Positions 1 through 64,000 of a stretch of 64,000 nt of DNA are shown piece after piece. The notes under the pieces were generated by a model. It saw nothing but the letters and a program-made list of their open reading frames with translations, did not search any database and was not told the origin of the DNA. The position numbers and the translations under genes were made by a program. The DNA comes from Rhododendron vialii (lineage: Eukaryota; Streptophyta; Magnoliopsida; Ericales; Ericaceae). Every line of letters starts with the position of its first letter. Position 1 is the stretch's first letter. The stretch spans positions 4,465,501-4,529,500 of the forward strand of contig NC_080569.1 of assembly GCF_030253575.1 (NCBI RefSeq), in the 5' to 3' direction.

Positions 1-3000
1 TGATTCTCAAACATCATCTGGAGATATTTCCCTTGCTCTTCTATTCGTAGCTGTAGATTTCTTTGAATCTGCCAAAAATAAAGTTACTTATGTATCAGTC
101 GTTGAATACTAGTAGGTGGAAGTGTCCCGCAAAAAAAAAAACTAGTAGGTGGTGTAGTGCTAAACCAGAGTCAAACCAAGCAAACACAAACACACAACAC
201 AGAGAAACACAAGGATTTACGTGGTTCCCCAATAATCGGGTACATCCACGGAGGGGCAGCGGATTCACTATATTTACTGGAGGAGGATTACAACAATCAC
301 TCAGACTCACACAGTATTGCCTCACAATCTACTCGTGTATCACTCTCTTCTCTCTGATTTCTAATACAACACTCTGAACCAAAGGTCTCCATTTATAGCC
401 AGATGAGACCCTGTTCATTTGCCACGGTAGTCTCCCTTCATTTTCCACAAAGGAGGCTGAAGGATACTGGAGGATATCAGTCAAAGATTTGGGAGGCTCC
501 TTGTCTGCTGAGCAAATGCAGGCATGGGTTGGAGCCACAAAAGTCAACAATCTCCACCTTGGCGACAATCATTGAATCAACACTGCCCTCTGCGCCCTTA
601 GGCGCGCACTGCTCGAGAGATGTTGATCAAGTCCAAGCAATGTTGGAACTTGATCCCTGCAACCACTTTGGTGAGCATATCCGCAGGGTTATCTGCAGTC
701 GGAATCTTCTGAAGAAGAACATCCCCTTCCTCTACAATCTCCCTGATGAAATGAAACCGAACATCGATATGCTTGGTGCGGGAATGGTAAACCTGGTTTT
801 TCGCCAAACAGATGGCACTCTGACTGTCACAAAAAACCTCCACGTTTTCTTGAACAATTCCCAAGTCCTCAATCAAACCATGTACCCAAATAGCTTCCTT
901 GAAAGCCTCTGTCACTGCCATATACTCTGCCTCTGTAGTAGACAAAGCCACCGTTGACTGTAACGTTGACCTCAAACTGATTGGCCCTCCAGCAAGTGTA
1001 AACACATACCCTGTAGTCGACCGTCGCTTATCTAGGTCACCAGCATAATCGGAATCCACGTAACCAACCAAATGCTGACCAAGTTTTCTGTTTCTCTCGT
1101 ACTTCAATCCAACATCCACAGTACCCTGAAAATACCGTAGAATCCATTTCACAGCCTGCCAGTGCTCTTTCCCTGGATTGTGCATGTATCGACTGACCAT
1201 GCTAACTGCTTGTGAAATGTCCGGCCTCGTACAAACCATAGCATACATCAAAGCTCCCACAGCATTGGCATAAGGAACCTGAGCCATTTGCTTCCGTTCG
1301 TCTTCCTTCTGCGGCGACATCGATGCACTAAGTTTAAAATGAGCGGCCAAAGGTGTACTGACAGGTTTGGCTTTCCTGTCAATCCCAAATCTCTGCAACA
1401 CTCGCTTCAGATACTGCGTCTGAGTCAAACAAACTGTGCCTTTCGCCTTGTCCCGCTGAATTTCCATGCCGAGTATTTTCTTTGCCTCCCCGAGATCCTT
1501 CATGTCAAACTCCTTACTGAGTTGAGCCTTCAGTCTGTCAATCTCCACCTTGCTCTTACATGCAATCAGCATGTCATCTACATATAAGAGCAAATAGACA
1601 AATGATCCATCCGGGAGTTTGCAGAAGTAAACACAATGGTCAAAGTGACTTCTTGTGTACCCCTGCTCCATCATAAACCGATCGAAGCGCTTGTACCACT
1701 GTCTCGGCGACTGTTTCAACCCATATAGCGACTTCTTCAGTTTACAAGCCCAATTCTCCTTTCCTGCAATTCTGTAACCATCTGGTTGAGCCATATAGAT
1801 CTCCTCATCCAGATCTCTGTGTAGAAAAGCGGTCTTGACATCGAGTTGGGCTAACTCAAGGTCAAACTGTGCTACCAATGCAAGCAAGATCCTGATCGAC
1901 GAATGTTTGACGACAGGGGAGAACACCTCGTTGTAGTCGATCCCCTCTGTCTGTGCGTAACCCTTGGCTACCAATCTTGCTTTGAACCTGACTTTCTCAG
2001 ATCCTGTACCTTCCTTCTTCGCATAAACCCACTTGCAGCCAATAGATTTCTTGCCCTTGGGAAGTTGAACCAAATCCCATGTCTGATTCTTGGAGAGTGA
2101 ACCCATCTCCTCATCCATTGCCTCTTTCCACTTGTTACTATCTGTACACTGCACTGCCTCCCGGTAAGTGGAGGGGACATCATCGTCTGTCACTGGAAGT
2201 GCATAAGCTACTGTATCAGCATATCGAGCAGGTTTCCGGATTTCCCGCCTCGGTCTGCTGGTTGCAATGGATTCTGGCTGCTGTGGTATTTCCTGTAATG
2301 AAGCCTCCTCTTCAATAATGACATCCTGATCAACGGGTTGATCCTCAGGACGGCTGACTGTCTGAACAGTCTTGGCTGGAACAAGGGGAGTCTCAACCTC
2401 CACCTGTTCTGAATGCTCCACCTGCTGCTGGGCATTCGGCTCCACATTCTCCTTGGAAGGAACCTGCTGTAACATAGCAGATTCGTCGAAAGTAACATCC
2501 CTACTTAGAATCACCTTCCTGGACTCGGGACACCAGAGCCTGTATCCCTTAACACCTGAAGTGAAACCCAAGAAAACAGCTTTCTTGGCTCGTGGATCTA
2601 ACTTGGACTCAGTTACATGATAGTAAGCAGAACAACCCCAAACATGTAATGAATCATAATCTGTAACTGGTTTCTCAAACCATACCTCCATCGGAGTTTT
2701 CCCTCCGATTGCTGCTGACGGTAAACGGTTGACAAGATGGGAGGCATATTTGAGAGCCTCACCCCAGAACGCCTTGCTAAGCCCGGCATTTGACAACATG
2801 CACCGAACTTTCTCCACCAAAGTACGATTCATGCGCTCTGCTACTCCATTCTGCTGCGGCGTCCCCGCAACTGTGAAGTGTCTGACTATCCCCTCCTCCC
2901 GACAGACTTGGAGAAAAGGATCTGACTTGTACTCGCCACCGTTATCTGACCTCAGCTTCTTGATTTTCCTTCCTGTCTGCGTCTCCATCATTTTCTTCCA

Positions 3001-6000
3001 CTGAAGGAAGATTGGAAGGACCTCATACTTGTGCCTCATGGTATAAACCCAGACACGTCTGGAGAAATCATCAATAAATGTCACGAACCATCGTTTGCCT
3101 CCCAAAGTTACATTTTTGGTCGGCCCCCAAACATCTGAATGAACATAGTCAAGAATCCCCTCTGTGCGGTGAACTCCAGTGCCAAACTTGACTCGAGTTT
3201 GTTTGCCCAATATACAATGCTCACAGAAGCCAACTTTCCCTGTCTTGGCCCCTTTCAACAAGCCTTGCCTTACTAAACCCTGTAAGGCCTTCTCGCCAGC
3301 ATGCCCTAAACGCATGTGCCATAGCTTGGATGCATCGTCTTCGTCTGAGCTAGTAGTAACGGCCACTCTCCCTGTGACTGTGCAACCGTCTAGGAAATAC
3401 AAGTTTCCTTTTCGGCTACCTTTCAAGACAATGAGCGCCCCTCGAACTATCTTTAGCACTCCACCCATCATCGTAATCTTGTATCCTTTCACATCAAAGG
3501 CTCCAAGCGAAATGAGATTCTTCTTCAAGTCCGGAACATACCGAACGTCTGTTAGCACCCTAAACGTCCCATCATGCAACTTCAAACGGATTGAACCTAT
3601 CCCTTGGACTTTGCAAGCGGTGTTATCGCCTAGCAAAACAACTCCTCCATCGAGATCTTGAAAACTCGAGAACCAGTCCCTGTTGGGACACATGTGGTAG
3701 GAACATCCCGAATCTAGTATCCACTCATCTGAATGGCCAGGTGATGATGAAACTAATAGTGCTGACTCTAGATCATCCTCTGTCTCCTCTGCAACATTTG
3801 CAGCTGGTTGTTTGTTCGGACAATCTTTCTTCCAGTGCCCCTTTTGACGACAAAGGGCACACTCGTCTTTCCCCAATCTTCTCTCTACAGACTTCCCCCT
3901 TGATTTTGAGCGAGACCTCCTTCGCCCTCCACCACCAGTCCTCCTAGTGTCGGTTCTGCCTCTTGTTGTCAAAGCTGATGCGGACGGGTCACGGTGAGCT
4001 TGCTGATCCCTCTTCCGTACCTCGTTATTCATCAAAGCATTTGAAACGTCATTAAACTTGATTTCTTCTTTACCGTACAATAAAGTAGTAGTCAAATGAT
4101 CATAAGTATCAGGCAATGAATTTAACAACAGTAAAGCTTTATCCTCATCTTCTATGGAAACGTCTAGATTTTGCAAATCAGACAAAATCTTATTGAAATT
4201 GTTCAAGTGTTGGTTCATAGTCGTACCTTGCACGTACTGGAACCCGTAGAGCTTCTTTTTGAGATACAACCGATTCTCAATACTCTTCGTCATGTACTTG
4301 TTTTCCAATTTCTCCCATAGCTCTTTAGCTAACGTTTCCTTCATCACGAAGTATTTCTGATCCTTCGTAAGACAAAGTCTGATGGTGCCACAAGCTTGGC
4401 GATTAAGCTTTATCCAATCCTTGTCTGAAATGTCGTTCGGCCTCTCCTCTAACGTAATATCCAACTCCTGTTGATACAGAACATCCAAAACTTCGCATTG
4501 CCACATGCCGAAGTTACTTGTTCCGTCAAATTTCTCCACCTCGAACTTAGCATTGGAAACCGTATTCCTTTGCCCATAACTGCTCGAAGTGACCTTGGGA
4601 TGCTCGGTATTCTTCTCTGCAGATGAAGAAACTTCCGAGGTCTCCTTAAACTCTTCTTCCGCCATTAGAACTCCTTAAACTCCACCCACGTGAATATCCG
4701 GTGCACAAAAACACCAAAAAACGGCGCTTTTTAGCCAACCAACGGACAAAACACCAATGTCAGAGCTGAGTTGCGGAAAACGGAGTGCGGCGTTGGATCC
4801 GGAACGTCGAGAATAGTCAGGAACGACTACTCACTTGCGCAAATCAGAGTTGAAATGGCTCCGAAATCGCAAAATAACACCTTCTGGAATATTCCTTGGA
4901 TCAGAGAATATTCCCTCTGGTTAGGACTGACTGGACCTGCTGACTCAGCAATAAATGCTGACTGGGCGCTAATGACTGGGCCTTTTTGCTGATGTGGCGC
5001 ACACCTGGCGCTGACGTGGAAAGACACGTGGCTGAATACGTGGCTGATGACTCAGCCTCTCTGATGATGTGGCAGATGACGTGTCTGCTGACTGGGTGAC
5101 ACGTGGCGTGCTGCCTGGCGTAACCTTCTGGCCTTCTGAAGCTTCTGGATCGATGATGTCAAGCTGACATCAGCGTCCCTAGGTGAGCCAGTAGCACTGG
5201 ATAATTTCCCCTGGCTTTGACTAGTCAAAAACCAGCACCTGGTTTTCCTCCTTACAGATATTAAAGTAAAAAAAAACTCTGTTTTCTGAAAAGATAAAAA
5301 AAACAGATCCGGCGAGCAGCAGCTTCTTTCACGCTCAACCGTCGAACGGAGCGTGTGACCTCGTTGTTACTCCGTTTCCGATGGGTCTTGGTGCGTTGGA
5401 ATCGTCTCGCAAGGACGCACAAGACTCAGTGGTCAAACGGATTCTTGGATCAAAAAAAAACGTGGCTCTGTGACTCGGACAGAACACGGACTGAGAAGCA
5501 GAGTCGGAAACTATGGTGGTTTTTGTGTTCTTGGTTCTACGCTACGAGCTCTGATACCAATTGTAGTGCTAAACCAGAGTCAAACCAAGCAAACACAAAC
5601 ACACAACACAGAGAAACACAAGGATTTACGTGGTTCCTCAATAATCGGGTACATCCACGGAGGGGCAGCGGATTCACTATATTTACTGGAGGAGGATTAC
5701 AACAATCACTCAGACTCACACAGTATTGCCTCACAATCTACTCGTGTATCACTCTCTTCTCTCTGATTTCTAATACAACACTCTGAACCAAAGGTCTCCA
5801 TTTATAGCCAGATGAGACCCTGTTCATTTGCCACGGTAGTCTCCCTTCATTTTCCACAAAGGAGGCTGAAGGATACTGGAGGATATCAGTCAAAGATTTG
5901 GGAGGCTCCTTGTCTGCTGAGCAAATGCAGGCATGGGTTGGAGCCACAAAAGTCAACAGGTGGCTACGAAACAATGTCATGGTTGCTAGAGCACTCAGCC

Positions 6001-9000
6001 ACGAATCATTTTCTCGTCAAGTTTCTAGAGACATCTGTTGAACATGTGAAAATGCCACGAGATGTACAGTTCGGATTTCAGAAACTTTGCTCTCAGAGGC
6101 ATATTAAGGGGATTTTCGGTTGTTGCACTTTAGGGGAGATAATGAGATTTATGTACCATCTCGATAGAATCTCTAGCCTTTGAACTGAACCAATTAAAAC
6201 ATCTCAGGCCTTCTAGGGATTGCTAATGTAGGTCCAGTAAACAAACCAACCATGATTAGCAAGCGTTCTCACGTAACTTGTTTCCCCTTTAGCATCATTT
6301 AATTGCGCGCTTCCCTTCTACTTCAGCTCTTACTAATATAATGCTTCTAAAACTGGACTAGACTCTCCAGCAAGCCATCATAAGTATGTAGATGACAATA
6401 ATAACAATCCGTAAATGAGTCAATGACCAAGAGACACTCGACAATTATGAGGAAAGAAAACCCAAACAAAGTCTTGACACTTTTTAAGCCACATATACCA
6501 TCTGAAAACTACAAAAGTTTATACATAAGAAAACGATACTAGAAGACAATAGATTACGTCCAACAACTCACTTCAGATTACAACCCCCAAAAAAAGTGGT
6601 GCTCAAACGGGAGGTGTCTGCGTCTAGGGATGGCTAACCGAAGGGGCACCAGAGTGAAATAAAAAAAGGAATTGATGAACTCAGAACTGGTTTAAGACAA
6701 GAAAGAGGAATGGGAGAAGTAAAATAATATGCCACCCGGGAACAGAAAAACTATTCAAGGTAAACTGTTACTTGATTTCTACAATTTCATTGGTTGTTTG
6801 AGCCTTAACTATTAAGCTGGCAGAACAAAAATTAACAGCTGATTTTCAAGGCATGCATCAAACTGCTACCAAACTGGTCGGCAGAATTCCAATAGGTGAA
6901 GATCAAGTGAAACTGAACTCGATTTGTGTAAAGACAAATCCATACCTCTAACTGTTCATGCAGGTGTTTCTGGAGCTCCATCTGTAACCGTAGTGCTTCA
7001 GTGATCTCAGTACCCCTGTTCACATAAATGTCAGAGGTCTGAATAAATTCGCACGAGTAACTTACTGTATATTGAAACAGCCTGACACAAAATATCATCT
7101 AGTAGGCTAAAATGCACCAAGAAGTTAAAATATTGAGACGAATGAAACAGTAAATGACTGACAATGGTGAAATAAATTTTAGAAGCTACAAAGCACCACC
7201 AATATCGACAAAGAAAGTTGTGTATAACTGCTTAAGCTAGAATAAAACTTTCTTGCAAGAACTCGTTCTGTTTTTCAATCATCACCTCTAACCCCCACCA
7301 TTATCATGTCCCATAGCAAACATTTTCCTTCTATGTTGTCACTTACTACGAATTAAAAAGCAGGCGTATTCACTTACCGAAGCTACAATGGGTGAAGGAC
7401 TGTCTCTGAAAACATAGATTAATCACAACTACCAAATCCCAAAATTCTAAAGAGAAGTATGATATTCAATCAAATCCCTTCAAGCAAAGAAGAAAAGGCT
7501 GAGTTGCATGGAAGATAGATGTTTAGTAACTTCCAAGTCAATCTACTTACGTTTTCAAGTCCGGAGATGACACTTCCTGAATTGGAGCCAACTTTTTCTC
7601 TGAAGATCCTGCAAATCAACAAATGACCAGCTTCATGAGGAATTGTGACATGGATGTCTTTCACTTATTATCCCCCATAGAAGGCAAACAAGTGACATAT
7701 AAACACCAAAGGGGAAATTAAACTAAGCACAGCATGGACGGCTCTAGGATTTGAGTTAGCGGTGACAAAACGATAGAAATTTTTTGGGATATGAGACTCT
7801 AAAAACTGAAGTTTTTTAGCATAGTTAGAAATTTATTCGGCCTGGTTTGTGTTATTTTGTTGAGCTATACTATCTAATTATTATAAGTGAATTTTATCCA
7901 TTCTGACTTTGTAGTTTGTACTACTATCCATGCACACAATACTAAAGAAAAATCAAATTACATATCAAAAAATATAAAAAATTCAGCACATTTTCTGAAC
8001 CCGGGGGGTTTGCTTGAACCCCCTCGTTTAATGGTGGAGCCGCCCATGAAGCACAGAAATTGGAGTTGAAAAAACAAAAAGAAATATGACATGAGTTGAC
8101 TGGACTCCTGAAGACAATTACAATTCCATAATAGAATACTAAGAGTTGAGCATCACAGGATGTACAGAACCATAATAAGCATCAATGTGAACGACACTAA
8201 CATTGATAGCGATCATAGATATCATATAAAAATAGTACATTGAAGATCTACAGTTTACAGAACAAGGAAAGCAAACTCAGATAACAGGAGAAGGAGAATC
8301 ACAGTGAATTGAGAATCTATGCCACTGACAGATGTTTCAGAAAAACAGAAGTTGAGCCAAAAAACACAAACTTCTTGAAATGACACTTACAATTGCAACA
8401 CCAAATAATTTTTTTCCCCCGGAAGAAACACTGGATAATACAAAGGAATTGAACACTGAAAAGATCAAACAGCTGAGACTTGTAACAAGCAACAATTAAA
8501 TTGTTCTAACACAAAAATCCAAAAGAAGCAAAAAGAAACTACACAAAGAAACTAACAGACCTTCACTACTAAATTTATCATCCAAGATTCTAAGTGAAGG
8601 CATTAAAGTTTGTCTTTATTTTAAGAGCTCGCTTGTATAAGTACAGAGTGGAGTTGATGTTTCACTCATCTCGTGTTGTTCCAACTTCCAATGCTTCAAC
8701 AGCAAAGCATACAACATAATAACCATAGTTGTGCTGAAATCACAGAAGAAATGGAATTCCTCCGCAAATGCAAAGAAGCTTATGCAGTACAAGTTCATAA
8801 ACAGAAAAGAATATCAGGAAGCTATTCTTATTCACCTTCTGATGACTCTGGTCTGTATCTAGCTGTTCTATACTTCTGCAATTAAGCAAGAAAATTCACC
8901 AGATGAATGGTGCAAATAACAGTACAAAGTAAATACAAAATGGAAAAAATAGATGAAACACACCTGCAGGTGGCTCTTCACATGATAAATTGTCAAACGT

Positions 9001-10306
9001 TCAACTTTCATGTCATTCAGTACACACTTAGGAGTAGCTTCTGTAGTTCACAGTGAACAAGTTAATGGAAATGGGTCACCCCACTTTTAGAGGCAAATGA
9101 GATTAAGAAGTAGTCTAAGGCAAAAAGCTGTACACACTTTCACTGCCACCAAGCTTAGTGACTGCTTCAACAAAGGCCTCATGGAGTTCAGGCGTCCAAC
9201 GCATGCGCTGTTTAGTTGATGCACCACTTGGTGAGGATGTGGAGTTATTAGCACAAGAAGACTGCCGAGAAGAAGTTGGAATCTGGAGTACTTGGGGATG
9301 GGGTGCCAAAAAATTTGTAGATGATTCCATCACCTGATAAGCCATCTACAATCAAAGAAAAACAGAAAGCAATACAAATCATACAAGCTATCACACGTTT
9401 CCCGTTTAATTTGGAAACAAAGAGTGAAAAGATTAGGAAATTGAGATGTTTTCCCGCAGGGTTTTGATTTTCGCACACCCCACTTTTCTAACTACATGAC
9501 TTTTGTCTTTATATATCTGAGTTTACATCATTACCCCTTCATAGGTGAAAACTGAACAAATAAAAGGGCAATATTGCAAATTCAGATGAATGAAGACAAA
9601 AAAAAAAGGGAGTGCATGTATCAAAAATGGAAGTGTACAGAGTAGTGTTTAGTGAGGAAATTGCAACCTTTGGCTGTGAATCTTCAACATTGCTGTCAAC
9701 AAAAAGGTCATTCCAATTAGCAGTCAAGGAATCATCATCATGGATTAGCTCGTCCGCCCAATCTTGCCAGTCGTTTCTCTTACTATGGTCTTCACTTGGG
9801 ATGGGACAACCACCATTATTGTTTCTTCCAACTTGATTGATCTTGATAGGGGTATTTACGGGATAGTTGAAAAAGTCTGGTAACGGATCAGTGAACCAGG
9901 AACCACTGTTGTTCAATGGTGTAGATTGGAGCATTCTAGGATGACAAGTGGTTAGCGGCAATAATGCCCCAGCATTTGATAACTGAGAAAGATAGGCAGA
10001 CTTTCTTGAATGGTTTTCAGGAGGTCCAACAGAAGGAAAATGAAAATCATTGGAAAATCCGGACGTCGATGAGAACATATGACCAACAACCCCATTGTTA
10101 GAGGGTAAAGAAGAGTAAAAAGCCATAGGATTTGCATTAAGTTCCCTTTGCATGTAAAGTAGCAGAGAATCAGGCAAGCTAGGATATTTCTCTTCAAAGG
10201 TGGAAAGATGAACTGGTAAAGGTGATGAAAGTGCACCAAAAGCACCAGGGGTGCTGAGTTGGCTTGCACTTGATCCCTGAATATACAAAGAGCGGTGTGC
10301 TTCCAT
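1..10306 (-). CDS. PHR1-like: PHR1-like MYB-CC transcription factor, 3' end outside window
   Basis: Nuclear MYB-CC factor of the phosphate starvation response family, whose members bind P1BS-type sites. Exons reconstructed on the minus strand are 9668-10306, 9138-9345, 8964-9040, 8836-8875, 7551-7608, 6946-7015 and 1-68, the last running off the window. All junctions are GT-AG and in phase, giving 386 codons. Start: ATG at 10306, which opens a PHR1-like N-terminus. Visible are the conserved WADELIHDDD and NWNDL motifs near residue 195, the MYB domain from MRWTPELHEAFVEAV to VKSHLQKYR (about 261-311), and the coiled coil with LRLQMELQKHLHEQLE followed by IQRNLQLRIEEQGKYLQMM. The exon at 1-68 lies across a copia insertion from its upstream neighbour. 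Several MYB residues differ from the family consensus (see findings). An apparent small exon at 7376-7408 was left out because it breaks the frame. Family assignment is firm; exact orthology is not. Confidence 0.9.
148..152. repeat. Target site duplication of the copia element, left copy
   Basis: GGTGG directly before the left LTR; the same five bases occur at 5959-5963 directly after the right LTR. Confidence 0.9.
153..549 (-). repeat. 3' LTR of the copia element
   Basis: 397 bp with TG...CA ends on the minus strand. Identical to 5562-5958 except for a C at 229 where the other copy has T on the plus strand. Plus-strand ORFs inside it are incidental. Confidence 0.96.
550..565 (-). other. Polypurine tract of the copia element
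   Basis: Minus strand reads CCAAGGTGGAGAT directly before the 3' LTR, a common copia plus-strand primer form. Confidence 0.75.
598..4665 (-). CDS. Copia Gag-Pol polyprotein, intact
   Basis: A 1355-residue single reading frame, the usual length for a Tnt1/Tork-type copia element. In order: Gag (about 40-230); a basic arginine-rich stretch (about 235-265); a CCHC zinc knuckle (C-X2-C-X4-H-X4-C, about 269-282); an aspartic protease with LDSG near 318; a GAG-pre-integrase HHCC region (about 450-485); an integrase core with D511, D574 and E610 (the D-E spacing of 35 fits DD35E); reverse transcriptase with YVDD; and RNase H with a VDSDYAGD motif and a terminal CDSQSAI/KHID part. No stop or frameshift was found. 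The gene order protease-integrase-RT places it in copia. It makes virus-like particles and cDNA for its own transposition; expression is unknown. Confidence 0.96.
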   Translation of the reverse strand: MAEEEFKETSEVSSSAEKNTEHPKVTSSSYGQRNTVSNAKFEVEKFDGTSNFGMWQCEVLDVLYQQELDITLEERPNDISDKDWIKLNRQACGTIRLCLTKDQKYFVMKETLAKELWEKLENKYMTKSIENRLYLKKKLYGFQYVQGTTMNQHLNNFNKILSDLQNLDVSIEDEDKALLLLNSLPDTYDHLTTTLLYGKEEIKFNDVSNALMNNEVRKRDQQAHRDPSASALTTRGRTDTRRTGGGGRRRSRSKSRGKSVERRLGKDECALCRQKGHWKKDCPNKQPAANVAEETEDDLESALLVSSSPGHSDEWILDSGCSYHMCPNRDWFSSFQDLDGGVVLLGDNTACKVQGIGSIRLKLHDGTFRVLTDVRYVPDLKKNLISLGAFDVKGYKITMMGGVLKIVRGALIVLKGSRKGNLYFLDGCTVTGRVAVTTSSDEDDASKLWHMRLGHAGEKALQGLVRQGLLKGAKTGKVGFCEHCILGKQTRVKFGTGVHRTEGILDYVHSDVWGPTKNVTLGGKRWFVTFIDDFSRRVWVYTMRHKYEVLPIFLQWKKMMETQTGRKIKKLRSDNGGEYKSDPFLQVCREEGIVRHFTVAGTPQQNGVAERMNRTLVEKVRCMLSNAGLSKAFWGEALKYASHLVNRLPSAAIGGKTPMEVWFEKPVTDYDSLHVWGCSAYYHVTESKLDPRAKKAVFLGFTSGVKGYRLWCPESRKVILSRDVTFDESAMLQQVPSKENVEPNAQQQVEHSEQVEVETPLVPAKTVQTVSRPEDQPVDQDVIIEEEASLQEIPQQPESIATSRPRREIRKPARYADTVAYALPVTDDDVPSTYREAVQCTDSNKWKEAMDEEMGSLSKNQTWDLVQLPKGKKSIGCKWVYAKKEGTGSEKVRFKARLVAKGYAQTEGIDYNEVFSPVVKHSSIRILLALVAQFDLELAQLDVKTAFLHRDLDEEIYMAQPDGYRIAGKENWACKLKKSLYGLKQSPRQWYKRFDRFMMEQGYTRSHFDHCVYFCKLPDGSFVYLLLYVDDMLIACKSKVEIDRLKAQLSKEFDMKDLGEAKKILGMEIQRDKAKGTVCLTQTQYLKRVLQRFGIDRKAKPVSTPLAAHFKLSASMSPQKEDERKQMAQVPYANAVGALMYAMVCTRPDISQAVSMVSRYMHNPGKEHWQAVKWILRYFQGTVDVGLKYERNRKLGQHLVGYVDSDYAGDLDKRRSTTGYVFTLAGGPISLRSTLQSTVALSTTEAEYMAVTEAFKEAIWVHGLIEDLGIVQENVEVFCDSQSAICLAKNQVYHSRTKHIDVRFHFIREIVEEGDVLLQKIPTADNPADMLTKVVAGIKFQHCLDLINISRAVRA
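4666..5547 (-). promoter_or_regulatory. Copia untranslated leader with ACGT-core cluster
   Basis: About 880 bp of non-coding leader between the primer site and the Gag ATG. The part at 4930-5110 is rich in repeats built on GCTGA and ACGTGGC. It includes two perfect CACGTG G-boxes (5025-5030 and 5100-5105) and further TGACGTG and TACGTGG copies. No open frame of note. Confidence 0.6.
5548..5559 (-). other. Primer binding site of the copia element
   Basis: Minus strand reads TGGTATCAGAGC, the usual complement of the initiator tRNA-Met 3' end, two bases from the 5' LTR. Confidence 0.9.
5562..5958 (-). repeat. 5' LTR of the copia element
   Basis: 397 bp, the upstream LTR with respect to the polyprotein, so it should hold the element's promoter and also polyadenylation signals. 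The transcript of the host gene meets this LTR first. Confidence 0.96.
5959..5963. repeat. Target site duplication of the copia element, right copy
   Basis: GGTGG, matching 148-152. Confidence 0.9.
5964..6945. other. Intron sequence of the PHR1-like gene flanking the copia element
   Basis: Together with 69-147 this is the pre-insertion intron, about 1.06 kb. No coding exon was seen. The plus-strand frame ending at 6183 starts in the LTR and has no recognisable protein. Confidence 0.6.
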
Positions 10307-11737
10307 TCTTTTTAAACCTCTTTAACAAGCTGTTAAAGATATACAGCCAAAATAGGTTAGGCTAGCATGTACAACAAAACTCGCAAACCTACACTATAAA
10401 AGGAGTAGAGAGAGAAGAAAGCGCCCCATTACCAAAATTTGACAGTTAAACACACTAATCTTTCAGTCTTCGAACTAAAAGATAAAAACTAGCTGGAAAC
10501 TTGAAATGAATATCATCATAAACACACTTGCATACTTAACCAAAAAAAGAAAACAGTAAGAGGAAATAGCAAGAGGAAATAGCTGGAAGCTTGGCCGGCT
10601 GTGGTAAAGTAAAATAGCCGCACCAATATGTCACCATCTAAAATCATCATCCAATGTCACCATTATCTCTTGCTCCTCCATACAAGCCTTCCCAATTACT
10701 GGGAGTCAGCTACATGGATCAATTTCCTTCATTCTATCCAAAGCCATATCCATGGTAAGAGGGTCCAGATACAATTCCCACCCCCATAAATGAACAAAAC
10801 CTATGATGAAAATTTTCCAGTTTCTGGGCTCACATAGAAAGCCTTCATGGCATTATCCAGCTTTAGAATACCCACAACCCCAAGCCTACGGAAGTATCAC
10901 CGGGCTGCATAGAGCTTGGTCTAGGCCTAATGTTTCTAATGCAAGACATACAGTATTCCAATAATTCTATCAAGCCGTTCTGCTTTGAATATAACAACCA
11001 GGACAAGAAAGGCAATGCCATTTTGGCAACTCCAGTGGAGATGTACTTAGCAATTACATAGTCAAACAAGACCTAACCAGATCTACAAGGCCAAAAATAA
11101 ACAATTCTATAGAAACAAAATCACCAACCAGAGCACGAGAGGAAAGGCAAGGTTTATCCAACTTTGTTAAAAAAATCATAGCACATAGAAACCCAATCAC
11201 AGTATACTATATAGCCTTATGATTTTTGTTATTTTCACTTCTTATATTAGTAGGCAACTAATCCTTCAAAGTTTACAGTCAGGAATTCACATAGAAGCCA
11301 AAATGACTGTCGTCAACATGTTCAAGTACAAATTGAACACACACACACAAACAAAAGGGGACAGGGAGACAATCATCTCAGAGCTTCCAAAACATCGATA
11401 AACTCGGCAGCATATACAGAAACTGATATGAAAGTCCAAACCCCAGAAGTATCAAGTCTTTGATCCAACTCGTCGCAATCAAACTAACAAGACTTAATTG
11501 AATCATTATAGGAACTTTTCGAATCAGCCATAGGGATCTTTTTGCCTACAGTGATCCATCCAATACCACAAGTCAACCAAATGACCACCAATGACAACGA
11601 ATACAAAGCACCAAAAAAATGAGCTTCTGCTATCCAAATTCCAGCATTACAAACACCGAAAAATACGTTGTGCCAACATCAATTTCATGTACATATATAA
11701 GTGGTTTTGTGTGACTATTCATATACGTATATACTTA

Positions 11738-11923
11738 GGTTGGCTTGGTGGTCAACGCTGGAGCCTTGAGGGTTTGCTTCCTCCTAAGTTATCAGGTTAC
11801 CTCCTAGGTCCTATCAACTCTTTTGGAGCTAATCCATGCCCAAACTTTCATTGGGGCCTAGCGGTGCAATTGGTCGCCAGATTAATCGAGTTGTGTGTAA
11901 GTTGGCCCAGACCTATAAAAAAA
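11738..11923 (+). mobile_element. tRNA-derived SINE-like insertion
   Basis: Begins GGTTGGCTTGGTGGTCAACG, resembling a box A region, followed by GCTTCCTCCTAAGTTATCAGG and a late segment GTGTAAGTTGGCCCAGACC that ends in an A-rich tail. This plan is common to plant SINEs. It lies in the inferred 5' UTR intron of the PHR1-like gene. Clear target duplications were not established because the flanks are AT-rich. Confidence 0.55.
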
Positions 11924-11929
11924 ATACAC

Positions 11930-11932
<3 letters not shown>

Positions 11933-11996
<64 letters not shown>
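11933..11996. repeat. Compound (TA)n(GA)n microsatellite
   Basis: About 34 bp of TA repeat followed by about 30 bp of GA repeat, just after the SINE-like tail. Confidence 0.95.
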
Positions 11997-11998
<2 letters not shown>

Positions 11999-12154
11999 CC
12001 GCCGATAAAGATTATGAATAACCAAAAACCAAAGCAAACACGACATGGGTTATTCAGATTAACAATAACAAACGACGTACATCCAAAGCTACAACAATCT
12101 AGAAAACATTTAAAGTTTAAGCACAATCGCCACATGGATATTTGAAATCCTCAC

Positions 12155-12410
12155 CTGAGATCGGAAAAAGCTCAAAAGTTGAGACCACGGCTCGACGATT
12201 GCGGGACGGGGCAGATGTCTTCTACCAAGCAATAAAAAGGATAAAAGAAACAGAACAAGCGTGTATATAGATGAGCGTTAACACCCACATAGACACATAA
12301 CTATGGTGTTTGCGTATATCTTCTGATTGCATACATAAGGGTGGGTTTTCCTTCGGGGCTCCCATACAGGCATCTCCGTAGGCAATTATCGGTGAGGAGG
12401 TTGGCACGGG
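12155..12410 (-). other. Putative 5' UTR exon of the PHR1-like gene
   Basis: On the minus strand this segment ends in a good donor (CTCAG|GTGAGG, boundary at 12155). A matching acceptor (TTTAACAG) lies at 10330, just upstream of the ATG at 10306, so a 5' UTR intron of about 1.8 kb is inferred. A TATA-like sequence lies about 30 bp upstream of the assumed transcription start near 12410. The exon contains several upstream ATGs, including an open frame at 12222-12407 (61 codons). Inferred from splice signals only. Confidence 0.45.
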
Positions 12411-12436
12411 AACAAAAGGCGGCCTTTTGCTCTGTG

Positions 12437-12448
12437 TTTTATATATGA
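12437..12448 (-). promoter_or_regulatory. TATA-like box of the PHR1-like gene
   Basis: Reads CATATATAAAAC on the minus strand, at a suitable distance from the inferred leader exon. Assignment depends on that exon being real. Confidence 0.35.
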
Positions 12449-13090
12449 TGAAGGGGCAGTTTGGAGATCACGCGCCATTCTTGCAGCGTGGGGAACACTT
12501 GGGAATTTCAGGAGATACTGCTTTGATAAGGACTCGGCCGTCGTTAAGCTCAAAGTGGTCTAGTTTCCATTCACGTAATTGTTTTTGTTTTTATTGTCAT
12601 ACACCGTTATTTTTTTTAAAGCAAATATAGTAAGTTAGATTATATGCTAGCAAACGGCACAAATTTCTATCCATTCACGTTCTATAACAAGATGTTCGGG
12701 TCAGCTTGCGCGCACCTTTATTAATTTATTTTGGTTCGGTTTTGGGTCATTATAGGTTCCACTTACAACTTGTAAAAGCTCCGGCCGTTATTCATACTTC
12801 AATTTAAGTAGAATTTTGAACAAAAGTGTCATTTTGAATGAAGTAGTTAAATAAGTTAATCGACGTATCTAAGCTCAAACTTGAGTAAGAAAATAAAAAG
12901 CTCAAACTTGAGTAAAAACGTCATTAATGATATAGTTATAAATTTAGGAGGGACAAAAATATCCTTCTAGTATTTGATTACAAATTCGAGTCTTGCTTTA
13001 AGTAAAAATCAATTTGGTTTAGGTTTCAGTCTCTGGGTGGAGCGTATTTTAAAGGGTAAGTATGTAACTTTTGGGTTTCAGTTAAAAAAA
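12449..13090. other. Intergenic AT-rich DNA
   Basis: Upstream of the PHR1-like gene. The part at 12490-12580 shares short blocks with 14210-14310 (see findings). Nothing else was recognised. Confidence 0.5.
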
Positions 13091-13104
13091 AAAAACAACA
13101 AGGT

Positions 13105-13515
13105 TACAGATTGGAGATGCTCATCTTCAACCCATCTCCAAAATTACAAAATGGAGAATAGATGTGTCATATTGAGGATAAATTTTATAATTTACTCCCT
13201 CTTTTCTTCAATTTTTTGTACTTTATGATAATTTTGGAGGAATTCATCATTTTTGTTTTAGAGATTCGGTCTCCAAAATGGAGGTGGGGTCTCCATTTTT
13301 AGAGACCCAAAAGTAAATTTGGAGACCAAATCTCTAAAAATAACAATGAATTTCTCATAAAGTACAAAAAATTGAAGAAAATAAATTACAAAATCATCCT
13401 TCAATATGTCACTTATTCTCTAGTTAAAGTTTTGGAGACCGCCCTTAAGTGGTCCCTCCTCACTTTGAGCTCCGCTTTATCTCCCGCCCGAAGGAGATAG
13501 GTTGGGGATGCTCTA
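13105..13515. mobile_element. Foldback MITE-like inverted repeat
   Basis: Outer ends carry GGAGATGCTC and its counterpart GGGGATGCTCT. Inside, the arms at about 13150-13290 and 13310-13440 are complementary (TCTCCAAAATGGAG and AAATTTGGAGACC blocks, shared CATAAAGTACAAAAAATTG). The AGCATCTCC type of end is frequent in plant non-autonomous DNA elements. Superfamily not determined. Confidence 0.6.
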
Positions 13516-13559
13516 AGAAGTAAACTGTTTATGGGCCAATTTGGCTTTAAAAGTGAAAC

Positions 13560-13900
13560 AATGACTTCTTTGTCTTTATTCAAAAAAAAATCGTATTTGA
13601 TAATTTTGAGTCAAATTTGTGTGACTTATTGATTCGTCTCGGCGAGAAGAATTAGAAAAGTAAATTTTTTTTTATCAAAACTCATAATTTTCTTCAAAAA
13701 GACAAGAATAAGTAAAAAAAAAAGTTGACTTATTGACTTATTTTTGTCTTTATTTAAAAAATTATGAATTTCGATCAAAATTTTTTACCTTTCCGATTCT
13801 TCTTGTCGAGACAAATCAATAAATCACAAAAATTTAATGCAAAATAAACAAATACGAAAAAAAAATTCAAATAAAGACAAAAAATAAATTACTTGACTTT
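13560..13900. mobile_element. Second foldback MITE-like inverted repeat
   Basis: Palindromic element centred near 13720. The left arm carries TTTGTCTTTATTCAAA and GATTCGTCTCGGCGAGAAGAA. The right arm carries the complement, CGATTCTTCTTGTCGAGACAAATC and TTTGAATAAAGAC-like blocks. No coding capacity. Confidence 0.55.
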
Positions 13901-13944
13901 TCAGCGTAATCAAAGGTCAAGAGTTATATAGCATATGAATAAAT

Positions 13945-14225
13945 TGCATTTGCAAAAGGACGGCACAATTAACTTTGGAAAAGTACACCGTTTATTTAAT
14001 TATTTTTATGATACTATCATTAATTAGTATATCTTCTGACGTTCGATCAAATTGGTTTTCAACATGGATGACTCTCAACGGGCGCTACGAGATGCACGGT
14101 CCTTATCATCATCGTTACAGTGATTCCCCAGTGAGCTGGCAACGACCTAAAGATCGGATCCCTTCGATAGCAACACTTTGGGCTGTCATTGGATAGCAAG
14201 GGCCGAGGAAGCTTTGGGATTTCAG
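13945..14225. repeat. Direct repeat, copy 1, flanking a foldback insert
   Basis: Shares with 15012-15300 the blocks CATTTGCAAA, GGCACAATTAA, ATATCTTCTGACGT, CGATCAAATTGG, CACGGTCCTA and GCAAGGGCCGAGGAAGCTTT, in the same order and orientation. Confidence 0.7.
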
Positions 14226-14324
14226 GAGATAATGTGACGGTCCATGTGTACAAACTGTGGATTTTGACAAGGACTCGGCTCTCATTCAGCTAGCTTCTAT
14301 CCATTCACTTTTTTTAAGATCAAG

Positions 14325-15014
14325 CTGATTTTCCACGTAAAAGAAGATCAGCCTGATTTTCCCCGTAAATGAAAAAGATTGGACTGATTTTCCACGTAAA
14401 TGATCTTCTTGAATAAAACTACGAAATGAGGAATTCCAAACTTCCTTACAGCATTTCCAGTCCTTAACCTCAAATTAAGAGAGACATGAATTTCTACTCA
14501 AACACTGCAAGAGTATGTGTTTGTTCATCGGAGTGTTTCATACCAAATGACGGTTTTTTTTTTTTGAAAATTTTCACTCAAATGGGGCCGGAGATGCTCT
14601 TACAAGTTTTAAGTGGAACCCATAATGACCCACTAATACGAAAGTGAAACAAGATGAATTGATAGAGGTGCACACAAATTGATCCGGACACTCATTTAAA
14701 AAAAAAAAAGTGAATGGATAGAAGCTGAATGAGAGGGGAGAGGGTCATGTCCAGTGTGGTTCGGACACTCATTTTCAAAAAAAACGTCATTCGGTACGAA
14801 ACACTCTGATGAGCAAACACAATACTCTCTCTCGCAGTATTTGAGTAGAAATTTATGTGTCTCTTAATTTGAGGTTAAGGGCTGTAAATGCTATAAGGAA
14901 GTTTGGAACTCCTCATTCCGTAGTTTTCATCAAGAAGATCATTTACGTGGAGAATCAGCCTGATCCTTCATTTACGTGGAAAATCAGCCTGATCCTTCAT
15001 TTACGTGGAAAATC
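14325..15014. repeat. Large inverted repeat (about 240-bp arms)
   Basis: The left arm at about 14325-14575 is the reverse complement of about 14765-15014 with scattered mismatches. Shared blocks include TTCCACGTAAATGATCTTCT, CCTTAACCTCAAATTAAGAG and GAGTGTTTC. The spacer of about 190 bp holds a second inverted piece: GCTTCTATCCATTCAC near 14293 pairs with GTGAATGGATAGAAGC near 14710. A 27-bp unit with TTTACGTGGAAAATCAG is tandemly repeated at the outer end of each arm. Confidence 0.75.
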
Positions 15015-15300
15015 AGTGCATTTGCAAAGGAACGGCACAATTAAATTTAAAAAAGTAAACCGTTCATTGATTATGTTATGATTATGTAGTTAATTAACAT
15101 ATCTTCTGACGTATGATACTGTATCTTCTGACATCCGATCAAATTGGACGACTTTCTCAACAAGAGCTACAAGATACACGGTCCTAATAATAATCGCCAC
15201 GAATTCCGAATGAGCTGACTGCGACCCAGAATTCGGATCAAACGTGACGAATGGATACTCGATCGGGGTCTGTCATTGGGGAGCAAGGGCCGAGGAAGCT
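15012..15300. repeat. Direct repeat, copy 2, flanking a foldback insert
   Basis: Diverged copy of 13945-14225. The two copies bracket the large inverted repeat at about 14290-15011. Confidence 0.7.
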
Positions 15301-15399
15301 TTGCCAAATCTGTAAATAATGGGTCCACTTGCATAGTACTAAAATAATCAAGTCAAAACACCTTCTATATACAATTCCATCCTGAAAGTATAATACTAA

Positions 15400-15920
15400 G
15401 GCCTCGTTCCAGAACACTTCTTAAAAAATAAGTACTTATTTCATATTTTCAAATTCAAAAATAATGTAAATGAAAAATAATTCTTCAATTTTTTTTGCAT
15501 CATATTAAAAATCTTAATGAGATCTATCAAACAAAATTCATAGTGATAAAATTATTTGCGTAAGCACATGATTTTTGAGCTTGAAATTGTCTTCTTAAAA
15601 AATAAGTACTCTCTCCTTCCCTTTTTAAGTGCCCTCCGTCTCTTTTTAAGTGTCCTGCTTCGTAACTCCAACTTATTAAAAAGACATCATCATTACACCT
15701 TTCACATCAACTTTTTCCTCAACTTTCCCATCATCATTACACTTTTACTCACTAACTTTTCAAAATAAAATCTACTTTTAGGGACAAAATAGACAATACA
15801 CCAACTTTTACCCCCCAAACTTTACAAAATGGACACTTATTAAGGGACAGTCCAAAATGAAATACTGGACACAAAAAAAGGAACAGAGGGAGTACTTATT
15901 TATCGTTCCGGAACGGGGCC
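15400..15920. mobile_element. Tourist-like (PIF/Harbinger) MITE, interrupted by a Stowaway element
   Basis: Ends are GGCCTCGTTCCAGAAC and its imperfect inverse GTTCCGGAACGGGGCC, flanked by TAA at 15397-15399 and 15921-15923, the target type of PIF/Harbinger. A related copy lies at 49840-50090. Non-coding. Confidence 0.7.
15609..15892. mobile_element. Stowaway (Tc1/mariner) MITE nested in the Tourist-like element
   Basis: The 284-bp element has ends CTCTCTCCTTCCCTTTTT and the inverse of AAAAAAAGGAACAGAGGGAG, with TA on both sides (15607-15608 and 15893-15894). The ends match the usual CTCCCTCCGT-type Stowaway terminus. Confidence 0.8.
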
Positions 15921-16144
15921 TAAGATTTCTCAGTCAGATTATCATTTGTAAAAAAAATCGATCGGATTATGCAGTAAAAGATGCAGATACAAAAGATTCA
16001 AATAGACTCAAAAATCCCCACAAGAAACAATTTTCAGACGACCCATCTCTTTAATTTTGATCATCAGAACTCAAATGGACCGCACCTATTATGTATCATG
16101 TCATTGTTTCACCCAAGAAAATCACCTCATTCAGATGTCTTTCA

Positions 16145-16345
16145 GGTACGGTTGCATCCAATTCGCAACACAACCTACACAAATGTGTAATCAGGTACGC
16201 AGTGCGTTAAAACAAACATCAACACCACCATCCAATTCGTAACGCGACCTACACAAATGTATAATCAGGTACGCAGTGTGTAACAAACATCAAGAACACC
16301 ATCCAATTCACTACATATAATCAGGTATGCAGTGTGTTAAAGCAA
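16145..16345. repeat. Degenerate tandem repeat, about 2.7 copies of a unit near 75 bp
   Basis: Successive copies of CATCCAATTC...ACCTACACAAATGT...TAATCAGGTACGCAGTG, with the last copy shortened. Confidence 0.7.
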
Positions 16346-16429
16346 ACCAGAAATGATAATGGTACATACATAAAATCTTTACCATTGCGTACAGACTTTT
16401 TTTGGGTCTAAAAAATATGATCAGAGCCG

Positions 16430-16625
16430 CTTTAGTTTAAAATACTTTGTTTATGGTCCTCGAAAAACTAAGCTCAATCAGTCATCGGTAAGGGCGTTTA
16501 CAAAACATCCAACTTCGTTCCAAAATTCAGGCCTGAATTAACAAAGTTGGATGTTTTGTATACGCCCTTACCAATACCAGATCGAGCTAATTTTTTCTAA
16601 GGATCATAAACAAAGAATTTGGACA
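16430..16625. repeat. Near-loopless palindrome (hairpin MITE)
   Basis: Arms of about 95 bp meet at TTCAGGCCTGAA (16529-16540). Shared blocks include TTTGTTTATG, GTAAGGGCGT and ACAAAACATCCAACTT. Downstream of the RPL23 stop codon. Confidence 0.75.
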
Positions 16626-16987
16626 TGCTGGTACAGATATTAAATCTGTACCAGTAACACTGCTGAAAATAAACATTGCCACCAAAAAAAAAAAAAATTA
16701 CTCGTGACAAGTCTCCGCTTTCTCAACCTTTTCTTCTTCACCATTACATCTAGCAAAGTGACAAGATACGAAAATACTGCACAGCAGACACCAGAAACTA
16801 GCATAACCAAAAGAAGCATCACATAAGCTCTAAAAAAGAAGATCAACCTCAATAAACCTCTCAGTTCAGACAATGGCCCCTAAGCCGAAAGCAAATACTG
16901 CAACTATGTAAACGAAGCCATACATTACAAAGTCTAGATTCAACAAACAAAACTTAGGCTCCAAACATTCATCATTCATCAACTTTC

Positions 16988-21114
<4,127 letters not shown>

Positions 21115-21120
21115 TGTGCC

Positions 21121-21153
<33 letters not shown>
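21121..21153 (-). promoter_or_regulatory. GA-rich tract in the RPL23 leader
   Basis: A perfect CT tract on the plus strand, so GA on the coding strand, immediately upstream of the ATG at 21114. Such tracts are common near plant ribosomal protein starts. Its role is inferred. Confidence 0.6.
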
Positions 21154-21156
<3 letters not shown>

Positions 21157-21173
21157 TTGGGGAGCGCGAGGGA

Positions 21174-21180
21174 TTTATAT
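21174..21180 (-). promoter_or_regulatory. TATA-like box of RPL23
   Basis: Minus strand reads ATATAAA, about 60 bp upstream of the ATG. Confidence 0.5.
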
Positions 21181-21299
21181 GGTGGTGGAGCTATTTCTCT
21201 GTGCTAGGGTTTTGTTAGGGCTTTTTTGGGTTTGGACTGTTAAGCTGAAGTTAGGCTGGACTGAATTACTGCTGTCCATTCAGGCCCAAATGCCCAGTG

Positions 21300-23083
21300 A
21301 ATTACCTAAATAGCCTCCGATCAAATGCCCATTGATCTTTGCATCATCGCTCCGGACTCGCACTCTCAATTATCGCACCCACGAGTATTGGTTGTCTTCA
21401 GAAGTTTTCGAAAGAAGTTTTCACGTTTGCAGTCGGGCTCCCTGAAGCCGCATTTGCACCCAAGCGCATGTGACTTAGGACTTGAATCACTTCGTCATGA
21501 GGTTGTTCAAACTTTACTCGAAATCTTGTATTAAAAAAAAAATGCCTTTACTTTAAAATTTCATTAGCGTTTAAAAAATGTGCTTTAGCTCAAGCATTTG
21601 TTGAGTCGATTTTCAATAATCTTTTATTATAGCCTTATAGGTGAGTTCAAGGAACCAAGAGTGTAGCCTATGATTGTTACGCCAAGTAATACTCCTAATT
21701 CGTAGAAAACTGGTTTAAAAAAAAAAAAGAGACACTTTTATTAAGTTGCCTATGATTATTACGCCAAGTACTACTCCTAATTCGTAGAAAACTGGTTAAA
21801 AAAAAAAAAAAGATACATTTTTATTAAGTTTCATATAGGTAATGGATATTTATAGCGTGTACAACAAAGTCTAATTAGTTTTTTCTTTCAATCAATAGAA
21901 GAGATTATTGCACCATATTTGAAGTAAATAGTATCAACTCGGGACACTGCATCAACTGTGAGAGTCCACGGATAATCAAGTCCAATAACTCAACCAATAT
22001 AAGAAATATGCCCATCATAGAGAAGAAACGAAGAAAGAAAGGAAAAGCTCTTATGAGGGAATAACACTTATAGGCAGGTAGAGAGATTTGAACTCCTAGT
22101 AAGATACAAGACTCTTGGCCAACGGGCAATACGAAAAACCAAAAAAACCGACCAAAGTAATCGGTTTGGTTTGGGGGAGAATTTCAGTTTGGTTCGGTTT
22201 TTATTTATAGAAATTTATTTTTTCGGTTCGGTTTTTGGTTTTACTGAGATTTCAACCGGAAAACCGAACCGAACCGATTACTTCCGTTTTACCAAAAAAT
22301 AAAATTTTGGATCATAATTTTATGTATTTTGTAGTGTGTTAAGACATATAAATCTTGCGTTTTAAGCCTAAATGGGCCCAATATATGTGTGAATCATTAC
22401 TTTGTACCATTTTTTGAGACCTAAAAGAGGCTTATAACTTAAAATTGAAAACCGAATGAAATCGTCCGAAAACCGAATGAACCGAAACCGAAAAAATAAA
22501 TATTCCTTTTGGTCGATTTTGATAGGTGAATATTGAAAACCAAATCGATATTTCGGTTGCTAAAATTCCAAAAAATCGAACCCAACGAACTGATATCGCC
22601 ACTATGGCCAACTAAGCTAGAATAATTGTTCAATAAAGTCTAATCAGTTAAACCATCTATTGTGTGTTGGTTTTTCACTTTTTTGCAAGTTGGATCAAGT
22701 TTGCTGAGATGATAAATTCATCTTTTTATTGAAACTGGTAAAACATTATGTAAAATCATGAATGTCCATTTAAAAGCCACAACGTAATCTTTATTTTATT
22801 CTCTGCAAGACACAGTAAAATTATTCTCCTCGTAAAATTATGTCTGTCTATTTGACACAAATATTACTCCGGATCTATCTATGCTGAAACTTTGAGAATT
22901 TCGAAGAAGTCACTTTTTCGCAGCTTGATTTCAAGAATTGAACTACGATGGATGCGTGGAGCAAACTTACCAATTAACCTGTCTAAACTTTTGGAGCTGA
23001 GCTACTTGGCAAGTTGGCATCCCACTTGCTTGTGAACCTGAACTCGATGCTCGGAACTGTGTGCTGGAAACTAACCGGAGAAA
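21300..23083. other. Intergenic region between RPL23 and the GS-HQR gene (divergent promoters)
   Basis: Contains an 82-bp tandem duplication starting at 21666 and 21748 (GCCTATGATT...TTTTATTAAGTT). At about 22140-22600 there is a segment rich in GGTTCGGTTT and its complement AAACCGAACC, arranged as an inverted repeat and probably a degenerate DNA element. No gene was recognised. Confidence 0.5.
21666..21830. repeat. 82-bp tandem duplication
   Basis: Two copies starting at 21666 and 21748, each ending in an A-rich run and TTTTATTAAG, with few mismatches. Confidence 0.85.
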
Positions 23084-25758
23084 ATGCCCTGCGCCGCCTC
23101 CCTCCTCACCTCTCCCCCACCCTTCCCCACCGCCACCACCAAAACCCATTTCAAATCACGCCACTTTATCCCTAGAATGTCCATAAACCAAAACCAACCA
23201 AACCCAACCCCAAACCCTAACCCCCTAACATCCCTCACCAAACTCCTGTGGGGCCCCTCCCTCCCACCCCAGCTCCTCATCTCCACCGTCCGCTCCACCT
23301 GGTCCGCCGCCTGGCACCTCATGATGTCCCAGCTCGCCCCCTCCGACCCCACCGGCCGTTACACCCGACCCACCTCCCAATTCCGCTCCAATTCCCAAAT
23401 TACCCTCCAAAACAAACCAGGCGCCCTCCACCTCTACGTGGGCCTGCCCTGCCCCTGGGCCCACCGGACCCTCGTTGTCCGGGCCCTCAAGGGCCTGGAA
23501 ACCGCCGTGCCAGTCTCGGTTGCGTCGCCGGGGGTGGACGGGTCGTGGGAGTTCCAGGGCAGGGCTATACCGGACGGGGATAGAGTTGTCCCGGGCTTGG
23601 ACGGTGCAAATGGGTGTAAAACCGTGAGAGAGGTTTATAAGCTTCGGAGAGGGGGGTACAATGGCCGGTCCACGGTACCGATGCTTTGGGATGTGGAGAG
23701 CAAGGAGGTTGTGTGTAATGAGAGTTATGACATAATTGAATTGTTCAATTCGGGGTTGAATGGGTTGGCAAGCAATCCTGATTTGGATCTTTCACCGCCA
23801 CCGTTGAAGAGAAAGATTGAGGAGTGGAATCGGATTATATACCCAAATGTTAACAATGGTGTCTATAGGTATTATGCCAATCATATCGAAATTCCTGGTT
23901 CAAATTATATTGCATTGGGATTTTGTTAGTGAAGTTGTATGTACTCTTGTATAGAAATACGGTTGTATTACTTGCATAGGTGCTTGAATACCCACAATCC
24001 CAATCATGATCGAAATTGGGTTGAAATTATATTGCATTATGATTGAAATGGTGAAACTGTGCTTGTTAATTGCATTGAATTATGGTCGCATATAGCTGAA
24101 TATTCAAAATGCCATTGGAGTGGCCCGAGTGGGGAAATTCAGGTTCCCGTTTTGATTGTCTTAGTGAAATTGTATGTCGAAATTGTAAAAGAATTTATGT
24201 TTTTATGGTGGTGTATTCGTGCAGGTGTGGGTTTGCTCAGAGTCAAGAAGCATATGATTCCGCGGTAAATGAGTTGTTTAGCACATTGGACACGGTGGAT
24301 GATCACTTGGGCAATTCTAGGTACTTGTGTGGAGATGTGTTGACACTAGCAGATGTATGCCTGTTTACAACTTTGATTAGGTTTGATCTTGTGTATAATG
24401 TTCTGTTCAAATGCACAAAGCGAAAGCTGATCGAATATCCAAACCTTCATGCCTATATGCGCGATATATACCAGGTAATAACTCCTTCTGTGACTAGTAT
24501 ATGCTTGTAGAATGGGGTGGGTTTAGCTAGTATTGTACATTTTTTGTTCTCAAAGGGTGTGCAACCGTGTGGCATATATTTTTTAAGCTAACATTTCTAT
24601 CCGCTCCAGTATCCATTAGACTTGTACACAACAACAACAACATAACATAACCCATCTAGTCCCCAATCATTGGGGGTATGAACGGGGATGATTGGAGACA
24701 GACCTAACATTTGGCAATATATGCACAAAGTGGCAGCTCTCAGAATACCACTAAAACAGTGGCCCTTCTAAACCTCCAAAAACCGAGGAGCTACAAGGAC
24801 GTTTTGTTGTAAAACCATGCCCTCAAATCAAAGTCAAATGGCATCAGAGAGGGCAGGCCTAGAGACCCAAATCAATTTATGTGCACATTATCATGCTTCC
24901 TCCATTAGACTTGTCCCATATGAAATAGCGAATCTAACTTGCGTTGGAAAAAGGCTTTTTTGTTTTCCCTTTTCTTCATAAATAGAGAGGGGGCCCTATT
25001 TAGATTCTCAATTTGTCATGGTTGACTATCTGGGGGGCTAGATGAACTTTGAGCGTGATCCTTGAAAGAACTTGCTACTGCTTTTGTTTCTGACGATTGA
25101 AAATCAAGTAGATGACTGTGTTCTTTCTGAATTGGTGAATTTCAATTCTTCCTCCTATGCCTGATTGGTCTGGGACTCTTGTGTCTCTATTTTGTATGGC
25201 ATAAAGATCGGGTTTGGAGAATCCTCGCCATGAAGTATGAACTAATCCTGTTCCAAATTCAGCGGAAGAATTTGTCACTCGTATTGACAGATTGAGAGAA
25301 ACCTTCTCAGTTGGCTCATTTATACTATAAGAGTCTCTCTCTCTTCTTTTTTGTGTGTGTTTGAAGTTGGCTTTACAGTCTAATCGAGCAAAATCCTGTA
25401 TCATCTTGATTGAAATAAAAAGAAAAACCAACTGTTGCTGTTATTGATGTTATTGATTGGATGTGGCAGTGGATCCATTGTAGTCGCTTTTTTACATGAT
25501 GCGTTGCTCTTATTTACCCGAATTCTGCGCTGCATGGCTAATTTTGCATTTTCATTTCCCATACAGATTCCAAAGGTCGCGGCAACTTGCAATTTTGGAG
25601 CAATTATGGATGGTTACTATAAGATTCTTTTCCCGCTGAATCCAAGTAGCATTCGACCTGTCATGCCTTCTGGTTGCGAGCATGAGTTCCTCTCTCAACC
25701 TCACAATAGGACATCTCTGTCATCGGTAGATAAAAATGCACAGGTTCCTGTTTTATGA
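23084..25758 (+). CDS. Glutathionyl-hydroquinone reductase (xi-class GST), probably plastid-targeted
   Basis: Reduces glutathionyl-hydroquinones using glutathione, by known chemistry of the PcpF/YqjG family. Exons are 23084-23868, 24225-24474 and 25567-25758, GT-AG and in phase, giving 408 residues. The thioredoxin-fold part carries the CPWA motif with catalytic Cys at about 123 (GLPCPWAHR). VNNGVYR spans the first junction into [11 protein letters not shown]. The C-terminal helical domain has [18 protein letters not shown] and the family ending [13 protein letters not shown]. Residues 1-30, rich in Ser, Thr and Pro, look like a transit peptide. A second Met at position 32 could be an alternative start without it. 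Exon 1 is clearly more GC-rich than the rest. Strong family match. Confidence 0.92.
24627..24870. mobile_element. Retroposon-like fragment in a GS-HQR intron
   Basis: Contains ACAACAACAACATAACATAACCC (split by short insertions), CCCCAATCATTGGGG, and TATATGCACAAAGTGGCAGC, which are blocks seen in plant SINE/LINE tails. Ends are not defined. Confidence 0.35.
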
Positions 25759-26101
25759 AGCTTTCTTTCGGAACATTGATTGGATATAGAGCCCAGACCT
25801 TGTATATGTTGTTAAATCGTCACAAATGATGTTTTAAACAGTTCTCCTCCTCTTGTGCGAAAGAATTTCGGCCTATCGACAGATGTAGAAACTGAAAATA
25901 CTTACAGCCAATGAAATATACAACGATGATTGTTTCTCCGCGAAATTTCTGGCTTTGAAAATGCAACCAAACCCCGGATATGGGTGGACTGGATTGCCAT
26001 ATCCGGGACTATGTTATACCCTCCCTTTGACCGTTAACAAACAGGCCGTTAGGTCTCAAAGAATCTCTTCTTCTTTTCTTTTTTTTCCTTCGGCGTCTGA
26101 T

Positions 26102-26389
26102 ATGAAAAAGAAAAAGAAAGGGAAGATGCATAGGAGTGAACTGACAAGTACTACGTTTCTCCGCAATCTAAAAAATCGGAGCGCGCTGCACATTTGGAGA
26201 AGATCGTGGGCCCACAAGGAAGAGGCAAGTCGTTTGAAAAAACTTCTTGAAGTTCGCCTTGCTGCAAAGAACAATTCTCCTACAGAAAAAATATGCGAAT
26301 TCCAGCAACTATTTAAGGGACATGCAATTCCAACAGTCATGAAGACGGACTCCTCAGTAAAGCAAATTGCAAAAAGCAACGTTAGCTAG
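26102..26389 (+). CDS. Unrecognised small ORF (95 codons)
   Basis: Intronless frame between the GS-HQR stop and the SUVR stop, starting with a Lys-rich stretch (MKKKKKGKM) and followed by basic, mildly helical sequence. An in-frame upstream ATG at 25955 would extend it to 144 residues. No family was recognised. It may lie in the 3' UTR of the GS-HQR gene or be chance. Confidence 0.2.
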   Translation: MKKKKKGKMHRSELTSTTFLRNLKNRSALHIWRRSWAHKEEASRLKKLLEVRLAAKNNSPTEKICEFQQLFKGHAIPTVMKTDSSVKQIAKSNVS

Positions 26390-26857
26390 AATTCCAAGCA
26401 AAACACTCGAGCTAAGAACAAATTATTTCAATTAATGAAGCATTGTCATTGATAACGAACCGAAAAGGCCGAATAAGGTGGTGACATTCCAAAGTTTCCA
26501 GCTTTGCTTAAAAGCGGGTGGACTTAAGCCCAGAAATGAACACAAGGAACCCATAGTTTCGGCAGAGTTACCCTATGGTACAACACAATACACAACGGTC
26601 ATGGAGGCAGAAAAGCTTATGAGAAGTGCAGAATTGATACAATGCTGAATGCCTGCTTATACAATTTGACCCCAAGAGACTGGGGCCATTTGGGCCTCAT
26701 GCAGCCACATAGAACCGTACACATCCTAAAAAATGACTTCTCAAAGCTTTGAAAATAACCTTGAAACCCAGTCAACTGATAGGTTACAGCCTTGGGAGGG
26801 GAGTCGAGTTATTGCACCAAACCAATTCTTGTGAAAGGCTCCATGAACCTCACATGT

Positions 26858-29800
26858 TCATCTTCGATTCCCTGTGGATCTAGATCCTGTGCCAGAGAAC
26901 AAATCATAATTAGCAGCAGCTGAATCAGAGAGAATTTTGTGATGGGAGTGTATTAACTAGGCAAAACTGAATCATCTATACCCTTAAGAATCTATATTTA
27001 GTCAAAACTGAATCACGTATTCCCTTGGGAGCTTGTTGGAAAGGACGGCTAAAATATTAAGATTTACTGAGGACAATGACAAGACAAGTATGAAATGGGA
27101 AGTGGTATAGAAAAGAAAACCGACAGACTGAGTGCAAACATGTTTATACTGATAATCTAAAAAGATCTCTCAGACAAGCTACAATGAGAACATTGTATCA
27201 TTTGAATGACAAAATAGATCCAACTTTTCTATGACACATTCAAACTAATAAACCCAAATTGCTGTAACCAATAAAAACTAAGCAAAAATTCACAACATGT
27301 AAGCACTTACTACTCGCACGTTTGATGTTTCGGCAATACTTGCTGCCACAACGGCACTTAAAAGCCTTGACCGGGTGATCGTGATCATCGAAATCAATAC
27401 CATAATCCTGCAAACACGTGATTTACTATCTCAGTAAAGGAAGTAAATACAAATCCTCACATGTTTTATTCACATGAAGCCGCCAAAATAAGTTTAAAAT
27501 GGTTAGCGTAAATAATTACTTTTTTGAGTTGACAAGCAACTTTAGACACTTTGTTGTAAGCAAACAAAATTAATATAAAACATGCACAAAATATATTTTG
27601 GGGATGCACGCACAAGATCGATTGAATGTACAAGGGAAACGTGCACGCACAGCAGATGATGTTGTATGTATAAACTTTATCATAGCAGACAGTCTAGTTA
27701 AGCAAGATTTAGAGTCAGAGAGCGCCTAATCTTTGTGGGACTGCGACCATTAGTCATAACCCACTCTTTAATTTGGTCATGCTCATCTCATAGACTGCAT
27801 GAAACCCACTTACCCATGTAAGTTCCTCCATAGCATCCACTTTTCTGGTTGTGAAGAAGGCGAGCTGCATGGAGGTAAAACATAAACTATATTAGATTTC
27901 CCAACATAAATGACCGGGCCAGCCACAAGTTATTTCCAAAGACAAAATGAAGCAGTGAAGTGTCTGGGGTTATATACATGATAATAGTGATGGTCAGGGG
28001 TCTCCACCTCCACGGGTATCTCAACCAAGGTTGAATCAAAACATCTGGCAGAATAAGAAAATAAACTATTTAATAACTACAACCAAATGAGGGTTTAACT
28101 TGATAAAGATAAAGAAGAGTAGAATATAAGAAGAAAAAAAGTTAGTGTTCTAGTCTAAATGCAAGCGCAAATTATGATAGACCTCTAGGCATCTTTAATA
28201 TACATGTAACATATACATTACAGCTAAAGGATAAAGTCTCAGTAAAACAAAATAGGCATTGACAGAGGAGTAACTAATGCGGGTCTTTCAGACAGAAAAG
28301 ATAAAGGCACAAAAGATTTTGCCCTCTAAAGAACTTACCTGTGATTGATAAACCTTGCAACATTCCCATAATTTGTTGCATCCAAACAGAGAGCTTCTTC
28401 ATCCTTTAAAACTACTTCTGAACCCCAGTCAGCATCAAGCAGCACAGGGTATGCATGCTCCTCATTTTTGCTTTGTGAGACTCTCTCATAGAGTTCAGCA
28501 TTGGTTAAAATTTCCCCAACGTATTCACAAACAAAGGCACCTTTTGGGAGCTCCTCTAGGGTACGGAGACCCCATCCTTTTCCTCCAGGAGTCATAAACA
28601 CCTGAACATGGGGAAAGGAGGACAGTGTACCAATCATAGCCCATGAAATGTAAACAGACATGAGATATTACTCAAGCAAGGTTTGCAGAATATGAAAAGA
28701 TCCCAAGCCTCTCTTATGAAGAGAACCCTTACCGAGATGATACTTTGTGCAAAACTATTTCATAGAGTTTGAAGTTAAATAGTAGTAATATGAAAAACAA
28801 TGTACCTCCATTAGCAACTGGTGAAAAAAACTTAAGATACTAGGAGCAAATTCTCACCTGCAACTTGCGGTTTATGCCGCGTTGTACCACCCGATTACCA
28901 CACAGTTTACTGCAGCCACATTTCCACCAGCATTCTTTTATGAACTTCCTAACTAAGTGACCCTTGCAAGGTTCTGGAAGATCATCATTTTTGGATCTTT
29001 CCAGCGGGCATTCCTTACAATAAAACATGCAGTGCTTTTGAGGATCGCGATTCATCGAAATACACTCTTCCAAAAAGTCCTCTTTGACCAAGCCCTCTAA
29101 GGTGTACGCAAAATCACCACCAGTTTCATTTGCACAAGCGCAGGGTGTTGGTGGTGATAAACAATTCCCAAAACAATTTGAACAACAATTTTCTCCAATC
29201 CGAGCGAGAGAGAAATTTACATATCCGTTCTGAAAAAGCACATTTTGTGGTATATACTGGAAAGACGGTGGATACTCCTTGTTAACATCATTTACCAATG
29301 GTATTACAACGTTTTCTTGTCCTTTTGCTATATCATTAACATCTCGAAGAGACATTTTTCGCCGCTGAACCACCCCCAGACTATGAGAATTTTCATGGTC
29401 AAGCCCATTCTGTTCATTTTCCATATCAATTTCACAGGTGTTCCCAGTGTAATTCTTATCTTTTTTTGTGCAGTCATCCATCCCATTGGATGATGGTGGA
29501 AGTATTGGAACTCCAGAACAAGCTTCTTCAGGTGCACAGTTGATACTGATTGATCCGTTAGAAGGACCAAATTGCTTGCCTCTTGTTCCCATATCCAGTG
29601 CTTTAGATTCTTTTGACAAAACACCAGCTGGAGTTACGTCTATGGTTTCCTGTTATACATGAAAAAAGTCAGTACCAAGTTCCTGAAAGCACCCCCACAT
29701 AACTTTCATTAGTTTCCTCACATTGGCCCAACAGTTAAGATAATCCAAGACAACGATCCTCAACCATTTTGAGAAACACATCAATACTAGGCACAAGGAA

Positions 29801-31106
29801 ATCAGGTCTTCCAAGGAAACAAATAATACGTGAGATAAATTTTCACCTCTCGAGATGGAGTGGAAGCAATCTCTGAGTAGCAAGAAGCCTTTGCAAGCTG
29901 GCGAGTGATTCTCCTTTCAATTGATGAAGGTGGAACACCATCACTTCGAATGTTTCCATTTGCGTGCTGAGATGAGACGAGTCCAGGACCATCAGCCCCT
30001 CTGATAGAGCCATTTCCACCAGAAGAGTTTTCTCTACCTGATGGCTCTGTAAAAATTTGAGGAAACAAAGTCGATCCAACAGAAAGGCAAAAAAATTGCA
30101 AGGAACAGTACAGTACAGGTTATCATCTTCTAATAGATGCCAACCAGCAGTAACACGCCCATTATGTTAACAGAACAGCAACCTTAGAATAAAAGTTGCA
30201 GTTGAACCACAGGAAACAAGATATACCTGGAGTGATCACTGTTAGAGGAACCGCGAACTGCGGCAGGTCATCAGTGACTGGCTCATCTTTAGGCTCGATC
30301 AAAGTAATAGAACTAGGCGCCAGCTGTTTGGGTGAAAGAACAATGCCAGGCTTCACTGCATGAGGTGACCTTTCAGAAAATGATTTCTTATCTCTTGGAC
30401 CTGTTTGAATTGAGAGGGCTTCCTTTCCTTTTTCTTTGAGTTGAGTTCTGCTGGCAGCACCTGGCTGAGATGGTTCAGATCTTTCCGGTATTGACAATGG
30501 CTTAGACAAGACAGGTTGCTTCCCTTTGTTTCTAACAAGTGGCAGGGGAGACAAGGGAGGGGATCCAGCCCCTATATTTGCCACATTAGGCTGAAACGAC
30601 TCTGCAATGTCATGTGACTGTTGTGGAGGAGAAGTTTGAGGTAGTCCATCTTCCTCAGGTTTTGGCTGTTTTAAGGAATTTCCACCCGATCTAGGGCTAC
30701 AGTTACCAAAAGAAGGTGAAGCATGACCTTCTTGGTACCGTAAGCGCAACCTTTTTAAGGGACGCTCAGGCTCCTCCTGTGGTTCAGCTTCTTCCTCCAT
30801 TTCTGCTTGCTAATCTCAATTGAAAAGAAAAAAATAAAACACAAAAATAAGAGAAGAACCAATAGACACGACAACAAGTGGAAATTCGTGGAAATTACGC
30901 AAGGGCGTCCTGAATAGGTACAAGGAATAGGCCACATACAGCAGCATTTTCACGTTCATTCTTTTGCTCCACCGCCTGAAAGATCAGGTAAAATAATTTT
31001 ACTACAAACGTCAGGGGACCATATAAAGTTTAAATGAATAGACAAGAAATGAGCCAAACAGTCAGACTAACAACACAGAGATGGCTGTCAGTTTAGGTAG
31101 GTAGGT

Positions 31107-31137
<31 letters not shown>

Positions 31138-31324
31138 CAACCTGAGTTTCCTCTTGGTCAAATATAGCATCTGCAAGAGCTCTGTAATTTTCTTCTTCAA
31201 TAAGTTCCCAATTTTTGTCGTACAGCTTCAGAAGATTCTTCAAAACTGGTTTCACTTTTTCTTCACTGATACCAAGAACCCTCATAGCACGAAATGCACT
31301 CACAACTTTTGGATTCGGCGCCAT
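26858..31324 (-). CDS. SUVR-like: SUVR-type SET-domain histone-lysine methyltransferase (SUVR1/2/4-like)
   Basis: Nuclear chromatin protein of the SU(VAR)3-9-related group; SUVR members act on H3K9 or in transcriptional silencing. Ten exons on the minus strand: 31142-31324, 30940-30975, 30227-30809, 29847-30046, 28858-29649, 28339-28601, 27978-28044, 27814-27864, 27311-27407 and 26858-26886. Total 766 residues. The N-terminal 61 residues form a WIYLD domain (AFRAMRVLGISEEKVKPVL). A basic KRLRLR stretch follows, then a Ser/Pro-rich linker, a Cys-rich pre-SET (CACANETGGDF, CKGHLVRKFIKECWWKCGC), and a SET domain with GWGLRT, FVCEYVGEIL, NVARFINHRC and ELTWDYGIDF. The post-SET CRCGSKYCR leads into a basic RSRS tail. 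The exon 3 acceptor (30810) was chosen because only it keeps frame. The last two junctions are the least certain. SUVR1, 2 or 4 cannot be told apart by eye. Confidence 0.9.
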
Positions 31325-31359
31325 TGCTTAACTCAAAGTCAATATTCTCTAAAATAAGT

Positions 31360-33490
31360 TCCCAATCATCCAATGCACCTGAAATTTTTCAAGATATCTA
31401 AACAAGTCTCAGAGGCATAAAGAAAACAGAAACATACATGCATCACATAATCCTGTCGAATAACAAAACAGCCCATAGTAATTCCATCAGTGACCTTGTT
31501 AAGGATGGACGAGTTTTAAAGGACAGGCAAGAACGTAATAATATATCTGTGAATTGCCCTTGAAAGTAAAAGACTGAGCTGAAAATGAGTTCATTTGGTA
31601 AGGTATCTGAATGATACAAACATACCAACACTGGTAAATACCAGAACTATTAAAGTCATGGAAGCGTTATTTGAAAACAAGGGGGAATCATACGTGTGAC
31701 CCTCTACTCAAGCTGTCCAGCATACAATAGAAGACTACGAAAATGATGGTTGGCATCCTATGATTGTTGTGAGCAAGAAAGAGGGAAAATATTGCTCAGT
31801 CGACAATATATTGCTCCGTCAACAATTGAGTGGCACTATATATTTATCATGTTAGATGCTATCACAACACAGAGACCAAATTTTAGACATCACAGCTCAG
31901 TCCTAAATACCACCAAGAGAAGCATGAACAATGTAAATAAAGGTTCAAAAATTCAGCAATTATCATTCATCATTATCCAATAGCAATATCTCAATCTGTC
32001 TACGATAGGATTATGGACAAGACTTGTTTACAGATCAACCAATGAAACCCCAGCCTCCGAAGCCCTGTGCCCATGACTCATTTGTAACTATGCTAACGAG
32101 AGAATAATAAGGATGGCCAGCAAAGAATAAACCCATCCAACTGAGGGAAAAAGAGTAAGAACCATGATAAGAGTTCAACATCCTTGGACTAGTATTCTTC
32201 AACACTCAAAATGATCCAAACTATTCGAGTTGTTGTCTTCTTACCATGTCAACTTTCACAAATCACACAAATACCATTATGCAGAAAACCGGCGGCAGAA
32301 AAACACAACATAGCCCCCTTTTTCTTTCTAGAAACATGAATGAACAATATAGTTACCACACCCAAAGAAGGAATACACTACTGGTCACATAGTTTGGAAT
32401 TGAAGGATTGACCAAAAACCCAAACCAGAATCTTTTATCCATTAAAGTTATTCCCAGCCTCGAGTTCCAAGAGAAAACAAAAGAAAATAGCAAAAGGAAC
32501 CAAAGTAGCCAGCAATTACACAAGTAGAAGCCCTCAGAAAAATAGCTCAAGCGATCAAACCATAACAATTACACATGAAAACAAAACAAAGAAAAAGTAA
32601 AGCACAAACACAATGAGGAGTGACAACAGGCTACAATCACTCAAACAGACAAATTAAGCTATCGATTTGCCAAATGCCAATAGCTCAACCACTCAAAAAC
32701 CCATCTCTGTGCAGAGACTGCAAAAGAAAATTACACCACTAAGTACATAATTTTGTCAAAATTCAGTATATGAGTTGGCATTTGCTCTTTCTTTTAAACT
32801 CTGTTCTAAAAACTGGTCGAGGCGCTGACTAGGCACTATGCGGGGTCCAACGCCTAGATAAAAATCGGCCTAGGCGCCAACTAGTCAACTGTCTAGGGAG
32901 CTAGTCAGCTGACTAGTTTGCCTCTAGGCGCTAGGCGCCCCTCTACAGTCCAACTAGCGCCTAGTGACTTTAACACTGCTCTTAAAGTATACAAACCATA
33001 ACCTAATCAAAGGACAAACCATCACCACTGCACATCATTGGCTTAAATAAGTAAAGGGATCTTGAAGAATGGGAGCATAAATAAGCCCCAAGAATTCACT
33101 CAACTCAAAGTCTAGACACCGATTGGTTTATTTAAATCGACATATGGCATGCATGGGAGTATGCTGTCAGATAAAAATAGGAAAGCAAACCAAAAATGGC
33201 GATGAAATAGAAGGTTCCACCAAATGTGGTCCAAAGGCCGAGAAAAAGAAATGCACTGGGCCGGGCGACCCAAAGCCCTAAACCCTAGAAATACAGAACC
33301 GAACAGCTACGAAACAGGCGATTTCACAGTTTTCCCGTTCAAGCAAGAAATCAAGAGTCGTTACTAAATTAACACAGACCGATTTCTTCGAACAACGTGC
33401 ATTTAAAAACAGTCAAGAAAGCTAAAAATGGCAACAAAAAAAAAAACAAGAGATTCCAAGAAAATACAGAGTCGCGAGAGGAGAAGATAT
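31360..33490. other. Leader intron region of the SUVR-like gene
   Basis: AT-rich non-coding DNA. It holds a CCTAGGCGC-type dispersed repeat at 32815-32985 and nothing else recognised. Confidence 0.5.
32815..32985 (-). repeat. Dispersed GC-rich CCTAGGCGC repeat, copy 1
   Basis: Contains CGGCCTAGGCGCC, CTAGGCGCTAGGCGCC and CGGGGTCCAACGCCTAG. The inverse of the last piece recurs at 63155-63338 (CTAGGTGTTGGATCACCGC), so two members of one family lie in opposite orientation. Confidence 0.55.
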
Positions 33491-33494
33491 TTAC

Positions 33495-33650
33495 CAGCAT
33501 TTCCGATTTGAGACGAGTGAAGGGAGGAGCGGGCGTGTATGTGTGCGCTCGCAGTAGGGCACGGAGCGAGCGGGGTATAACGGGAAAGATTTGGAGGAGA
33601 GAGAGGAGGGAGTTTGTGGAGAGAGAGAGAGAGAGAGAGATGGTGAGAGT
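33495..33650 (-). other. Putative 5' UTR exon of the SUVR-like gene
   Basis: On the minus strand a CT-rich leader ends in a donor (AAATGCTG|GTAAATATC) near 33501. An acceptor lies just upstream of the ATG at 31324 (TATTTTAG near 31352). This implies a 2.1-kb leader intron holding no other coding exon. The plus-strand frame at 33397-33807 is the antisense of this leader. Confidence 0.45.
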
Positions 33651-34200
33651 GCAGAGAGTACTACCGAATCTCTATGTGGGTTTTGAGAAAATGATGACCA
33701 CGTTCGTAATGGGCGCGTGGACTGCGGGGCACGAAATACAGTCACGTGATCCTCAAATGACATTTGCTCTAGCTCCTAATTTTCGTACGCGAATTGTGGG
33801 ATTATAGTGCAAGGTGGCTTGGAGGCCCGGGATGCACCATATGGTTAATACACTATCCAAGCTTAGTCAGATAACTCTCAAATGTTTTTCGCTCCCGCTC
33901 TCGATCTTCATCTACGCTTCGCATTTTTAATTCTCTTTCATAACGAATTTTAGTAGTATAAAATACTTTTTAAAGATTTTTTCACGCTCACGCTCTCTTT
34001 CACTCCCTATTTGCTTGCGCACTCGTACGCAAATGTTGTGAATTCTTTTCCATACCAGCCCATGGCGAACATAAACCCGGTACATAAAAGTGGTGTAAAT
34101 ACCGGCCGGGACAAAAAAATTGTGTATTTTTTTCTTTTATTTAAAAAATGTCTAAATTTTAAGATAATTTAACAAAATTTTGAATCTATAATATATACAT

Positions 34201-34400
34201 TGTTTGGTTGGGAGTTTAATTTAGTTTAGTTTTGGCAGTGGGTGGAGAGAGAAATAGGGTAATAATTAAAGAGAGAGATAATGATTGGAGAGAGATGAGA
34301 AAGTAATAATTGGAGAAATAGGATAATGATTGGAGAAATAAGTAGGGTAATGATTAGAAAACAAAAATCAAACTAAACTAAATTCAGAACCGAACACAAC
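34201..34400. mobile_element. TIR MITE of a three-copy family, copy 1
   Basis: Starts TGTTTGGTTGGGAG and ends with the imperfect inverse AACCGAACACAA. Subterminal TTTAGTTTAGTTTT pairs with AAACTAAACTAAA. The centre is repeats of GGTAATGATTGGAGA. Other copies: 37131-37345 and 51215-51415. Confidence 0.65.
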
Positions 34401-34508
34401 GTTTAATCATCTTAATTTGTTATTAGGACTAATTTTAAGGTATATCAAAGTGTTGCTATAGAATTTATTTTACCTCTTTGAGTTTTTTTGTACATATATT
34501 AAAATATA

Positions 34509-34745
34509 CTCTATCCGTCCCAAATTATTGGTCCTCTTTTTTTTTTATAGAAGTCTCAAAAGATTGGCTATATCTTCTGATTTATAATATTTTTATATCA
34601 AATATGGATCTTGTTTGATAGATCTCAATGAGCTATTTTATACAAAGTTTTTTAAATCGCCTAAAAAATTATAGATTGTAAGATATAATCAATTGAAAAA
34701 TAACGCACAGTTTTAAAAATGACCAAAATTTTGGGACATGAAGAG
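34509..34745. mobile_element. Stowaway-like MITE
   Basis: 237 bp; ends CTCTATCCGTCCCAAATTATT and the inverse of AAATTTTGGGACATGAAGAG, flanked by TA on both sides. Non-coding. Confidence 0.7.
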
Positions 34746-35429
34746 TATATGTAATATATACTTCATTATGGTCAATCCAAAACAGTACCGGTATATACCA
34801 TTTCAATAGAAAAAAACGGTACGCTTGCCGGTAGGCTGTAGTAGCTTATAAAGGTCAAATGAGGGCCTCTTTGTTGATGAATGGGCGGGAAGACTCGAGT
34901 GGGTGGTTCGGTGGGCGCGTGGACGAAACGTGTTAAAAACTCAAAAAGTGGGATGTGAGAGCGTTGTCATCGATGTAGTCAGAGACTCGGAATTCAGAAG
35001 GGGAATCAGCCAGAATCCGAAGATGAAGCTGAAGCCCATGGGCCGTATCTGGTATTAAAGTTGGGCTTTTGGTCCACAAAAGCCCAATGGTCGAAAAGTA
35101 AAGCCAGGGCCCGGATTCGGCCCTTTTTAGTTTATTAGCCCGGCCAAACTACACGAAATGCACTTTTTATGCCCACCAAAAATCCACTACAAAAGAGCAA
35201 TACTATAATTAGAGCATTTTTAAGGAGGAAACGTATAGTAGCACATTTGAGTACCGTATTTTGAATATCATCAGTGTGTCGTTAATAAGCTGGTCCATTG
35301 GGTCCGCCTTCCATAGTTTCCCAATATTTCTTTTAGAACTTGAATTATGATATTTAAGTATGGTCATCACTCGTCATTGCATCACTCACTAAGGAAATCG
35401 GTACAAAAGTTTAGAACCAAATGAAATGA

Positions 35430-36410
35430 TTTTTTACGATGTGTAACATATATGAGGAAATCATTCATTTATGTCACTTCTCCATGTCGATAAGTATAAT
35501 GATTTATTATTCCCAATTAGGACTAAATATCACTACCCTTGTCCCTAATTTGCAAACCTATATCCATTTTTTGTCGCTGTCTCGATCTCCTCCCGATATT
35601 TTTTTTACCCTTCGTTGTTGCTCCAAACAAGGAAGAGGATATACAAACGGAGAATGGAGATCCAAGGAGAGAGAGTGAGAGACTAATACAGGAGACGTGA
35701 TTTGTAGTGATTTTTGAGGGAGATAGGGGATCTGATCAAACCTAAAACATGAGAGAGAGAGTACCAGACGACAAATGGACGAAGAGGTGCGGCAAAAGTG
35801 TGTTTCTCGTCCTTCAACGAGGAACTTAATTATTTATGTCATTTCTCAATGTTGATAATGATTTATCATCGTTCCTAATTAGGACCTAATTCGCAAACCT
35901 ATATTCAATCCTTGTCCCCGTTTCGATCTCTTGCCGGTATTTTTTTACCCTCCGTCCTCACTCCAAACAAGGAAAGGGAATATCCAAACAGAGAATGGAG
36001 ATCTAGAGAGGGAGAGAGGGGAGGAGAGAGATAGAGATAGAGAGAGAGTGTGTGTGTGTGTGAGTGATACGATCAAACCTAAAACATGAGAGAGAGAGTA
36101 CCAGACAAACGGACAAAAGGTGCGGCAAAAGTGTGTCCTTCAACGAGGAACTTAATTATTTATGTCATTTCTCCAGGTTGATAATGATTTATCATCTTTC
36201 CCAATTAGGACCTGATTCGCAAACCTATATTCAATCCTCGTTCCTACCTCGATCCCCTCCTTGTAATTTTTTATCCTCCATACTCACTCTAAACAAGGAA
36301 AGGGGATATCCAAACAGAGAATGGAGATCTAGAGAGAGTGCGTGTGTGTGAGGGAGTGATGCGATCAAACCTAAAGATGAGAGAGGGAGAGAAAGAGAAA
36401 GAGATTACCA
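35430..36410. repeat. Tandem array of a unit near 300-350 bp, about three copies
   Basis: Each copy contains TTATGTCA(C/T)TTCTCCA, a TTCCCAATTAGGAC-like block, CTCCAAACAAGGAA, AGAATGGAGAT, a GA-rich run and GATCAAACCTAAA. Copies start near 35455, 35830 and 36155. Confidence 0.75.
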
Positions 36411-36429
36411 GAGTACCAGATGACCAACG

Positions 36430-36775
36430 AAAGAAGAAGTGCGGCGGAAGTGTGTTTCTCGTCCTTCAAGGTTTCACTCCTCAAACCCTAACACAATCCA
36501 TTTCCTAAGTCACATATGTTCTCTCTTCCCACTAACATCCTTATTAGGCTAAATACTTAAAATTTCACTTGGGCCTTCTTCTTAATGGACTTCACATTAA
36601 GAAGAAGTGCGGCGCAAAATGTGTTTCTCGTCCTTCAAGGTTTCACTGCTCAAACCCTAACACAATCCGTCTCATAGGTCACATTATGTTCTCTCTTTCC
36701 ACTAACATCCTTATTAGGCCAACTACTTAAATTTTCACTTGGGCCTTAGTCATTGGACTTTACATTAAAAATGGG
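36430..36775. repeat. Tandem duplication of about 170 bp
   Basis: Two copies of AAGAAGTGCGGCG...TGTGTTTCTCGTCCTTCAAG...CATCCTTATTAGGC...CACTTGGGCCTT. Continues the preceding array, whose units also contain the GTGCGGC and CGTCCTTCAA blocks. Confidence 0.8.
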
Positions 36776-37021
36776 CTTTAATGTGTAATATATATGTGGA
36801 GCATAAATAATAAGTGAAAAAAAAACAGGGATTCAAGGTGGGATTGGGGTAGAACATATGTAAACCATCCAGCTACCTATTTTCTAAATCTCCAATCTGT
36901 TTTGGGGCACGGAGTTCATAATGTCAGATTGGATAGAATTTTCATCCCTAGTCATAACTCCATTTGCATTAATGAACTTCTAAAATTGTGTGTTGGTTGA
37001 TGTTAGTCTAATTTATTAGAG

Positions 37022-37565
37022 CATCTCCGACGATGAAGTTGCAATTTGGATAGCTATTGCTATATTATAGCAATGATTATTGTCAAATCGCTATACTATG
37101 GCAATGTTGCTCCAATGGTATATATACTGGCTTTGTTTGGTTTCCATTTTTTGGTATTTTAATTTTGATAGTGGATAGATAGAGAAATAGGGTAATAATT
37201 GGAGATGGAGTAATAAGTAAAGAGAGATAGAGAGAGAAATTAAAGTAATAATTGAAGAAATATGGTAATGAATAAAGAGCAAAATAGAGTAATGATTAGA
37301 AAACAAAAATAAAACAAAGTTAAAATGGAAAATGAACAAAACCACTATTTCTTCAATTTGTTTAAAAAAAAAAAGTCAATTTCAATTACCATTTGTGGGT
37401 CCCATGATGAGAAGGCACAAAAAGGCTATGCTAAATATACCAGTTAGTTATACATTGTGCTATATTTGGCAAACCATATAGCTATGGGTAAATATAACCT
37501 GTGATTTTGCCTCCCATTCGAGAAGGCAATTTGGAACTTCGTGCTAAAATAGAGCTATAGCAACA
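37022..37565. mobile_element. Degenerate DNA element with a nested MITE
   Basis: Begins AGAGCATCTCCGACG and is rich in paired TAGCTATTGCTATA and AAATAGAGCTATAGCAAC blocks at its two ends, as in a foldback element. The MITE copy at 37131-37345 interrupts it. Confidence 0.45.
37131..37345. mobile_element. TIR MITE of a three-copy family, copy 2
   Basis: Starts GGCTTTGTTTGGTTTCCATTTT and ends with the inverse AAAATGGAAAATGAACAAAACC. Internal GGTAATAATTGGAGA repeats as in the copies at 34201 and 51215. Confidence 0.65.
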
Positions 37566-39392
37566 CGTATGTTGATTTTTATGTTATGTTTCGTTTGTTG
37601 CCATGTTTTTCTTTTCCTTTTTTTTTTAAACTTTCAATCGTCCAAACATACTTTCGACGTTTCGTTTGCTTCGAAATTATATATTTCTTATGCGTAATAC
37701 GCGTTATATAGATAGGGGTGAGCTCGCGTCCAAGTTAAAACACATGGATCTACATTATGTTTTCATGGACTATCTTTTCGAGGTTGATTTTGTAGGCTTT
37801 TAACATTGTAGTATTAAATTGAAATCCTGTACGTGCCTTTTGGGCAGTTTGGAACGAAAGGAAAATTTTAATGTTCGAAAGAAAAAAACAAAAAAAAAAC
37901 ATAGGGGATTATTCGTTATTGTTAGGAAACATGTGAGCCCTTCATTTTTGTTACACAAACACTTTTATGTTTTGTTCTCATGGACCGTATCAAGCCTCTT
38001 ATTTATTTCCTCTCAGCACGAGAATATCCAATGGGTACATTTTATACGAATTGAAAAGCTATATGAACTCCACAATTTAGTCGAGATAGAGATTAGGTGC
38101 GTGTCTGCTATACTAAACAGACTACAAGAGCTAATGACAATAATCTAAGTTATTTCCACTAATTGGTATTTTAGTTGATATGTGTGAATAAAATGACCTG
38201 TCTAGAAATCCGTGAAAACATTGACTTTAGTCCATTTAATTTAGCGAAAACGCTTAGATACCAAATCAGGTAAAATAAAAAATACTAGGTAACAAATTAA
38301 AACAAAAAGATATCGATGAAATTTTAGGGAAGAGATGTACATTCATTTATTTTGACGGTCACGAGTGTTCGGACGAACTTACGCACCTAAATTAATCCAT
38401 TTTTCGGTCCATTTAAATGTAGGCTATTTACGCTCGGACTAAGAAATTCACAAAAAAATTAGGGTACTTTCTTGATACATGACCCCAAAAATCGTATTCT
38501 ATTCAATTGTGTGAGGAAAAATTCACCAAACCAAACCCACCCTTGGCCCTTGCTACATTCTTTCAATTCATGTACACTGAACTTTCACACCCTCGATCAC
38601 CAGGTGGTAGGTGATTGTACCTTAGTTGCATGAGCTTTCAACTATACTCACGTTTCTTCAAAGGAAAAGCGTTTCTGCGTTCCAGTCGAAGGAAACTCCA
38701 AGAAACTCGTCCCAATGACGACGGGAACTCGTTCCTTACCTATACGGGAACTTACACCTAAAAAATGGTTGAGAGACTTACGATTCAAGCTAGAATTGGT
38801 ACCTTTAAAGTTATTTTGTTCTTGTTGGTGTGCACATCCGATCTTAACCTTTTAGAGTCATACTAATGCTTTTAACTTTTACGTTTACTTAATATGCACA
38901 AGAGCTCTATTGTGTAATCATGTGCTGCAATAAAAATATTGAAATATAACTCGAAACTTATAATTTTAATAGTAATATTTTATGTGGTAGAATAATATTT
39001 TTATGTTGACATTTAACAATATAAAATTTCAAAAAAAATTATAATTTTAATAATTTTTCCTAACCGCTTCCAATGACGCTCTTACACTTCTATAATCACC
39101 CATTTCCTATCCCCACCCCCACTATCGCTCCCGTGTAAGTAGCTTTCTAGTACTGCCAACAAATACCACCATATCCTATTCTATTTGTTAATTTGTTTGT
39201 CCCAGTCAATGATTAACTTAAATCATAAGCATTCTGAATCTCTGATTACATATTGATTTCCTTTTCACATTAGTGTACATCCACCTCAGAGATTTGGAGA
39301 ATACTCATGTTGTCATAATCACTCCACACTCTCAATCAAACACGACTTTTTAAACTCCGTATAACGAAAAAAAATTCATTGCCGAATAGAAG

Positions 39393-39842
39393 CCACGTGG
39401 TGTCCGCTCGGTGCATCCGAGTCGTTCATTGTATTTTTTGACGGTTCAAATTTGGAGAGAGAAAATAGAGACAGAAGTGTTGGGATGAGAGGAGAGAGAG
39501 AGTGTTTCAATCTTAGCCGTTGAAAAGTATAATTGACGGCCCGAATGTGCCGAGCGGATACCACGTGAAAATGAAATATACCCACTCGGCATCGGAAAAT
39601 TTCTCTTGTATAACCCTCCACGTGGTGTCCACTCGATGCATCCGAGTCGTCCATTGTATTTTTTGACGGCTCAAATTTGGAAAGAGAAAATAGAAAGAGA
39701 AGTGTTGAGATGAGAGGAGAGAGAGAGAGTGTTTCAATCTTAGCCGTTGAAAAGTATAATTGATGGCCCGAATGTGCCGAGCGAATACCACATGAAAATG
39801 AAATATACCCACCCGGCATCGGAAAATTTCTCCTGTATAACC
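39393..39842. repeat. 225-bp tandem duplication
   Basis: Two head-to-tail copies starting at 39393 and 39618 (CCACGTGGTGTCC...GTATAACCCT) with few differences. The period is a multiple of three, and a minus-strand frame stays open across both. Confidence 0.9.
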
Positions 39843-40299
39843 CTCCATAAAGGTAAAACACTATTGCAGCCCCAAATGACTTTGACCAAACAAGAATGAG
39901 AAAGTAATAAGTGTTTGTATTTCATGAGACAAGTTACACGTCCGAACTCCACGGAGGTCAAACGCTTTAAATTTTTTGGCCATATGAGGGTTTGCCTAGT
40001 TGTTAAATTCAGAAGTTTCAAAATTGGTCGAGATGAGCGGAAGCTGGCCGGATATGTTGCACTAATTAAAGGGAAAATCACTAGTGCTAAAACTAATCTC
40101 TTTCACATTAATTAAAGGGGAAGCCACCCACAAACCAGAAGGGTACAAAACCCTGGTTACAAAAGGGCCACAACCCCACCGAAAACATCTCTCCCTGTCT
40201 CATTTTCCCCGTCTCTAAAACCCACCAAATCCAAATCCCCCCTTCCAAATCCTTCCAAAAAAACAGTCATGGTTTGATTAGAATATTCAACACCCCAAG

Positions 40300-41798
40300 A
40301 TGGGTCTTTCATTTCCACCATCTCCTGCCACCCTCCTCTCTCTCCTCCTCCTCTCGCTCCTCGCCACCTCCGTTTCCTCCTCCGACTACACGACCCTCGT
40401 GTACAAAGGCTGCGCGGACCAAAAATTCCAAGACCCAACCGGGGTTTACTCCCAAACCCTCAAAGCCCTCTTCAAAACCCTCGTCTCCCAGTCATCCGCT
40501 GCCAAGTTCAACAAAACCACCTCCGGCGAAGCCCAGTCGGCCATCACCGGACTGTTCCAGTGCAGGGGCGACCTCTCCAACGACGACTGCAGCAGCTGCG
40601 TCAGCAAAATCCCAGACCTGTCGAGAAAACTCTGCGACAGCACAATTGCTGCCAGGTTCCAGCTCACCGGGTGTTACATGAGGTACGAGGTCTCTGGGTT
40701 CAACCAGGTTTCCGGGACTGAGTTGCTGTACAAGGTGTGCGGGTCGACTCGGGCGAGCGGGGCCGGGTTCGAGGACCGGCTGGGCTCGGCCCTCGGGGAG
40801 GTGGAGAAAGGGGTGGCCGGCGGCGGGAATGGGTTTTACACGGGGAGTTATCAGTCGGTGTTCGTGTTGGGCCAGTGCGAGGGGGATTTGGGGAGTGGGG
40901 ACTGTGTTGATTGTGTGAAGAGCGCTGTCGATAGAGCCAAAAGCGACTGTGGGACGTCTATTTCTGGCCAAGTTTACCTCCAAATGTGTTATATTAGCTA
41001 TACTTATTACCCAAATGGAGTGCCCAGCAAATCACCATCAGGTAAATCACACAATTCACAGATTATTAGTCTTTTCTGGGAGATCGTGCAATCTTTCAAT
41101 TGTTTTGTAGGGTATAATTTGTAATGTTTTAATGTGGTTTTGAATCATTAATTTGATTCATCGAACATGATCCATATTGCGTATGAAAATATTGCTAATT
41201 AAAAAATATATAACTAATTTTCTATTTGGTTACCCTTCAAATGAGGCCAAATTTACCTTCAACAGTGTTATATAACACTTGTTACCCAAATGGAGTGCCC
41301 AGCAAGTCACCATCAGGTAAATCACACAGTGCACATATTATATGTATTACTCCCGTGACTCCCGTCCCAATTCGTTAGTCTTTTTTTCTTTAGAGTTATT
41401 CATGTGATATGTGAATTGCTGATTCCTTGTGACTCAAGACGTTTTACGCGATTTTGAAAGCTTTATTCAGTAAAATTAATTGGGATCTATCAAAGAAGAT
41501 TCGTATTGCACGTGGAAAGTATTATTAATTAGAAAATTTAACCAATTTTCTCTTGCGTTTGAATAGAACGAGGGACTAACAAATGGTAACGGAACAAGTA
41601 TGTGTCTTCTTTATGTATGTCTCTGTTTTGTTGATTGCCAAGTGTTTAACTGGGTGTGTAGGAGGAGGAACAAAGGGAAATACCCAAAAGACAGTGGCTA
41701 TTGTTGTGGGAGTGCTGGCGGGGTTTGGGCTTGGGATTGCCTGTTTAATGGTTCTAAAATCAGCTTGCAAGAAGCGAGAAGGTAAGTATGGAGGATGA
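40300..41798 (+). CDS. PDLP-like: Plasmodesmata-located-type protein with two DUF26 domains
   Basis: Type I membrane protein of the plant cysteine-rich repeat group; PDLPs act at plasmodesmata in cell-to-cell permeability. Exons are 40300-41041 and 41662-41798, GT-AG, in phase, giving 292 residues, within the PDLP range. Signal peptide at 1-28 (leucine-rich core LLSLLLLSLLATS). DUF26-1 has the C-X8-C-X2-C motif at C88, C97, C100; DUF26-2 has it at C193, C202, C205. A transmembrane helix follows (about 258-279, TVAIVVGVLAGFGLGIACLM), then a short basic tail. No kinase domain, so it is not a full CRK receptor. The tail is uncertain: a strong donor (GAAG|GTAAGT) at 41781 could splice to a further exon instead of reading to TGA at 41796-41798. 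Exon 1 is GC-rich, unlike its surroundings. Confidence 0.85.
41260..41340 (+). repeat. Partial duplication of the PDLP exon 1 end and donor site
   Basis: Repeats TTACCCAAATGGAGTGCCCA and the following CATCAG|GTAAATCACACA of 41009-41053, so the intron holds a second copy of the exon end with its splice donor. Confidence 0.85.
41352..41600. mobile_element. Possible Stowaway-like MITE in the PDLP intron
   Basis: The left part CTCCCGTCCCAATTCGTTAGTC pairs imperfectly with the inverse of GACTAACAAATGGTAACGGA near 41572-41595, with TA nearby on both sides. Ends are uncertain. Confidence 0.4.
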
Positions 41799-44700
41799 GG
41801 TTAGTTTCCAACTTCTTATTACTCTTTTTTTTGTGCTTCCCAACCCACCCAACCACCACCCGCCCCCCCCCCCCCCCTCAATTTCTTGAACTTCTGCCGT
41901 GTATAATGTTCTACGGAGGACAAATAGTTGTTAAGTGTTGTTTGGTTCAATGGAAATGAGATTGAGAAGGAACAAATTGAATAGGTATTATTTGGTGTCT
42001 AATGGAATTACATAGTATCTAATTTGACAAAATGGTGATTAGATTTGTCCTTTTCAAGTGAAGCAAAATTCCGAAAGATCACTTCAAGAACAGAAAAAAT
42101 CACTTGTAAGTGTCTTGCAAGCACAAGTCTCTAGCATGTCTCTCACTGAGAGAAAATCTTTTCGGTCACTATTTCCAAGTGAAAGATTTGTGCAAAACAT
42201 TGGGCTCTGGTCTGTGGTGTGGCTTAAGGTTGCGGTAGGCTAGCAAGTTACTAGTTCCTAGCTTTTTATTGAGAAGTTATAGGCGATGGCCAACCGGATT
42301 GTTAGTCGTTGTTCTGGAACTCGGGTCCAGTCCAGTCTCCCTCCCCGAGTCCGTCGTTTTGTTTAAATAGTTTTGTAGTAGCAGAAGCTTCCTTCTAGTT
42401 TTTGAACTAGATATATAGAATCAGTATTGATTTATTGCAGGTCACTGAGTTGCTAAGTCTTTTGTGTGCAGGGGGAGACTAGCATAGTATGTGCTGAGCT
42501 GCTAATGTTAGAGGTGGTGGGGGTGTAAAGGGTTGAGAGAAGATTTTGCTTTTTCACTCAGTTTTGCCTTGAGATATTTCTTCTACACTAAGATTCTTTT
42601 TTTTTTGTTTGTCTTTCCTTCTTTAAGATTAAAACCAAACAGGCCTCTCTGTCTTGTAGATGGACATAGACATTTTAGTGATAGCTTACCTATGTAATAC
42701 TTTTGAATGTACATGCACAAATTGAATATATTGATATAGGTTTTTGAGTAGTAGCTTTTACTTTGCTTTAAAAGCTTACTTCTCCACTTTACCACCACAG
42801 AGAGTGAGCAATTTAGCTTCTGTTCATGTGTTTCTTATGGTAGAAGAAAAGAACAACATATTGGAATCGTGGTCCGGCCTTGTTCGTTTTGGGGTCTCAA
42901 TAAATTTTCTCTATCCATCCCTCTCCACTTATTACTCTAAAAAACCTCCCTTAAAATCCAAACCGAACAGGGTTGTACGTGTTGAGTTTCCACAGCAACA
43001 CATCCAAGTACGTTGTGTTTGTAACCAAAAGTTTTAGAATCACTCACGTGATACACAAATGCTATACAGACTCACATGATGGGTGGACGGTGAACCTGAT
43101 CGCTTGTGGAAGTGCTAGAATGTGCGCGGCTTATCTGTAATGTGAATGTCTGTGTAAGCGCCGGTGTACCGCATACATATAGTAGGTATGCGATGCTAGC
43201 AAAATTGGGTTGTACCTAACAAGTGATTCATCATTCAATAAAAGAGAATAATCTCGAAAAAGGGAGGATTAAAACCTTTCACCAAGTCCCACATCTCTAT
43301 AATTATGAAGATCTGGCCCATATGGGTCACCCCATTAATTCAGTTGAACCTTTTTTGCTTTCTCAGTGTTTCTTAAACTAATGATAATTGATTTGGCAGT
43401 ACAACTTTAGCAAATCCAACTGTGCTAAAACAAGGTTTGCAGCACCCTCGGTTTAGTGGATGAATATGCGAGAAAGGCCAAGAAAATCATCCTTCTTGTT
43501 TTGTTCTTTATGGTTGGCTGGGTTTGAATGAGACTGGAGAAAGAGACAAAAACATAAGTAGAGTAACATCTCCGCAAGTAATGTTTTCATGTGACGCAAA
43601 AACAAGACTTTATCACTCTCCGATTTGATGATCGAAACAGTTCGTTTTATAAGTCTTAATGTAAGATACATACGTAAAATGAAGCTGATTTGATATCGGT
43701 ATGCATTTGATGATCGAAACAGTTCGTTTTATAAGTCTTAATGTGTGATACATGCGTAAAATGAAGCTGATCTGATATCGGTATGCATATGAGCGAAGAA
43801 TAATTTTTGCAAGAGAAATAGATGGATAAACGTTGTCCGTTTTCGTCAATCCACATCAAGACTTAGAAAATGAAAGGTTCGGATTGCCAGGATCATCAAA
43901 TCAATCGTGATTGGTTTCATTAAAAGAAATTACTATACCAAATCATACTCCTAGATACAGAAATTATACTCCTGATAACACTATTAGGCTGCGTGTGGAT
44001 CAGCAAGTTAATTATAAGAGGAGAGGGGACAAGTGCCGCGCAGGATTTCCCAATTCTGAAGCGCGGCTTCCGTTAGGGTACATCCGGACCGTCCATCTCG
44101 GAAATCAAACATCTCTAAATCATTGATTGTCGAAATGGACGGTCCAGATGTGCCTACATGCGCCTACAGGATCCCCGGATCCGTGCAGCAATAGCATGAA
44201 TGGAGGATTGAAACTTGAAAGCGCACCCCAAACAAGGCCACCAGAAATTACCAAAAACTCAACTTTAAAGAATCATCATACTTGGAGATTCAATTTCCCA
44301 ACCAAGTACATTCTACTCTATTTTTATTTTTATAAATAACTCTATCTGTTTTGTTGATAAATAAAGAAAACATAAATTCTATGGACACACATGGTTGTAC
44401 AGAATTCCCGATATAAATGTGTTTAGAACCGTCCGAGATTTGTGGGCTCTACGTCTAACGTGTGGGACTAACGTGCACTTAACAGATCCATCTCTGGATC
44501 TTTTCACATCTATCTGACTATTTGTGTCTGTAGTATTGTTCCTATATGAACAGGCATGGATGGTGAAGGAAACTGATACAGCTAGGTTCTAAACTGACAC
44601 AGATTGGCATCTCGAAAGAAATCTGGTGCTTTAAAATCAGGCGACATGAGATAATTTCCATGCCTAGCCTTGGGAGTCCCATAACTAGTGTTCCTCTTTC

Positions 44701-45295
44701 AACACTCCCACCATCCGATATTGTTTGATTGTTTTAGAAGAATTATCCTATTTTTAATTCAGTAAAATATTTGTCCCTAATTTTTGATACTTTTTTTTTA
44801 TACCAATGGGGGTCCAACCCAGAAATGCGGTTATGCACTGATATCTAGTTCTTATTAAACTTATAAAACAAACCAAATTGAGCATTAAGCCCTATTTAAT
44901 TGGGGTCGGTCATATAAATTCGTTCTCTCCATTAAAATTTTGTCGAGGGTATCTTTTTTCTTAAACTTACGAACAAAGCTATTAATATTTTTTAACATAC
45001 TAAAATTAATACATGCAAAATTATGAAAGAAATTGATTTTGACACTCCACCTTTTGTCTCTTTCCTATTTGAAATTACAATAATACCCTTCCATGTGTAA
45101 GAAAGTCGATGAACACTAACAAAATAAAGGGTAATTTGGTAATTTCACAAAAAATAAAAAGACAAAAAAGTGGAGTGTTAAAATTACTTGCCATTATGAA
45201 GTGCAAATCAGGGTTGCTTGTCACAATGCTTGCTACCCAATTGGAAATGAGTTATGATCTAATATTAGTACCAATGCCCAGCTACCCAATTTGGT
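41799..45295. other. Intergenic region between the PDLP-type and DEG10-like genes
   Basis: Contains a poly-C run near 41863-41877, an 82-bp tandem duplication at 43627-43790, and an inverted pair GGACCGTCCAT/ATGGACGGTCC at about 44088-44148 that may mark a degenerate DNA element. No gene was recognised. Confidence 0.5.
43627..43790. repeat. 82-bp tandem duplication
   Basis: Copies starting at 43627 and 43709 share GATGATCGAAACAGTTCG, CGTAAAATGAAGCTGAT and GATATCGGTATGCAT. Confidence 0.9.
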
Positions 45296-48200
45296 TCACT
45301 CACCAATACAACAGATCAGATCATCTGACATAGCAGAAGGTATACAGTGCATTTTCAGAATTTCTCGACTTCTTTCTCTGGCATTTTTCGTCTGGAATAC
45401 CAATTTCTGTGCAAAATAAAGAGAAACATGAACAGGTTAGTTGGAATACACATCAATGTGTGTACATACATATTAATAGAGAGCAAAAGAGGGAGAGAGA
45501 GAGAGGTGGCCGACCTTCCGGTTGTCAAGACGGAATTCTAAGAATTCCTCGATACAACTCTCCACCATACTCGCCAAATCCTTGAGACTCTTTACAAGCT
45601 TACCATTAAAAGTTCGAACCTACATTCACCGTACACAAAAGTTGTACTATTTCATTAGCAAAGTCCTAAAAGGTTTATTTATCTAGAGTTAAACATATTC
45701 CCAAACCTGAAAATTCACGACTTCCTCCGCATCGTACCCACTATTTATGTCATCCTCAAGAACCTGCTCAATAATTGAGATAGAATGACATGAATTCAAT
45801 TTCAAAATGAGCACAAGCTAAGCACGTGAGAAACTTGTTGCTTTTGGGAAGATCACCTGACAAACAACAACTCGTTGTTCATGCACAGCTTGGGACATCA
45901 GGTCTCCTGAAACAGAAGGATACTACAAATGGAACCATACCATAAAAAATACTAGGTTAAAGTCAGATAGTAAAGGATTTTCTGTATGGTTACAAACATA
46001 GATGAAATACGCACCAAGGATTCCAAATATGTATAAGAAAGAGTCGTAAAAACAAGTCCCGCGACGATATAATATGAAATAGGCCTCCCAAGGATGTTTC
46101 CTGGCTTGAACTGTTTATGAGTTGCGAGTTTTATGGTGAATTCTTGTTTCTTTGAATTCCGGAGAACTTCAAGAACAACCTCATCACCCACGTACTTTTT
46201 TGTGATAAGGTAAGTGAAATCCACGCGGCGTCCTTGTTTAAATGGAACTGAAATTTTACCACAATGTGACTTGTTATTGAAAGCACAAGAAAAAGTAGAT
46301 AAGTCACTTGAACATATTGCAACAGTTTTTTATGTTTTTCCCCTGATTAGGCAAATGATTTAGCTAGTAGAAATGTTGAAACACTAACATGATCACCAAG
46401 AGAATCCATCGATAAAAGAAGGCGCATACCTGTTCCATCACTGCGAATTTTAAGCCCATCAATTCTTGAAAGAATATCATACCGATTCAGAACATCAGAT
46501 TCTGGATAATCAGGCATAACTTCCATTATTAGAACACCACCTTGATCATCTCTCTTCATTCTTAAATCAGAAGCTTCCATCACTAGCCAATTGATGCCAA
46601 GATTTGGGGACCCTGCCATTTTAAGATATTTTCAACATGAAAAGCTCAAACAATAGATTCACATTGACCGAAAATATTGGAAAGCGTTGTATGCCAAAAA
46701 TATAAAATACGACTAGAATAAATCCGATTCAAAAATATAAAATACTACTAGAATAAATATGATCCATGCAATACATAGTTACATATACTACTCGTATAGA
46801 CTTTGAAGGCAATATTACAAGAATCATAAATGTAGCGTTCGGTCCCTATGAGATGGCAGAAAAATCCTACCGTACCAGTATATGCTCCATTCTTGTCATA
46901 GTCTCGAATGAAATGCTTAATAACCTGGGTAGGTATAACATCAGTTGTGCTGCCTGCACCCTGAAAGGCCATTCCCACACATTTGCCACTTTTATTAAAA
47001 ACAGGTCCACCAGAAATTCCATTCCTTATAGTAACATTCACCTGCTAAAACAAACAAAGTCTTTGTGATGGTGAACCGAGATGGATGGATTCATAATTGA
47101 CAGGTTTGGGTTGATCTATTCCTTTAGAACCACAACTGAACTATAAGTTACACCCCATTAGACATAGCCCGTGTAAAAAATATCGTGGTATATCCGTACC
47201 GAGTGTGTGTGCGTCCTGTGCGTAAATCCAATTGCATTGCAGGCAACCCATTCAATTTACAGCAGTTAAATAAGGGTAGTACATAAATTTGTAGTAAGAA
47301 ATACATTTGCATCTACTGAAGAGATGGGCGTGAATGGAAAAGAGAAACTTTCAATAACAAGAGAAGTGACTCTGTGATAAAATACATGGTACAATTTTGA
47401 TGCATGTTCTTGTCTTATTTACCTCTAAAGCGAGAAATTCGGCACCCAAATGGGAATAACATTTCATGCCCACTCTTGTCACACGAGCCCTTTTCATATA
47501 TACACAACTCTCACCATGACAGCCCAGAATAGTTAATTTATCTTTGGGCGCTAACGTGCCTCCAAATTCAACCGGCTTAACTCCTTTCCAGAACTCGTCA
47601 TCACAAACTGTAAGCATTGCTGCAAGTAATAACATCCATGAAGTATAATCAAAACAAAAAATAACTATTTTACCAATCTATAAATGTATTGTATATAGAT
47701 ATATCAAGGCCGATAAATATGTATCTCAATAGTATTCTGAAAGAATTGATCCACTGTAGAAAAGAAAAAAGGAATTGATCCACTCCAAAATAAATTGGTA
47801 ATAGGTGGAGTACATAGCGAACTATAAATGGACCTGTTTAAATAAATTGGGACAACTAAATATATACTGTTACAACTCGGAGGATTGGCTCCAGTTCAAA
47901 ATCAATGGTGATTAGTGGAGTAGCCTCTGTACTATAAAAATTAAGCTTAGGTGACTTAGAGAGAGATGATGAGGGACAATTCTCTAGTTGTTCCCAACAC
48001 GTGCGCTGCGGACATGATGCACGGAGACCAACACCGACACGGGAATTCTAAAAAAATAGGGACACAGACACGGCAGGGGACACGCCACGTGTATATTTAT
48101 TTATTTATTTTTCCAATTTTTTCTCCAAGTTTAAATGAAAATGTGGACAAAACGAAAAATCCATAATTCCAATACCATTCAATCAAAACAAGACATCCAT

Positions 48201-49675
48201 AAGTTCAATACAATCCTATTGAAAAATTACAGTTTAACTCCTAAATTTTTTTAAAAAAAATTACAATTTAGCCCCAATTTTTTTAAAATAATACAGTTTG
48301 ACCCCCACCGTGTCCCTCTCAAAAATTTAAATTAAATTATGGGATAGGCCACGTTGACGTGTCTCCGTGTCCAACACTGCAATACGTCGACCTCTAGAGG
48401 TGTCGGTGCTTCATAGGCTGCGTTTGCTTGCAGGGGATAGAGAAAAGCATATCTATGGGCTACCGAAGAAATGGCTCTGATACTGTGTCAAACTTGTGGA
48501 GGGATCAAATATAATAGCCGATTAGCAATATGGAAGAAACCAAAGTTTGGGTTGCTATGAATTAAAAATGTAACACACAAAAACAAGCTCATTATTTGTC
48601 ATACCAATGTCACACTCGGGTGCTACTGCTATCACAGAAGCTTCGTATAAGGTATCAGAGTAGCGGTTTTTGAGCATCACTTGGGTGTGGTGATCCACGG
48701 AATGAGCACATGTTAACACTCTTCTATCCCCAATCACAAATCCACTGCTATCACTTTTTTCTTGTTTCTTTTGCCATGGGCATGAAAAATCTGGATGCCC
48801 ACTAACGCAAATAACCATGACAACAGCGTCCAGCGGTAACGCAACAGAAGAGCGCTGCAAAACACAGTGTTCAACTTGCAGTTGCTTATGGTACATACGC
48901 ATGTATATGGAGTACTTCTATATAAGTATATCGAACCCATAATTCTCAACACTATAGGCTAGTCTATAGCAACGATGGTACATGCACACGACCCCAACAA
49001 AAAAGCTCTCAATGAAATATTCAGTAACAAGAGGTCAGGGATACATGACAGAAAACTGACTTCTCTCTCATGCTGAAGTAAGAAGGTCCGGAGTGCTAAT
49101 CTAACTACTCTAACAGTTAGCAGACAAAAAATTTAAATAAATAAAAAAAAAGGCCCAATACGAGTTTGAAGTTGGGGTGGAGAAACAATTAATTGGTGTT
49201 ACTGGCTCATGATTGGGGTTCTATTGTTTTTACCGGTGTATAATGTTAAACTAATCAAATACTAATTAAGCTACCACAACACAAGAGCAGTAATGGAGTA
49301 AGTTAACTGAGAAAAAGGACTTACAGCACGAGTGGAAATCTTCAAGGGCTTCCTCCTTTTTCTCCTCAGGTGCTTCGGAATAGTCTTGAAGGCCTTACTC
49401 GAGGAATCGGGATTTTTTCCTTCTGCTTGGGTATTAATTTTGCCTTCGATTCCATCAGCCAAATCTATCGATTGCTGAGGTACTGAAAAGATTAACCCAG
49501 AAAAAGTAGTTGAAGAAGAGTGAGCCGTGGGGTAGAAAACGGGGGGAAATCGGCCGTGGAGTGATTTTGATGGAATGCTTGTGAGAAAGGAATAATGACA
49601 ACTACGTTTGGTGGTGGTGGAGGGGTGGTGGTGAACGGTGGATTTCAACTTACAGAGCGGACTGGAAGACAACAT
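45296..49675 (-). CDS. DEG10-like: DEG10-like HtrA/Do serine protease, organellar, divergent
   Basis: ATP-independent serine endopeptidase of the plant DEG family. Ten exons on the minus strand: 49325-49675, 48605-48854, 47423-47619, 46876-47041, 46430-46612, 46011-46247, 45857-45906, 45707-45763, 45515-45619 and 45296-45406. Total 568 residues, close to DEG10. The first about 60 residues are rich in Ser, His and basic residues and look like an organellar transit peptide. The trypsin-like domain has His168 (TCAHSV), Asp199 (PECDIAMLTV) and Ser276 (GISGGPV). A PDZ region begins with GSPNLGIN, followed by the DEG-type C-terminal part ([24 protein letters not shown]). Start chosen at 49675: the upstream in-frame ATG at 49861 lies in a MITE terminus. 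The exon 6 donor GTATTT was chosen because only it avoids a stop. Active-site surroundings deviate from the consensus. Confidence 0.85.
48010..48425. mobile_element. Degenerate DNA element in a DEG10-like intron
   Basis: Left part GATGCACGGAGACCAACACCGACACGG and right part GTGTCTCCGTGTCC...GGTGTCGGTGCTTCAT are rich in inverted CCGACAC/GTGTCGG and ACACGT blocks (the first quoted piece is broken in related copies). No coding frame. Confidence 0.45.
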
Positions 49676-49841
49676 GGTATTGGTTCCTTTGCATTCGTTA
49701 ATGGAGGAAACGAATGCTACTTTTAGATTTGGGTCGTACCAGAAACCCCATCCACACCGCACCCCCGTAATGAAGGGACTCGAAAACCATTTACGAAGGC
49801 TTTGCACTTTTTGGCCCAATTTTTCCAATCGAGCCCCTCTC

Positions 49842-50088
49842 AGGGGTGTTCCAACTTTCAAAAAAAGAAGATTTTGAAAAAAAAAATTGTAATTTCAAGC
49901 CTAAAAATTATGCGTTTACGCAAATAATTTTACTACCAATATGGATCTTGTTTGATAAATTTCATTGAGATCTTTTATATGGTGCAAAAAAAAAATCAAA
50001 AAATTATTTTTTATTTTCTTTATATTTGAATTTAAAAATTGAAGAAAAAATACTTTTTAAAAAAGAAGGTTAGTTGGAACACCACCTC
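49842..50088. mobile_element. Tourist-like MITE at the 5' end of the DEG10-like gene
   Basis: Ends GGGTGTTCCAACTTTCAAAA and the inverse of GGTTAGTTGGAACACC. Internal blocks match the element at 15400-15920 in opposite orientation (GCAAATAATTTTA, TGGATCTTGTTTGATAAATT). It lies about 170 bp upstream of the chosen ATG. Confidence 0.65.
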
Positions 50089-50182
50089 AGTTGTTTTTAT
50101 TCGGGTTTGTGGTTTTGGATATTTCGGTCATTTCATTGCGTTTCCGATAGTAATATACTACTACTTTTTTTTTTGCATATTT

Positions 50183-50183
<1 letters not shown>

Positions 50184-50222
<39 letters not shown>
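50184..50222. repeat. (AT)n microsatellite
   Basis: About 38 bp of perfect AT repeat. Confidence 0.95.
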
Positions 50223-50226
<4 letters not shown>

Positions 50227-51214
50227 CCCCAATTTTAAAATGTCATTTTACTTTTTAAGGTTGATGCAACAAAACTTGAAAAATTATGCATGAAGAAGTT
50301 GATTTTGTTACAATTTCCAAAAAAATAACAAATATCACGAAACGGAGGAAAAATAGTGTAATATGACATGAGAATAATGTTTATGTACATTAAGCAAATC
50401 AAATGGTAAGGTCATCACTAAAAAACTATCAAGTTGTAGTGTGTGGTTTGTGAGTTTCTATTTCATCGAGGTTTTCAATTTTTTATTGTTTCGTAGTCTT
50501 TGATGAACAAACTGTACATTAAGAGATCTAGTACTAATGTAGATTGCTTGGGACAAGTTGTTGATTGCAGTTTTCAAATCTTTCCGACATAAGGTATAGC
50601 TACCTCGATTGGCAAAGTTGATAAGTTTTATTACTGTTGTTACAATATATCGCTATAAGTTGGTACCAAATGCGTAAATAAGTGGGCATTGGCTTTCTAT
50701 GGGAAATTTTCATGGTTTTTTGACTTGGGGAGTGTTGTTATTTTCTCTCTCTTTTCATGTTTGAATATCTATCTTCAAGTTGTGGTATAGCTGAAAGGAT
50801 GTGATGAATGGTAAAACTTGTTCCCTTTGATTGGTGAGTTTTCTTATTCAATGTATCTCTCTATTGTTAAAGGAGCAAGTTTATGTATGACAAGTGAAAA
50901 CATAACCATTTTTGCAACTGATTGTAATACATTCCATAAGGTGGCCACGATTTCAATTTTGTTCTCCCCAGGACTAAGATGGAATCGGGAATGGTTAACT
51001 TGTTTGATTACTGTCTTCTCATTTATAAAATAATCACCCCTTCAATAACCGAAATAACTAAACAATGAACACACGGTTACGTGCAAATACCTGACTTTTA
51101 CTATCTGGACCGAGATTTTATTCGTGTTTTCTCGAATTTTCTATTACCTGGATCTAGATTGATTCATAATCTAGGCGTTTCGTTAGTCTTGCTTCTGTAG
51201 GGGTGCCTGTGTCG

Positions 51215-51415
51215 AAGTCTTGGTTGTGTTTGGTTGAGAATTTAGTTTAGTTTAGTTTTGGTAGTGGGTAGAGAGAGGAATAGAGTAATGATTGAAGATA
51301 GGGGTAATGATTAGAGAGAGATGTGAAAGTAATAATTGGAAAAATAGGGTAATGATTGTAGAAAGAAGTAAGGTAATGATTGGAAAACAAAACTAAAATG
51401 GCAAACGAACAAAGC
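51215..51415. mobile_element. TIR MITE of a three-copy family, copy 3
   Basis: Starts TTGTGTTTGGTTGAGAATTT and ends with the inverse-type AAATGGCAAACGAACAAAGCC. Same internal GGTAATGATTG repeats as the copies at 34201 and 37131. Confidence 0.65.
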
Positions 51416-52429
51416 CGGTTCATCCTTGTATCATTTGATGGAATCTGTATTGCTTTCGGAATCTGATATGTTACGAAATTGACAGTTTAAAAAAAAAAAT
51501 ATTACAGTACTTGACTTTCAAGTTTCTAAAAGCATGATCAAACACCACTACTATAAAATCGAACTAAATCATTGGTTATGGATTTGATTTGGACTAATTT
51601 TAGGGCCGGAGATGCCCACCTCTTGCCAGGCCCCCCTACGACACTATACTGCAAAATAAGAATCGAAGCGCCAGTTCTCTTTCCATCACAAACTGAAAAA
51701 AACCCCTAATGCAAAGTACTCAGGCGCAGGTGTGCATTCACACGCTCTCTTCTGTGCGCCTTTTTCATTATTGTTATGTCTTTTGTTTTGTGCTTTCTAG
51801 GGTTTTACCTATCTAGTTTATCCAGGTATTCAATGCAGGATAGGAATTTAGTTTCTGTAAACTGAAGAGCCATTATGCTCAAAATTGTTGTGCAATCTAG
51901 GTTTGGTAGGGAAATTTGGGGGATTTTTAGGATCAATATTGCATCCTCTGCAACTTACGTTGGCACCCAATTGTCAAACCCAAACCTATTTGTTGGCCTA
52001 GCTGTATTTTATTCTTTTTCACGATTGCGCTGTGCTGAATTTTCATTGTAACTGGATTCATGAAACAAAACCTCAAGACTTTTGCCATTTGTTGACTTTT
52101 GTATCCTCTCAACATTTGTTTGGGTTATCCAAAATATTATTGGAAGAACACAACAATACAGCGGAAAAACTAGGATATGTTTGACAAAGGTTAACGGAAG
52201 GAGGCTTAACATGTAAGAGCTGAGAACCTTTAAGTCTAGCATTAAACTGGATTGTTTTGAAGAACTAAGGATGGAGTCTTCTGAATCCCTTGAAAAATCC
52301 TTAAATTTCTTTCTTGACATATTTAGTACACCATGGTTGCCCAAGCAATCTTTCTAAAAATGTTGTGGAAGGACTTGCCACTGAATTTCCCTATAAGCCT
52401 GTTAACTTCGTTTTCCCTCGTTTAGAATC

Positions 52430-52937
52430 TTATTCTTTGGTTCTGAGACTTTTCTTATACCCATCCAAAGAACATAACAATGTCTTGGAATGGACATGGG
52501 ATACCCCAATGAGATTATGCCAGTGAGCAACAGGTTGATGATTTCTAATTGCCTTCCAAGTGGCTGCTACTTTTAAAGTAAGGGGTGGAGAGATAAGCCA
52601 TTGCACTTGATCGGACCTAGCACAGTGTGGAGAAAAGATGGAAATGGCCACACCCATTGATCATTGTAAACAACAGCGAAACTGAAGCATTTGTAGGATT
52701 CCCTGAAGAGGCCATGATTCTGGGACCAAAGTAAGCACTTAGAAGTCCTTGGGGGAGCCAATTATCATGCCATAGGAAAGAATTTTGGCCATCTACAACG
52801 ATGCTCAATAAAGGTTTGGCAAGGGGTCTAAGATTGAGAAGTTTTCTCCAGGTCCATGAACAACTTGAAGCAGCTTTTAGAGTCTGAAAACAAGACTGCA
52901 ATTTATTTGTTAGAGATGTTAGATACTTAGATTCCAT
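52430..52937 (-). pseudogene. LINE retrotransposon remnant (zinc-binding RT end)
   Basis: Two overlapping minus-strand frames together resemble the zf-RVT end of plant LINE reverse transcriptases: SIVVDGQNSFLWHDNWLPQG in one, and KVAATWKAIRNHQPVAHWHN in the other. A frame change between them and the missing upstream RT show that it is broken. It lies upstream of the PRP39 coding exons, probably in a leader intron. Confidence 0.7.
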
Positions 52938-53135
52938 GGAATTACTATTTCATTTTTATTACGTATTTTGGCTTCAGAATACTTGGTCAATGGCTGGCTC
53001 TTTTGTTAAGCATACTTCTGCATCCCCTTAACCATACTATATGACATTTTGAATCTGAACTCTGAAGTGATTATTATTAACATGCTCGTTGCAACTTTGC
53101 AGATTTTTTCTGTCAAGGCTCATAATTTTGTTACT

Positions 53136-56100
53136 ATGGGAGAAAGCGAGACTGTGCTTGCTCAAACATCTGCAGTGATGGAGCAGACATCTGCCGGCTC
53201 TTCTTCCACTGATTTTGGCAACACTTTCTCAGGCGCCGATGCCTTTGCTGATGACGGGGCTGGTACCACCACTACAAAGACTCCTGGAGATTTGTCTGCT
53301 TCTGCTAGTGCGACTCCTGATGCTTCCAATGTAGGTGTTGGAACATATAGTAGTTCTTCCTTGCAGGAAGCTGCTGCTGTTACGCTTCATGATTCTAAGC
53401 CATCCTATGAAGAGGCTGGTGCTTGTGAGAATTTTGTGGGCCTTGAAAACACTGTCGTAGATACTTCTCAAGTTGCTAGTCCTGATTCTTCCATAAATGC
53501 CAATGGTGTTGGTGAAGGAAGAAATTTTCCATTGGCCAGTAGTGAGAATGGGAATCCATCAGATGACGTTCATGGATCTACTTCTGTGCACCAACCGGAT
53601 GGGTCTGGTATGTCTCTCTGCCACGTTTGTAGCATATGGTTACCTCTTATTTTTTTAATGTTTCGCACTTGTCGCATTTTTGGAAATGATTATTTGGATT
53701 TCTTTTGCAACATCTCATTTGGGTTTGGCCTTCCATGACTATGTTTTGCAAATCTTTTGGGTTATGTGCTATATGCTCTTCGTTTGTCTTATGATTTTCA
53801 ACCTGCTTGTTGTAAACAAGAAGTCAACAAGATGAAGCTGCTAAATGTCCTATTTGCTGGCTCAATGACAACTTATAATTAACTACCACTTCCATTTGTA
53901 GCAAATGTAGTAGCTTTATGCTTTAATATGCTCTGTTGCTCAAGGATTGCAAGATTTTTGTTGATTGAACTGGATCAAAACACTTATGGCTGATGTACCA
54001 TTGATTAGACAACTCCTTTTCTTTCCCTTTTTCCCTTCATATCTCCCTTTGTACCGGGCATTAGTTGCAGTGTGATGTATTGCGTGCAGTTGTGTTGAAC
54101 TGGGGGGCATTGGGTTGCCAGCCGTGTAGACAGTAGTATTAAACAGTCATGCACTCTTTCTTGTGGTCCTTTTTTTCTATTTCTGCTCAAGTTCTCTCTG
54201 GGACTCTGATGCACCTTGTGTTGTGCTGATTCTTCTTGCTTTTGTTGTTAATATTTTTTGGCAGCGTTGGCTGCTGAAGAAGAACGACTGTGGAACATAG
54301 TGACAGCTAATTCCTTGGATTTTAATGCATGGACTGCCCTAATTGAAGAGACTGAGAAGATGTCAGAGGTATGTAAAGTTGATTTTCTGATATTGAAAAC
54401 AAATGTCGTATCTTTTTACGGAATAAGTACATAGGCAGCCATCTGGCTGTGTTATTTCTTTTCACTTTTCAGTATTCAGAACTCCACATCTTTGTGTTTA
54501 CACATGTTATTTGATGTGCCGCTTTTATCTCCCGCTCCCAGTCATTTAGATTCAAGCTTTATTATTGTTGGACAAAATAGGCAAGCTATTTAGATGTCAT
54601 AATGATTCTCTGTTTTATGAACTTGAATACCCTTGTGTTAGTGGTATTTCGCTTTAGATGAGTACATTAGTGCTGGATTTAAAAGTTTTAAGGCAGATCT
54701 GTCTGTGAACTACTTGTCTGCAAGCCTAAGTGATTCATTTGAAAAGGATAACAGTGAATCTCATATGTTGCTGGAAAATCCCTTATGCTAGTGGGGTCCT
54801 GACCTATACAATACAATAAAAGTTAAGACGGCAGCTCTTTCATGGTATTAAATTTTGGTGTTAATGGTGAAAATGTAAGGGTAAGTGTAGGTGTTAATTT
54901 GGGCTTTTCTGGGGCTCTGGATATGAACTTAAGGACACTATGGTCTATCAGGAAGATAAGAAGGAAAAAGAGAGGAAGGGAAGTGCTTCATCCTTGTGAG
55001 TGTTGGGGAAATTGATCGGAACAAAGTCAATGAAACTACACACCTAGAAAGCACTAATGTTTCATAGAACCAGAAATACTATAGTGATGATATCGATATG
55101 GTGAGAGAGTTGTTCTGTTGGTATGTATTAGCTTAATTGGCACCAACTGATATCATTTTGTCCTTTCCCAACACCTCCTTGGGATACCTTTGCAATGTTT
55201 GTGGTTTTCCCTTTCAGATTATTATCCTATACCGAACTGGTTACCTCATTTTACACTTTCTTCAGAAAATTTTCTGTTGGACAAGGGGTGTTACTATAGC
55301 GGCAATTATTAATGGTTGGTGACCTTGAATTGATCCTCCCTTACCCTTCTTTGTTGAGTTATTTTGGATTGCTCGTGGTTTCCACGTTCCGCTGTGTCAT
55401 CAGAAGGTTGTAGCTTTGACCCTTTGTCTTTGAGTTCTATGAGTCTATCTGCTGATCGTATATTGTGGGTTACTGTTGCTGTTTCATTACAAATAAATTA
55501 GCTTTTTGAGGGGTTTCGTATGGACCATTGCAGATTCTGCAATCAAGGGATTGATTGTTTGCATCTGAAATTATTCGCATATGCATGGTGTGCTTTGTTA
55601 ACCAGAAGGAGCATCCATTTGTTTCTTATATGCAGGGTAATATTCTGAAAATCCGAAAAGTTTATGATGCCTTTTTAGCGGATTTTCCTTTCTGTTATGG
55701 CTATTGGAACAAGTACGCGGATCATGAGTCACATTTGAGCTCTCTGGACAAGGTTATGGATGTGTATGAACGAGCTGTTCAGGGGGTGACGTATTCTGTG
55801 GACATGTGGTTGCATTATTGTGCATTTGCCATCAGAACATCCGGAGATCCAGAGATGATTCGAAGGTAATTTCTGTGAATTGGTGCATTGTTATTGCAAT
55901 AACCTAATTTCTAACCTGATTTTGTATGCCTGCTACAGCGACTCGTCCCATGTCTGGTGGAAGGTTTGTTTCGCATGCACTTCAGAAATATTAGCTTTCT
56001 GATGTGTCTGCTACTGGGTTTGGTAGCTCTTTGGATTTATCTAAGTTTTAATTCCATTTTGGCCTCATTCCCCATTCTTCCACTTGGGCTGTGTCGTAGT

Positions 56101-59100
56101 CCTTGTAGTTCTCTATGAATCTTGCTGTTTAACTATGACACTTTGAGGTGCATCTATAAGAAATTGCTGCTGGGAAGATCTCGTCCAAGTTAAAGGCTAC
56201 ATGGCCTCTATCACTTCTCCATTTCGTGGACATTGTATGATTTGTTTCAGGAAGGTAAACGGAGCGTATTTTGCCTAAATTTTTAAGTGTCATGTGCTAT
56301 TACAGTGAATAATTCCTTGTTCAATAACAGTGCCGCCGCCACGTCTTGTGGACGTGCTTGCCATGGCTAAGCTTTCGTTTCCTACTACAATGATAGATAT
56401 TTTCATTGTTTGTCAGGCTATTTGAGCGAGGAATAGCATATGTTGGAACTGACTACCTATCTTTCCCACTTTGGGATAAGTACATTGAATACGAGTACAT
56501 GCAGAAGGAGTGGTCCCGGCTTGCAATGATTTACACGCGGATATTAGAGAATCCTAACCAGCAACTGGATCGCTATTTCAACAGGTGATTGCCTTTTTCT
56601 TTTTTCGATGTTTCTGTTTTTATAACACAGGTATTAGGATACTACCCTGTATTTTTCTAGCAAGACCAAAGTGCAAATGTGTGCTATTTGAATGGACTCA
56701 ATGGAAGATTATCTCTCCTTTAGTTTTGTGGAGGAAAGTGCTTTAGTTTATAGCTTCTGAAATCGTCTGGGGAAAAGAAGAAATCTTGTGAATCATGATA
56801 GCCACACCTAAAACTGCTACTTATGTTCACATGATTATGGCTTAGAGGATGCCGCTTCTGAGGACAGCGGTCACTAAAACAGGGAGGGATTCTGTCCTTA
56901 TGATTATCACAAAAAAATAGGGGGGGGAGTTGCTAATGTGAAGAATAATGTCATCATGTGGTTTCCACGACTCTGTTGCACTATTGAACTAGTTTCATGA
57001 GGTCTTAAATGCAAAGTTCTGTAGTTTTCAATATTTCATAATCCTAGATGGATGTCATCATGTCAGGTTCTTATAATTGAATGGAAGTTGCATGGTTCAT
57101 TCCGCTTGACACTACACGTTGTTTTGATGAATGGACGTGGACTCTGAATAATACATTGGGGTTCAATTTTGAGTTTGTGTGCAAACAATTGAGATTATGA
57201 GTATCCTTTGTCAGTGACATTGGTTGGTTGTGAGCAACTTATCTCCTTGGACATTCAACTTCTGTTAGTGGAGATTAGGTTCTTTCGAGTAATGGGCCTG
57301 GGAAGAAGTTAAAGCAACGCAAATTTTCAGTTGGGTCTGAAGGTTGTTGCATGACATATAATTGTTTGTGGTGCTAGGTATTTCATGACAAAATGGTAAA
57401 GCCTTAGGTTTGGGAAGTTTTGTCAGCAAACCCAGCTGGATAAATCTTCCATGCTTCTTTTGATCTTCAGCTGGTGGCATCACTTTCGTCATTGATGATG
57501 ATCAAAACCAAAATGACTGTGCTGTAACTTATGGTTTCTGGTTTTGTTTGTATAGTTTTTACTCGTTTCAACGCATTTCGTTTCCTAAAACCCTTTGGAA
57601 ACTCTTTATCAGCCAAGAAAGGAATTCTGCTTCTAATTTCCTTCAATTTTTATGTAACTGGAAGGAGAAGTGTAAGCTTTTGGTTTATCTTAGGCATTCG
57701 TAGCGGAAAAAAGTTAATCTACATAGGAACTATAGTTTCCTTCTGACCCGTAATTCTCGTTGTATCAGATAGTTTGATATGGTTGGGGTGCCATTCTAGC
57801 TATTCCCCAATGTTGATTTTCTTTCCCCCAGATTGTTTGTCCTTGAGCATTTGATTCTTGTATGTTGGATGTATTGATGCATTAGGTTACAGTTTTATTT
57901 CAAGAATTGCAATTGTGCTTGAATCTCCGATTTGATTATCTTGTGTTGTGCAGCTTTAAGGAACTAGCTGGAAGTCGACCTCTTTTGGAGTTGAGGAGTG
58001 CCGAGGAAGTTACTGCTGCAGCTACTGAGATTTCAAAAACTAGAGCTCAGGAAATGGAGGCCGAGGTTCATCCTAATGCTGTTGAACAATCTCCTAAACC
58101 TGTAAGTGTAGGCTTAACAGAAGCCGAGGAATTGGAGAGGTATATCACCATCAGAGAAGAGATGTACAAGAAAGCTAAGGAGTTGGATTCTAAGATCATT
58201 GGTTTTGAAACAGCTGTCAACAGGCCCTACTTTCATGTGCTGCCCCTCAATGTTGCAGAACTTGAAAACTGGCATAACTATCTTGATTTTATTGAAAGGG
58301 GAGACGACTTTAATAAGGTAGTTTGAGTTTATTGTTCTCAGATTTCCATGATTTGTAGTTTTTGTTGTCCTCCTTGTAATACTTTCATTTACTGTTAAAT
58401 AATGTGTGCTGCATCATGTGGTTTATTGCTAAAACCTTTGGATGAAGCGTCTTTTAAAACGGGATGTTGTACTTGAACAAAAGCATGGGGGCTTCCATTT
58501 GGTTTCCATAAGGCTAAGTGTTCTACACCTTACCTTTGTGAGCAACATTCTGGATTCGTGATTTGCTGTATTGTGGAATTCTTGTTTTGAAGTTCCAATG
58601 TTATGCATGCAGGTTTTTCTGACTTCCTAACGATCTATATCTGTCAGGCAAGGAGGGTCCCTCCGTCTGTTATTTAGGGCCCCCCCTCTTTCATCAACGG
58701 AGCACTTGTGCATTTTCTTTAATTGTTTCTGTTTCATATAATGTCTTTCGTTCATGACAATTTCGAATGAGTTCTTCTAACCAAGGATTTTGTTTATATG
58801 AATCAGGTTGTCAAGTTATATGAAAGATGCCTAATTGCTTGTGCAAATTATCCTGAGTATTGGATAAGGTATGTTTTATGCATGGAAGCTAGTGGAAGTG
58901 TGGATCTTGCAAAGAATGCACTTGCTCGTGCTACTCAAGTCTTTGTCAAGGTAATACCTGTCCCTGTTATACTAAGTTTGTTTTGAATTGTTGGAGATTG
59001 TTTTGATCTACATATGTTAAAATGATTTTGAACTTCTCGTTTCCATTTAACAGAGACAACCGGAAATTCATCTTTTTGCTGCTAGATTTAAAGAACTTAG

Positions 59101-59703
59101 GGGGGATGTTCTAGGAGCCCGAGCTGCCTATCACCTTATACATACTGAAATTTCCCCTGGTCTTTTAGAAGCTTCTGTTAGGCATGCAAACATGGAGCAT
59201 CGCCTGGTAAGATGGTTTAAAGTAGCTTTTGAAGATTCCTTATGGAGTTTCATGTTACATATCATAATTGTTTTTTTTTTTTATAAATTTGATTCTGCAG
59301 GGAAACCGAGAAGACGCTTGCAATGTGTATGAACAGGCCATTGCCATTGAAAAAGGAAAAGAAGATTCGCAAACTTTGCCTTTCTTGTTTGCACAATATT
59401 CAAGGTTCTTACATTTGGTACGTGGTGTTTTTGTATTTCATTTACAAGCTGTTAAACAATTAAGGAAAAGAACCCGTTCCCCCTTCCTCCTACTGCCTTT
59501 CAGACAAGCAGGCCATTGGGTTAGGTTTATGGGGTCCAAATCAAAATTCATAATATGGAGAGTGAGTTCTGCCTTAATCTTCAGCCAATCAAAGTGAAAG
59601 ATTACCCATTTGTTCTTCAATTTGCTGCAAAACAATGTCAAATTTATGTATTTTATGTCATTACAAGGAAATGTTTTCCGTTTTCTCTTTCCTTCCCCCG
59701 CCC

Positions 59704-59764
<61 letters not shown>

Positions 59765-62742
59765 AGGATGAGTATATTGGGATTTTCCTCGAATTTCGTT
59801 TGTCATTTTTTTTATTCCTCTTTAATAATGTGGCCTTGCAGTCTAGATTGATTTGTGTTCTTGGCCGTAGGTTAAATAGCTGTTACCCTTGGATCAAAGG
59901 ATTAGTCCCATCATGCTTGGAAATCGGAAGTTGGGAATAGAAGTTCCAACTTTGTATAAATATGCTCCATTCACTGAGAATCTTATTCTGATGTCTGTCC
60001 ATCGTCTGTATCACTGTTGACCATGTGTCCCCCATTGTTGAAATGATGTCTCTGGTTATTCTGATTATGGTTTATGAGAGTCAATTCTGCTGGTATCATG
60101 GTAGGTATTCCGTGATGTAGAAAAAGCTCGGGAAGTTCTTGTTCAAGCAGTTGAGAATGCCCAGCTGTCGAAACCACTCTTGGAGGTTCTTTCTCACTTG
60201 GTTTCTTTTATGTGAAGTCTGATTGACCTTGACAATTGGTTCTTACCTGTTGCACTTCCTTTTCCTGATTTGTGCAGGCTTTGATCCATTTGGAATCAAT
60301 TCAGCCTACTCAAAATCAAATTAGATATATAGATTCATGGGTTGAAAAGTTCATAGATCCTAGCCCTGACAACCCAGGTGTTGCAAGTATCGCCGAGAGA
60401 GAAGAGCTATCTAGCATTTTCTTGGAGGTGATGTTTAGATATTTTTGTTTCAGACTATTCTCGGAGAATAGGTTATAGCTTACGGATTTGTCTGGAACTC
60501 ATTCTGCAGGTTGTGAAAAACTGGTGTTTCTCATGTCTACATATGGATTTGTAAAGTTGACATTTAACTTTTACTATCCATATTTCGTTCGCTTGGCCAA
60601 TGAAATACAAAAACTGTGGAGTGTTATTTGATTGATAGGTAGTCAACAAAACTCCAAAATAGGTTTTGAAAACTGTCCGCGTTTTGCCGGACAAGTTTTC
60701 TATGTTTTAAGAAAATGGGAACATAAAGAATAAACAGATAGTATACTACAAAACATACCCTTTATTCCTTTTGTTGTTTTCATTATTTTGGAATAATTAC
60801 GCTTTCTTTTGAGCACATATTTATTTGGATTGATCCCCATCAATGTTTTAGTTGGTTTGACATTTGGTTTGATTATGGTGGGTCAGACATCATGTTCGGC
60901 TTTTCATTATGTGGTTCTCTCGAGTTGAGGGTATTTTCTCTGTATTGTTAATGATATGGTTCCACAGTTGTTTTTTGTGTTATGGGTCAATTATATGTCT
61001 GAAAGTGTTGTGCCGATGATTGATTTTGCAGTTTTTAGATCTCTTTGGGGACGCAAAATCTATCAAAAAGGCTGTTGATCGGCATGCCAAGCTCTTCTTC
61101 CACCACAAGAGCACACCAGAGTCAAGGAAGCGAACTGCTGAGGATATTCTAGTTTCAGACAAAACAAAGCTAGCCAAGTCTTACTCGGGTGTTCCTACAT
61201 CTGCACCATCAATTATGGGTGCATCTCCAAGTGTACAAAACCAATGGGCAGCAGGTTATGGTTTACAGCCTCAAGCTTGGCCACAAGTCACACAAGCCCA
61301 AGGACAACAATGGAACCCTGGGTATACGCATCAGGTACTTTTATCCTTCTTTAATGGCGTCCTGATAGCGTTTCATGTTCTGATCGATAGGGTCGGAAAA
61401 GAGGGTGTTATATCATATGCTTCAGAATGCCATAGGATTGTTGTACTTTTATCTGTTGGAAGGGGGGAAAATACACTACAAGCATTTTTCTGAATGAACT
61501 TACTGCATGGACACGATAATAAATGAATAACACTTCATTGAAATATTTAGCCGGTATTTTCCCTATTTGTGTATTTTTTTTCTTGTTGGGGAGATCTTTC
61601 TGAGTGATTTACTGCTAGTATAATATGGAGTTTTGTCTTGTAATGCTCTATGATTGGGTATTGATGAACTGAATCAAATCCTTTTGACGTGCTCCATTTA
61701 TTACATATTGTCTTGGACTCTTAATCCCCATGGAATGCTGCCTGGATTGAGCAACATGCTAACCTTATAGATTGTTACCTTTTCAATACAGGCTTCATAT
61801 GCTGCATACGGTACAAGTCCACAAATATCAACATCCTTACCCCAGAATGCTACTTATGGTGCTTATCCTCCCTCGTATCCAGTGCAGGTAACTTGAGTTT
61901 GTTCCATTCATTCTAACTGATCATTTTACAAACTTGTTGATTTGTTGTACTTCAAGGCAGATCAAACTGTTCGTCCTTAAGACTAGAACAGCCACTCTAA
62001 TCTTAACCCGAACAATTAATAGCCTTGTTTGTTGTAGCTTCAGAGTGTTTACAATTGTATTTAGTTATTTATTTCAAGTGTTTGTGGACAATATTTGTTA
62101 CAGTTTCTGCTAACCTTTGAACAGAAAACAAATTGTATTTTAGTGCATTTAGCTTCCCCTTACAGATTAGGAACTCTTACCATAAAATCCATGCATGGTT
62201 ATAAGTCCTTCACATTCTTAACCTCTGGGTCCGGCCTTAATTTGTGCGTGATTGGATAACTATAGTAGTAGACTCGTTTGATTTACTTCCTATTCTGCTG
62301 AAGTGGAAAAAACCTTCTCAGTCCAAATAATAGAGTTGGGCCTACTTTTGAGAGTTCTGTAAATAGGATTTGCCGTTGATGGATAGCACACTTTTTCCAT
62401 TCGGATGGAGTGTTTTGTTGAGAATCATATCTTGTTTGGACGAATGAAAGAGGTGAGAAGTACAGAGAAATAGTGAAGATGTACAAGATCTATTTTGTCT
62501 CCTCACAAAAAAACGGTAAAGATTTGATGAGACATTATATTTCTTTGCTTTTCTCACCAAACTCCTCCATCCAAACCGATGTCGATGTTAGCGCACTACT
62601 TATAATTTGAGTTTTTGCCTCGTCATCTCTGCAGGCCTACCCCCAGCAGCAAGGTTATGCACAACCAGCGACTGCAGTGGCTTTGACTCCAGCACAGCAA
62701 CCTGGTTCAGTTGCTCCTCAGGCCTATTATGCCAGTTACTAA
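53136..62742 (+). CDS. PRP39: Pre-mRNA-processing factor 39 (PRP39), U1 snRNP-associated
   Basis: Nuclear splicing factor with HAT/TPR-like repeats that works with the U1 snRNP. Exons: 53136-53607, 54265-54368, 55636-55865, 56417-56584, 57954-58317, 58807-58950, 59054-59206, 59301-59417, 60105-60185, 60278-60427, 61032-61334, 61792-61887 and 62635-62742. All GT-AG and in phase, giving 829 residues, close to the Arabidopsis protein. The first exon is a Ser/Thr/Ala-rich low-complexity N-terminus. HAT repeats follow ([77 protein letters not shown]). The C-terminus is Gln/Ala/Tyr-rich, ending PQAYYASY. Start chosen at 53136: the in-frame ATG at 53049 precedes a good acceptor (CTTTGCAG, 53102) and so lies in an intron. 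Confidence 0.94.
59707..59762. repeat. (CT)n microsatellite in a PRP39 intron
   Basis: About 56 bp of CT repeat in the intron after the exon at 59301-59417. Confidence 0.95.
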
Positions 62743-63154
62743 AGATTGGGCAAGTTTTTCGTAGTGCCACCCGTAACTTGTCTTTCCCTCGTCGCTGGCA
62801 TCGACCACAATTTAACTTGTACAACACTTTTCTCGGACACGGGTGCACGATATGAGTAGCTGTTAGTCTAGTTAACTGACCAGAGTTCAATGTTGAAATT
62901 TCGATCGTTACTGAAATGGCAGCAGAACTAGGATTGTGGCTTTTTGGTGGAGTATATCATCCATCACATCTTGTGGCCTTCTGGTTATCGTCTCATAGCC
63001 TTGGTGTCGCTGAGGCTTGAATGAGATGGTTTGGTAATGGTGGTTTATGTTTAGGTGGTAGTATATTTACCAAACCATCAAGGGCCAAAAAAACAAAAAA
63101 TAGAGAATGATCTTTCCTTTATAGATTGGGCCAATAATGTATTTTCATAAAAAT

Positions 63155-63338
63155 TGCCCTAAAAGCGACGTCCTAAAAATTGGTAGGCGCTAGTCAGACA
63201 TAAAAGGGCACTTATGTATCGATTAGTCGGCTACCTAATGCCTAAGCAGGAACTAGGAGATAACTAGTCAAGCCTAATCTAGGTGTTGGATCACCGCATA
63301 GAACTTAGGCGGGGATTAGTAACTTAGGCGGGGATTAG
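63155..63338 (+). repeat. Dispersed CCTAGGCGC-type repeat, copy 2
   Basis: Shares CTAGGTGTTGGATCACCGC with the inverse of the copy at 32815-32985. Contains a 19-bp direct repeat TAACTTAGGCGGGGATTAG at its right end, directly before the TRIM LTR. Confidence 0.55.
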
Positions 63339-63648
63339 TGTTAAAGAAATAGAATTCCACATTACTTGGGAGTGGAATGGGTGATCACTTAATAACATCT
63401 GGGACCTCTCCACTCATTGCCAATTGGTTTTGAGATGGATATAAAGTTTCCACATGGTATCAGAGCGGGGACCGTTCCACCTCACATTTTAAAAATTAAC
63501 AATTCACACCCCACGATGACAGATCAGCAAAAAGGCTGCACGATGATAGGACCCAAAAGTGGTCACACGTGACAAACCTCAAATGCGGCTGCACATGAGG
63601 GGGGATGTTAAGGAAATAGAATCCCACATTGCTTGGGGTGGAATGGGC
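63339..63648 (+). mobile_element. TRIM retrotransposon, second LTR truncated
   Basis: LTR of 116 bp at 63339-63454 (TGTTAAAG...TTCCACA), then a tRNA-Met-type primer site TGGTATCAGAGCGGGG (63455-63470), a non-coding internal part of about 135 bp, a polypurine tract (GAGGGGGGA), and the first about 43 bp of the second LTR starting at 63606. It then jumps to inverted TRIM sequence at 63649. Confidence 0.8.
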
Positions 63649-64000
63649 CCCCGCTCTGATACCATATAGAAACTTTATGTCCATTTCAAAACCAATTGGC
63701 AATGAGTGATTGGCAATGAGTGGAGAGGTCCCAGATGTTATTAAGTGATCATCCATTCCACTTTCAAGCAATGTGGGATTCTATTTCCTTAACATCTCCC
63801 CTCACGTGAAACCGCATTTGAGGTCTGTCACGTGTGGCCACTTTTGGGTCCTATCATCGTGAAGCCTTTTTGCTGGTCTGTCATCGTGGGGTGTGCATTG
63901 TTAATTTTTAAAATGTGGGGTGGAACAGGCCCCGCTCTGATACTATGTGGAAACTTTATATCCATCTCAAAATCAATTGGCAATGAGTGGAGAGGTCCCA
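63649..64000 (-). mobile_element. Inverted TRIM copy, cut by the window end
   Basis: Minus-strand TRIM sequence. In plus coordinates: primer site complement (63650-63663), a full LTR (about 63665-63794, with a 14-bp internal duplication TGATTGGCAATGAG), polypurine complement, internal region, another primer site complement (about 63930-63945), and the start of another LTR (63946 onward). So two LTR-primer-site units follow each other in tandem. Confidence 0.75.

Follow-up and report, generated by a model that had tools for sequence, protein, structure and literature searches.

A recently inserted copia retrotransposon between the coiled-coil exons of a predicted PHR1-type gene in Rhododendron vialii

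The stretch of DNA analysed here, hereafter the window, comprises 64,000 nucleotides of the Rhododendron vialii genome (contig NC_080569.1, positions 4,465,501 to 4,529,500) and opens on a gene of the minus strand which, judging from its translated exons, would encode a PHR1-type transcription factor of the MYB-CC class. Its model runs through seven exons from 10306 to 1 (Table 1), which were picked by eye from the translations with PHR1 as a guide. All of them are open, with GT/AG ends and consistent phases, and they add up to 386 residues with a C terminus left open at the window end. A microexon of 28 bases (7405-7378), also considered by eye, was rejected because it would throw exon 6 out of frame. 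Within the 386-residue model Pfam recognizes Myb_DNA-binding and Myb_CC_LHEQLE, that is, a MYB domain of the GARP type and, after it, the LHEQLE coiled coil by which MYB-CC proteins of the PHR1 type are known. Among relatives of solved structure, OsPHR2 (E = 6.1e-54) and AtPHR1 (E = 1.3e-28, for a coiled-coil chain) match best, which agrees with the PHR1-like identity proposed in an earlier note on this DNA.

The coiled coil of AtPHR1 offers a detailed reference for this comparison. Ried and colleagues mapped the interface residues L319, I333 and L337 as well as L317, L327 and I341, and the SPX-contact residues K325, H328 and R335, whereas R340, unlike R335, had no effect (PMC7810988). Numbers of AtPHR1 correspond to those of the host protein minus 32, an offset set by hand which agrees with the residue types in PMC7810988. 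In the alignment, all nine residues of the SPX-binding KHR motif and the interface are kept in the host protein, and the stretch encoded by exon 7 equals AtPHR1 at every one of the 21 aligned residues. The likeness to AtPHR1 and OsPHR2 thus extends over the MYB domain, the coiled coil and the KHR and interface residues, whereas the MYB part encoded by exon 3 differs from both by four substitutions. C, N, D and R are found there in place of the G, K, L/I and G/N of the five displayed chains, which stand for only two proteins (AtPHR1 and OsPHR2), and the Asp occupies a position that is hydrophobic in all five. These four differences may stem from sequencing error, from drift or from a variant that is real, and the gene copy itself may be drifting. 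Intron 4 of the gene carries a smaller insertion of 316 bases (7733-8048), flanked by the 8-base duplication AAGCACAG (span 7725-8056) and with inverted ends matching at 16 of 24 positions, a non-autonomous DNA transposon that is hAT-like by the length of its duplication.

Most of intron 6 is made up of a copia LTR retrotransposon lying in the orientation of the gene. Its LTRs, each of 397 bases with TG...CA ends, differ by a single mismatch (229 C versus 5638 T), the target duplication GGTGG stands on both sides, and next to the 5′ LTR there is a primer-binding site that we take to be of the initiator-Met-tRNA type. The open frame of 1358 codons shows the Pfam order Retrotran_gag_2 (residues 81-225), Pol_BBD, gag_pre-integrs, rve (512-606), SH3_retrovirus and RVT_2 (863-1109). 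A gag of copia type and an integrase upstream of the reverse transcriptase in the polyprotein, together with the near-identical pair of LTRs, their terminal TG...CA and the 5-base duplication, assign the element to the copia group. Catalytic motifs along the frame matched nine of ten patterns, in order, the patterns having been written with the translation in view and not blind; the tenth, for the integrase zinc finger, had the wrong spacing, and the gag_pre-integrs match covers that region. RNase H was recognized through its motifs, no RNase H family being among the Pfam matches, and the two frames of the 5′ leader gave no Pfam match at E up to 0.01. A search of viral contigs with a piece of the reverse transcriptase returned one stretch that fitted a pattern, and no relative was confirmed. 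Anatomy and open frame make the element structurally complete, an open frame being no proof of activity.

Table 1. Coordinates of the host gene model, its sixth intron and the copia element within the window.
Feature	Position	Strand	Remarks
Exon 1, coding part	9668..10306	-	donor GTTGCA, weak by eye
Exon 2, MYB domain part one	9138..9345	-	
Exon 3, MYB domain part two	8964..9040	-	
Exon 4	8836..8875	-	
Exon 5	7551..7608	-	
Exon 6, coiled coil first half	6946..7015	-	residues matching AtPHR1 L317, L319, L327 (interface) and K325, H328 (SPX contact)
Intron 6	69..6945	-	6877 bases, phase 0, GT/AG, contains copia element; in-frame stop 6834-6832
Exon 7, coiled coil second half	1..68	-	cut by window end; residues matching AtPHR1 I333, L337, I341 (interface) and R335 (KHR motif)
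Copia LTR retrotransposon	153..5958	-	5806 bases; strand is that of the host gene
5′ LTR	5562..5958	-	first LTR reached by gene transcription; TATAAA 5806-5801, AATATA 5683-5678
3′ LTR	153..549	-	identical to 5′ LTR at 396 of 397 bases
Target-site duplication GGTGG, left	148..152		
Target-site duplication GGTGG, right	5959..5963		
Primer-binding site TGGTATCAGAGC	5548..5559	-	2 bases from 5′ LTR
Gag-pol open frame	598..4674	-	1358 codons; first ATG at 4665

The earlier note had described the locus correctly when it placed a complete copia element with 5-bp duplications, and with LTRs unlike at one of 397 bases, between two coiled-coil exons of matching phase and in the same orientation as the gene. 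Once the element and one duplication are subtracted, intron 6 measures 1066 bases, and the insertion falls between the first and the second half of the coiled coil. Beside the insertion there is a 12-base direct repeat, ACTAGTAGGTGG (108-119 and 141-152), around 21 bases that end in an A-run, an arrangement resembling a tiny target-primed retroposition, which is the mechanism that the A-run suggests. The window holds 23 such close 12-base repeats, this pair included, so they are not rare and the repeat, taken by itself, carries little weight as evidence. The second ACTAGTAGGTGG copy ends in the GGTGG that the copia insertion duplicated.

The insertion is young. One difference in 397 bases corresponds to 97 ky at 1.3e-8 per site per year, with exact Poisson 95% limits from 2.5 ky to 0.54 My; these limits move to 4.6 ky and 1.0 My at 7e-9, and to 13 ky and 2.8 My at the slow rate of 2.5e-9. 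The age of about 0.1 My given previously therefore stands as a recent insertion and not as a precise date, the figure being soft because it rests on one substitution. Gene conversion between the LTRs may offer another source of their near-identity.

As to where the RNA could end, plant polyadenylation signals are loose. AATAAA is absent from the sense strand throughout the 6877 bases of the intron, and of the seven hexamers sought in the LTRs one AATATA per LTR was the sole match besides the TATA box. Reading on past exon 6, the ribosome would add 37 intron-coded residues before the in-frame stop, which lies 874 bases before the element and goes unmentioned in the earlier note, and the predicted shortened protein would have 401 residues, 364 of PHR and these 37. 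As the stop precedes the element, the same protein would result wherever in the element the RNA ended, provided that no further splicing takes place within the intron. Of the three SPX-contact residues such a product would keep two, and of the six mapped oligomer contacts it would lack three. Mutants of the PHR1 interface were monomeric and their high-affinity DNA binding was gone (PMC7810988). With half of the oligomerising helix missing, and with the interface mutants behaving in this way, a loss or weakening of function seems more probable for the predicted protein than a novel activity. An MBP fusion of AtPHR1 that binds DNA as a monomer has been reported, however (cited in PMC7810988), and the cut protein could accordingly retain some DNA binding; its SPX control may also be altered.

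Several cases in Arabidopsis help to weigh how often such a product could arise. Intronic elements are often tolerated there, as 206 of 241 intragenic TEs lie in introns, and only about 17% of the intragenic TEs measure at least 1 kb, which the authors read as a purge of full-length copies (PMC4417168). When heterochromatin is lost at intronic TEs, prematurely polyadenylated transcripts increase, as found by 3′ RACE at four loci (PMC4417168; see also PMC10241880). The closest parallel that we have considered is COPIA-R7 in intron 1 of RPP7, likewise an intronic copia, with its 5′ LTR placed after the early and ahead of the later exons, where it can terminate transcripts; EDM2 and H3K9me2 restrain this ending (PMC7529245). 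The two cases differ in that RPP7 yields a short non-coding RNA and the influence of EDM2 and H3K9me2 was measured, whereas the element described here splits the coding region of a gene from another family and is known from sequence alone. Insertions of ONSEN (ATCOPIA78) are comparable as recent full-length copia elements in genes, some of them in introns, but they were experimentally induced and tracked by long-read cDNA, unlike the insertion in the PHR gene (PMC12112155). Most of them are spliced out and some end transcripts; at seven expressed insertions, new starts or new ends led to partial exonization, and the major isoform of RAV2 is the short one that ends in ONSEN (PMC12112155). The exonization at these seven insertions, the RAV2 isoform and the scarcity of TEs of at least 1 kb argue against an easy tolerance, and premature polyadenylation in the LTR of the PHR gene would be plausible by precedent.

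With these precedents in mind, we consider it probable that the gene is still spliced in the ordinary way. The copia element inserted recently, in the orientation of the gene, into intron 6 of a PHR1-type MYB-CC gene, and methylation would keep it silent; splicing would remove the enlarged intron from most transcripts, the gene would continue to give full-length PHR protein, and a minor share of transcripts would end in the intron or in the 5′ LTR and give the protein of 364 + 37 residues, probably weak or inactive. A much stronger effect, in which the 5′ LTR would end most transcripts and the allele would leave little full-length PHR, appears unlikely to us. The absence of AATAAA from the sense strand of the intron speaks against it, as a weak point where signals are so loose, and so does the behaviour of the tested Arabidopsis intronic TEs, at which short forms rose on loss of silencing marks or their readers (PMC4417168, PMC7529245); a strong loss of function nevertheless finds its arguments in the common orientation of element and gene, in the copia 5′ LTRs that end transcripts at RPP7 and RPP4 (PMC7529245), in the slight over-representation of Copia among TE-derived alternative last exons of Arabidopsis (PMC10241880) and in the example of RAV2. 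It would be quite exceptional, in our estimation, for the locus to act as a silencing-dependent switch on the PHR factor, in the manner of COPIA-R7 at RPP7, where loss of methylation would let the 5′ LTR end the transcript and yield a PHR short of one KHR residue and of half its coiled coil, with altered SPX control or partner pairing.

Other readings concern the gene itself. Were it a decaying or dispensable paralogue, the insertion would be of little consequence; the four unusual residues of exon 3 could be taken in this sense, but the seven modelled exons are open, in phase and bounded by GT/AG, and all nine residues mapped in the coiled coil are conserved, for which reasons we find decay improbable. 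It would be most surprising if the exon at 1-68 came from another gene copy or from an assembly join. The window ends within this exon and its continuation lies outside, which leaves room for such a doubt, and a separate pseudogene copy was one of two findings that the earlier note had named as fatal to its reading. Against it stand the phase-0 join, followed right after the exon 6 boundary by the 21 residues identical to AtPHR1, the exact target duplication and the lack of any second copy of exons 6 and 7 in the window, where each of 11 twenty-base probes was found once and none of the self-matches listed (at least 40 bases, E up to 1e-4) overlaps either exon. The in-phase join, the identity and the single copy thus assign exon 1-68 to the host gene, as far as the window shows.

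Ordinary splicing with a silenced element, which we prefer, would make this locus one more plant gene with a complete intronic retrotransposon, and this is the likelier outcome. If transcript ends do change, it would provide a natural allele of recent origin in which transposon silencing is tied to phosphate signalling, and whose predicted product lends itself to tests of single residues. Insertions of this sort are commonplace in plant genomes, though this one splits a dimerisation region. The host gene differs from AtPHR1 and OsPHR2, with which it was compared at the protein level, also by the element of 5.8 kb in the intron that divides the coiled coil. In the literature on PHR genes and retrotransposon insertion, the titles and abstract openings among the matches listed name no retrotransposon in a PHR gene, which is no proof of absence.

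Other features are scattered along the window. Two H/ACA snoRNAs of Rfam, snoR137 (18035-18169) and snoR100 (24800-24907), are encoded on the minus strand; both are plant families and, like the gene families described above, point to a plant as the source of the DNA. Among the neighbouring genes there are one for a GST_N_2 protein (23075-23929, plus), another for a Pre-SET protein (28840-29652, minus), presumably SUVR-like, and a third with two Stress-antifung (DUF26) stretches (40282-41124, plus). Self-complementary DNA occurs at 14325-15016, as two arms of about 250 bases at 86%, at 16440-16620 (181 bases, 82%) and at 63400-64000 (about 600 bases, 86%), three stretches that are perhaps MITE-type or foldback elements.
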